DNA from: a bacterium
Lineage (GTDB): Bacteria; Bacteroidota; Bacteroidia; Flavobacteriales_D; Crocinitomicaceae
Length of the DNA: 43,136 nucleotides
Assembly: GCA_024742305.1 (NCBI GenBank)
Contig: JANSYQ010000027.1
Span: forward strand, 1 to 43,136
Direction: 5' to 3'
Shown here: positions 1-43,136 of the stretch, piece by piece
How positions within the stretch are numbered: the first letter of the stretch is position 1
How the letters are laid out: every line of letters begins with the position of its first letter
Translations under genes and position numbers: made by a program
Notes under the pieces: model-generated
Told to the model about the DNA's origin: nothing
What the model saw: only the letters and a program-made list of their open reading frames with translations
Databases searched by the model: none

Positions 1-350
1 GAATCGATTAAATAGTGAGGATTAAAACTAGAGGCTGTTAATTTGATCTTACAAGAGATAACAAAAACGCTATATACATTCATTCTTTTGAAGGCTATTT
101 TTCATTTCTAGAAAAAATAACCTTGACAGAAGTCTGCCTGAAAAACTGAGATTGGGGTTAGGTGATACGAAAAACCTGGGCAAAACAATTCTATTTGATG
201 GGGAAATAAAATCTGCCCCATTTTACTGTTTACTTGGTGAGGGAAAAAGAAGAGAGTTCATATTGTATTCAGTTGAAGGAATACGTTGGGTTGAACTCAT
301 TTACATTCGTGGTGTTTGGTCGTGTCCGTCAAATTAAGGAATTAAAAGTA
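1..350. other. Left-edge region without a recognisable gene
   Basis: No frame here gives a protein that I recognise. Two overlapping short open frames on the plus strand (about 60 and 70 codons) have no domain signature, signal peptide or convincing start context. The stretch is AT-rich. A weak 6-base inverted repeat (ATGGGG/CCCCAT, about positions 204-227) followed by TTTTA is present, but it is too weak to call a terminator. It may be the 3' flank of a gene left of the window. Confidence 0.4.
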
Positions 351-815
351 TCACTCCAACTCAAAACGAACCGGAATACGAATTTCACTCACCACTACTC
401 TATCATCCACTTTTCCCGGCGTCCATGCGGGCATATTGGTTACCAACCGTAGCGCTTCTTCTCTAAACACACCGTTCGTTGCAAATTCCACTTTTGCATT
501 TCTAATTTTCCCTTTTGTGTCTACAAGACACACAACGAACGCCTTTCCTTCCATACCATTTTCCAACGCCTCTGCTGGATATTTCAGGTTCTGTTTTAAG
601 TATGAGTTCAGCGAATCAGCGCCTCCTGGGAAGACGGCCTCTTCGTCCGGGAATTGAGACAGTTCATATTTTTCACCATCAAGCTCAATATATTTTTTTG
701 GTGACTCTTTAGGTCGAACAGGGGCTGGCATATTTGGTTCAACCACCACTTTCTCTTCTTGGGCGATGGATATAGACGAAATACCGAACGCTACGATAAA
801 TACACTATACTTCAT
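351..815 (-). CDS. Exported protein with TonB C-terminal domain
   Basis: A protein of 154 residues. Residues 1-19 look like a Sec signal peptide ending at SIAQ. A low-complexity Pro/Glu/Lys linker (about 20-45) leads into a TonB C-terminal domain (about 55-154). That domain shows the usual Bacteroidota landmarks: FPGG at 62-65, the LKYP motif ending at 80, a G-x-V core, MPAW..PG near 128-134 and a closing strand ending in RFELE. Classical TonB carries the domain on an N-terminal membrane anchor with a long Pro-rich periplasmic arm and feeds energy to outer-membrane receptors. This one has a cleavable-looking leader and almost no arm, so it is more likely a periplasmic or envelope-associated TonB-like protein than an energy transducer. 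No ExbB/ExbD or receptor gene is adjacent. The domain call is confident; the role is not known. Confidence 0.8.
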   Translation of the reverse strand: MKYSVFIVAFGISSISIAQEEKVVVEPNMPAPVRPKESPKKYIELDGEKYELSQFPDEEAVFPGGADSLNSYLKQNLKYPAEALENGMEGKAFVVCLVDTKGKIRNAKVEFATNGVFREEALRLVTNMPAWTPGKVDDRVVVSEIRIPVRFELE

Positions 816-850
816 ATTACTTTAGTTTCGTTCATAAATTAAATCAAGAC

Positions 851-2347
851 TTACTCTTTCACCAGCACTTCTGTCCCCACTCTTCCATCACTCTCCAATC
901 GCAAAGTATAGATACCGCTTTTCAATACAGAAACATCAACGCTATTAGACGGTAAATCGCCTTCGAGAACAACTCTCCCGGCCAGATCGACGATGGAATA
1001 CTTCATCATTTCTCCTTCCAAGCCATCAATAAACAATTCGTTTTGAACCGGGTTCGGGTAGACTTCAACCTCCAAACCATTCAACGTTGCTACGTTCTGA
1101 ATTCCGTCTTCATACACTCGCACTTGCCCCGCATTGGTCCAATTACCATCGTTTAAAGGTGCGCCAATAGCAGCGATTCTACCTGTGTAGTTCATCGCCA
1201 CAGCCGTTCCAAATTCATCGCTGGCAGCATCGCCTTCAATTTCGTCTAAAAGTTGCCAATCATTGTTCGACCACTCATAAATCTTAGCGTGACCGGAGCC
1301 CAGTCCATTAGCATTGTGCTTCGTGCCTCCAACAATGAGTCTCGTCCCGTTACCGGAAATTGCTACGGAAAACCCAAACCAATCGTTGGCGTTCTCGCCA
1401 TATACGGAAGAACCGTGCTGCACCCAGCTATTACCCTGACGCTTGTATACAGTAGCAATCCCAGTATTGGTTCCGTTATCATCATTTTTATAAGCTCCCA
1501 CAGCGATTAATGTATCTCCAGCGTAGGACATAGAAATAGACTCGCCAAATTGGTCCTCAATGGAATCACCTGGAATTAAATCGACCGTTTGTGCCCAATC
1601 ATTTCCATTCCACTCATAAGTTCTAACCGCACCGGACCCGTTATTCCCTGATGCGCCGTCATTTCTCGGTGCTCCGAAGGTTACGATAAGTCCATCCGGT
1701 GATACCTCAATATCAGCGCCACCACGTGTTCCACCTGGAGGTGGACCGTCTATCGTTGTTCCTTTTTGAACCCAATCAGTATTATCCCATTCGAAATTTA
1801 AAACTTCACCATTACTTGACCACTCTGCTCCAACGGCTAGTCGATAACCATCCGCAGACAAGGCCACCGCGGAACCAAACATCCTAAATGCGTTTTCGTA
1901 TTCAATGGTTGTTCCTCGTTGCATCCAACTTGCTCCATCCCACTCAAATATTTTTGCTCTCCCAACGGTTCCTACTCCAATATTAATACTTGATACTCCG
2001 GGTGCTCCGATTGCCAACACTGTGCCATCATCCGACAAATCAACGGCATGTCCAAACTTGTTCCATTCCACATCCCCGATCAAATCCTGTCCTTTTTGCA
2101 CCCAATCCGTTCCGCTCCATTCAAACACGCGTACCATTCCCACTTCGCCATTAAGCGTGCTATGTTCCGGTGCCCCTACCGCCATTATAAATCCATCTTG
2201 AGACATCGCAATGCATGACCCGAACAAATCTTGTGACGCTTGACCATAAATATCAGCGCCTTTTTGCGTCCATTGGGCGTTTGCAAATGAAGTAATTGCT
2301 AGAACACCGAAAAAAGAAAGGAAATAGTGACTTTTTAAGAATTTCAT
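851..2347 (-). CDS. Secreted beta-propeller (FG-GAP-like) protein with T9SS sorting domain
   Basis: About 498 residues from the ATG at 2347; an upstream in-frame ATG at 2389 would add 14 residues before an otherwise perfect signal peptide (MKFLKSHYF...FANAQ), so 2347 is preferred. The mature protein is made of about seven repeats of roughly 55 residues, each running 'FG-x-S-V-A-L-S-DG ... LAIGAP ... G-x-V-R-V-FEW ... W-x-Q-G'. These are FG-GAP/integrin-alpha-like blades and probably form a propeller. The last 75 or so residues are a T9SS type A sorting domain (VEVYPNPVQNELFIDG ... SGIYTLRLES ... EVLVKE), so export would be by the system whose porU/porV genes lie at 32-37 kb. The ligand is unknown; adhesion is a reasonable inference. 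Confidence 0.85.
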   Translation of the reverse strand: MKFLKSHYFLSFFGVLAITSFANAQWTQKGADIYGQASQDLFGSCIAMSQDGFIMAVGAPEHSTLNGEVGMVRVFEWSGTDWVQKGQDLIGDVEWNKFGHAVDLSDDGTVLAIGAPGVSSINIGVGTVGRAKIFEWDGASWMQRGTTIEYENAFRMFGSAVALSADGYRLAVGAEWSSNGEVLNFEWDNTDWVQKGTTIDGPPPGGTRGGADIEVSPDGLIVTFGAPRNDGASGNNGSGAVRTYEWNGNDWAQTVDLIPGDSIEDQFGESISMSYAGDTLIAVGAYKNDDNGTNTGIATVYKRQGNSWVQHGSSVYGENANDWFGFSVAISGNGTRLIVGGTKHNANGLGSGHAKIYEWSNNDWQLLDEIEGDAASDEFGTAVAMNYTGRIAAIGAPLNDGNWTNAGQVRVYEDGIQNVATLNGLEVEVYPNPVQNELFIDGLEGEMMKYSIVDLAGRVVLEGDLPSNSVDVSVLKSGIYTLRLESDGRVGTEVLVKE

Positions 2348-2472
2348 AATGTGAATTATTTGTGCATCGAAATTAAAGAAAAATTTCACTTTTAATCAAC
2401 ATTGCAATCAATTCAACGAACAATGTTTTATGGATAACTCCCCTGCTCTCTCGCACAGCAACGGGAAAGATG

Positions 2473-2480
2473 TATATTTG
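2473..2480 (+). promoter_or_regulatory. Bacteroidota-type -7 box (TATATTTG)
   Basis: Exact match to TAnnTTTG, 22 bases before the ATG at 2503. This would give a leader of roughly 15 nt. No clear -33 TTTG at the expected distance, so only the -7 element is supported. Confidence 0.4.
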
Positions 2481-2502
2481 AGCGAACGATTAACTCAAGG
2501 GC

Positions 2503-2772
2503 ATGGGAATTGGAGGTATTATTATAGAGAGCATGAAGCGCACAATGAAGGAAAACGATGCGCTGCGCCCGTCCAAAAGAAAGACACCCAATGATTCCAA
2601 AGAGGGACGACTCTCACGAAATGTTCATTTCGAAAAACGTGAGTTTACTCAGGAGCAACTTCTTGAACACCAAGCTCGACTTAAAAAGAATAAACGATCC
2701 GATCAAATTAGAATGATTATCCTTTTCGCTATTATCGCCGGAGTGATCGGCGTCATTGCCATTTATGGATAA
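2503..2772 (+). CDS. Small single-pass membrane protein, unknown
   Basis: A protein of 89 residues that I do not recognise. Residues 11-66 are strongly charged and hydrophilic (many Lys, Arg, Glu; runs such as SKRKTPND and RLKKNKRSDQ). A single hydrophobic helix follows at about 70-88 (MIILFAIIAGVIGVIAIYG), ending the protein. This suggests a C-tail-anchored protein with its basic part in the cytoplasm. An in-frame ATG at 2533 (residue 11) is an alternative start and would remove the odd hydrophobic N-terminal stretch GIGGIII; GGAGG lies about 17 bases before it. The -7 box at 2473-2480 supports a transcript starting just upstream. Real gene probable from codon pattern and clean topology; function unknown. 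Confidence 0.6.
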   Translation: MGIGGIIIESMKRTMKENDALRPSKRKTPNDSKEGRLSRNVHFEKREFTQEQLLEHQARLKKNKRSDQIRMIILFAIIAGVIGVIAIYG

Positions 2773-2939
2773 TTTGAACGCCACGCGTGGACGCTCGTAC
2801 CTTGCCAGTTCATCAATATCTTTTAATTATTTAATAAATAATATCTTATAGATTTGATAACTATTAATACATGTTAATATTATTCATGGTAGATTCTTTT
2901 CACCTAATTTTAAGGCAGTCGTAAGCGACTGATGATACT

Positions 2940-3629
2940 ATGACACAATTTGAGCTCGACATACTAGCAAAAAAAGGACGTTCTCAAGTAGAGGAAGGTT
3001 TATTTCCGAGTGAAATTTTGGAAAAGGTGAAGGACAGACAAAAACGAAAGTGGTTGTTTGATGCTATCTTCTCACCTCAGTATCGTCGTATTAGTAACCA
3101 AATGAGCGAAACTGAAAAGTTGCGCCGAGGAAAGTTGTTGAGTGTTGAGATGGCGTTTGAGAACTACATGAAAAGCATTAAGATCTTCCGTTTCAATGCT
3201 GCCATGTTGGTGATTATTGGACTCATCATGGTCACCATTGAGTTGATCCGTCCGATGAACGGTCTCGCCTTTGGGATGATTACACTGATAGAAAGTACGG
3301 TAGTTATCGCTGTATCATTGAATCAAGTATATATTCGAAAGTATGGATTGTTGCTGTTCAACGCCTTAGTTGCTTCCTCAATCATCGAAATTGCTTTTTT
3401 CCAGTTTCCACTTCCGGTACTCTACGGTAGTGATTTAGACGTAACTTCTCGATTGGAAGGATTTTGGCAGATTTTCAACGGTCTGTCTCCTTTCCTGTAC
3501 ATCGCTGCGAAATTTGGGATACTGATTAGTATTGCCTTCTCTTCAGATCGTGTTCGGAAGTTTATTCAACGAAAACACGACTACGAAACAACAGATGCAA
3601 CTGTCAATGATTGCGAGGTAAAACAGTAA
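2940..3629 (+). CDS. Multi-pass membrane protein, unknown
   Basis: A protein of 229 residues. The first 80 residues are hydrophilic and Lys/Arg/Glu-rich. Four hydrophobic helices follow, at about 83-104, 106-126, 133-153 and 180-198, then a charged C-terminal tail. No catalytic motif or known family signature is visible. The 167 bases upstream are AT-rich and contain no gene. The gene converges on the SDR gene at 3668 across a 38-base repeat spacer. It is probably expressed on its own. It could be a conserved Bacteroidota inner-membrane protein, but I cannot assign a role. Confidence 0.7.
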   Translation: MTQFELDILAKKGRSQVEEGLFPSEILEKVKDRQKRKWLFDAIFSPQYRRISNQMSETEKLRRGKLLSVEMAFENYMKSIKIFRFNAAMLVIIGLIMVTIELIRPMNGLAFGMITLIESTVVIAVSLNQVYIRKYGLLLFNALVASSIIEIAFFQFPLPVLYGSDLDVTSRLEGFWQIFNGLSPFLYIAAKFGILISIAFSSDRVRKFIQRKHDYETTDATVNDCEVKQ

Positions 3630-3667
3630 GCGCACTTCTCACTTATCACCAATCACCTCTTACTTCT
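3630..3667. repeat. Degenerate 7-base tandem repeat in a convergent spacer
   Basis: Read on the minus strand the whole spacer breaks into heptads: AGTAAGA, GGTGATT, GGTGATA, AGTGAGA, AGTG. It fills the gap between two convergent stop codons. It is one of four spacers in this window with a period near 7 bases; the others are at 6296, 23189 and 29480. Confidence 0.5.
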
Positions 3668-4456
3668 TTAGGTTGCCGACTGCTTGCGAATTACTTTCCA
3701 AAAAATACTCGGGAAAAGTCGCTTTAACGTGACAGCTTTGATTTCTTTATTACCGATCAACACTTCCTTCTTCTCTTTAGAAACGGCTTGAATCAATTGT
3801 CTTGCGCATTCTTCAGCTGACATTCCCGTGGCTTGATTGTGATCCATTTCTCCATGTTTCTCCCCCGATTTATTCAGGGCATTTACCGAGATATTCGTAT
3901 TGATTTTTCCAGGACAGGCAATGGTCACGCAAATACCGTTTTTCTCCTCCTCTAGCATCAAACTTTCATAAAATCCATGCAAGGCGTGCTTCGAGGCGCT
4001 GTAGGCACTGCGCAAAAAGAATCCAAACTTACCTGCAATGCTTGAAATAACCAAAAAGTGACCAGACTGCTGCTCTTGAAAATACGGCAATACGGCTTTC
4101 GTAAGGGCGATGTTACCAAAGTAATTCACCTCCATAATCCGGCGGTCAACTTCCATAGGTGTTTCATGGGCTTCGGAACGTTGCGACATTCCTCCGTTAT
4201 TCACCAAGATATCAATGCGCTTCATTTCTTGCTGCACATGTTTAGCCAACTCCTGAAAATTGTCGGATTTAGCCAGGTCAAGCGCCAAGACAATATGTTG
4301 GTCCGCATTAGACAGCTCCGACCTCAACAATTCAAGTGCTTCCGTATTCCGTGCGGACAGCACCAAACGCGCCCCAGCTTCGGCCCATTGATGCGCTAAT
4401 GCCTTCCCAATTCCTGAGGAGGCACCTGTGATCCAAATGACTTTATCTTGATACAT
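3668..4456 (-). CDS. Short-chain dehydrogenase/reductase (SDR family)
   Basis: A classical SDR of 262 residues, the normal family length. The Rossmann-fold cofactor loop TGASSGIG is at 10-17, with an Arg at 36 (SARN) that favours NADP(H). NNGG (86-89) and N111 match the conserved structural and catalytic Asn. The active site is S138/S139, Y152 and K156 (YSASK). The region after the active site (HALHGFYESLMLEE) resembles the DHRS7-like group that Bacteroidota annotate simply as SDR family oxidoreductase. The substrate is not predictable. The C-terminal 30 residues are basic and hydrophobic (LKRLFPSIFWKVIRK) and may touch the membrane. A terminator sits just upstream, so the gene is transcribed separately from the one at 4517. 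Confidence 0.9.
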   Translation of the reverse strand: MYQDKVIWITGASSGIGKALAHQWAEAGARLVLSARNTEALELLRSELSNADQHIVLALDLAKSDNFQELAKHVQQEMKRIDILVNNGGMSQRSEAHETPMEVDRRIMEVNYFGNIALTKAVLPYFQEQQSGHFLVISSIAGKFGFFLRSAYSASKHALHGFYESLMLEEEKNGICVTIACPGKINTNISVNALNKSGEKHGEMDHNQATGMSAEECARQLIQAVSKEKKEVLIGNKEIKAVTLKRLFPSIFWKVIRKQSAT

Positions 4457-4461
4457 CTGCT

Positions 4462-4494
4462 AAAAAAAATCCCGCCCCAACAAGTGGAACGGGA
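4462..4494 (-). terminator. Rho-independent terminator of the 4517-4939 gene
   Basis: On the minus strand, TCCCGTTCC pairs with GGGGCGGGA (9 pairs including two G-U) around a 7-base loop, followed by eight T. It lies between the end of the exported-protein gene and the start of the SDR gene. Confidence 0.75.
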
Positions 4495-4516
4495 AGGTAT
4501 TTTTTGGTATGAATTT

Positions 4517-4939
4517 CTATAAATCGTCCGGAAGCTCTACTTCCTTCAATGTCTTCTGTTTCGGCTTCAGTTGATCAATGAACACGATCTTGAACTTCTG
4601 ACCGTCGGCCGTTTTGATCATTTCCGAAATTCCATTGACAATCACAGGAGGCTGTCCTTTCATGTTATAGAATTTTGCATCCATCAATTCGTATGTATCA
4701 TCGTCGTACTGTAAAAATACAGAGACAATTTTTCCATTCTCCACGCGTGTTTTTCCTAGAACACAACGTGCACCTCCGTCTTCAAAGAAGCTGATATAAA
4801 CATGTCGATGCATTTCGTCTGCCACGGCGTTGGCACCTCTTTCGTCGAAAGCTTTCTGCAAACGCAAGAAACAATTTTGCGAATATCCTGCGGTGGAAAA
4901 TAACACTCCAAAGAACAGAAACAGTAATCCTTTTTTCAT
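4517..4939 (-). CDS. Small exported protein, unknown
   Basis: 140 residues from the ATG at 4939; a start at 4948 would add only three residues. [21 protein letters not shown] is a clear Sec signal peptide. The mature part has two cysteines ([10 protein letters not shown] near the start and ARCVLG in the middle), which could form a disulfide, and is mostly beta-like with alternating hydrophobic residues. No family is recognised and there is no sorting domain, so a periplasmic location is inferred. It is followed by its own terminator and diverges from gmhA. Confidence 0.7.
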
Positions 4940-5048
4940 ATTTAGCATGTTTGTTGAGCCATGGCTCAGGGTTTCAAATATAACAAGTTCAATCCAATAT
5001 TTTGCCGCCTGCTATTTAAATTGTTTATTTTGCGACAAATTCGTTTGG

Positions 5049-5618
5049 ATGGGTAAAAATCAAATAGCAGACCAATTTTCGCATGCTTTGGAAATTTTGC
5101 AAAAATTTAACAAAGAAGAAAATTTCGAAAAAATCCGAAAGGCAGGCGACATCATGGTTTCAGCGATTCGAAGCGAAGGAAAGATAATTAGCTGTGGAAA
5201 CGGTGGTTCTATGTGTGATGCGATGCATTTTGCCGAGGAACTCACCGGGCGTTTTCGAGATGATCGCCCATCCATTGGAGCCATTTCCATCTCAGATCCC
5301 AGTCATATTTCTTGTGTAGGAAACGATTACGGTTTCGATCATATCTTTTCAAGATTTGTGGAAGGAATAGGTCGAAAAGGCGATGTATTGTTAGCCATTT
5401 CCACTTCGGGTAACTCGAAGAATGTTTTAAACGCAATTGAAGTAGCGAAAGAAAAAGGGATGTTTGTTGTAGGGCTCACTGGAAAAACAGGCGGAGCCAT
5501 GGCAGAACGCTGCGATGTGGAAATTCGAGCGCCTCATTCCGATTACGCCGACCGTGCGCAGGAGATTCATATCAAAGTGATTCACGCCCTGATTCAACAC
5601 ATCGAAAATAATCTATAA
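5049..5618 (+). CDS. gmhA: Phosphoheptose isomerase GmhA
   Basis: Converts sedoheptulose 7-phosphate to D-glycero-D-manno-heptose 7-phosphate, the first step of ADP-heptose synthesis for the LPS inner core; cytoplasmic. From the ATG at 5049 it is 189 residues (E. coli GmhA is 192). The frame stays open 219 bases further upstream, but that part overlaps the divergent gene and looks non-coding. SIS-fold motifs are intact: CGNGGS (49-54), the catalytic Glu in [10 protein letters not shown] (E64), TSGNS (119-123), and Q171 and H179 in [11 protein letters not shown]. These correspond to E65, Q172 and H180 of E. coli. No other heptose genes adjoin it, so the pathway is split on this genome. Together with kdsD/kdsA in this window it indicates a Kdo/heptose-containing LPS. 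Confidence 0.92.
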
Positions 5619-5625
5619 TCAATTA

Positions 5626-5654
5626 TTGTCAAGGAAGTGAAAACACTATCTTTG
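5626..5654 (+). promoter_or_regulatory. Bacteroidota promoter upstream of the TerB-like gene
   Basis: A -33-like TTG (5626-5628) lies 18 bases before an exact -7 box TATCTTTG (5647-5654). The predicted leader, about 85 nt, contains a perfect 6-base hairpin CTACTC-TTTT-GAGTAG at 5669-5684. Confidence 0.5.
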
Positions 5655-5744
5655 CGGCGTCGCAGAAACTACTCTTTTGAGTAGAGTAAAAAACATTTAG
5701 TACAATTATCGGTGAAGGCGACGCGTCGAATTTTTACGTAAACA

Positions 5745-6167
5745 ATGGGAACAATTGCACAAATTTTTGAATCGGGAGAGCGCAGAGCGCAGAAAGGGCT
5801 TTTTAACAACCTTGTTATGTTGGCTCGCGTTGATGGTGAAGTAGCAGCATCTGAGCAAAACTTACTCAAGCGTATCGCCAGTCGATTATCCCTAACTGAC
5901 GAACAGGTAAAGGAAATCATGGACCATCCTGATTCATACCCAATGGTACCCCCATCTAACAAAGAAGAGCGATTAGAACGCTTCATTCAGTTCATTGAAA
6001 TGGTTTGTATTGATGGTGTTGTGGACCCAACGGAGGAAGATTTAGCGAACAAATACGGAGTCGCACTAGGGTTTGATAGTGATGATCTAAACGAAATCGA
6101 AACTACGATTATCGAGCACTTCAAAGCTGGTAAAAACCGCAGCGAAATTTTGGAAGCGATGATGTAA
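5745..6167 (+). CDS. TerB-like (tellurite resistance TerB family) protein
   Basis: A cytoplasmic-looking, mostly helical protein of 140 residues with no signal peptide. It carries the TerB signature twice: LARVDGEVAASE (26-37) and MVCIDGVVDPTE (86-97), each an ADG-type acidic loop with a downstream Glu, as expected for the duplicated helical TerB/DjlA-type fold. These acidic loops are thought to bind metal. Bacteroidota encode many stand-alone TerB-like proteins whose role is unknown; the name does not show real tellurite resistance, and no terC/terD/terZ gene is near. It has its own promoter and a strong terminator, so it is probably monocistronic. Confidence 0.75.
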   Translation: MGTIAQIFESGERRAQKGLFNNLVMLARVDGEVAASEQNLLKRIASRLSLTDEQVKEIMDHPDSYPMVPPSNKEERLERFIQFIEMVCIDGVVDPTEEDLANKYGVALGFDSDDLNEIETTIIEHFKAGKNRSEILEAMM

Positions 6168-6187
6168 TTTCATTCCAATAAAGATAC

Positions 6188-6242
6188 AAAGCCAGCCTAA
6201 GTGCATCTCGACTCCGCTCGATGTCCTTTGGCTGGCTTTTTT
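6188..6242 (+). terminator. Terminator after the TerB-like gene, with a second palindrome in its loop
   Basis: AAAGCCAGCC (6188-6197) pairs perfectly with GGCTGGCTTT (6230-6239), followed by T. The loop holds GCATCTCGACTCCGCTCGATG, itself able to fold (CAT..TCGA / TCGA..ATG). Fourteen bases of that loop recur exactly at 29588-29601. Confidence 0.8.
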
Positions 6243-6295
6243 GTTACATTCATTCCAAGAAACTTTTTTCGCCAAACCACTGCTACCTTTCCTTA

Positions 6296-6345
6296 TTTCA
6301 TCTTTTGTCTTTTAATCTTTACTCTTTTATCCGCCTCATCTTAAA
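6296..6345. repeat. Degenerate 7-base tandem repeat (GANNAAA type)
   Basis: On the minus strand the sequence reads GATAAAA, GAGTAAA, GATTAAAA, GACAAAA, GATGAAA. The same unit class appears at 23189-23295. It lies between the TerB terminator and fur. Confidence 0.45.
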
Positions 6346-6407
6346 AAGTTGTTGAAAACTCCCGCGTTTTAAGCCGTTTACGTAGGAAGGAATCCCCAAT
6401 AATTCCG

Positions 6408-6415
6408 TAATTTTG
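6408..6415 (+). promoter_or_regulatory. -7 box (TAATTTTG) before fur
   Basis: Exact TAnnTTTG, 17 bases upstream of the fur ATG. No good -33 element at 19-21 bases. It would drive the fur / STAS / purA / OstA-like run. Confidence 0.45.
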
Positions 6416-6432
6416 TCACTTACCTTCAAGGC

Positions 6433-6885
6433 ATGAGTCAAGAAGAATTACAACAAAAAGTCAAGAGTATTTTCTCTGCGTATCTAGAGCAAAATGGACA
6501 CCGAAAAACACCGGAACGCTTTGCCATACTTGCAGAAATTTACAATTATGACGGACATTTCGATATCGAGTCATTGTACATCGAAATGAAAAATCAAAAC
6601 TATCGAGTTTCGCGTGCTACCCTATACAATACAATAGAACTTCTATTGGCTTGTAATCTTGTTCGAAAGCACCAATTCGGCAAGAACATTGCGCAGTTTG
6701 AAAAAGCTCATGGTTCAAAGCAGCATGATCACATTGTCTTGACGGATACTGGAGAGTTGCTCGAATTTTGTGATCCGCGCATTCAAAACATTAAGTCCAC
6801 GATTGAAGAAATCTTCGGCGTGGAAATTCAACATCACTCCCTTTATTTCTACGGAGTGAAAAAAGACGACAACAAAGACAAGTAA
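6433..6885 (+). CDS. Fur-family metal-responsive transcriptional regulator
   Basis: A protein of 150 residues. The N-terminal winged helix (about 1-85) contains [14 protein letters not shown] and the recognition helix region [13 protein letters not shown] (59-71). The C-terminal dimer and metal domain follows with H93, H98, H100 ([10 protein letters not shown]), E111, C113 (LEFCDP) and the HH pair at 134-135. These match the regulatory His/Glu site of Fur/PerR. The C-terminal CxxC pairs that bind structural zinc in E. coli-type Fur are absent; only a single Cys remains near that position, as is common in Bacteroidota Fur. Whether it senses iron, peroxide or zinc cannot be read from sequence. 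Its stop codon is directly followed by the GTG start of the STAS gene (TAAGTG), so the two are probably translated together. Confidence 0.88.
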
Positions 6886-7230
6886 GTGAACTTACAATTT
6901 GACGTACATATCGACGACCCGGTAATTGTCTATGCATTGGACGGAAAAATTACCACAGAGGAAGATTTCGCGGAACTTGAAGCTGAAGTCTTTAAAAACC
7001 TTAATCAAAACTATTACCGCATTGTTTTCGATGTGGCAAATCTTACACATACAAACTCGATGGGGATCAGTTTCTTCATGCGAACGCTCACAAAAGCCCG
7101 CATCATGAATGGCGAACTCGTTTTGGCTTCCTTGGATGGAAATGTCAAAAAGATATTCGACATCGCGAAGCTCAACGAGGTGTACACCATCTACCCATCG
7201 ACAGAATTAGCTATCAAACACTTTAAGTAA
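6886..7230 (+). CDS. STAS-domain protein (anti-sigma-factor antagonist type)
   Basis: 114 residues, starting with GTG immediately after the fur stop. It is a single STAS domain: a beta-strand start, YRIVFDVANLTHTNSMGISFFMRTL with the conserved Ser at 58 that is phosphorylated in SpoIIAA-type proteins, and GELVLASLDGNVKKIFDIAKL. Family members bind or release anti-sigma factors or act in partner-switch complexes according to the phosphorylation of this Ser. No kinase or sigma factor is adjacent, so partners are unknown. The position between fur and purA, with 5 bases to purA, suggests a stable operon; a regulatory link to either neighbour is inference. Confidence 0.85.
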   Translation: MNLQFDVHIDDPVIVYALDGKITTEEDFAELEAEVFKNLNQNYYRIVFDVANLTHTNSMGISFFMRTLTKARIMNGELVLASLDGNVKKIFDIAKLNEVYTIYPSTELAIKHFK

Positions 7231-7235
7231 AACCA

Positions 7236-8519
7236 ATGAAAGTAGACGTATTACTCGGTTTACAATGGGGCGACGAAGGAAAAGGAAAAATCGTCGACGT
7301 ACTTACTCCAAACTACGACATTATTGCTCGTTTTCAAGGTGGTCCGAATGCTGGACATACACTCGAATTCGAAGGCATCAAGCATGTTTTGCATACCATT
7401 CCTTCAGGAATTTTCCGTGAAGGTGTAATGAACTTGGTTGGAAACGGAGTGGTGATCGACCCGGTGATTTTCCAAGGAGAATTGGATAAGTTGGAGCCAT
7501 ACAACATTGATTATAAATCACGTTTAATCATTTCGAAAAAGGCCCACTTAATTCTTCCTACGCACCGTATTTTGGACGCAGCCTCTGAAGCGGCGAAAGG
7601 AAAAGATAAGATTGGCTCCACTTTGAAAGGAATCGGTCCGACATACATGGACAAAACAGGACGAAATGGTCTCCGCGTGGGAGATATCTTCTCACCTAAC
7701 TTCATGGATAAGTACAATGCTCTTGTAGAAAAGCACAAGCAGATGTTGCGTCGCTACGAGGACTTCGAATACGATTTAAGTGAATTGGAAGGTCCTTGGT
7801 TGGCAGCTATTGACTCGTTGCGTGAATTAACGGCAGTGGATAGCGAACACTACATCAACAACGCCATGAAGGAAGGGAAGAAAATTCTTGCTGAAGGTGC
7901 TCAAGGAACCATGCTCGATATCGACTTTGGAACCTATCCTTTCGTAACATCTTCCAACACAGTTACGGCTGGAACTTGCACAGGGCTTGGTGTGGCTCCT
8001 ACAAAAATTGGATCGGTGATTGGAATTTTTAAAGCCTACTGTACACGTGTTGGAAGCGGTCCTTTCCCAACTGAATTGCACGACGAGGTGGGAGAGAAAA
8101 TTCGTAAAGATGGATTTGAATTCGGAGCAACTACAGGACGACCGCGTCGATGTGGATGGATTGATTTGCCCGCTTTGAAATATGCCATCATGATAAACGG
8201 CGCAACAGAACTTTCCATGATGAAAGCAGATGTTTTGGACGGTTTTGAGACTATTCGCGTGTGTACACACTACATTATTGATGGTGAGAAATACGATTAT
8301 TTCCCTTACGACGTTACGGATATGGATGTTCAGCCCGTTTTTGAAGACATCAAAGGTTGGAACTGCGACTTAACAAAGCTCAGCTCTTACGATGATGCTC
8401 CGACGGAACTAAAAGACTACGTTCGTTATTTGGAACAAAAATTGGAAGTTCCCGTAACAACTGTATCGGTTGGACCGGACAGAACCCAAACGTTAGCAAA
8501 TAAAAAAGTGCTCGCTTGA
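7236..8519 (+). CDS. purA: Adenylosuccinate synthetase
   Basis: Catalyses GTP-dependent joining of IMP and aspartate to adenylosuccinate, the first committed step to AMP. It is 427 residues, typical for the family. Visible motifs: the N-terminal GLQWGDEGKGK loop (8-18) with catalytic D13; GPNAGHT with catalytic H41; GSTLKGIGP; the IMP-binding stretch GAQGTMLDIDFGTYPFVTSS; TTGRPRRCGW; and the C-terminal guanine site SVGPDRTQT. All appear intact. Its stop TGA overlaps the TTG start of the OstA-like gene (TTGA), suggesting translational coupling. Confidence 0.97.
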   Translation: MKVDVLLGLQWGDEGKGKIVDVLTPNYDIIARFQGGPNAGHTLEFEGIKHVLHTIPSGIFREGVMNLVGNGVVIDPVIFQGELDKLEPYNIDYKSRLIISKKAHLILPTHRILDAASEAAKGKDKIGSTLKGIGPTYMDKTGRNGLRVGDIFSPNFMDKYNALVEKHKQMLRRYEDFEYDLSELEGPWLAAIDSLRELTAVDSEHYINNAMKEGKKILAEGAQGTMLDIDFGTYPFVTSSNTVTAGTCTGLGVAPTKIGSVIGIFKAYCTRVGSGPFPTELHDEVGEKIRKDGFEFGATTGRPRRCGWIDLPALKYAIMINGATELSMMKADVLDGFETIRVCTHYIIDGEKYDYFPYDVTDMDVQPVFEDIKGWNCDLTKLSSYDDAPTELKDYVRYLEQKLEVPVTTVSVGPDRTQTLANKKVLA

Positions 8520-10111
8520 TAGCAAAATTATCAATAGTAAGAAGTGCGCTCTTTATTGGCGCACTTTTTTTAATTGCACCCTACTCTACGGCGCAAAACA
8601 CTATCGAATTGCTTCCAGGTTCGGATGAATTGCGCTACGACAAGAAAACCGGACTGCACACTCTCGTTGGTAATGTCAGCTTCAAATATCAGGGCAACAC
8701 CATGTTTTGTGACTCAGCGGTTTACCAAAAATCAAAAAAAATGGTTTGGGCGTATGGCAATGTCCACATCAATAAAAAAGACACGCTGAATCTTTACTGC
8801 GACTCATTGCGCTACGACGGTCAGGAAAAAATGGCCAAACTCAAAGGAAACGTTCGAGTCCGGGATCAAGAATACAAATTAACCACCAACGAATTGGACT
8901 ACGACGCTGAGAAAGGTCAAGCATCCTACTACTCCGGTGGACGCGTGGAAGGTTCCAAAACACGAGAAGTACTCACAAGTCGAGTTGGATATTATTATCC
9001 AGAATCAAAGAATTTTGCCTTCAGCAACAACGTAGTTTACAAGGGGAATGACATGCGCATGACCACAGATACTCTTCAGTACATGGCATACAGCCAAAAG
9101 GCTTATTTCTATGGACCAACAAACATTGAAGCGAAAGATGCCAAAATGTACTGCGAATCGGGATGGTACCAAACCAGTACAGAGGAAGGAAGATTAAGCG
9201 GAAACGCGTGGATCAGCAGAGACTCCACGTATATTTCAGGCGACACCCTACTCTATTTGCCCAAAACAGGCACGTATGAAGGCATTGGTCGCGTTTACTA
9301 CATGGATTCCACCGAAAACTTGGCTTTTACCGGAAACTACGCCTTTGCTTCCGACAGTCTGCATTATACTTTATTAACTGGCGATGCCATCGCTACAAAA
9401 ATGATGGAGAACGATACATTGCACATTCATGCAGATACATTGTACAATTACAAGGACGACTCCACAAACATCCTCAAAGCCTATTATGGTGCCGCCACTT
9501 TCTCGACTAAATTTCAATCCGTTTCAGACAGCTTGGTTTACGACAAATCGAAACAACGAATAGAATTGTTCCAAGAACCCATAGTTTGGGCGAAAGACTC
9601 GGAGCTAAAAGGACGCTTCATGGAAATGATTGTGCGCGATAGCATCATCGACTCAGTACTCATTTATGATAAGGGAACCATTCTGATGGAGGTCGAACCG
9701 GATAAATATTACAATCAAATCCATGGAAATGACATCAAGGCGAGTTTCAAGGACAATGAGTTGCATCGAGCATACGTTTACGGAAACGCCATGACCATAG
9801 CCTACCCAGAAGAGGAAGAAAAAACAGACTCCACCTTAGTGAAGCATAGAAAGGGAATGAACCGCCTCTACTCGAGTGATATCCGTGTTGACCTCGACAG
9901 CGGAGAAATTATTGGAATTGCGTATTTGAAAGATCCCGACGGCGCATTCTATCCGATGCAACAAATTAAAAAAGGCGAACAATTCGTCCCAGGATTTGCT
10001 TGGAAGGGAGAGCTACGTCCGATCTCAAAAGAAGACTTGATCAAACCCAAAAACGTAGGACCGATCGTTGAGGAAGAGTCGAATCCTGAAGAGACGTCGG
10101 AGAATCAGTAA
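8516..10111 (+). CDS. OstA/LptA-like LPS transport family protein
   Basis: 531 residues. The only reasonable start is TTG at 8516, overlapping the purA stop; no ATG precedes the signal peptide (MIAKLSIVR...YSTAQ). The mature protein is built of OstA/LptA-type beta repeats, of the form 'LRYDKKTGLHTLVGNVSFKYQGNTMFCDSA', 'NLYCDSLRYDGQEKMAKLKGNVRV', 'LTTNELDYDAEKG'. These form the beta-jellyroll that handles lipid A in the periplasm. The repeat pattern continues to about residue 480, making this longer than LptA (about 185) and much shorter than LptD, with no C-terminal barrel. Bacteroidota often encode such an 'OstA family protein' in addition to LptD. A role in the LPS bridge is inferred. The last 30 residues are Glu-rich and look disordered. 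Confidence 0.85.
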   Translation: MIAKLSIVRSALFIGALFLIAPYSTAQNTIELLPGSDELRYDKKTGLHTLVGNVSFKYQGNTMFCDSAVYQKSKKMVWAYGNVHINKKDTLNLYCDSLRYDGQEKMAKLKGNVRVRDQEYKLTTNELDYDAEKGQASYYSGGRVEGSKTREVLTSRVGYYYPESKNFAFSNNVVYKGNDMRMTTDTLQYMAYSQKAYFYGPTNIEAKDAKMYCESGWYQTSTEEGRLSGNAWISRDSTYISGDTLLYLPKTGTYEGIGRVYYMDSTENLAFTGNYAFASDSLHYTLLTGDAIATKMMENDTLHIHADTLYNYKDDSTNILKAYYGAATFSTKFQSVSDSLVYDKSKQRIELFQEPIVWAKDSELKGRFMEMIVRDSIIDSVLIYDKGTILMEVEPDKYYNQIHGNDIKASFKDNELHRAYVYGNAMTIAYPEEEEKTDSTLVKHRKGMNRLYSSDIRVDLDSGEIIGIAYLKDPDGAFYPMQQIKKGEQFVPGFAWKGELRPISKEDLIKPKNVGPIVEEESNPEETSENQ

Positions 10112-10158
10112 ACCGTTACTTTAATATAAATCGGCATTTCATTATAAAGAACATTCTT

Positions 10159-10500
10159 ATGAAAAGCCTAATTGTACTTCTATTTCTACTGTTTAGCCAA
10201 CCCCAACTCTATGCCCAAAACGGTCCAGCTCTTTTATTAGATGGACTACCATCTGGTTCGCTTTACACGGATTCATTGGGCAATCTCAGCTTGACAGGAG
10301 CTTCTAATTATGAGATTTTGGGTTACTCGATTTATACAAATGATAACGATAGTAATATTCTGCATCTTTCTGGCAAATCTACCGTTATTGGACCTTTATT
10401 AAAAACGCTTCCATCCGGCTACACGGTTACAATTCTCGCGAGAGTGGGTTGTCCAACATGCATTTCCATGAAATTAAAGGCCACATATACTATTCCTTAA
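10159..10500 (+). CDS. Small exported CxxC protein, copy 1 of a paralogous pair
   Basis: 113 residues; signal peptide MKSLIVLLFLL...LYAQ. I do not recognise the family. It is clearly paralogous to the protein at 10989-11327: both have LLLDGLPSGS, YTDS, a mid region with S-x(2)-GPL followed by LPSG, a C-terminal GCxxC-x-x-M, and end in Y-x-IP. The conserved Cys pair (GCPTC here) could be a disulfide, a thiol-redox pair or a metal site. The mature part is about 93 residues, probably a single beta-rich domain. There is no sorting domain, so it is expected in the periplasm or released. The sequence slightly recalls beta-sandwich envelope modules such as the GldM C-terminal part, but this is not a supported assignment. 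Confidence 0.75.
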   Translation: MKSLIVLLFLLFSQPQLYAQNGPALLLDGLPSGSLYTDSLGNLSLTGASNYEILGYSIYTNDNDSNILHLSGKSTVIGPLLKTLPSGYTVTILARVGCPTCISMKLKATYTIP

Positions 10501-10559
10501 TATTGAAAGACTTCGAACCTGACACTTTTGAATAATGGTTTTTTTTCTTATTTTCTAAC

Positions 10560-10904
10560 ATGGACCAAAAGAAAGACAAAGCATTTCAAATGAGTGAAAA
10601 AACGTATATGAACACCCTTTCTCAAGGTATTAAGCAATTGGCTGAGCAAGGCTTCACAAACAATTTTGAAGTTACGGAGAATGGTTTCTTAAAGATGGAA
10701 GACTCAGATGTTAAAATCGCTCCGGAAGAAACAGTCATTGTCGAAGTAAAGAGGTATGAAGGCAGTTCCAACCCTAGTGATATGTCCGTTCTTTATGGTG
10801 TGGTGACAGAAAGCGGGGAGAAAGGAATCCTTATTGATTCGTTTGGCTCGAAAAACTCCGAAAACATCACCACCTTCTTGCAAAAAACCGACAGAGCTGT
10901 ATAA
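10560..10904 (+). CDS. Small conserved Bacteroidota protein (family often mislabelled phosphoribosylpyrophosphate synthetase)
   Basis: 114 residues, no signal peptide or membrane segment, acidic. From memory it matches the short (about 100-residue) Bacteroidota family with the pattern 'L..L...GYT..F' near the N-terminus (here LSQGIKQLAEQGFTNNFEV) and 'V.RYEG.SNP.D.SVLY.V....G.KG.L.D..G' in the second half (VEVKRYEGSSNPSDMSVLYGVV, then KGILIDSFG). Databases often label these proteins phosphoribosylpyrophosphate synthetase, but they are far too short and lack the PRPP-binding and catalytic motifs, so that name should not be used. The true function is unknown. It sits between the two CxxC paralogues, which may or may not be meaningful. 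Confidence 0.75.
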   Translation: MDQKKDKAFQMSEKTYMNTLSQGIKQLAEQGFTNNFEVTENGFLKMEDSDVKIAPEETVIVEVKRYEGSSNPSDMSVLYGVVTESGEKGILIDSFGSKNSENITTFLQKTDRAV

Positions 10905-10988
10905 TTTCGTACAAAAATTCTGATTGAATTTCGATTGTAAGTGTTGCCTTTTTCAATTCACGCATTGTGATAGAAAACATGCTTACAC

Positions 10989-11327
10989 ATGAAAAGACTT
11001 TTCTTAATTGGCGCACTCCTTTTATCCTTCGGTGACACCCTTGCTCAAGCACCAACACTTCTCCTTGACGGTCTTCCTTCTGGCTCTGTCTACACAGATT
11101 CACCGGGCGTGCTAACCGTATCTCCGGCATCTGATTACATGGTGTTAAAATTCAGCGTAGCTATACGCACTAAATACAGGAAGAAATTCTACATACCTCC
11201 TAATTCTACACAATTAGGTCCATTAATGCGGAAACTACCATCAGGTGCAGAAGTTTCTATTTGGGCCACTATAGGTTGCCAAGGATGCGAAGGAATGCAA
11301 ATCAGCTCGGTATATTTTATACCATAA
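10989..11327 (+). CDS. Small exported CxxC protein, copy 2 of a paralogous pair
   Basis: 112 residues; signal peptide MKRLFLIGALLLSFGDTLAQ. Paralogue of the 10159-10500 protein with the same blocks: LLLDGLPSGSVYTDS, then a divergent middle rich in basic residues (RTKYRKKF, absent from copy 1), then LGPLMRKLPSGAEVSIWATIGC, the Cys pair GCQGC followed by x-x-M, and a terminal YFIP. Conservation of the GCxxC and LPSG blocks against divergent surroundings suggests they are functional. The divergence shows an old duplication rather than a recent one. No family name known to me. Confidence 0.75.
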   Translation: MKRLFLIGALLLSFGDTLAQAPTLLLDGLPSGSVYTDSPGVLTVSPASDYMVLKFSVAIRTKYRKKFYIPPNSTQLGPLMRKLPSGAEVSIWATIGCQGCEGMQISSVYFIP

Positions 11328-11433
11328 TATTTCGAGAGACTCAAGTCCGTTCATGAATGCATCAAGTAGTAATTGCAACTTTTGACAAATCACTTCCGTC
11401 TATTTGAAACTATTAACAAAACAACTACTACCA

Positions 11434-13068
11434 ATGACCGATAACCTATCGTTTCGTAATCTACTTCTCGCACTGAGTCTAACCTTATCCACAATAGCCT
11501 CATCTCAAACGACTTCGTTCTACAAAAATATTTTTGGCGCTTATGGCAACCTAAATTTCCAAGATGCTCCCTTGATCAACGGTATGTTCGAGTTGGATAA
11601 CAACGAATATTTCGTAACGAGCGCTCACAATCCAGCAGCGGACTATTATCTCTGTGCCAAATTAGATTCAAACTTCAACATAATTTGGGTTAATTCTTAC
11701 AACGATATCGGCAGTGGACCTACAGAAATGTTTAGTCACGCGGCACAACTTACCGATGGTTCTATCATTGCTACCGGAATATCAGAGGACAAACGAACCT
11801 TCACGAAGTTCGATCCGAACGGTGCTGTTGAGTTCACAAAGTTCTACTATGGTACGGGACCAAATGACTCTTACTCTGCGGATGCTGTTTGTACTTCTGC
11901 CGAGGATGACACTTCCTATGTCACCATGTTTGCTCAATGCTCGGTGCAGTTTGGCTTGTTTAAATTCGACAAAGATGGAGAAATAATTTGGGGACATGAA
12001 TTCAATATTAACGGTCCATTCCTCGGCTCTATTTACGATTTATCCTTAGCCTTGAACGATGGTTACATTACACGAGGAAATTATGATGGTGCAACCGTAA
12101 CACGTGGACTTATTATGGTAGCTAACAATGATGGGACCATGAAGGTATGCAAGGAATATGAGTCTTCTGATCCCACTGTCGACTTTGTTACTCCTTCGAA
12201 AGTGTACACCTCCCACATGGATGATAGTTACTACATTCCTATCAACTATGTCTCCAATAACTATTATGAAAGTGGTAGAATGATGCGACTGGATAGCAAC
12301 TTGAATATCATCAATGCTTGGCATTTCACGCATTCAACGCCGGGAACGAACATGCGTTTAAGAAATATTGCGAATACCACAGATGGTCATTTGATTATAA
12401 ACGGAGAAATATACAACCCAAATAACTACCCAACTTATCAGTTTTTTGTGATGCGATTTGACCCAAACGCAACATCGAACAACATCATTTGGGCCAAGGA
12501 GTTCAAAGCGATTTCTAGTGATCAGTATTGGCATTCTACTTATGCGGTAAAAGGATTGAAAGTAAATCCTTATAACAATCAAATCATCATGCCCATGTCT
12601 GCACACCGAGATGGAAGTTCCGTATTGAGCATGGATGAAAACGCCTCTGACATGTGTAATATGCTAGATATTAACGTAACCGCTACCGAAATTCAAGATT
12701 TATCGGCACTTACTGGTCAATTAACCTACATGAACGAACCTACATCGTCGGGTGATTTGATATTGTCACCGCGAGATGCTGGGCATTCGGATACCACATT
12801 ATGCGGTGTTGACCCAAGTATTCACCTAGGCGTGGATACCGAAACTGAAATCATAAAAATCCTTGCGGATGTCAACCAAACCGGACTTCAGAATCTCACT
12901 AATGAACCCCTTGAGTTAACTATAATCACAATGCAAGGTCAAACAATAGCAAGGTATTCGCTGCAACCATTCGAGAAACAAGCATTACTAGAATTGCCAT
13001 CAGGAGTATATATTTATCGAGCAAAGCAAGGATATAAATATCAAGACGGCAAAATTCAAGTCTATTAA
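11434..13068 (+). CDS. Large exported protein with atypical T9SS C-terminal domain
   Basis: About 544 residues from the ATG at 11434; an in-frame TTG at 11404 would add ten residues (KLLTKQLLP) before the signal peptide (MTDNLSFRN...SSQT) and is less likely. The body contains regularly spaced sets such as 'YLCAKLDSNFNIIWVNSY', 'RTFTKFDPNGAVEFTKFYYG', 'QFGLFKFDKDGEIIWGHEF' and 'FVMRFDPNA...IIWAKEF'. These are blades of a propeller like those in Bacteroidota 'delta-60/outer-membrane' cargo proteins. The C-terminal 75 residues (TNEPLELTIITMQGQTIARYSL ... LPSGVYIYRAKQGYKYQDGKIQVY) have the sorting-domain fold pattern but lack the usual YPNP opening. It is probably exported by the T9SS. Ligand unknown. 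Confidence 0.78.
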   Translation: MTDNLSFRNLLLALSLTLSTIASSQTTSFYKNIFGAYGNLNFQDAPLINGMFELDNNEYFVTSAHNPAADYYLCAKLDSNFNIIWVNSYNDIGSGPTEMFSHAAQLTDGSIIATGISEDKRTFTKFDPNGAVEFTKFYYGTGPNDSYSADAVCTSAEDDTSYVTMFAQCSVQFGLFKFDKDGEIIWGHEFNINGPFLGSIYDLSLALNDGYITRGNYDGATVTRGLIMVANNDGTMKVCKEYESSDPTVDFVTPSKVYTSHMDDSYYIPINYVSNNYYESGRMMRLDSNLNIINAWHFTHSTPGTNMRLRNIANTTDGHLIINGEIYNPNNYPTYQFFVMRFDPNATSNNIIWAKEFKAISSDQYWHSTYAVKGLKVNPYNNQIIMPMSAHRDGSSVLSMDENASDMCNMLDINVTATEIQDLSALTGQLTYMNEPTSSGDLILSPRDAGHSDTTLCGVDPSIHLGVDTETEIIKILADVNQTGLQNLTNEPLELTIITMQGQTIARYSLQPFEKQALLELPSGVYIYRAKQGYKYQDGKIQVY

Positions 13069-13078
13069 GACCAAGCAA

Positions 13079-14176
13079 TTAGTGCTGAACCACCAATCGT
13101 TTGCTCACCAATCCGTTATCGGATGAAATACGCACTGTGTACATTCCATTTGCCAAATCTGAAGTATTCAAGGCATGCGTTGTACGTCCAGCTGGTACAT
13201 CATTTAAAGTTTCCGTCGAAATAATTTGTCCCTGTGCATTGATCAACTCCAAGGTAACATCCTGCATCTCGGTAGATTGAATGGCTAGCGTTGTATGGGT
13301 TGATGAAGGATTTGGGTAGAGTTCTGCAGACGCAATGCTTGGGATATTTTCATTCAATCCTGCGGTGCCCGGTAAAGCATACGTTGCTTGATACACCTCT
13401 TTTGTATCAGTATCCTGCACCCAAATGGCTACGCCTAAGTCGGAGAATTCCTCCACACTGTGCTCAACCGCATTATTGATTGGATTTGAAGCATCTGCCG
13501 GAAGTCGATAATTCCCAGGAAAAGTATGCGTACCTGACCATTGATATGCTTCTCCGGCAACCATCCCCGGAAGTGCCTCACCCGAAAGATTGCCGCCTAC
13601 AAAACTTTTAAATACATGCTGAAAGGATGTCTCTCCATTAGTACCAACATTTCCTGTTGTCTCGTACTCAAAAATGGCCATGAACAATCGAACCGAGGAA
13701 CCATTGGGAATATTGACTAAGGCATCCATATCTACGGTAATGTCCACCGTTTGGGCAACTGCATCTACCGAATAAACACCTGAAATTGTCGCCTTTGGTG
13801 CATTTTGTAATGCCGTTGCAACATCTGTATTAGTTAAAGCATTCGTATTCATTTTTGTCTGTCCATCTAAAATCACAGCAGGTACGGGAACAGCCGGAAA
13901 TCCATTGATAGTGTCCGCGTACAAAGCAAAAGCACGATTTAATGCATCAGGAACAAAGTAAGAATCGCCATCTCCGGGAAAAGACATTTGATACTTCAAT
14001 AGAACGGTATTACTCTCATTCTGCCCTGAACTCAGTATGTTTTCAAGATTTTGATTGGCCGATAAACAACCCGGTGAAGTGGAGGATGTCAACGCTTCCA
14101 CTAGTGTAACACGGTTTTGAGCTTGAGTGGTAAATACGGCTAAAAAAGAACATAGAATAAAGTAAAATCCTTTCAT
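13079..14176 (-). CDS. Omp28-like thioredoxin-fold protein with T9SS sorting domain (copy A)
   Basis: 365 residues from the ATG at 14176 (upstream in-frame starts at 14206 and 14179 precede a good signal peptide MKGFYFILCSFLAVFTTQAQ). The mature N-terminal half is the Omp28-related module, a thioredoxin-like domain: NRVTLVEALTSSTSPGC, then LKYQMSFPGDGDSYF, then VPAVILDGQT. In the neighbouring copy the redox position reads TSSTCPPC; here it reads TSSTSPGC, so the first Cys is Ser and a disulfide oxidoreductase reaction is unlikely. A central beta domain follows (MAIFEYETTGN...). The last 75 or so residues are a T9SS type A sorting domain (AELYPNPSSTHTTLAIQS ... LVSKRLVVQH), nearly identical to that of copy B. 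Probably surface-exposed or secreted. Confidence 0.87.
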   Translation of the reverse strand: MKGFYFILCSFLAVFTTQAQNRVTLVEALTSSTSPGCLSANQNLENILSSGQNESNTVLLKYQMSFPGDGDSYFVPDALNRAFALYADTINGFPAVPVPAVILDGQTKMNTNALTNTDVATALQNAPKATISGVYSVDAVAQTVDITVDMDALVNIPNGSSVRLFMAIFEYETTGNVGTNGETSFQHVFKSFVGGNLSGEALPGMVAGEAYQWSGTHTFPGNYRLPADASNPINNAVEHSVEEFSDLGVAIWVQDTDTKEVYQATYALPGTAGLNENIPSIASAELYPNPSSTHTTLAIQSTEMQDVTLELINAQGQIISTETLNDVPAGRTTHALNTSDLANGMYTVRISSDNGLVSKRLVVQH

Positions 14177-14300
14177 CATGATGTAATAGTTTTCAAAGTT
14201 GCCCACGAAAGGTACGTACCAAAAGAAACTTTACATAGTCGTTTTACTGGTGGTTGATTGAACGGTAAGGCTTACCTATTCATTTGTTAAAAGTTTGGAC

Positions 14301-14347
14301 AAAAAAAAAACCGCCGATCATCGATTTAAGTCGCGATGCAGCGGTTT
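14301..14347 (-). terminator. Terminator downstream of the Omp28-like copy B
   Basis: On the minus strand AAACCGC (14347-14341) pairs with GCGGTTT (14314-14308), followed by a run of T (ten A on the plus strand at 14301-14310, three of them in the stem). An inner CATCG/CGATG stem extends the hairpin. Confidence 0.75.
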
Positions 14348-14367
14348 AACAAAGTATGTTCGTTTAT

Positions 14368-15430
14368 TTAGTGCTGAACAACCAATCGTTTGCTCACCAA
14401 TCCGTTTTCGGATGAAATACGCACCGTATACATTCCGTTCGCAAGATTAGCTGTGTTCATTTCGTGCGTTGTACGTCCGGCTGGCACATTATTTAAAGTT
14501 TCCGTTGAAATTATTTGTCCCTGTGCATTGATCAACTCCAAGGTTACATCCTGCATCTCGATAGATTGAATGGCTACCGTTGTATTTGTTGATGAAGGAT
14601 TTGGATACAATTTCGCAGAGGCGATTGCATTGGCATTTTCTTCCAAACCAACAACGCCCGGCACAGCATAAGCCGCTTGGTATACAGTTCGGTCCAATAG
14701 TGTTTGTACCCAAATAGCTACACCCAAATCAGAGAATTCTTCGACACTGTGTTCTGTAGCATGATCAATTGGATCTTGTGCACTTGCAGGCAAACGGTAA
14801 TTCCCTTCGAATGTGTAGGACCCCGTCCAGTTGTACGTTTCTCCCGCCATCATTGGCGACATCACAACGCCGCCCACACCATTAATCATCTTTTTCATAA
14901 CGTGCTCAAACTGCGTTTCACCGTTCGACTCAACATTATTTGATGTTTGATACTCAAAGATCGCCATGTACAAACGAACTCCGGGAGGTGTATTTTCCAA
15001 CATTTCTACATCCACATCCAAAGAAACGGTCTGCGTTGCTTCGTCAATTTGATAGATTCCTGAAATTAATGCTTTTGGTGCAACTGCATGTACTGCATCC
15101 AAGTCACCTTGCGATAAGTTGTTCGGATTTAAACTCGTCTGCCCATCCAAGTATGAAGAAGGCACCTGATACTCCATATCCGTCTGCTCGATCTCCGCCT
15201 TCAACGGTGTAGTATGGATCACCATTTCCGGGCCAATCCAATTGATACTTAATCGAAACCGTATTGTTATCGTTTTGTCCATTACCCAAAACCGATTCTA
15301 ATTGTTGATTCCCTGGGTTACAAGGAGGACAAGTTGAAGAAGTAAAAGTTTCCACCACGGAAACACGATTTTGCGCCTGAAGCGCTAGCGGTAATGTCAA
15401 TAATCCTAAGAGAAGGTAGCTTTTTTTCAT
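14368..15430 (-). pseudogene. Omp28-like protein with T9SS sorting domain (copy B), split by a 2-base frameshift
   Basis: The first frame (start 15430) encodes a signal peptide (MKKSYLLLGLLTLPLALQAQ), an intact thioredoxin-type motif ETFTSSTCPPC (28-37) and the module up to YGVSG (85-89). It then leaves frame and stops at 15104. The second frame continues the homology from VPSSYLDGQT to a full sorting domain ending LVSKRLVVQH at 14368. Inserting two bases at 15163-15166 (GGTGCC to GGTGTGCC) restores YGVSG-VPSSYLDGQT with no residue lost or gained and gives one protein of about 354 residues, collinear with copy A. So this is a 2-base loss in a GTGT run: a recent pseudogene, a phase-variable state or a sequence error. 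Of the two copies, only this one kept the CPPC motif. Confidence 0.85.
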
Positions 15431-15582
15431 AGTCTGTTTGTAAAGATTTCCATTCTAAAAATAATTAATTCACTGATTGTGAGAAAATTTAAATACCCGT
15501 TTTCGTTGAAAAGCTAAATAATTGTTAACCCTGACAACCTTTTTATACGGTATGTGTCTTTACAGTAGAGATTACTTCACGC

Positions 15583-16587
15583 ATGAAATTCCATATTCCC
15601 GAACCTTGTCATGAAAACTGGAACGAAATGACTCCTACCGAAAAGGGAGCATTTTGTAAAAAATGTGCCATAGAGGTGACAGATTTTACCAAAATGAATC
15701 CCTTCGAAATACGGAAAGTTCTCACTGAAAAACTAAACAAGAAGGAGCGTAGCTGCGGACATATCTCTCATAGACAACTCAGCGAAGTTAACGATATAGG
15801 TTTTTATTGGAAAAGCGAAAAACAACGTTTTCAATCTGTTTGGATGGTTTCTTTGCTTGCTGTTTTTGGATTAACACTCTTCAGTTGTCAAAATACACTT
15901 ACCAAGGAAGTGGTCTCTAAAATGGAAGAAGAGGCTACGAATATGTTAAATAAAGATGCCGAAAAGGATGAGCTACGCGTATCGAGAGATTCAACTGAAC
16001 ACACCACATCCATCGACACGTTATCTGTGAATATTGGCAATGAACTTCCTCATTTAAATGGTTTAATAACTTGGGACGAATATCCAAAAAAACCGATTGA
16101 CTGTGATGATGACAAGGAGTTTGTGTGGATCTTAGGAGATATTGGAGTTACCTTTGGTAATGTTTGCGTCCCCGAGGCAGAAAAACCTGACTTTCCGCCT
16201 TACACAGCGCAACCTACACAAAACTCTCCCACAGGCGAACAAATCATGCCATGGCCTCAAAGAAACAATGTTGGCAAGCGCTCAGATTTGGTATACGATA
16301 CAGAAACAACCGATTTTATCGCCTACATCTCACCTGCTCCAGTTAGGTTAGAAAGTCGCTTGATCATTGAAGCTTACGGTAACTATCAGATTCATCTGCA
16401 CTTAGAAGACGTAAAAACTCACAGCATATACAGCGATAAAAATGTAGATCTCACTGAAGGAGTGCACTCTTTCTCGTTGAACCTCGACAAACTTCCCAAA
16501 GGCAATTATCAGTTGGAATTAAACTCATGGCGCACCCAGCAGTCGATCCAATTTAAATGGAAAGGAGCGAAGTCACTATCTACCTGA
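15583..16587 (+). CDS. Membrane-anchored protein with Bacteroidota Cys-rich N-terminal motif
   Basis: 334 residues. The start, IPEPCHENWNEMTPTEKGAFC, then KKCAIEVTDFTKM, is a motif I know from many Bacteroidota proteins. In those it sits at the N-terminus, in the cytoplasm, ahead of one membrane helix. C9, H10, C25 and C28, with C58 and H60 (RSCGHI), could bind zinc, though that is inference. A hydrophobic helix at about 85-101 (VWMVSLLAVFGLTLFSC) crosses the membrane; the rest is a Glu/Asp/Pro-rich linker and then a beta-sandwich-like C-terminal region (LIIEAYGNYQIHLHLED ... LPKGNYQLELNSW) that resembles a sorting-domain fold without YPNP. No signal peptide. The function of the family is unknown; a sensor or anchoring role across the membrane is a guess. 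Confidence 0.75.
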   Translation: MKFHIPEPCHENWNEMTPTEKGAFCKKCAIEVTDFTKMNPFEIRKVLTEKLNKKERSCGHISHRQLSEVNDIGFYWKSEKQRFQSVWMVSLLAVFGLTLFSCQNTLTKEVVSKMEEEATNMLNKDAEKDELRVSRDSTEHTTSIDTLSVNIGNELPHLNGLITWDEYPKKPIDCDDDKEFVWILGDIGVTFGNVCVPEAEKPDFPPYTAQPTQNSPTGEQIMPWPQRNNVGKRSDLVYDTETTDFIAYISPAPVRLESRLIIEAYGNYQIHLHLEDVKTHSIYSDKNVDLTEGVHSFSLNLDKLPKGNYQLELNSWRTQQSIQFKWKGAKSLST

Positions 16588-16588
16588 T

Positions 16589-16655
16589 ACAAATACCTAA
16601 AGTATCCGCACAAATACCTGAATTTGAAGCAACTTGGCACTGTTTCTGACTTTTG
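16589..16655 (+). promoter_or_regulatory. Candidate promoter with 21-base-spaced direct repeats before the phospholipase gene
   Basis: ACAAATACCT occurs at 16589-16598 and again at 16610-16619, exactly 21 bases (two helical turns) apart. Just downstream is TTTG (16623-16626), then after 21 bases GACTTTTG (16648-16655), a one-mismatch fit to the -7 box TAnnTTTG. The second repeat also begins a small palindrome CAAAT..ATTTG. This layout is what an activator site next to a -33 element would look like. Confidence 0.4.
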
Positions 16656-16699
16656 TTGTATTATTAGCTTGCCTTAAGGCATAACCGTTATTCACTGAT

Positions 16700-18517
16700 A
16701 TGGACTTTTCTATTCTTACCTGGGCGCTTATAGGCGCAGCAATTGGTGCCGTAGTGGCATTGATCTTACAACAACGAAAAAAGAACGCTGATAACGCGGC
16801 ATCAACTACAGACTCAGATGCCTACGTAGAAACGGCTCCGCCAACTGATTCGGCTCCAACAAATCCGTCGGAAGTCAGTAACGTTTATACCGTCAATATG
16901 TACAAGGAGTACCAAACTACGGGTACGGGAGTTGGCGTGGCATTCTCAGGCGGTGGCTCTCGCTCGCTGTCGTGTACTCTAGGACAATTACGCGGATTGA
17001 AGCATCTAGGCAAATTAGAAGAGGTAGCGGCGATTTCGGCTGTATCAGGAGGTTCATGGGCATCTTCATTATACACCTATCTTCCAAATCACATTGATGA
17101 TGACAACTTTCTTGGTGCTCCCGTTGGAGATCCGGGAGAATTGACCTTGGATTACCATGGTGAGGTTGCAACGGCGTTGGATCGATTCTCGCCGCACAAC
17201 ATGGGGCAGGCTGCTGTAAACCTTGGTGTAATTGAAATGGCAACAAGAGCCGTAGAACTGTATTTAGAAGGTGTTCCGGCAGACGATCTTTGGGTACGAG
17301 TGATTGGTGAATATGTTTTCGCACCGTTTGATTTATTCAACACAACGCGACCGAAGTATTTTACAGAATCACTAGATTGGTTCAATACGAAAATCCAGCC
17401 GAATAACACGGAACTGACAATCAACGATTTTTATGTACCGAAACAAGGTCGACCTGAGTTAATTGTCAACTTCAATATTGCTCCCGAAGAAGGATCGGAC
17501 CAATTGTTCCCAATGGAGAGCACGCAAAAAATGGCAGGAATTCTACCTTCTTTTCCAAAATCCAACTTGAATGTTACGGATTTGGGAGGCGGATACATCG
17601 ATCCTTTTGGATTTGGTTCCAAAAATCAATCAACTCCTTCAGGAAATACTATACGGGTGGTAAAACCGGAAAATCGTTTTTCCGTTCACACAGCTTCAGG
17701 GTTGAGTAGCGCGGCATTTGCGGAGACACTGCTTCAAGCTACGAAATGGCCGTCTGAAGTTCAAAGTATTGTTCCCAAAAAGTACTATTGGCCGGTTATG
17801 AATCCTGCACAACCGTCGCAGCAATATGAGTTTGCAGATGGCGGAAATTTAGAAGATACCGCTATTACTGCTTTACTTCGACGTAAATTTGGTTCCATCA
17901 TTGCTTTTGTGAACGGATCCACTCCCATCTCTTGGGATGATAAAAACGAAGAGGTGGTGGTGAGCGAGCAAATTGCCGTTTTATTCGGCTATCAACCCAA
18001 AACGAAAACGGGGATTTTGGATGAAGATTACCTTCCTTGGGAGCGTTTCCCGGAAAACTATAAACCGGGCGATCCATTACAAAAAAGCTCTTACGCGACA
18101 TTTGCTTACGACCGTGTTTTTGATCCAAATCTCTTTCTAGAATTCACACAAAACCTTTACGACATTTACATACAAGGTGGAACAACCATGTGGAAAATGG
18201 AAAATGTAAAAGTTATGGACCAACCACATTTAGGAGTTGAGGCATACACACTCGGTAAAATCCTGTGGGTTGTTAACACAGATGTGAAAGACTTTACAGA
18301 TAAATTGGAGGGATTAATTCAAGATGATATTGCCCTCGGTGATGCCGGACAGTTCGCTCATTTTCCTTACTATGAAACGATTGGTCAGTTACACTTATCA
18401 AAACGACAAGTCAACTTGTTAGCGCACCTTTCGTGTTGGAACATTATCTCGCAAAACGTTGCTGGAAATCAAGGAGGAGTGAACAATCAACAGATGTTCT
18501 TAAGCATGTTTGATTAA
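16700..18517 (+). CDS. Membrane-anchored patatin/cPLA2-like phospholipase
   Basis: 605 residues. An N-terminal helix (residues 5-24) followed by RKK and a Pro/Thr/Ala linker (30-60) suggests a signal-anchor. The catalytic region begins GVGVAFSGGGSRS (77-89), the oxyanion loop of the patatin/cPLA2 superfamily. The nucleophile elbow is AVSGGSW with S116, and the catalytic Asp is in FADGGNLED (D380). The SGGSW elbow and the overall length resemble the cytosolic phospholipase A2/lysophospholipase group more than short bacterial patatins. It should hydrolyse acyl ester bonds of phospholipids or lysophospholipids. Orientation in the membrane is uncertain: N-in would place the enzyme in the periplasm. 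The 3' end overlaps the convergent rel gene by 4 bases. Confidence 0.83.
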   Translation: MDFSILTWALIGAAIGAVVALILQQRKKNADNAASTTDSDAYVETAPPTDSAPTNPSEVSNVYTVNMYKEYQTTGTGVGVAFSGGGSRSLSCTLGQLRGLKHLGKLEEVAAISAVSGGSWASSLYTYLPNHIDDDNFLGAPVGDPGELTLDYHGEVATALDRFSPHNMGQAAVNLGVIEMATRAVELYLEGVPADDLWVRVIGEYVFAPFDLFNTTRPKYFTESLDWFNTKIQPNNTELTINDFYVPKQGRPELIVNFNIAPEEGSDQLFPMESTQKMAGILPSFPKSNLNVTDLGGGYIDPFGFGSKNQSTPSGNTIRVVKPENRFSVHTASGLSSAAFAETLLQATKWPSEVQSIVPKKYYWPVMNPAQPSQQYEFADGGNLEDTAITALLRRKFGSIIAFVNGSTPISWDDKNEEVVVSEQIAVLFGYQPKTKTGILDEDYLPWERFPENYKPGDPLQKSSYATFAYDRVFDPNLFLEFTQNLYDIYIQGGTTMWKMENVKVMDQPHLGVEAYTLGKILWVVNTDVKDFTDKLEGLIQDDIALGDAGQFAHFPYYETIGQLHLSKRQVNLLAHLSCWNIISQNVAGNQGGVNNQQMFLSMFD

Positions 18518-20724
18518 TCTTCACTTTGTCGAACAACGCGTTGTACGCCTTCTACTTGCTCAAACTTGTGCATGAGTGACTTCAGGTGCTCGGTATCGTA
18601 AACCAACACTTTTATCGACCCCTTAAAAACGCCGTCCGTTGTCTCAAATGAAATGGACTTCATGTTCACGTTGTGCTGATTGGAAATGATCTCAGTGATT
18701 CTATTCACCAATCCAATTCGGTCGATTCCATACACCGTAATGGAAGCCAAACTTTCTTTGAGCTTTGAACTTTCCCAGCGCGCTTTAATACAACGATACG
18801 CCATTTTCGACATCAAGTGTTCCGCATTTGGACAACTGTAACGGTGTACTTTAATTCCATCGTTAATTGTGATGAAACCGAACACATCATCTCCAGGGAT
18901 TGGATTACAACAAGACGCCATCTGATACTCAATATCCTTAAAATTTTCGCCGATGATAATCGTATCCGATTTATCCACCTTCGCCATAGGAGAAATGTGG
19001 TACTTACTTTTCTTACGAACAGAGCTTTTCTTCTCCAACTGGAGTAATCCCGCTTTGTTTTCCAGCTCACGGATTTTCGTCAAGTCGATTTTTCCTTTTG
19101 CGATTTGGAAATACAGTTCTGTCGCACTTGGTATCTTATACAGCTTCTCTAAAACCGTAATGTTCTCGGAAGCAAAACGAAGGTTGTATTGTTTAAGTTT
19201 TCGGGTAAGAATTTCTCGTCCATCAGCTGCAATTCGCTTTCGCTCTTCATTTAACGAAGACTTAATTTTCTGACGGGCACGAGCTGTTGCCACCATTCGT
19301 AGCCATTCCTCGTTCGGCTTTTGCTTCGAGGAAGTAATAATTTCTACCTGATCACCGCTCTGCAATTGATAACTCAAGGGCACCAAACGGGTGTTCACTT
19401 TCGCACCGATGCATTTATCTCCGATGTCCGTATGAATGTCGTAAGCAAAGTCCAAAATAGTAGAACCCGTAGGAAGAACGCGTAAATCCCCTTTAGGTGT
19501 AAAGATGTAAATCTCCTCAGCGAATAAGTTCAGTTTGAATTCGTCGATGAAATCCATGGCGTTGACATCCGGACTCTCCAACAAATCACGAATTTCGGCG
19601 ATCCAACGATCAAATTTACTCTCATCCGTCTTCGATTCCTTGTAGCGATAATGCGCTGCCAAGCCTTTTTCGGCGATTTCGTCCATGCGCTCGCTTCGAA
19701 TCTGCACTTCCACCCACTTTCCAGTAGGAGACATTACCGTTGTATGCAAAGATTCATAACCGTTCGCCCGTGGTGTTGAAATCCAGTCACGCAAACGATC
19801 AGGACTGGGCTGATAGAAATCTGTTACAATTGAGTACACGCGCCAACAATCAGGCTTTTCCTGTACTTCAGGTGTATCCAATATAATTCGAATAGCGAAG
19901 ATGTCGTACACTTCCTCAAATGGAACACCTTTCGTTCGAATCTTTCTGTAAATCGAAGAAATAGATTTCGTTCTTACTTTGATTTTGTAACGATAGCCCT
20001 CACGCGTCAACGCCTCTCGAATAGGGTTTGTAAATCTTCGGATGAAGCGATTTCGAGCATCTTTTGTGGACTTGAGTTTGTTCTGTATGTCTTGATAAAC
20101 TTCAGGATCGGTGTAACTCAAAGCCAAATCTTCCAATTCGCTTTTCACCGAATACAAGCCCAGTCTATGCGCAAGTGGCGCATAAAGAAACGTTGTCTCC
20201 GAGGCAATTTTTACTTGCTTGTCATGGCGCATTGAATCAAGCGTGCGCATGTTATGCAAGCGATCGGCCAATTTGATCAGAACCACACGAATGTCGTCCG
20301 AAATGGTTAAAACCATCTTACGGAAGTTTTCCGCTTGTACTGATGCATTCTCGTCAAAAACCTCCGGAATTTTGGTCAAACCGTCAATAATGAGACGCTC
20401 TTTGTGTCCAAATAAGTCCTCAATATCTTCCAGTGTGATATGCGTATCTTCCACCGTATCGTGCAACAATGCGCAAACGACAGCAGTAGCGCCCAACCCC
20501 ATTTCATCAATACAGATGCGTGCCACGGCAATTGGGTGAAAAATATACGGTTCTCCTGATTTACGACGCATGTCTTTATGCGCTTCCACGGCAACGTCAA
20601 ACGCTTTACGGATAAGACGCGTATCTTCCTTGCTTCGATTTTTTAAGGCACGAAGCAAACCGCGAAAGGCATTTAAAATATCCTTACGCTCTTTCTCAAG
20701 GTCGATGTTGAGTTCTTCTTGCAT
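18514..20724 (-). CDS. Bifunctional (p)ppGpp synthetase/hydrolase (Rel/SpoT)
   Basis: Makes and degrades the alarmone (p)ppGpp. 736 residues with the full long-RSH order. The HD hydrolase domain (about 40-200) has H63, the H88-D89 pair (LLHDTVEDT) and D153, so hydrolysis should be active. The synthetase domain (about 245-360) has YDIFAIRI, ANGYESLHT and VEVQIR. The charge-determining motif is RLRD (310-313), close to the RxKD of bifunctional enzymes and unlike the ExDD of RelA-only enzymes. A TGS domain (about 410-470), a CC/zinc-finger region with SCCNPIPGDD, and a C-terminal ACT domain (about 660-736) follow. Its ATG abuts the fumarylacetoacetase stop (TAAATG), so the two are probably co-transcribed. 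Confidence 0.95.
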   Translation of the reverse strand: MQEELNIDLEKERKDILNAFRGLLRALKNRSKEDTRLIRKAFDVAVEAHKDMRRKSGEPYIFHPIAVARICIDEMGLGATAVVCALLHDTVEDTHITLEDIEDLFGHKERLIIDGLTKIPEVFDENASVQAENFRKMVLTISDDIRVVLIKLADRLHNMRTLDSMRHDKQVKIASETTFLYAPLAHRLGLYSVKSELEDLALSYTDPEVYQDIQNKLKSTKDARNRFIRRFTNPIREALTREGYRYKIKVRTKSISSIYRKIRTKGVPFEEVYDIFAIRIILDTPEVQEKPDCWRVYSIVTDFYQPSPDRLRDWISTPRANGYESLHTTVMSPTGKWVEVQIRSERMDEIAEKGLAAHYRYKESKTDESKFDRWIAEIRDLLESPDVNAMDFIDEFKLNLFAEEIYIFTPKGDLRVLPTGSTILDFAYDIHTDIGDKCIGAKVNTRLVPLSYQLQSGDQVEIITSSKQKPNEEWLRMVATARARQKIKSSLNEERKRIAADGREILTRKLKQYNLRFASENITVLEKLYKIPSATELYFQIAKGKIDLTKIRELENKAGLLQLEKKSSVRKKSKYHISPMAKVDKSDTIIIGENFKDIEYQMASCCNPIPGDDVFGFITINDGIKVHRYSCPNAEHLMSKMAYRCIKARWESSKLKESLASITVYGIDRIGLVNRITEIISNQHNVNMKSISFETTDGVFKGSIKVLVYDTEHLKSLMHKFEQVEGVQRVVRQSED

Positions 20725-21996
20725 TTACTTTGCCGGTAGCAATTTCGCCGTAACCTCCCCAAAACCAATACGAACACCGTTCTTTTCGCTGTAACCGCGC
20801 ATGGTGACAGTGTCGTTATCTAAAATAAACTTACGCTCTGTTCCATCAGGCATAGCGACTGGCTTTGTGCCTTTCCAGGAAATCTCCAACATGGAACCGA
20901 ATTGTCCTTCTTCCGGACCTGAAATAGTTCCAGACGCCATCATATCACCATTTTTGATGTTACAACCATTAACGGTATGGTGCGCCAATTGCTGGTTCAT
21001 GTTCCAGTACATGAATTTGTAGTTGGAATTTCCTACGACTTTCTCTTCGCTGTTTTCCGGCGTTATGGCCACCTCTAAGTTGATGTCAATGTGCTTGTCT
21101 CCTGAATACTCAAGGTATGGCAGTACTTTCGGATCTTGCACTGGTCCCGCCACTCGGAACGGTTCCAAAGCATCCAAAGTGACAATCCAAGGAGAAACGT
21201 GAGATGCAAAGTTCTTCGCGAGGAAAGGCCCTAATGGAACATATTCCCATTTCTGAATGTCGCGCGCCGACCAATCATTAAACAAACACATTCCAAAAAT
21301 GTAATCGTCTGCCTCTTCTGTTGTGATTGAGTCTCCCAACGGTTTTCCTTCATAGGTCACAAAGCCCATTTCCAGTTCGAAATCAAACAGTTTACACGGA
21401 CCGAAAACTGGTGGTTCATCTTCACTTGGTTTCTGCTGTCCTTTTGGACGATGCACAGGCGTTCCTGACACCACAATGGATGAAGCTCTACCATGATACC
21501 CTACCGGAATATGCTTCCAGTTTGGCAGCAAAGCGTTGTTAGGATCGCGGAACATACACCCTACGTTGAAGGCATGTTGTTCGCTTGAGTAAAAGTCGGT
21601 GTAATCGCCCACCTTCACCGGCATCAATAATTCAACATCATCCACGTCGATCAGAACTTGTTGAACATGGTGTTCGTTTTTTGCTAGATCGTTGTATCCT
21701 TCGCTAAACAGCTTTGACAATCGGTTGCGTAATGCCCGTGTACCCTGCTTTCCTTTTTCCATCATTGGGTTCAGCGCATCTGTTTCGAAATCACTGCGAT
21801 CAAAAGGAAGATTATCCAAGTATCCGAGAACAAAAAGTGCCAAAAGATCAATGGCCTTATCGCCAATTCTTGAAGCAACTCGTGTTCCCTCAGACGTTTT
21901 GATCACTCCAAAGGGAATATTTTGAATAGGAAAGTCAGAATTTTCAGGGATTTCAATCCATGATTTTAAGTTCGGATCATTCGCTGCGATTGTCAT
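20725..21996 (-). CDS. fahA: Fumarylacetoacetase
   Basis: Hydrolyses 4-fumarylacetoacetate to fumarate and acetoacetate, the last step of tyrosine/phenylalanine catabolism by homogentisate. 423 residues, matching the full-length eukaryotic-type enzyme (about 420) with its N-terminal SH3-like domain (1-115). The FAH catalytic domain follows, with FYSSEQHAFNVGCMFR, PVGYHGRASS, the metal-binding FELEMGFV and FNDWSARDIQKWEYVPLGPF. The substrate-binding Tyr/Arg segment YHGRASS is intact. No hmgA, hppD or maiA gene is adjacent, so the rest of the pathway lies elsewhere. It sits immediately before rel with no gap, and ychF lies 32 bases upstream on the same strand. Confidence 0.95.
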   Translation of the reverse strand: MTIAANDPNLKSWIEIPENSDFPIQNIPFGVIKTSEGTRVASRIGDKAIDLLALFVLGYLDNLPFDRSDFETDALNPMMEKGKQGTRALRNRLSKLFSEGYNDLAKNEHHVQQVLIDVDDVELLMPVKVGDYTDFYSSEQHAFNVGCMFRDPNNALLPNWKHIPVGYHGRASSIVVSGTPVHRPKGQQKPSEDEPPVFGPCKLFDFELEMGFVTYEGKPLGDSITTEEADDYIFGMCLFNDWSARDIQKWEYVPLGPFLAKNFASHVSPWIVTLDALEPFRVAGPVQDPKVLPYLEYSGDKHIDINLEVAITPENSEEKVVGNSNYKFMYWNMNQQLAHHTVNGCNIKNGDMMASGTISGPEEGQFGSMLEISWKGTKPVAMPDGTERKFILDNDTVTMRGYSEKNGVRIGFGEVTAKLLPAK

Positions 21997-22028
21997 AATA
22001 TATGTTTGGTTTGAGTTCTATTTTAAAA

Positions 22029-23126
22029 TTAAACATTAAAGCGGAAATGCATAATGTCTCCATCAGAAACCACGTACTCCTTCCCCTCTACTCTGAATTT
22101 ACCAGCCTCTTTCACAGCTGCCTCGCTTCCTAAGTTCACAAAGTCGTCGTAGGTCATTACCTCAGCTCGGATAAATCCTTTCTCGAAATCCGTATGAATT
22201 ACGCCGGCCGCCTGAGGAGCGGTCATGCCTTTTTTGATGGTCCATGCGCGTACCTCCTTCTCACCTGCTGTGAAGTACGTATCCAAATTCAATAATTTAT
22301 ACGCCGAGCGAATCAAACGATTTACGCCTGGTTCTTCCAATTCCAATTCATCAAGGAACATTTGACGTTCTTCGTAAGTCTCCAACTCCATAATGTCGGA
22401 TTCGATGGCCGCACCAATCACAAGTACCTCGGCATCTTCATCTTTCACCGCTTCTTTCACTGCGTCTACATGCGCATTTCCTGATTTTACCGAAGCTTCT
22501 TCGACATTACACAAGTACATCACTGGCTTTGATGTAATCAATTGAAACGACTTCATGATCGGAGCTTCCTTGTCGTCAACTGTCAATGTTCGAGCTGATT
22601 CACCCTCCTCCAAAATGGCTTTGATACGATTCGCCAAATCGTGTTCTTTGATCGCATCCTTGTCTCCTGACTTGATCACGCGACTCAACGACTGAATTCG
22701 TTTCTCAATGGTTTCTAGGTCTTTCAACTGGAGCTCGGTATCAATGATTTCCTTGTCACGCACTGGATCAACGGATCCATCTACGTGTACCACATTTCCG
22801 TCATCGAAACAACGAAGCACGTGAATAATGGCATCGGTTTCGCGGATATTGGCCAAGAATTGATTCCCAAGTCCTTCACCTTTTGACGCGCCCTTAACCA
22901 AACCGGCAATATCCACAATTTCCATGGTCGTTGGTACCACTTTTTCAGGGGAAACCAAAGACTCCAATTTTGCCAGTCGCTCATCAGGAACAGAAATGGT
23001 TCCAATGTTAGGTTCTATCGTACAAAACGGATAGTTCGCCGACTGCGCTTTCGCGTTCGACAAGCAGTTAAATAAGGTTGATTTTCCAACGTTCGGAAGC
23101 CCAACGATTCCACATTTCAGAGACAT
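22029..23126 (-). CDS. ychF: Ribosome-binding ATPase YchF (Obg-family)
   Basis: A translation-associated P-loop NTPase of 365 residues. The G1 loop is GLPNVGKST (9-17), followed by NYPFCTIEPN and the G3 region DIAGLVKGASKGEGLGNQFL. The base-specificity segment reads YLCNVEE instead of the GTPase NKxD, which is the reason YchF proteins prefer ATP. A coiled-coil arm (QLKDLETIEKRIQSL...) and a C-terminal TGS-like domain (TAGEKEVRAWTIKKGMTAPQAAG ... FEKGFIRAEV) complete the protein. It starts a leftward group with fahA and rel; a -7 box (TATCTTTG on the minus strand) lies 18 bases before the ATG. Confidence 0.97.
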   Translation of the reverse strand: MSLKCGIVGLPNVGKSTLFNCLSNAKAQSANYPFCTIEPNIGTISVPDERLAKLESLVSPEKVVPTTMEIVDIAGLVKGASKGEGLGNQFLANIRETDAIIHVLRCFDDGNVVHVDGSVDPVRDKEIIDTELQLKDLETIEKRIQSLSRVIKSGDKDAIKEHDLANRIKAILEEGESARTLTVDDKEAPIMKSFQLITSKPVMYLCNVEEASVKSGNAHVDAVKEAVKDEDAEVLVIGAAIESDIMELETYEERQMFLDELELEEPGVNRLIRSAYKLLNLDTYFTAGEKEVRAWTIKKGMTAPQAAGVIHTDFEKGFIRAEVMTYDDFVNLGSEAAVKEAGKFRVEGKEYVVSDGDIMHFRFNV

Positions 23127-23143
23127 GTAATTCGAATTTTCAG

Positions 23144-23151
23144 CAAAGATA
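23144..23151 (-). promoter_or_regulatory. -7 box (TATCTTTG) before ychF
   Basis: CAAAGATA on the plus strand, an exact TAnnTTTG on the minus strand, 18 bases before the ychF ATG. No matching -33 TTTG is evident. Confidence 0.42.
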
Positions 23152-23188
23152 ACGGAAAGATGGAATTTTGAAGTGCGGAGAGCCTAGA

Positions 23189-23295
23189 TAAAAGACCGCT
23201 GCGCTCAAAGATGAAAGACTATTTGCCTTTGAAAGATAATGCTCGTCCAATGGGTACACGTCTTTTGTCTCAGTTCTTTTCATCTTTTATCTGTA
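23189..23295. repeat. Degenerate heptad repeat, two inverted blocks between divergent genes
   Basis: The left block on the plus strand contains GATAAAA, GATGAAA and GAAAGATA. The right block is inverted (minus strand: GATAAAA, GATGAAAA, GAACTGA, GACAAAA, GAC). The outer arms AGATAAAAGA and TCTTTTATCT are perfectly complementary about 90 bases apart. The unit class is the same as at 6296-6345. Confidence 0.45.
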
Positions 23296-23350
23296 GAATT
23301 TACGCTCAACTGGTCGATTTTGGATAATTTCGGCATTGAAAAGAACGCAC

Positions 23351-23956
23351 ATGAAAGAAGAAATGCGCCAAATAATTGAATCGGAGATTGAGGCGATTCG
23401 CAATATTCCACTCGACGGAAGCATTGAATCCGCTGTGGAGTGTATTCTCCAACAGGTTCACCAAGAAGGAGGAAAAGTGGTCATCAGCGGAATGGGTAAG
23501 GCCGGTCAAATTGGTATTAACATTGCCACAACGCTGTCTTCGACAGGAACACCATCTGTTTTCTTGCATCCAAGTGAGGCGCAACACGGAGATTTGGGAA
23601 TGCTTCAGAAAGATGATGTTCTATTTCTTATCTCCAACTCGGGTAAAACGAATGAGATTTTGGATCTCGTCCATCTTTCACAGCGACTATACGAAGGAAT
23701 GCCAATTATCGGTTTAACGGGAAACCCTGACGGTGAATTGAGCGAGTACTGCGATATCACCATTTGTACCGGATCACCGAAAGAAGTATGTCCGTTGGGA
23801 CTTACTCCCACTACCTCCACTACCGTAATGACCGTGGTTGGAGATCTTATCGTAGTTCAAACGATGAAAGCCATCGGATTTACCAAAGAGGCTTACGCCA
23901 AACGTCACCATAGCGGCTACCTTGGAAAAAAAGCAAAGAATGAAGTATCAGAATAA
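23351..23956 (+). CDS. kdsD: Arabinose-5-phosphate isomerase, SIS-only type
   Basis: Interconverts D-ribulose 5-phosphate and D-arabinose 5-phosphate, the first step of Kdo synthesis. About 201 residues from the ATG at 23351; the frame is open to a TTG at 23336 but ATG is preferred. Family motifs: SGMGKAGQIG, STGTPSVFLHPSEAQHGDLGML, ISNSGKTNEI, CPLGLTPTTSTT and the terminal RHHSGYLGKKA. E. coli KdsD is about 328 residues and has two CBS domains after the SIS domain; here they are missing, the short single-domain form known from Bacteroidota. Loss of CBS implies loss of nucleotide-type allosteric control. kdsA follows with a 17-base overlap, which strongly supports the role. Confidence 0.9.
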   Translation: MKEEMRQIIESEIEAIRNIPLDGSIESAVECILQQVHQEGGKVVISGMGKAGQIGINIATTLSSTGTPSVFLHPSEAQHGDLGMLQKDDVLFLISNSGKTNEILDLVHLSQRLYEGMPIIGLTGNPDGELSEYCDITICTGSPKEVCPLGLTPTTSTTVMTVVGDLIVVQTMKAIGFTKEAYAKRHHSGYLGKKAKNEVSE

Positions 23957-24731
23957 ATTGACATTAATCGCTGGACCATGTGCCATCGAAGACGATGAAA
24001 TGCCCTTCATCATTGGGCGTGAGGTGAAAGCCATCTGCGACCGATTAGGCATTGATTACATTTTCAAAGGAAGCTACCGCAAGGCCAACCGCTCTCGCCT
24101 CGACTCTTTTACTGGTATTGGAGATGAGTTGGCGCTGGGAATACTTCAAAGCGTAGGAAAGGAACTCGGCGTTGAGACAATTACCGATGTACACGAAAGC
24201 CATGAGCCTGAAAAAGTGGCCAAATATGTAGACAATCTTCAAATTCCTGCCTTCCTCTGCCGACAAACTGAATTGCTACTAGCAGCCGGTAAAACAGATT
24301 GCGGTGTGAACATTAAAAAGGGACAATTCCTATCACCGGAAGCTATGATGTTTCCGCTAGAAAAAGTGAGGTCAACTGGAAATGATAAAGTTTGGCTGTG
24401 CGAACGTGGTACAACATTTGGCTACTCAGATTTGATCGTTGATGCTACTTCGATATCTCGTATGAAGGAGTTGAATGCACCGGTAATTATGGATTGTACA
24501 CACGCTGTTCAGAAACCGAACAAAACGGAAGGCGTAACAGGTGGTGACCCAAAACTTATTGAAACGATTACATTATCGGCTATAGCTACAGGAGCAGATG
24601 GACTTTTTATGGAAGTACATCCTGACCCGAAAACGGCAAAAAGCGATCCACACACGATGTTACAGTTGGATAAATTGGAAGGGATTTTGGAGAAGTGCGT
24701 TGCGATTCGACAGGCGCTCTCTAAACAATAG
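23940..24731 (+). CDS. kdsA: Kdo-8-phosphate synthase
   Basis: Condenses phosphoenolpyruvate with arabinose 5-phosphate to 3-deoxy-D-manno-octulosonate 8-phosphate for the LPS inner core. 263 residues from the ATG at 23940; an in-frame TTG at 23922 lies deeper inside kdsD. Motifs: IAGPCAIE near the N-terminus, FKGSYRKANRS, ITDVHE, PAFLCRQTELL, and FMEVHPDP near the C-terminus. The Cys in GPCAIE, with the conserved His, Glu and Asp, marks the metal-dependent class (as in Aquifex), unlike the E. coli enzyme, which has Asn there. Overlap with kdsD indicates a coupled two-gene operon. Confidence 0.96.
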   Translation: MKYQNKLTLIAGPCAIEDDEMPFIIGREVKAICDRLGIDYIFKGSYRKANRSRLDSFTGIGDELALGILQSVGKELGVETITDVHESHEPEKVAKYVDNLQIPAFLCRQTELLLAAGKTDCGVNIKKGQFLSPEAMMFPLEKVRSTGNDKVWLCERGTTFGYSDLIVDATSISRMKELNAPVIMDCTHAVQKPNKTEGVTGGDPKLIETITLSAIATGADGLFMEVHPDPKTAKSDPHTMLQLDKLEGILEKCVAIRQALSKQ

Positions 24732-24758
24732 AAAATACGAAATTCATCGATTAAATCC

Positions 24759-24822
24759 TATTAATTTAACAAGTTCTTGTTCGCCATTTCGCGAACAAGG
24801 TATTTAGCGAATTCGAGAATTT
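24759..24822. repeat. GCGAANNN hairpin repeat element, copy 1
   Basis: Follows the kdsA stop. CTTGTTCGC and GCGAACAAG form a perfect 9-base stem with loop CATTTC (24776-24799). After it the sequence runs in 8-base units GCGAACAA, GGTATTTA, GCGAATTC, GAGAATTT. The block, including the leading AATTTAACAAGTTC, recurs at 42153-42237 with two more units. The rest of the 231-base spacer up to 24962 shows no gene. Confidence 0.75.
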
Positions 24823-24962
24823 CACGATTTGCTTTACAACTGTCTGTCGTCATCTGAAATTACAGAAGCCTGATTCCATCAACGTCGCTACCCTATTTCT
24901 CTCACTTTCACACCCAACTTCCGCTCAGCTTTCATTATTTTAGCTTCCTCAAAAGCAATCTT

Positions 24963-26330
24963 ATGCGTTCTCTCATTTTTATCTCACTCCTTTTAACCTC
25001 AGCTAAATCTGTTCAAGCACAAAACGATTCCCTCTTCATAAGACAAGCGTATGACGCTGCACTTTCTAATGGTCATGCATACGAAAACCTACGAAGCTTG
25101 TGTAAAGATATCGGAGCGAGAATCACCGGGTCCGCTGAAGCAGCTATGGCTGTCGAATGGTCAGAGGCAAAAATGAAATCGTATGGATTTGACAAGGTGT
25201 ACAAGCAAGAAATCACCGTGCCGCATTGGGAACGCGGGACAAAAGAGGCCGGTTGGGTACGAAAAAAAAATGGTGAACTGATAAAAGTCAATCTTTTGGC
25301 ACTTGGCGGTTCCATTGGAACTGATGGAATTATGGAAGGAGAATTGATCACTTTCCCGTCATTGTCTGCCCTGCAAGAAGCCTCAGAGAAGGAAGTTTCA
25401 GGCAAGATTGTATTTATCAATCAACCAATGGACGAAAAGCAAATAAGTACGTTTCGTGCCTATGGAGGATGTTATCCTATTCGTGGTAATGGCGCTGTTG
25501 AAGGAGCGCGACTTGGAGCGAAGGCTGTGATCATTCGTTCACTAGGAATGCCCGTCGACCCTCATCCGCACACCGGATCCATGCACTACAACGATAGCAT
25601 AGAGAAAATTCCTGCAGCCGCTGTATCTACGCAAGATGCGGAGTTGATTCAAGCCCTAGTGGATGCAAAAGAATCGTTGGAATTTGTCATGGAGATGGAC
25701 TGCCAAAGTTTTCCCGATGTGACATCGTACAACGTAATTGCCGAAATTAAAGGATCGGAAAAGCCGGATGAAATCATCACTTTCGGCGGACACCTAGACT
25801 CATGGGATACTGGAGAAGGCGCACACGATGATGGCGCTGGCGTTATTCATTGCTTGGAAGCGCTTCGAATTTTAAAAGAGTTGAATTATCAACCCAAACA
25901 CACGCTTCGCCTGGTATTCTTCATGAACGAGGAAAATGGAAACTTTGGAGGGAAATCGTATGCAAAAATTGTAAAGGAAAAAGGTGAAAAACACGTGGCA
26001 GCTTTGGAGAGCGACCGGGGTGGATTTGCCCCTCGCGGATTTACCTGCAACGGAAATGAAGAGCATTTGAAAATGCTCGCGTCTTTCGAATCCTACTTTG
26101 CGAACTACGACTTACACGTTTTCGATCCGGGGTATGGTGGTGTTGACATTGGCCCTTTGAAAAACGAATACGAAGACATCCCTCTATTCGGTTTCGTGCC
26201 AGACTCACAACGGTACTTTGATTTTCATCATGCACCAAGCGATGTTTTTGAAAACGTAAACAAACGCGAGTTAGAACTTGGATGTGCGGCTATCGCATCG
26301 TTTTTGTACCTCTTGGATAAGAATCTATAG
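24963..26330 (+). CDS. M28-family zinc metallopeptidase (aminopeptidase/carboxypeptidase Q-like)
   Basis: 455 residues; signal peptide MRSLIFISLLLTSAKSVQAQ. The layout is that of M28 peptidases with a protease-associated insert (about 115-245) before the catalytic core. Metal ligands and active residues are visible: H277 and D279 region (GGHLDSWDTG), the bridging D289 (EGAHDDGAG), catalytic E323 with ligand E324 (FFMNEENG), D351 (LESDRGG) and H422/H423 (FDFHHAPSDV). The order and spacing resemble mammalian carboxypeptidase Q (PGCP) and bacterial relatives. There is no sorting domain, so it is expected in the periplasm or outer envelope, where it would trim peptides. Ends 2 bases from the convergent protease gene. 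Confidence 0.9.
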   Translation: MRSLIFISLLLTSAKSVQAQNDSLFIRQAYDAALSNGHAYENLRSLCKDIGARITGSAEAAMAVEWSEAKMKSYGFDKVYKQEITVPHWERGTKEAGWVRKKNGELIKVNLLALGGSIGTDGIMEGELITFPSLSALQEASEKEVSGKIVFINQPMDEKQISTFRAYGGCYPIRGNGAVEGARLGAKAVIIRSLGMPVDPHPHTGSMHYNDSIEKIPAAAVSTQDAELIQALVDAKESLEFVMEMDCQSFPDVTSYNVIAEIKGSEKPDEIITFGGHLDSWDTGEGAHDDGAGVIHCLEALRILKELNYQPKHTLRLVFFMNEENGNFGGKSYAKIVKEKGEKHVAALESDRGGFAPRGFTCNGNEEHLKMLASFESYFANYDLHVFDPGYGGVDIGPLKNEYEDIPLFGFVPDSQRYFDFHHAPSDVFENVNKRELELGCAAIASFLYLLDKNL

Positions 26331-26332
26331 AA

Positions 26333-27889
26333 TCAGCGCACCACGATTTTACGATGCACCACATCGTTCTGAATGTACATTTTCAATAAGTAGACTCCCG
26401 GACTCTTCGGCGTGGCAATTCTAATCTCACCACTCGACTCATACAGTTGTCCTACATTTGAAATTGTGCCGCTCACTGAAATCCACTCCGCCTTTTGCAG
26501 TCCCAAGGAAGCATCCAAAAGAACAAACTCTTCCGCTGGATTTGGATACACCGTCAAATTGGTATTGTTTTCACTTAATGAAGCACTTTGATCGAGCGTC
26601 TTGAGTGCATTGATCCTGCCTGCTCCAAGCATTCCTTCGTATCCTGGATTCAACAAATCTATAGGGTCACAACCCGCTTCAAGTAACATTTCAACTTCTG
26701 CCGGAGTACGACTTGGGTCCTGAGACAATACCAATCCTGCCAATCCAGCAACCATCGGGCAAGCCATAGAAGTTCCACTCTTCGAACCGTATTCATCTCC
26801 GGCACCTGAAAGCGTGCTGTAAATATCCAGTCCGGGGGCCATGACATCAATGCTAGAGCCATAATTCGAAAACCAAGTAATCATATCCGATTGATTCGTA
26901 GCACCAACGCTAATAACGTTTTGATACGCTGCTGGATAATGCGGTGCGTCTGTTGCACTATTTCCAGCCGCAGCAACAAGGGTTATCCCCATTTGACTCG
27001 CTGCGGAAATGATACTTTCTCCCGTAAGAGAAGGAAATTCTGATCCAAAAGACATGCTAATAATATCGGCGTCTACCTGCATTGCATAATACACACCATC
27101 ATAAGCATTCGTTAGGGCGGCACCTTCAGAAGAACTTCCATCAGGAGAGCACTTTACTGGAATGATCAAGGTATTGAACCCAATTGCGGCTACGCCCGTT
27201 CCATTGTTGGTAGATGCCGAAGCAATTCCCGCACAATGCGTTCCATGAGTAAATGGTGAAGAAGACCCAGCAGATGTGGGAGGATTTGGATTTCCATCAC
27301 CGTCTGCAGCGTCCCATCCTTGATAATCATCCGTAAACCCATTCAGATCGTCGTCCAATCCATTGTTCGGAACCTCGCCTTGATTTACCCAAATGGCAGA
27401 TTGCAAATCTTCATGAACGTTACTCACCGCATTATCCACTATTGCGATTTTTATTTGAGCATCACCTGTTGTGATATCCCAAGCATCAAATGCCTGAATT
27501 TTGGTAAGCGCCCACTGGGAAGGGTGAACGTCATTTGGAATCATTGTAGTTTTATGCAGCACTTTTTTCTCAGCATACTCAACATCTGCCAAAAGTTCAA
27601 GTTCATTAATTAAAGCATCCACTTGGCTCCATTGATTGAAAGTGAATTCAAAAGTTCTATCAAGCTCGTTGTTTACACCTGGGAATGGCATAGCGATGTC
27701 CGTAACCGCATACGAGGCAAGAATTCCATTTAACACGAGGTTTGAACTATCGTAATTGGAAAGGTCCAAAGAAGCTCCTTGCACAGTTCTTACGTAGATT
27801 TTTCCGTCTACGAAATTCGTATCTATTGTTTGAGCGTTAATGCAAAACACGCTGCAACTGAGTAGTAATGTAAGTATCAATCCCTTCAT
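26333..27889 (-). CDS. Subtilisin-like (S8) serine protease with T9SS sorting domain
   Basis: 518 residues from the ATG at 27889 (MKGLILTLLLSCSVFCINAQ is the signal peptide); an in-frame start at 27973 would add 28 residues before it and is rejected. A pro-region covers about 20-125 of the mature count. The catalytic triad of S8 peptidases is intact: Asp in IKIAIVDNAV, His in FTHGTHCAGIAS, Ser in KSGTSMACPMVAGLAG; the oxyanion Asn is in AAAGNSA. The DDDLNGFTDDYQGWD loop may bind calcium. The last 80 residues are a T9SS type A sorting domain (LTVYPNPAEEFVLLDAS ... SPGVYLLKMYIQ ... RKIVVR). It would be secreted and/or anchored to the surface for protein degradation. Confidence 0.93.
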   Translation of the reverse strand: MKGLILTLLLSCSVFCINAQTIDTNFVDGKIYVRTVQGASLDLSNYDSSNLVLNGILASYAVTDIAMPFPGVNNELDRTFEFTFNQWSQVDALINELELLADVEYAEKKVLHKTTMIPNDVHPSQWALTKIQAFDAWDITTGDAQIKIAIVDNAVSNVHEDLQSAIWVNQGEVPNNGLDDDLNGFTDDYQGWDAADGDGNPNPPTSAGSSSPFTHGTHCAGIASASTNNGTGVAAIGFNTLIIPVKCSPDGSSSEGAALTNAYDGVYYAMQVDADIISMSFGSEFPSLTGESIISAASQMGITLVAAAGNSATDAPHYPAAYQNVISVGATNQSDMITWFSNYGSSIDVMAPGLDIYSTLSGAGDEYGSKSGTSMACPMVAGLAGLVLSQDPSRTPAEVEMLLEAGCDPIDLLNPGYEGMLGAGRINALKTLDQSASLSENNTNLTVYPNPAEEFVLLDASLGLQKAEWISVSGTISNVGQLYESSGEIRIATPKSPGVYLLKMYIQNDVVHRKIVVR

Positions 27890-28039
27890 ATCTTTCTTCG
27901 TTTGCTGTCTTATTTTATATACGAAATTCAAGCAAAAATGGATTGCAAAAAGTGACATTTTTTCCATTGTCAAAGTTTAATCCCCAGCCAAAACGGGCGT
28001 TAAGTGTGAATTAGAAGAAAAAATAAATGAGAAGAAAAC

Positions 28040-28070
28040 AATCGTTTTTGTCACGCCGTATAAAACGATT
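28040..28070. repeat. Perfect 9-base inverted repeat in the S8/SPT divergent spacer
   Basis: AATCGTTTT (28040-28048) and AAAACGATT (28062-28070) flank 13 bases. The 316-base spacer also holds AGCCCC twice (about 28106 and 28117) and the -7 box at 28141. The inverted repeat could be an operator; it lacks a T-run typical of terminators. Confidence 0.4.
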
Positions 28071-28140
28071 TAACATGCTGTTTTACATCCTTGTGTTGAT
28101 AAAAAAGCCCCGTTTTAGCCCCTAACAAAGGAAAATAGCG

Positions 28141-28148
28141 TACTTTTG
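28141..28148 (+). promoter_or_regulatory. -7 box (TACTTTTG) before the SPT-like gene
   Basis: Exact TAnnTTTG, 57 bases before the preferred ATG at 28206. TTTTA at 28113-28117 is a weak -33 candidate at a slightly long spacing. Confidence 0.5.
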
Positions 28149-28205
28149 TACCGAATTTAGCGGGTTCTGTAAAATTTTAAAAACCCTCTATTGAAAAGCA
28201 ATTGT

Positions 28206-29477
28206 ATGGCTCAAGACATTTTTGACAAAATCAAGAAGAACAGAGGTCCACTCGGACAATACTCAAAAGGAGTTCACGGATACTTCACTTTCCCGAAGTT
28301 GGAAGGAGAGATCGGAAACAAGATGATCTTCCGTGGAAAAGAGTGCCTCGTGTGGTCAGTAAACAACTATCTTGGATTGGCAAACCATCCTGAAGTGCGT
28401 GAAGCAGATGCTGCGGCTTCGAAGGAATGGGGATTGGCATATCCTATGGGATCTCGAATGATGACGGGACAAACCAGCGAACACGAAGCATTGGAAGCTG
28501 AAATTTCTGATTTCATGGAGAAAGAGGATACTATCCTTTTGAACTTTGGATATCAAGGAATGGTTTCTGCAATTGACAGCGTGGTAGACCGTAACGATGT
28601 TATTGTATACGATAGTGAATCTCACGCATGTATCCTAGATGGTATGCGTTTGCACGCCGGGAAACGTTTTGTATTCAAGCACAACGACATGGAAAGCTTT
28701 GACAAGCAGATGGAACGTGCTACGAAAAACGTGGAACAAACTGGCGGTGGAATTCTCGTAATTACGGAAGGAGTTTTCGGAATGGCCGGTGATCAAGGTA
28801 AATTGAAAGAGATCGTTGAATTCCGTAAATCCGGTAAATACGATTTCCGCTTGTTCGTTGATGATGCACACGGATTTGGAACAGTTGGAAAACGCGGACA
28901 AGGCTCTGGAGAAGAGCAAGGTGTACACGATGAAATCGATATCCTTTTCGGAACATTTGCCAAATCAATGGCGTCAATCGGAGCATTCATTTGTGCCGAA
29001 GAACACATCATTGAATTCCTTCGTTACAACATGCGTTCGCAAGTATTCGCGAAGTCATTGCCAATGCCATTGGTTGTAGGAGCTCGCAAACGATTGGAAT
29101 TGTTGCGCGATCAGCCGGAGCACAAAGAAAAATTATGGACAATCGCTAGCGCATTGCAGAAAGGTTTGGTAGACGCTGGATTTGATATCGGTGTAACCAA
29201 CTCAGCTGTGACTCCAGTATTCTTGAAAGGAAACTTGGCAGAAGCGACGAATCTTACTTTCGACCTTCGTGAGAACTACAATATTTTCTGCTCTATCGTT
29301 ATTTATCCAGTAGTACCGAAAGATGTGATCATGTTGCGTTTGATTCCAACAGCGTCTCACACGTTGGAGGATGTACAATACACAATTGATACGTTCACGA
29401 AGATGAAAACCAAATTGGATGCTGGTGAATACCAGTCGGAAGAAATGGCGACAGTTGAAGTTGATACCAAGAAGTAA
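28206..29477 (+). CDS. spt: Alpha-oxoamine synthase, probable serine palmitoyltransferase
   Basis: 423 residues from the ATG at 28206 (a TTG at 28191 is also in frame). It is a PLP fold-type I enzyme of the alpha-oxoamine synthase group that joins an acyl-CoA to an amino acid with loss of CO2. Visible residues: NNYLGLANHP, H140 stacking on PLP (ESHACILDG), D219 and H222 (VDDAHGFGTVG), and K253 forming the Schiff base (GTFAKSMAS). The N-terminus (GPLGQYSKGVHGYFTFP) and the C-terminal FCSIVIYPVVPKDVIMLRLIPT match the conserved Flavobacteriales protein annotated as serine palmitoyltransferase, which starts sphingolipid or sulfonolipid synthesis. A true BioF is present nearby, which argues against that role here. 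Glycine C-acetyltransferase (Kbl) or cysteate-using activity are alternatives. Confidence 0.82.
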   Translation: MAQDIFDKIKKNRGPLGQYSKGVHGYFTFPKLEGEIGNKMIFRGKECLVWSVNNYLGLANHPEVREADAAASKEWGLAYPMGSRMMTGQTSEHEALEAEISDFMEKEDTILLNFGYQGMVSAIDSVVDRNDVIVYDSESHACILDGMRLHAGKRFVFKHNDMESFDKQMERATKNVEQTGGGILVITEGVFGMAGDQGKLKEIVEFRKSGKYDFRLFVDDAHGFGTVGKRGQGSGEEQGVHDEIDILFGTFAKSMASIGAFICAEEHIIEFLRYNMRSQVFAKSLPMPLVVGARKRLELLRDQPEHKEKLWTIASALQKGLVDAGFDIGVTNSAVTPVFLKGNLAEATNLTFDLRENYNIFCSIVIYPVVPKDVIMLRLIPTASHTLEDVQYTIDTFTKMKTKLDAGEYQSEEMATVEVDTKK

Positions 29478-29479
29478 AC

Positions 29480-29540
29480 ATTAGACACTAGACGCTAGAC
29501 TTTCAGACACTGGATGATAGACTGAAAGACAAAAGATACA
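29480..29540. repeat. Degenerate TAGACNN heptad repeat
   Basis: TTAGACA, CTAGACG, CTAGACT, TTCAGAC, ACTGGAT, GATAGAC, TGAAAGAC, AAAAGATA in succession: AGAC recurs about every 7 bases. It sits between the SPT stop and the terminator at 29543. Confidence 0.5.
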
Positions 29541-29542
29541 AG

Positions 29543-29570
29543 AAGCCGGTTCGAAAGGATCGGCTTTTTT
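29543..29570 (+). terminator. Terminator of the SPT-like gene
   Basis: AAGCCG (29543-29548) and CGGCTT (29561-29566) flank a 12-base loop and are followed by T to 29570. Confidence 0.75.
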
Positions 29571-29611
29571 GATGGGCGGCAGTTCGCGCATCTCGACTCC
29601 GAACTATGAAC

Positions 29612-30691
29612 TTAGCGCAATGAAGTAAGAGTTTGAATCAGCTGGTCAATTTCCGCCGAAGTATTGAAAGCATGCAAACAAATGCGCAGTCGCTCCTTTC
29701 CTTCAGGGACTGTTGGGGAAAAAATGGGCTTAACTGCGATTTTCTGTGCTTGGAGTTCTTCCGCGATGGTCTTTGTCTTCTTAACATCACCCAACTCAAT
29801 AATTTGAATCGGTGATTTAGGATCCGAAATAGTTCTTATCCCCTCTATTCGCTGGCGAAATTCCATCAACAAAGTTTGCAACTGCCGTCTCGCTTTTTCT
29901 AGACTAAAATCAGTGGCTACATTGTAGTTTTGCTCAAGGACAGAAACCGGCAAGGAAGTCGAATAAATAAACGAACGGCAAAAATTGACTAAGAACTGCT
30001 GTGTATCGGTACTACAAAGAACAACCGCTCCATGCGATCCGTACGCTTTGCCAAAAGTCACCAACCGAAGAAAGACCTTCGCCGTAATTCCCAATTCGTG
30101 GCACAAACCCTTGCCTTTGTCTCCAAAAACACCTCCACTGTGTGCTTCATCAACAATCAAATAAGCATCATATCGCTCACACAGCGCTGCAATTTCACGA
30201 AGAGGTGCAATATCTCCATCCATGGAATACAGAGATTCTACCGCGACATAAACTGCTCCTTCCGCTTTCTTTAAACGTTCTTCCAAATGATTGACATCAT
30301 TATGCCGAAACGAGAACGACTTCGCCCAGCTCAAACGAACACCGTCGCGCACACTAGCATGAATCAACTCATCGTAAAGAATCGTATCACCTTTTTGCGG
30401 GAGCGTACCGAATATTCCCAAATTGGCATCGTATCCCGAATTGAAATGAAGTGCGGCCTCAGACTCGAAAAAAGATGCGAGTTTTTGCTCGACTACTTTG
30501 TACTTTTCAGAGTTTCCGGAAAGCAATCGAGAACCCGTACTTCCTGCAGCTGGAAGATGTGAACTGTTGTTTCGTGCAACTCCCAAATAATCATTCGAGA
30601 AGAAGTCAGTAAACCCTTCAAATGAAGAAAGGGAACGTAATGTTCCCTTTTCCTGTCTTTCCGACAATTTCTTATGTAGTTTGGCGTCCAA
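29612..30691 (-). CDS. bioF: 8-amino-7-oxononanoate synthase
   Basis: Condenses pimeloyl-ACP/CoA with L-alanine to make 8-amino-7-oxononanoate, the first step of biotin ring assembly. 359 residues, starting with TTG directly after the bioB stop (TAATTG); no ATG is available at a sensible place. Fold-type I PLP residues: SNDYLGVAR (32-40), GSTGSRLLSG, H111 (ELIHASVRDG), D181 and H184 (VDEAHSGGVFG), and the Schiff-base K215 (VTFGKAYGSHGAVV). It is slightly shorter than E. coli BioF (384) at the N-terminus. Direct abutment with bioB makes the biotin assignment firm; it is a paralogue of the convergent SPT-like gene. Confidence 0.93.
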   Translation of the reverse strand: MDAKLHKKLSERQEKGTLRSLSSFEGFTDFFSNDYLGVARNNSSHLPAAGSTGSRLLSGNSEKYKVVEQKLASFFESEAALHFNSGYDANLGIFGTLPQKGDTILYDELIHASVRDGVRLSWAKSFSFRHNDVNHLEERLKKAEGAVYVAVESLYSMDGDIAPLREIAALCERYDAYLIVDEAHSGGVFGDKGKGLCHELGITAKVFLRLVTFGKAYGSHGAVVLCSTDTQQFLVNFCRSFIYSTSLPVSVLEQNYNVATDFSLEKARRQLQTLLMEFRQRIEGIRTISDPKSPIQIIELGDVKKTKTIAEELQAQKIAVKPIFSPTVPEGKERLRICLHAFNTSAEIDQLIQTLTSLR

Positions 30692-31795
30692 TTAACCTTC
30701 TACAGTCACTTTTCTTGGAGCAAAATTTTCGTCCTTTGCTTTTTCACGTGCCTCGGCCAATTCCTTCGCTCTTGCTGCTTCTTTTGCTTTGCGTGCTTCA
30801 ATGATTGGGTCCGACTCAGAAATCGGTTGCTCTCCATCAGCAAAAGGCGCTTTCATCTCCAACCCTAGAATTTTGAACATTTCTACATCTTCGTTGAATT
30901 CAGGGTTTGGCGTAGTAAGCAATTTATCTCCCGCGAAAACAGAACCGGCTCCCGCCATAAAACATAGCGCCTGTGCTTCCATGCTCATTTTGGTGCGACC
31001 TGCCGACAAACGTACAATCGACTGAGGGAATGCAATGCGTGTTGTTGCCACCATGCGAATCATTTCCCACTGCTCAATCGGTTTTTGCTCAGCCATCGGA
31101 GTTCCTTCCACCGCAACTAAGGCATTGATAGGAATTGACTCTGGCGGATTCTCCATTTGCATGTAACTCAATAGCAGTCCCATTCGGTCCTCCACGGCTT
31201 CTCCCATTCCGATAATACCACCGGAACAAACAGAAATCCCTGCCTTACGAGCATTGTCAATAGTATTCAGTCGATCTTCGTACTCTCGTGTGGAAATCAC
31301 GTCGTCGTAATAATCCGGAGATGTATCAAGGTTGTGATTATATGCGAACAATCCTGCTTTTTTCAAACGAAGCGCTTGGTCTTCATTCATCATCCCGAGG
31401 GTGCAACAAACTTCCATGCCCAAATCGTTTACGGACTGTACCATTTCGATCACATTGTCGAAATCACGGTTATCTCTCACCTCACGCCAAGCAGCTCCCA
31501 TACACAAACGAGACGCTCCGTTGGCTTTAGCATTCTTTGCTTGTTCAACCACTGTTTCTACAGTCATCAATTTATGGGTATCCACATCCGTGTGGTAGCG
31601 TGCTGCTTGAGGACAGTAGCCGCAGTCCTCGGGACAACCACCTGTTTTGATACTCAATAACGATGACATCTGAACCTCGCGTGGATTGTGGTATTTACGG
31701 TGTACTGTAGCCGCTTCAAAAACCAGTTCCAGTAGCGGTTTATTGTACAGTTCCAATAAGGCTTCTTTGGTAGAATATTGTGGGTTTACTTTCAT
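30692..31795 (-). CDS. bioB: Biotin synthase
   Basis: Radical-SAM enzyme inserting sulfur into dethiobiotin. 367 residues. The SAM-cluster motif is KTGGCPEDCGYCPQAARYH with C54, C58 and C61. Later motifs include CMGAAWREV, LGMEVCCTLGM, YNHNLDTSP and CSGGIIGMGE, and the Arg of RLSAGRTKM that binds the auxiliary [2Fe-2S] cluster. E. coli BioB has 346 residues; this one has an extra C-terminal tail of about 35 residues, very rich in Lys, Ala and Glu (EARKAKEAARAKELAEAREK...), probably a charged helix. bioF follows with no gap. bioA, bioD and bioC/H are not in the window. A -7 box lies 18 bases upstream of the ATG. Confidence 0.96.
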   Translation of the reverse strand: MKVNPQYSTKEALLELYNKPLLELVFEAATVHRKYHNPREVQMSSLLSIKTGGCPEDCGYCPQAARYHTDVDTHKLMTVETVVEQAKNAKANGASRLCMGAAWREVRDNRDFDNVIEMVQSVNDLGMEVCCTLGMMNEDQALRLKKAGLFAYNHNLDTSPDYYDDVISTREYEDRLNTIDNARKAGISVCSGGIIGMGEAVEDRMGLLLSYMQMENPPESIPINALVAVEGTPMAEQKPIEQWEMIRMVATTRIAFPQSIVRLSAGRTKMSMEAQALCFMAGAGSVFAGDKLLTTPNPEFNEDVEMFKILGLEMKAPFADGEQPISESDPIIEARKAKEAARAKELAEAREKAKDENFAPRKVTVEG

Positions 31796-31812
31796 TTTCC
31801 TCGTTTGAAAAA

Positions 31813-31820
31813 CAAATATA
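31813..31820 (-). promoter_or_regulatory. -7 box (TATATTTG) before bioB
   Basis: CAAATATA on the plus strand, an exact TAnnTTTG on the minus strand, 18 bases before the bioB ATG. It would allow bioB-bioF to be transcribed separately from ispF. Confidence 0.45.
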
Positions 31821-31851
31821 CAGATTAGAAAAGAAAGACGTAAGTCAAGAA

Positions 31852-32331
31852 TTAGGACTTATGAAGAAGACAGGCTGCATAAGATTTTATCGCCTTACTT
31901 TCGCCGAATGAATCTACTTTCTCGTGGGTCGTTGCCTTGATGGAAACAGCATCCTCATCCACTTTAAGAATTTCCGCAATTACCTCCTGCATTTTAGGAA
32001 TATGCGGATTCATTTTCGGACTTTCCAAAATTATGGTAGAATCAATATTGATAACGGAATATCCTTTCGCTTCGATCAACTTCATGACTTCTTTCAACAA
32101 AATCTTACTGTCGATCCCTTTGAATTTGGGGTCCTTGTCTGAAAAGTGATAACCGATGTCCCGAAGATTTGCCGCTCCAAGAAGTGCATCGCAAATAGCA
32201 TGGAGCAAAACATCTGCATCGGAGTGACCAACGGCACCAATTTCAGATGGAATTTCTATTCCTCCAACAAAAAGTGGGATTCCCGGGGCCAATCGGTGTA
32301 CATCAACACCGTATCCGATGCGTATATTCAC
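31852..32331 (-). CDS. ispF: 2-C-methyl-D-erythritol 2,4-cyclodiphosphate synthase
   Basis: Cyclises CDP-ME 2-phosphate to ME-cPP with release of CMP, in the MEP route to isoprenoids. 159 residues, typical. It starts with GTG at 32331, two bases after the porV stop. Zinc ligands D10 and H12 (GYGVDVHRL) and H44 are present, along with GHSDADVLLHAICDALLGA and DIGYHFSD. The C-terminal nucleotide/substrate loop reads ATTHEKVDSFGESKAI where E. coli has TTTEKLGFTGRGEGI; the extra His is a mild variation also found in Bacteroidota. Placement behind porV suggests co-transcription with T9SS genes. Confidence 0.95.
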   Translation of the reverse strand: MNIRIGYGVDVHRLAPGIPLFVGGIEIPSEIGAVGHSDADVLLHAICDALLGAANLRDIGYHFSDKDPKFKGIDSKILLKEVMKLIEAKGYSVINIDSTIILESPKMNPHIPKMQEVIAEILKVDEDAVSIKATTHEKVDSFGESKAIKSYAACLLHKS

Positions 32332-32333
32332 AA

Positions 32334-33605
32334 TTACTCTTGATTGTCTGCATCCCCTTCACCCAACGCCATACGCAGTGTGAAACGAAGTGTGTTCGCC
32401 AATGGGTTCAAACGTTGCAAGGCAGCTAGATACGAAATGTCAATTCCAAATTTGTTGTACTTGAATCCAACTCCGAAGTTGAAGTATTGACGTGCTCCTT
32501 TGTTTTTGCTTTCGTAGAAGAATCCTCCTCGAACGGCCAACGTGTTGTTGTACCAATACTCTAACCCTGTAGCAATATTAATTTCTGTAAGTTCCTCGCG
32601 GAATTTTGACCCCCCAACAACTTGGTAAGTTCCGTCAGCATTTTGAACGTAATCCCCATTTTCATCTTCAACAGGCGTTCCCGGTGCGTCTCCAAAAGAT
32701 CGTAACATTCCTGCAATCACTCCAACATCATCGGATGGCGTTCCAGCGATCAACACAAAATCTCCACCTACAAAGTCATAAATTGGCGGCGTTGGAACCA
32801 ATAACTTCTGCAATTCGAGAGAGAAAGTCAAGCTATTGTACTTATCAAACTTCGCGTTAAAAGAGTTACCAATTTTCAAGTTCATTGGAATAAAATCTCG
32901 TGTTGCGATACTTGAATACGAAACCTTGTTACCAATGTTATTGATGGTTGCAGCGAATGCATAATCTCCCTTCGTTTTACCGATACGTGCATCAGGATTG
33001 AAGTACGTGAATGACAAATCTGCAGCACCTACAATTCCTGGTTTTGTATCAACTCCCGGAATTACAGATCCTCCAGTCAAGTTGGAATAGGCAAACTTTC
33101 CGTTCAATCCAACACTCATGGTTTCGTTCAATTTGAAGGCGTATCCTCCAGTAATTTCAAACTCGTTTGGTTTGTCTTCACGCAACACATCCCCTTGAGC
33201 ACTTGTAAAAGTGATTTCTCCCAATGAGAAGTAACGCAAAGCGCCTCCAACTGCGTGTCGTTTGTTGATATTGTAGTATCCAGCTAAGTAGGAAAGATGG
33301 ATATCGTTGGTCAATTGACGTAACCAAGGCGTGTACGAAACACTAATCTCTGAACGCTCTTCTGCAAAATTGATCATCGAAGTGTTCCAGTAAATAGACG
33401 TAGAGGAAGCACTCAAGGCTGTTCCTGCGTCTCCCATTCCCCCTGCTCTTGAGTCCGGTGTAATGGACATAAAAGGCATGGCAGTTGTAATAGTATTTAA
33501 CTGTAGATCGTTTTGCGTTGTTCCGCTTCCCTGACCGTCTGGCTGGGCAATCGCAGTTGTAGTTCCCGCTATAAATAGTAGGCTTAGAAATTTCTTAATC
33601 ATCAT
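32334..33605 (-). CDS. porV: T9SS outer-membrane shuttle protein PorV (LptO)
   Basis: 423 residues; signal peptide MIKKFLSLLFIAGTTTAIAQ (ATG at 33605 or 33602). The mature start NTITTAMPFMSITPDSRAGGMGDAGTALS is the hallmark of PorV, a 14-strand FadL-like outer-membrane barrel. The barrel pattern continues to the end, closing in NTLRFTLRMALGEG. In Porphyromonas and Flavobacterium, PorV binds cargo sorting domains at the translocon and passes them to PorU at the cell surface. porU is the upstream gene, with a 55-base gap, and ispF follows closely. It is the partner needed for the sorting-domain proteins in this window. Small possible insertion near residue 250-280 (VEDENGDYVQNADGTY) looks like an extracellular loop. 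Confidence 0.95.
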   Translation of the reverse strand: MMIKKFLSLLFIAGTTTAIAQPDGQGSGTTQNDLQLNTITTAMPFMSITPDSRAGGMGDAGTALSASSTSIYWNTSMINFAEERSEISVSYTPWLRQLTNDIHLSYLAGYYNINKRHAVGGALRYFSLGEITFTSAQGDVLREDKPNEFEITGGYAFKLNETMSVGLNGKFAYSNLTGGSVIPGVDTKPGIVGAADLSFTYFNPDARIGKTKGDYAFAATINNIGNKVSYSSIATRDFIPMNLKIGNSFNAKFDKYNSLTFSLELQKLLVPTPPIYDFVGGDFVLIAGTPSDDVGVIAGMLRSFGDAPGTPVEDENGDYVQNADGTYQVVGGSKFREELTEINIATGLEYWYNNTLAVRGGFFYESKNKGARQYFNFGVGFKYNKFGIDISYLAALQRLNPLANTLRFTLRMALGEGDADNQE

Positions 33606-33624
33606 TCTTTAAATGTTGAACTTG

Positions 33625-33632
33625 CAAATATA
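33625..33632 (-). promoter_or_regulatory. -7 box (TATATTTG) before porV
   Basis: CAAATATA on the plus strand, an exact TAnnTTTG on the minus strand, 20 bases before the porV ATG and inside the porU-porV gap. Suggests porV can be expressed independently of porU. Confidence 0.42.
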
Positions 33633-33660
33633 CGTATATAGTTACCCTTTATTGTGACGC

Positions 33661-36600
33661 CTAGCGCAAAATCACCAATTTTTCCATTTTCTCGGCAATT
33701 TCACCATTGGGCGCTCTCACTTTCAAGCGATAAACATAGACTCCTTTTGCAAGTTGGTCCCCAAAATCGTCCAAACCATTCCAGGCAATTCCTTCTGATC
33801 GAAAGCCTTGTGTTTGAACTGTTTCATTAATTGTCTTTACTAAATTCCCTGCAACGGTTAATATTTGTATTTGTACATCCAATTGGCTACACACCTGGTT
33901 GTGCTCGAAGAAGAACTCTGTATGAGTTGTGAACGGGTTTGGATAGTTTAAAACGTGATCCAAAACGATGTTTTCCTGTTCCTGAACAACGAATTCAATG
34001 CTGCGTTCCGATGAGTTATTGTTTACATCCCAAACTTTCAGTGAAAGTGTGTGAGGACCGGGGTCGAGTGCCGAAAAGTTATAACGAATTTGGCCGCTTT
34101 GATAGGAATCAAGGTCAGCCGTGTAGAAGTCGTTCAAGACAATTGGATTCCCCGTTTCTCCGTCCAAAACCGCCACGATATCGTGCCCTACTCCATTTCC
34201 TACGGTATTTATTCCGTTTTCGTCGAATACATCAGCGATTAGAATAGGCGTTTCGTCTGTAATTCCGCCGCTCACAAAATTCTCGTTGTTTATGTATAAG
34301 TCGATAGTTGGACCTTCTTCATCTACTATTCCATTTGGATCCAATCCACCAATTAAGAAACTGGTATCGTAGCCAAAGGCATCCGTACTTCCATTTTCAG
34401 CGTAATAGCTAATCTTTCCAAAGTCGATGGCATAATTGATGTCTTTCGGCACAATAAACTCGAATTCAAATGCTCCGTTCACCACAGAAGCCTTTCCGCT
34501 GTATACTTTATTTGTTTGCGTTTCAAAAGTAAACGGTGGCGACTCAGCCCCATCGTTTGATAAAGTTGTTTGCTGCCTCGGCTTGTCGTACACCGTTGGA
34601 TACAAGACCCCGTTAAACCCTGAAATCTGCTGATTATTGAAATCTTCTATGTGTCCTTTAATCGTAACTCGACTCAAAGCTTTAATCGTATCAGTTACTG
34701 CCCCCGCTGCTTGTCCATTAATACTATCGGTTACAATAGAGAAATTTGGTAGCGCCAATCGTAAGGCAGGATCACCAATCAATGTAAAGCTTCGCTTGTT
34801 GTTTCCACCTACTTGGTTTTTCGTTCTTGTTATAATCTCACCAAACGTCCTTGGACGCAATTGCGCATCTCTTCGGAAGACCTCTTCAATGAACGCCTGA
34901 CCAATATTTGTGTTCACACTAAAGTAGACAGAACGCGTTGTTGTCATCAATGCAATAGCTCCACCGAACGGATTCAACGATGCCCACTCACCCGCTGATA
35001 CGCGATCCGGATCATCGAACTTGGTGAACTCACACGTAGCAGAAACCATGAGTGGCATCACATCAATATTTCGCCAATCTTGAATCATTGGAATAGTTAC
35101 AACGCGCTCCTCTGCCAATCCTACTTCGCCTCCGTGACCAACGTAATTCACAACAAGAGCTCCGCGTTCAATTCGAGAATCAATGGCCTCGTTCACCTCT
35201 GGATAGCGTTCCCCACCTGCGGTTACTACTTGGGGATAAGCATCTTGGTAAATCTTAATGCAGTTCATCTCAGGTAGCGTATCACGTACGTATTCGTACT
35301 GCGGCTCAACATCAAAATTCAAGAAATAGTTGTTTTCTTCGTCGTCAGCAATGAGTGCGTAGGTCGTTCTCCAATCCCCGAAGGTGGAAGAATAATCATC
35401 GTTGCTACAGTTGGTATTCGACGTAGAATAAATTCCTGACCCGTTATTCATGTAGTGTTCGACTTTATCCACTAACTCTTTCGCCATTTGCAAATCAGAT
35501 ACTAGCATTCGACCAACGTGAACATCCACTAAGTCTGAGGCTCCAATTGCTTCATTATCATCCAATATTCCGAAATAATCGTCGGACGGCATCATGGCAA
35601 TATGATTCTCTGAATTGTTGTCCTGATCAAATTGAAAGGTCAAAACGTAATTATTATTGTTTGGAACACGATTTTTCGGGTCGTACGTCCCGTCGCCAAA
35701 CAAGCAAAGGTACTTTAGATCAGGTCCCGGTTCTGTGGCGCTTCTGTCGTAGAACATCTTCGCAAAAGTTCGGATAGCTGTTGCATCCGGCATTCCTGAA
35801 CTGAATTCATTATAAATGTGATCTGTTCGTACTACATGAACCGTCAATCCTTGCGCTCGGTGCAAATTCGCCAATCGTTCAGCCTGCGAAACAAAATTGG
35901 AGTGCGTAATGATCAAATAATCAGCTTGTGGCAGTCCATGCAAGTTCTGAGGTGCAACCGGACCTACGGCTGTCGGCTCAAGATAATTTATTCCGTTGGA
36001 TATTGCGTATGTTCGCAATGAGTCCGCATTGGCTGTGAACGTGTAGGTTCCGCCGTTATTGGTTCCATCTACTAACCAAGGAATATGGCGGTCCGTTACC
36101 TCCCAAACATACCCAGTTGAAGGCACATTTTGAATTTGGTACTCCGCCACATTTCCCGTTCCTACAGAATTTAAATCGCGGAACTGCATATCCGAACTGA
36201 AGAATACTAATTGGCGGCGCATGTTCAAGGTGATCTTGTCCAAGTACGTCAAAACATCAGGAGAATTTCGTTGAACTTGAATCTGCAAAGGCATAACTGT
36301 GGTTGGATTCGGCATATCGAAAGAAACCGTGCTTCTTCCGAAATCAACTCCGGAAGGTAGAGTAGCATCATACAATTGATTACCATTTACAAAATAACGT
36401 TGCGCAGTACCTGAGCTACTGTTGGCGCTAGAGGCCATTGAAACCTCGAAATTTGCCGGAGTTGACGCATCAATATTCGGCACACTGAACGAGAAAGTTC
36501 TCGTTAAACCCGGACCTTCATCGAACAACTCTCCATACCAACGACTTCCTCCGCCTACAAGGTTCAAGTAGTCCTGCTCGTAAACGCGATAATCAGAATA

Positions 36601-37536
36601 GGTGGTAACATTGTGCGTTACGGGATCTGGTGAGTTGAATACATTTTCCACTCGAAGCGGAGTTTCCGCTGGATTAATATTGATAAAATAAGTAGACACA
36701 TCAGAATATACGTGGCGTTCTTGATAGAAGTCGGTGGTTCCATTTGCATACCATCGATGTGGTCCCCAACCATAGAATACAATATAATCTCCAGCATCGA
36801 ATGAGCCGTCTGACTCTCCAATAATTTGAATGGCATTCTTCGCCAAATCATCGGTTCTCGGAGCTGAATTGAGCTTTGGTAGCAATCCATCGCCGTTTCC
36901 GAATACATTTATGTGTTGCGGGTTGATGTTATCCACATCCGCTCCCATGGATGCTAACAATTCACGATCAATTCGGTAGAATCCGTCTTTTGAAATGGAT
37001 ATCTTGTACCATTCCCCACTACCCGGTGCCAACACCGAACTTGTCGCAAAGTCTTTCGAAAGTGGCTTTGCCTGTGCTACTCCGCCCTTCTTCGGAACGA
37101 TTTTAAAGGAAGTAATTCGTTTGATTTGTCCATTTTCATTCACAAATGGAAGCATGTTCACAACGGCATATTTTTCATTTCCCTGCTTAGAAACTTTGAA
37201 TTCGGCTTGAAGCTCGTTTGGAACTTTTACATGAAATTGTTCCAGGTATTTTCTATCCGCAACTGTCGCCGTTTGTGTTTCGATATCTTCCAAAGAAATA
37301 TTTCCAACACCTTTTCCAACTGGTGATTTGTAGAAAAAGTTAGGGCAATAACCGTCAAGCGACTGACCTTTTATACTCGGTACTTTGAAATATTCATCGC
37401 CATACTGATACTCTACAGGCGACTCCCACACTATGGATACCGTCTCTGACTGCACCTGCCCTTTCGCTCCTGCACATAGAATTAAAAGTACAATTGTACT
37501 TGTTAGCAGTTTCTTCAAACCGAAATTAGTTTTCAT
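33661..37536 (-). CDS. porU: T9SS sortase-like C-terminal signal peptidase PorU (C25 family)
   Basis: 1291 residues; signal peptide MKTNFGLKKLLTSTIVLLILCAGAKGQ. A large gingipain-like (peptidase C25) domain lies in the middle. Catalytic His is H801 (VVNYVGHGGEVGLAEER) and catalytic Cys is C835 (MVSATCEFTKFDDPDRVSAGEWASL), the order seen in gingipains. PorU removes the sorting domain of T9SS cargo and, in A-LPS species, links the new C-terminus to lipopolysaccharide at the cell surface. N-terminal region (about 30-400) is the expected pro/Ig-rich part. The end (LNYPNPFTTHTEFFFEH ... GVYVYRLKV...EKMEKLVILR) is itself a sorting-type domain, retained in PorU. Divergent from the PorP-like/gldJ genes, as porU is from gldJ in Flavobacterium. 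Confidence 0.96.
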   Translation of the reverse strand: MKTNFGLKKLLTSTIVLLILCAGAKGQVQSETVSIVWESPVEYQYGDEYFKVPSIKGQSLDGYCPNFFYKSPVGKGVGNISLEDIETQTATVADRKYLEQFHVKVPNELQAEFKVSKQGNEKYAVVNMLPFVNENGQIKRITSFKIVPKKGGVAQAKPLSKDFATSSVLAPGSGEWYKISISKDGFYRIDRELLASMGADVDNINPQHINVFGNGDGLLPKLNSAPRTDDLAKNAIQIIGESDGSFDAGDYIVFYGWGPHRWYANGTTDFYQERHVYSDVSTYFININPAETPLRVENVFNSPDPVTHNVTTYSDYRVYEQDYLNLVGGGSRWYGELFDEGPGLTRTFSFSVPNIDASTPANFEVSMASSANSSSGTAQRYFVNGNQLYDATLPSGVDFGRSTVSFDMPNPTTVMPLQIQVQRNSPDVLTYLDKITLNMRRQLVFFSSDMQFRDLNSVGTGNVAEYQIQNVPSTGYVWEVTDRHIPWLVDGTNNGGTYTFTANADSLRTYAISNGINYLEPTAVGPVAPQNLHGLPQADYLIITHSNFVSQAERLANLHRAQGLTVHVVRTDHIYNEFSSGMPDATAIRTFAKMFYDRSATEPGPDLKYLCLFGDGTYDPKNRVPNNNNYVLTFQFDQDNNSENHIAMMPSDDYFGILDDNEAIGASDLVDVHVGRMLVSDLQMAKELVDKVEHYMNNGSGIYSTSNTNCSNDDYSSTFGDWRTTYALIADDEENNYFLNFDVEPQYEYVRDTLPEMNCIKIYQDAYPQVVTAGGERYPEVNEAIDSRIERGALVVNYVGHGGEVGLAEERVVTIPMIQDWRNIDVMPLMVSATCEFTKFDDPDRVSAGEWASLNPFGGAIALMTTTRSVYFSVNTNIGQAFIEEVFRRDAQLRPRTFGEIITRTKNQVGGNNKRSFTLIGDPALRLALPNFSIVTDSINGQAAGAVTDTIKALSRVTIKGHIEDFNNQQISGFNGVLYPTVYDKPRQQTTLSNDGAESPPFTFETQTNKVYSGKASVVNGAFEFEFIVPKDINYAIDFGKISYYAENGSTDAFGYDTSFLIGGLDPNGIVDEEGPTIDLYINNENFVSGGITDETPILIADVFDENGINTVGNGVGHDIVAVLDGETGNPIVLNDFYTADLDSYQSGQIRYNFSALDPGPHTLSLKVWDVNNNSSERSIEFVVQEQENIVLDHVLNYPNPFTTHTEFFFEHNQVCSQLDVQIQILTVAGNLVKTINETVQTQGFRSEGIAWNGLDDFGDQLAKGVYVYRLKVRAPNGEIAEKMEKLVILR

Positions 37537-37618
37537 ATTACAAATATCAGGTCATTCTTCCGACCACACAAAAAAACGCACATATTGTTTGAATATTATA
37601 CTCAATTTGCAATATTTG

Positions 37619-37626
37619 TAACTTTG
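37619..37626 (+). promoter_or_regulatory. -7 box (TAACTTTG) before the PorP/SprF-like gene
   Basis: Exact TAnnTTTG, 50 bases before the ATG at 37677, in the porU/porP divergent spacer. TTTG repeats at 37588 and 37606 are not at standard -33 spacing. Confidence 0.42.
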
Positions 37627-37676
37627 TTCATAGATTACCGTTAAACTACACTCAACAAAGTCTATAACCTAAGTTG

Positions 37677-38645
37677 ATGAAGACATTTAAAGCATATTTG
37701 ATCATGAGTGCATTTTGCCTCACAGGATTTGTTTCTTATGGTCAAGACCCACAATTCACGCAATTCTATGCTAATCCCATTTATTTGAATCCTGCTTTTG
37801 CTGGTTCTCATGGGTGTCCGCGATTTGCCGTGAACTATCGTAATGAGTGGCCCAGCCTAACGGGTAACTATGTTACATACAGCATGTCGTACGATCAGTA
37901 CTTCAAAAATATTTCCGGTGGATTCGGTGTCATTGCGATGCATGACCAGCAAGGTCAGGGTACCATTTTCACCTCCATGCTAGGAGCGGTATATTCTTAT
38001 CATTTAAACGTAAGTCGTAAATTCAAAATGATGTTTGGCGCACGCGCTGCCATGTTCAACAAGTTTTTGGATTGGGATAAATTGACATTCGGAGATATGA
38101 TTGATCCGCGTCGTGGATTCATTTACCAAACGGGAGATGTGCAGCGAGGTGGTAGTCGTTACTTCTTTGATGCCTCTGCAGGAATGGTAGGTTATAACAA
38201 ACATTTCTTCTTTGGATTTGCAGCACACCATTTGAACCGTCCAGACGAATCTATGATAATTGGGTCTTCACGTTTGCCTATTCGAATGACTGGACACATG
38301 GGAGCAAAAATTCCTTTGGGAGCAAAATCGCAATATAAGAACGTGACTTCCATCATGCCGAATGTCATTTACCAATATCAAAACGGATTCCAGGAGCTGA
38401 TGTTCGGTACATATATACAGTACGGAGCATTTAATGCTGGAGCGTGGTTCCGTAATCGTGATGCCTTTATCTTGACAATTGGAGTGGATACCGGAAAGTT
38501 CCGACTTGGATATAGCTACGATATTACCGTATCACGTTTGAATAATGGTGTTTCCGGAGGTTCCCACGAGGTTTCTCTCGGATTGTTATTGAACTGTAAG
38601 GATAAGCCACCATCGTTTAAAACAATTTCTTGTCCTTCCTTTTAA
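37677..38645 (+). CDS. PorP/SprF-like T9SS outer-membrane protein
   Basis: 322 residues from the ATG at 37677 (an in-frame TTG at 37674 adds one residue). Signal peptide MKTFKAYLIMSAFCLTGFVSYGQ. The mature start DPQFTQFYANPIYLNPAFAGS is the PorP/SprF signature; alternating strands up to SHEVSLGLLLNCKD form an outer-membrane barrel. PorP is a core T9SS component; SprF paralogues pair with individual cargo such as SprB, and Bacteroidota carry many. Here it lies directly upstream of gldJ (59-base gap) and next to porU, not next to an adhesin. That position suggests a core PorP-type role, but assignment to PorP or a SprF paralogue is uncertain. Two Cys near the C-terminus (NCKD, SCPSF) may pair. 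Confidence 0.88.
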   Translation: MKTFKAYLIMSAFCLTGFVSYGQDPQFTQFYANPIYLNPAFAGSHGCPRFAVNYRNEWPSLTGNYVTYSMSYDQYFKNISGGFGVIAMHDQQGQGTIFTSMLGAVYSYHLNVSRKFKMMFGARAAMFNKFLDWDKLTFGDMIDPRRGFIYQTGDVQRGGSRYFFDASAGMVGYNKHFFFGFAAHHLNRPDESMIIGSSRLPIRMTGHMGAKIPLGAKSQYKNVTSIMPNVIYQYQNGFQELMFGTYIQYGAFNAGAWFRNRDAFILTIGVDTGKFRLGYSYDITVSRLNNGVSGGSHEVSLGLLLNCKDKPPSFKTISCPSF

Positions 38646-38704
38646 AAAACTGTAACGAAAATAAAATGCAATCGTTGTATAAGTGATTGTGAAAGAAAAT
38701 AAAG

Positions 38705-40744
38705 ATGAAAACCAAAACCAATAATATGCGATTAATTAAAGCCATGGCTTTTGCGGTAGCAGGAGTTTTTGTGATTGCATCGTGTTCGCGTGAGGCTTCC
38801 CAAGTAACGGGTTGGGATTACAACAACCCGAAGCAAGGAGGTTTCCAAAAGGTTCCATTTGTTGACCAAGAGACAGGTCCGGGACTTATTCTTGTTGAAG
38901 GTGGTACCTTCACAATGGGACGAACAGAGCAAGATGTAATGTTTGATTGGAACAACCGCCCGGCGCGTGTAACTGTTTCGTCATTTTACATGGATCAAAC
39001 TGAGGTAACAAACTTCCACTGGTTGGAGTACCTATACTGGATCGGCCGTGCTTACGGAGAATCGTATCCAATGGTTAAAAAGAATGCATTGCCGGATACT
39101 TTGGTATGGCGCTCTAAGTTGGGAGATAATGAGAAGTACGTTGATTACTACCTTCGTCACCCAGCCTACCGCGACTACCCAGTGGTTGGTGTTTCTTGGT
39201 TGCAAGCAAATGATTTCTGTAAATGGCGTACGGACCGTGTGAATGAGTACATTCTGATTCGAGAAGGTATTTTCCAATTCAATAACGATCAACGTAACGA
39301 AAACGCATATAACACAGACGCATACTATGCAGGACAATACGATGAAGAGTCTTTGGTGAAGAATATTGAAGATTTAAATCCAGATAACGTAGATGCAAAA
39401 GGAAAACTTGGTCGTCGCCAAGTACGTATGGAAGACGGAATATTGCTTCCACGCTATCGCCTCCCAACAGAAGCGGAGTGGGAATTTGCTGCATCTGGTT
39501 TGATTGGAAACCTTCAGGCAGGAACAGAAAACATCGATGAGCGTCGTATTTATCCATGGGATGGACACTGGGTTCGTCAGGATGAAGCACAGTTTACGGG
39601 TCAAATCCGAGCAAACTTCGTTCGTGGTCGAGGAGATTACATGGGGGTTGCAGGAAACTTGAACGACGGTGCTGATGTTACAGCTCCAGTTGAATCTTAC
39701 TGGCCAAATGACTACGGTCTTTACCACATGGCAGGGAACGTTTCAGAATGGGTTAAGGATGTTTACCGTCCACTTACTAGTGAGGATTATGATGAGTTCC
39801 GTCCGTTCCGAGGAAATGTTTTCAAGACGAAGCTTTTGAACAACGAAGGACGAATTGAACAGCGTAACCAACAAGTTCAGTACGACATTCACGGAATGAA
39901 AGAGTACTTGAACGAGTTCGAGCGTATTCGTTTCCAACGTATTTCAGCAAACAATCACGATCCAAACGATACTATCATCCCTGTTGGTTTGGCAGCAAAC
40001 ATTGGTTCTCGTAACCAAGTAAGACAAGGATATGCTCCGGATCCATTCTACGTGTCGCACGGAAAAGTGAAAGATTCGATTGAATTGGAGTTGCTTCGTG
40101 ACATCAATGAAGTGATTGACCAAGCATTGGAGTGGCAAAATGAGAAGCATTATATTGAAGCTTCTGCACTTATCCAAGACCGAATCTTTGATGAAATCTT
40201 TACAGATAGCTTCCGTGAAGGTCCAGACGGTGAAGAGTATGCTTTCGAAGCAATTACTATTCTTCGTGACGGGTTCCGCGAGTTTATTATCGATACGCCA
40301 GGTAAATTGAAGTACCGAAATGTAACGGAAGAAGAAAACATTGGTCGTTTAAACTACCGTCGTGATGATTACATTGATTACCTCGATGGTGATATCGAAA
40401 GCTCAATCTTCTACGCAAATGATGAGCGTAAGAATGATATCAACCAAGCAACTCGTGACCCGAACTTGATCATGTACCAAAGTCAGCATGAAGAGTATGA
40501 TTTGGACGGTGGACAAGTAAAACCGGGAGATCGCACTTCATGGCCTACAACGTTGATTTCAGATAAATCACGTGTCTACAAAGGAGGTTCATGGAAAGAT
40601 CGTGCTTACTGGTTGGCACCGAGTCAGCGTCGCTTCTTAGACGAAGACAAGTCAACCGACGCAATTGGTTTCCGTTGTGCAATGGATCGTGTAGGTTCTC
40701 CTACAGGCTTCAACTACGGAAGAAAGAAACAAAAGAAAAAGTAA
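38705..40744 (+). CDS. gldJ: Gliding motility/T9SS lipoprotein GldJ
   Basis: 679 residues. Lipobox IASC with lipid-bearing C27; an alternative ATG at residue 8 (38726) also precedes it. The mature part is a formylglycine-generating-enzyme-like (SUMF/FGE) domain: LILVEGGTFTMGRTEQD, FYMDQTEVTNFHWLEYLYW, PVVGVSWLQANDFCKWR, YRLPTEAEWEFAASG, YHMAGNVSEWVKDVYRP, and, after a long insert, RVYKGGSWKDRAYWLAPSQRRFLD and IGFRCAMDRVGS. GldJ anchors helical tracks and stabilises GldK in Flavobacterium, and both gliding and secretion depend on it. About 265 residues (roughly 355-620) lie between the NVSEW and YKGGSW blocks, an unusually large charged insertion; the total exceeds the F. johnsoniae protein as I remember it (about 560). 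Confidence 0.95.
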   Translation: MKTKTNNMRLIKAMAFAVAGVFVIASCSREASQVTGWDYNNPKQGGFQKVPFVDQETGPGLILVEGGTFTMGRTEQDVMFDWNNRPARVTVSSFYMDQTEVTNFHWLEYLYWIGRAYGESYPMVKKNALPDTLVWRSKLGDNEKYVDYYLRHPAYRDYPVVGVSWLQANDFCKWRTDRVNEYILIREGIFQFNNDQRNENAYNTDAYYAGQYDEESLVKNIEDLNPDNVDAKGKLGRRQVRMEDGILLPRYRLPTEAEWEFAASGLIGNLQAGTENIDERRIYPWDGHWVRQDEAQFTGQIRANFVRGRGDYMGVAGNLNDGADVTAPVESYWPNDYGLYHMAGNVSEWVKDVYRPLTSEDYDEFRPFRGNVFKTKLLNNEGRIEQRNQQVQYDIHGMKEYLNEFERIRFQRISANNHDPNDTIIPVGLAANIGSRNQVRQGYAPDPFYVSHGKVKDSIELELLRDINEVIDQALEWQNEKHYIEASALIQDRIFDEIFTDSFREGPDGEEYAFEAITILRDGFREFIIDTPGKLKYRNVTEEENIGRLNYRRDDYIDYLDGDIESSIFYANDERKNDINQATRDPNLIMYQSQHEEYDLDGGQVKPGDRTSWPTTLISDKSRVYKGGSWKDRAYWLAPSQRRFLDEDKSTDAIGFRCAMDRVGSPTGFNYGRKKQKKK

Positions 40745-40782
40745 CGCGCTATCGAACAAACGCACGTTGAAAAATAAAAAAG

Positions 40783-40812
40783 AAGCCTCGACAGATTTGT
40801 CGGGGCTTTTTT
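40783..40812 (+). terminator. Strong terminator between gldJ and murF
   Basis: AAGCCTCGACA (40783-40793) pairs along 11 positions (one G-U) with TGTCGGGGCTT (40798-40808) around tetraloop GATT, followed by T through 40812. It precedes the chosen murF start by 12 bases. Confidence 0.88.
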
Positions 40813-40823
40813 ACTTTAGAAGC

Positions 40824-42116
40824 ATGGAACAGCACCTCACCTCCCCTTTCTACCAAAGCTCAGGAATTTGTATCGATACACGAAAAATCTTCAAGGATTG
40901 TTTATACGTATGCATTAAAGGAGCCAATTTTGATGGCAATACGTTTGCAGAACAAGCTCTCGAACAAGGAGCGAGTCATGTCATCGTTGATAATCCCAAT
41001 TACTTCAAGGAAGGAGGTGAAATGACACTTGTGAAGGATAGCGTCCTCTATTTGCAACAGCTCGCAAATCATCATCGAAATCGCTTTGAAATTCCTTTCA
41101 TTGGCATTACAGGAAGTAATGGAAAAACAACCACGAAGGAGCTTATTCATTCGGTACTCAGTAAAAAATATAAGGTTCTTGCTACAGAAGGTAACCTCAA
41201 CAATCATATTGGTGTTCCGCTTACCTTGTTGCGACTGAAAGATTTCCATGAAGTGGCAATTATAGAAATGGGTGCCAATCACTTTAAAGACATTGAGGAA
41301 CTCAGTGCCATCGCTGAACCTACACACGGTATAATAACTAATATTGGTAAGGCTCATTTGGAAGGATTCGGAAGCTTTGAGGGAGTTCTCAAGACCAAAC
41401 GCGAGCTGTATGATTCCATTGAAACAAACAAAGGAACCATCATCGTTAATGGCGACGACGACATCTTGAAGAAAAACACTCCAGCCGATATCCCACTGGT
41501 TCTTTACGGAGAAGGAGATCATAATTCGGTCCGTGGTAAATTGATTCGTCTCTCCCCTTTCGTGGAAATGACTTGGAACCATGATGAATACGCTTCTGAT
41601 GTGATTCAAACACAAATGATTGGTAAGTATAACTTCTACAATTACCTCGCTGCTGCTGCATTTGGTGTCCACTTTAAAGTTCCAAACAAAAAAATATCCG
41701 CGGCTCTAGAAGAGTACACCCCTACAAACAATCGCTCACAGGTATTTAAGTCGGGAAAAAACACCCTCATTTTAGATTGTTACAATGCCAATCCAACAAG
41801 CATGAAATCCGCATTGGATAGCTTTCAAATGATTTCAGCTGAGAATAAGCTTTTCATTATTGGAGATATGCGTGAGCTTGGAACAGAATCTGAGGCGGAG
41901 CACCAAAAAATCATTGATTTAGTTGAAAAACATAACCTCCGTGGATATACGGTTGGCGAAGAGTTTGGGAATGCTACGTCGGAAAATATTCTTGAGCACT
42001 TTCAGACGGTAGAAGATGCATTGGAACATATTAAGATGAAACCGATTACCGATGCACTATTACTACTAAAGGGATCTAGAGGGATACAGCTTGAGAAACT
42101 GATTGAAACTCTTTAG
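40824..42116 (+). CDS. murF: UDP-MurNAc-tripeptide:D-Ala-D-Ala ligase MurF
   Basis: Adds D-Ala-D-Ala to the UDP-MurNAc-tripeptide, the last cytoplasmic step of the peptidoglycan precursor. 430 residues from the ATG at 40824. The frame is open to a TTG at 40767, but that would place the start upstream of, and translate through, a strong terminator hairpin, so it is rejected. Mur ligase parts: N-terminal UDP-binding domain (SSGICIDTRKIFKDCLYVCIKGANFDG), P-loop GITGSNGKTTTKE (about 94-106), GNLNNHIGVPLTLL, IIEMGANHFKDI, ITNIGKAHLEGFGS, and the C-terminal ligase domain with LDCYNANPTSMKSAL and IIGDMRELG. murF beside gldJ is a recurrent arrangement in Flavobacteriia as I recall. Confidence 0.95.
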   Translation: MEQHLTSPFYQSSGICIDTRKIFKDCLYVCIKGANFDGNTFAEQALEQGASHVIVDNPNYFKEGGEMTLVKDSVLYLQQLANHHRNRFEIPFIGITGSNGKTTTKELIHSVLSKKYKVLATEGNLNNHIGVPLTLLRLKDFHEVAIIEMGANHFKDIEELSAIAEPTHGIITNIGKAHLEGFGSFEGVLKTKRELYDSIETNKGTIIVNGDDDILKKNTPADIPLVLYGEGDHNSVRGKLIRLSPFVEMTWNHDEYASDVIQTQMIGKYNFYNYLAAAAFGVHFKVPNKKISAALEEYTPTNNRSQVFKSGKNTLILDCYNANPTSMKSALDSFQMISAENKLFIIGDMRELGTESEAEHQKIIDLVEKHNLRGYTVGEEFGNATSENILEHFQTVEDALEHIKMKPITDALLLLKGSRGIQLEKLIETL

Positions 42117-42152
42117 GGTACACCAAATATAATTTCGTGATTTTCGAAATCA

Positions 42153-42237
42153 ATTCCTAGGAATTTAACAACTTCTTGTTCGCCATTTCGCGAACAAGCG
42201 AACAAGCGAATACGCGAAATGGCGAATTCTAGAATTT
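42153..42237. repeat. GCGAANNN hairpin repeat element, copy 2
   Basis: Follows the murF stop. It shares with copy 1 (24759) the block TCCTAnnAATTTAACAAnTTC plus the 9-base CTTGTTCGC/GCGAACAAG stem. It then has five consecutive 8-base units: GCGAACAA, GCGAACAA, GCGAATAC, GCGAAATG, GCGAATTC (42190-42229). A longer alternative hairpin also exists: TTCGCCATTTCGCG (42179-42192) is perfectly complementary to CGCGAAATGGCGAA (42213-42226), with a 20-base loop. Confidence 0.8.
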
Positions 42238-42263
42238 TAGTAATCGCTTCAAATCATTAACGC

Positions 42264-42306
42264 AAAAAAATCCCGCCTTCCGATAACAACCGGAATTGGC
42301 GGGATT
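42264..42306 (-). terminator. Terminator of the acyl-CoA dehydrogenase gene (possibly bidirectional)
   Basis: AATCCCGCC (42269-42277) pairs with GGCGGGATT (42298-42306), with an inner TTCCG/CGGAA stem. On the minus strand it is followed by a run of T (A at 42264-42270). It may also stop murF transcripts, though the plus side lacks a good T-run. Confidence 0.8.
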
Positions 42307-42326
42307 ACAATTATTCTGTTTCTCTC

Positions 42327-43136
42327 TTAGTCCTTCAACAAGTTTCGAGAAATAACAATTTTCTGAACTTCCGTTGTTCCTTCGTAGATCTGCGTAATTT
42401 TCGCATCACGCATCAAGCGCTCAACGTGGTATTCTTTCACGAATCCGTATCCACCGTGAATTTGAACGGCTTCAACAGTTTGTTCCATGGCCACTTTCGA
42501 TGCATACATCTTCGCCATAGCACTTGACTGATCGTAGCTTCTACCTTGATCTTTATCCAATGCAGAACGGTATACCAACATCTTAGCTGCCTCTACCTCC
42601 GTTGCCATATCTGCCAATTTAAACGCAATCGCTTGATGTTTGGAAATCTCTTTTCCAAAAGCTTTACGCTCTTTCGAGTACGCAGTTGCCAACTCCAAGG
42701 CTCCTCCTGCAATTCCGAGAGCTTGTGCAGCAATTCCGATACGTCCTCCGGAAAGTACTTTCATGGCAAACTTGAATCCAAATCCATCCTCTCCGATGCG
42801 GTTTTCCTTTGGAACTTTTACATCGTTGAAAAGGAGTGTATGCGTATCCGATCCGCGAATTCCCATTTTATCTTCTTTCGCACCAACAACAAATCCTTCC
42901 ATTCCTCTTTCGATGATGAAAGCATTAATTCCGCGGTGTCCTGCCTCAATATCTGTTTGAGCAATCACCAAGTAGATGGAAGCCGAAGAACCATTGGTAA
43001 TCCAGTTTTTCGTACCATTTAAAAGGTAATGATCTCCCATGTCAATGGCCGTTGTCTTTTGCGAGGTAGCATCAGATCCTGCTTCTGGTTCAGACAAACA
43101 AAAGGCACCAATTTTCTCCCCTTTCGCAAGAGGTAC
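42327..43136 (-). CDS. Acyl-CoA dehydrogenase, 5' end outside the window
   Basis: FAD-dependent alpha,beta-dehydrogenation of an acyl-CoA, in fatty-acid or branched-chain amino-acid oxidation. The 270 residues present are the C-terminal two-thirds; the frame is open to the window edge (VPLAKGEKIGAFC precedes LSEPEAGSDATS), so the gene is truncated by the window, not by mutation. Visible: the flavin-binding SEPEAGSD and KNWITNG, the middle beta-domain (FVVGAKEDKMGIRGSDTHTLLFNDVKVP), RIGIAAQALGIA, RKAFGKEISKHQAI, QIHGGYGFVKEY, and the catalytic Glu in QIYEGTTEVQ. It is closest in pattern to short-chain/butyryl-CoA or branched-chain dehydrogenases; chain-length specificity cannot be fixed. Confidence 0.95.
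   Translation of the reverse strand, partial: VPLAKGEKIGAFCLSEPEAGSDATSQKTTAIDMGDHYLLNGTKNWITNGSSASIYLVIAQTDIEAGHRGINAFIIERGMEGFVVGAKEDKMGIRGSDTHTLLFNDVKVPKENRIGEDGFGFKFAMKVLSGGRIGIAAQALGIAGGALELATAYSKERKAFGKEISKHQAIAFKLADMATEVEAAKMLVYRSALDKDQGRSYDQSSAMAKMYASKVAMEQTVEAVQIHGGYGFVKEYHVERLMRDAKITQIYEGTTEVQKIVISRNLLKD

Follow-up and report, generated by a model that had tools for sequence, protein, structure and literature searches.

Two intergenic spacers of a Crocinitomicaceae genome, one behind kdsA and the other behind murF, carry copies of one small hairpin element. What is this element, how far does it extend, and what keeps its copies alike? We started from the window, a stretch of 43,136 nt belonging to genome G000 (4.09 Mb), and extended the analysis to two related carriers, G007 and G013, and to the 31 other genomes that complete a genus set of 34. 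The genus was taken as Fluviicola because the G007 loci inspected match contigs of Fluviicola sp. XM-24bin1 identically. Our preferred reading, to which we give a probability of about one half, is that of a REP-like DNA site located at gene ends, with copies kept alike within each genome by short ectopic copying or by co-evolution with a binding factor.

Anatomy and extent of the element family

The original prediction, made from the sequence of the window, described a shared leader, a perfect 9-base hairpin and a tail of 8-base units behind kdsA and murF, with two extra whole units in the murF copy. Each of these features was recovered (Table 1), and both gene names were confirmed by TIGR matches above cut-off. 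The units of copy 1 read GCGAACAA (24791-24798), GGTATTTA, GCGAATTC and GAGAATTT, ending at 24822, and copy 2 has six units spanning 42190-42237. The arms of copy 2 (42175-42183 and 42190-42198) enclose a loop identical to that of copy 1, and the longer 14-bp inverted repeat of this copy forms the stem of its minimum-energy fold (-31.9 kcal/mol, z -6.1). Elsewhere in the window, two 258-nt stretches (13079-13336 and 14368-14625) at the 3' ends of neighbouring minus-strand ORFs are 87% identical, possibly by duplication or gene conversion.

Table 1. Coordinates of the two window copies, their upstream genes and an associated palindrome (window positions unless a locus is named)
Feature	Position	Strand	Evidence
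Copy 1 leader, ATTAAATCCTATTAATTTAACAAGTT	24750..24775	+	shared with copy 2; direct repeat, 83% over a 70-nt alignment
Copy 1 hairpin, perfect 9-bp stem, loop CATTTC	24776..24799	+	22-mer core 14 times in G000 at no more than 2 mismatches
Copy 1 5' arm, CTTGTTCGC	24776-24784	+	sequence
Copy 1 loop, CATTTC	24785-24790	+	sequence
Copy 1 3' arm, GCGAACAAG	24791-24799	+	sequence
Copy 1 tail (8-nt units beyond the 3' arm)	24800..24822	+	38 and 66 copies align gap-free over 65 columns
Copy 2 leader	42149..42174	+	direct repeat with copy 1
Copy 2 hairpin, perfect 9-bp stem, loop CATTTC	42175..42198	+	sequence
Copy 2 tail, with two more units than copy 1	42199..42237	+	sequence
Copy 2 alternative longer palindrome, 14-bp perfect arms 42179-42192 / 42213-42226	42179..42226	+	minimum-energy fold
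kdsA, upstream of copy 1	23940..24731	+	TIGR01362 (KDO8P_synth), 337 bits, above cut-off
murF, upstream of copy 2	40767..42116	+	TIGR01143, 377 bits, above cut-off
(A)CCGTGCCTGCGGCAGGCAGG-type palindrome	L247:3004-3088; L257:3008-3092; L256 near 2982; L270 near 3010; L271 near 3090		

Whole-genome searches revealed many more copies than the two of the window. The 22-mer core occurs eight times exactly in G000, and its reversed pattern is absent. The motif TTCGNCATTTNNCGAA has 20 matches there (control 1; one match, C54:38199, looks like coding sequence), 10 in G007 and 6 in G013, and from none to two in each of the 31 other genus genomes, where the control also gives 0-2. A first covariance model was built from alignment A2, whose 38 copies had been found through hairpin or TTCG...CGAA patterns. 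Applied to the genus at E up to 0.1, with up to 150 candidates scored per genome, it returned 33, 31 and 19 matches in G000, G007 and G013, some of them second hits on the reverse strand; it found none in 29 of the 31 other genomes and three marginal matches in the remaining two. Re-searching the fetched loci gave 85 matches, nine of which were dropped as reverse-strand duplicates of counted elements; the 76 distinct copies that remained comprise 32 in G000, 26 in G007 and 18 in G013. Two weak G007 matches (C14:91204, C6:22004) and one G013 match (C38:482) stand outside this set. The predicted genome-wide family of small repeats that lack coding capacity and vary in unit number is thus borne out by 32 distinct copies in G000 itself. 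Rfam 15 gave no match to the window at the gathering threshold or to 15 element loci at E up to 1, and the parts of the literature covered by our search held no description of this hairpin-repeat family. A 399-kb sample of G000, inspected for other perfect-hairpin dialects, yielded 48 hairpins, compared with 56 from a single third-order Markov control; none of those listed (9 with a 6-nt loop, or a stem of at least 10) belonged to this family, of which the sample contains one weaker copy, L248 (C54:23972).

The family is written in several dialects. Type A, the type of the window, reads approximately CCTTGTTCGCCATTTCGCGAACAAGCGAATTCGCGAATTCTAGGAATTG and type B approximately TTGCTCAAATTCGACAATTCTCGAATTACCAAATTGTATAATTCTAGTAATG; in eights, type B is parsed as AATTCGAC-AATTCTCG-AATTACCA-AATTGTAT-AATTCTAG, and type A keeps the same phase. 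The GCGAANNN-type units of the original prediction represent a single dialect, and other copies carry AATTNNNN-type units. What the dialects have in common is a palindrome with CATTT or CAATT at its middle, followed by 8-nt units and, in some copies, by a 3' box. The whole element reaches up to about 105 nt and comprises a leader, a hairpin of 22-24 nt, about three units and sometimes the box. In 14 of the 40 copies printed, the best match to a box like CTAACTTATTTAGTTAACC falls at one identical offset (11-18 of 19 positions), and overall 19 of 76 copies show at least 13 matches compared with 5 of 76 shuffled tails. Triples of AATT in G000 element loci number 21 at period 8 and 0-1 at ten other periods; in the G000 sample plus the window there are three at period 8 and 0-3 at other periods, and since those three all sit in the single copy L248 there is no general period-8 excess.

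A refined model with stricter filters (E up to 0.01) matched 19 of 240 genomes of the family Crocinitomicaceae, three of them the carriers, in a search in which about two chance genomes are expected and E-values are rough. Seven of the 16 non-carriers come from one genus and six from another. Matches beyond the genus include CTGTTCGCAAATTAGCGAACAATCGAATTCTCGAATTC (L315) and TTCGAYATATTGCGAATTCGCGAA-type arrays (L296, L313, L314), from which the grammar of hairpin and 8-nt units seems to extend, in other dialects, into two other genera; some matches are just plain 8-nt tandem arrays. Those in G113, G115 and G119 (pure AATTCGAT arrays) and in G184 (a plain AAATTAGC-type array) may be unrelated to the hairpin family. 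The pure AATTCGAT tandem arrays at L298, L301 and L302 lie in spacers of another genus of the family.

Some copies are interrupted. GC-rich inserts occupy the loop of at least six, L247 and L257 in G000 and L261, L263, L267 and L271 in G007, and L256 is probably a seventh; the model alignment places both L256 and L271 in the wrong register. A GC-rich palindrome, (A)CCGTGCCTGCGGCAGGCAGG or near, lies in the loop, tail or leader of some elements (Table 1) and at one place outside them in the sampled loci (L154 near 6898); it has the look of a further, smaller repeat that accompanies the hairpin element. Another insert, resembling AGCTTCGCTGCTGCCTTCGGCGGTC, was found in loops of both A- and B-type G007 copies (L261, L263, L267, L271) and in none of the G000 or G013 copies printed. 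At L255, two elements (3010-3074 and 3156-3220) with the common leader TTACCTAGGTTGTTAGACA lie in tandem 146 bp apart, as if the whole element had been duplicated locally.

Shared sites, lineage dialects and stem pairing

Comparison by tblastx among all fetched loci identified 34 orthologous pairs at 20 sites (14 between G000 and G007, 8 between G000 and G013, and 12 between G007 and G013), seven of which are occupied in all three genomes. The pairs take in 47 of the 76 copies, a proportion drawn from element-bearing loci and so not a measure of empty-site frequency; two pairs (L130/L157 and L155/L279) have solid flank support on only one side. Among the fetched loci, 17 of the 32 G000 copies have no paired site. 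Flanks of the elements share about 70-84% DNA identity between carriers. At orthologous sites, identity is 0.83 in the core (30 of 34 pairs scorable), 0.65 in the units and 0.51 in the outer spacer, compared with 0.40-0.41 for shuffled spacer. The core is an island of conservation in its flanking spacer.

The two window sites illustrate both persistence and turnover. The kdsA spacer holds an A-type copy in G007 and, in G013, GGTAATTCGACATTTATCGAATTACC with AATT units, a copy first recognised by position alone, where the TTTAACA-type leader is present too. Close kdsA matches (93-100% amino-acid identity) are confined to the three carriers among the 34 genus genomes (next best E about 1e-26), which suggests that the carriers may form a clade. 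At murF, by contrast, no element can be recognised in G007, and G013 carries an inverted repeat of another kind, so element sites do turn over. The murF locus of 27 other genus genomes yielded 26 without the element on inspection and one, L170, that ends too soon. A third hairpin behind murF in G013, CTATATAACTAAATGGTTATATAG, resembles an ArsR-type operator and was kept out of the family. The inverted repeat TATATAACTAAATGGTTATATA, or a close variant, occurs at L283 near 3395 (G013, murF spacer) and at L269 near 3063 (G007); its loop TAAATG is the reverse complement of CATTTA, and the repeat could represent either a third dialect or an operator unrelated to the family.

Copies at shared sites show lineage dialects and concerted evolution. 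The nearest relative of the 47 copies with an orthologue was a same-genome paralogue in 37, a foreign non-orthologous copy in 6 and the orthologue in 4. In this test a copy has many paralogues but only one or two orthologues to choose from; a fairer contrast is that of 37 paralogues with 6 foreign copies, the foreign pool being the larger, with ties credited to the paralogue over the foreign copy (four rows tie to two decimals). Mean identity was 0.653 within and 0.641 between genomes (20 of 2000 permutations); vertical descent is also visible, because orthologues average 0.715 while the gap within and between genomes is small. Arms are often private to a lineage. ATTAGA occurs at six G000 sites and nowhere else, and five of these have a known orthologue, in which the arm is another one (ATTCGA, TTTCGA, ATTGGC or GTTCGC). 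Arm TTTAGC occurs three times, in G013 alone, and GTTCGC 14 times in G000, 13 times in G007 and never in G013, which has the near variant GCTCGC at L165. The 34 orthologous pairs agree in the 6-nt 5' arm in 13 cases and differ in 21, and at shared sites differing arms often still pair. Chimeras also exist that join the 5' arm of one dialect to the 3' arm of another and have broken stems (L251, L130, L266, and 3156-3220 of L255). Likeness to paralogues, private arms and chimeric copies together argue for copying between sites, with the proviso that copies at shared sites are not independent. The suggestion that the repeats are recombination-prone agrees with this homogenisation and with the chimeras, although no recombination event was observed.

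Stem pairing was evaluated in alignment A4, which holds 66 of the 76 copies and leaves out seven not exactly 65 nt long together with L256, L269 and L270. Its covariation score was 0.304, compared with 0.138 when shuffled and at most 0.066 when slid, and its stem cells paired in 82.7% against 71.1%. Two other counts were not above shuffles: 5 of 9 pairs had changes on both sides, against 5.4 after shuffling, and there were 8 pair types, against 10.4. The exchange of a few entire arms, instead of numerous individual pairs, would be expected to give this result. Among 205 pair cells pairing in both orthologues, 21 had changed on both sides. G.T is found in 2 of 372 cells of the five inner pairs, a statistic biased toward pairing because copies were found by the stem motif or, later, by a model with that stem; at pair 12-29 it is not rare (8 of 66). 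Note that covariation in a hairpin family need not signal RNA function.

The main rival to our preferred reading requires no function at all. Slippage of 8 nt would make the tail, and template switching during replication would keep the hairpin perfect and alter both arms at once. In the part of the source consulted, template switching is described as a process that can give rise to stems and mend them, with compensatory changes of several bases (PMC8794818). Seventeen of the 21 two-sided changes lack a possible G.T step, unit numbers vary, and the pure AATTCGAT arrays of another genus (L298, L301, L302) are consistent with such a process. Local events leave unexplained, however, why one arm should stand at six separate G000 sites, five of which have a different arm in the orthologue. 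Furthermore, the core is far better conserved than the spacer, placement is biased (see below), and stem repair does not account for chimeras whose stems are mismatched. We consider this explanation unlikely, if less so than those that follow.

Gene-end placement, mobility and known systems

By our own scoring of gene calls, 74 copies have both neighbours called, 28 in convergent, 40 in co-directional and 6 in divergent spacers; the element is intergenic as well as palindromic and multicopy, a single copy of the 76 (L155) overlapping a gene call. Convergent spacers are enriched in G000 (14 of 32 copies compared with 17 of 147 controls; odds ratio 5.9, P 8e-5), and the deficit of divergent spacers in that genome is not significant (P 0.11). 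In co-directional spacers 31 of 40 copies lie closer to the stop than to the start codon, which together with the convergent enrichment upholds the expected excess near gene 3' ends. Orientation in these spacers is 22 versus 18, with no strand preference. Terminator-like signals mark 13 of 91 gene ends in element spacers (60-900 nt) and 13 of 124 in control spacers (90-700 nt; P 0.41), and one of the former 13 is the element's own hairpin (L277).

These patterns bear on whether the element acts in RNA, as a terminator or a stabilising or processing hairpin at the mRNA 3' end, an explanation to which we give little weight. The placement near stop codons and in convergent spacers would suit it, as would the covariation score and the finding that the window copies fold better than shuffles. 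Yet orientation is nearly balanced, the inner stem has few G.U pairs and Rfam has no match. The intrinsic terminator (a GC-rich stem followed by a T-run) was rejected on the lack of a significant excess of terminator-like signals, and 3'-end processing, one of the roles offered by the original prediction, is not favoured by either orientation or these signals. Scarcity of inner G.T, near-equal orientation, convergent enrichment and the missing terminator excess favour instead that the element is read as DNA rather than as a strand-specific RNA signal. Intrinsic bidirectional terminators likewise place hairpins between convergent genes; the window family differs from them in showing no enrichment of terminator signals and in sharing its sequence among unrelated loci.

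Mobility, the other proposal made for these repeats, did not find support. Twenty sites recur in more than one species and 47 of 76 copies have an orthologue. No match to the transposase domain Y1_Tnp/RAYT (PF01797) turned up in the three carriers, which speaks against RAYT mobilisation, although 13 of the 31 non-carriers do have one. The tags GTAG, CTAC, CGTC or GACG lie near hairpin ends in 4 of 76 copies, and ten proteins encoded near five G000 copies comprise enzymes, an ArsR-type regulator, a DUF6089 protein and one unmatched protein, with no transposase. Within the small part of the unpaired sites that was compared, murF alone shows presence and absence, and it has no clean insertion junction; no insertion junction or target duplication was found at the few empty sites looked at. 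A small mobile element (MITE or REP-like) that re-inserted preferentially into its own copies would make sites look conserved as their sequences were replaced. It would account for the dispersal of copies, the replacement of dialects at fixed sites, the tandem pair 146 bp apart (L255) and the GC-rich palindromes inserted in some loops. Given that no transposase was found, that tags are rare and that no pair with a duplication appeared among the few empty sites looked at, we regard it as improbable, slightly more so than a role in RNA.

Several published systems, cited here from parts of the respective papers, share features with the family. REP/BIME sequences (GTAG REPs with RAYT) are short intergenic palindromes with several classes per genome; different REP classes occur at orthologous RAYT genes of related strains (PMC3686654), and REPs are binding sites for several proteins, usually in more than 100 copies (PMC2817692). 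Unlike these, the window family lacks a GTAG head and RAYT, has 18-32 copies and an 8-nt unit tail, and keeps shared sites at which arms differ by lineage; it is not a GTAG REP, because both the tag and the RAYT tests failed. GTAG REPs are recognised by a 5' tetranucleotide, GTAG or GTGG, beside the palindrome and by a RAYT gene that the repeat flanks; the tag count in our hairpins covered GTAG and CGTC in both senses. In the broad sense, REPs are intergenic, palindromic, short, similar and multicopy, 14-40 nt long with one common consensus (PMC12306157). The window family is intergenic, palindromic and multicopy; its hairpin measures 22-24 nt, the whole element up to about 105 nt, and it comes in several dialects. 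CGTC REPs are palindromic repeats of five phyla including Bacteroidetes and, like the window family, have no dedicated transposase (PMC3733652); they differ in their tag, since GTAG or CGTC in either sense is rare near our hairpins. TAACTGA repeats are intergenic tandem heptamers, present in a few Bacteroidetes too, with no predicted hairpin and an orientation mostly toward start codons (PMC4679880). The window family resembles them in its short intergenic tandem units, yet its units are degenerate octamers joined to a hairpin and mostly nearer stop codons. Neisseriaceae DNA uptake sequences (DUS) are likewise species-wide dialects of one dispersed motif and form inverted pairs associated with terminators (PMC3630211), but an uptake or recognition word whose dialects are kept by biased transformation is very improbable here, since DUS are short and number 1543 to 5918 per genome (PMC3630211) and the window family consists of a few dozen long, structured elements.

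Proposed copying between sites and its significance

We return to the preferred reading of a REP-like DNA site, whose function and homogenisation mechanism we infer. The window family may be REP-like in how it works and a variant apart from the GTAG REPs. The BIMEs of Escherichia coli serve as binding sites for the host proteins gyrase, IHF and Pol I. By analogy, a candidate host factor would read the element as DNA, either as a duplex palindrome or as an extruded hairpin, at transcription boundaries, and the site would be retained because it is read. The element would thus work like a REP/BIME without a RAYT moving its copies. Short ectopic copying between copies, aided by template switching inside each hairpin, could homogenise them; co-evolution of the element with its binding factor is an alternative route.

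More tentatively, the element class may be set by grammar rather than by sequence, that is, by a CATTT/CAATT hairpin with AATT-phased 8-nt units, with positions inherited and the copies of a genome drifting together to a new dialect. Dispersed repeats of bacteria are usually explained by transposition or drift. If the grammar view is true, these elements would represent transposase-free concerted evolution of dispersed non-coding sites, which would imply an undescribed copying route, such as single-strand-templated conversion, or a co-evolving DNA-binding protein. A family whose members stay in place while their sequences switch jointly would make the homogenisation of unlinked non-coding sites testable in a free-living bacterium.
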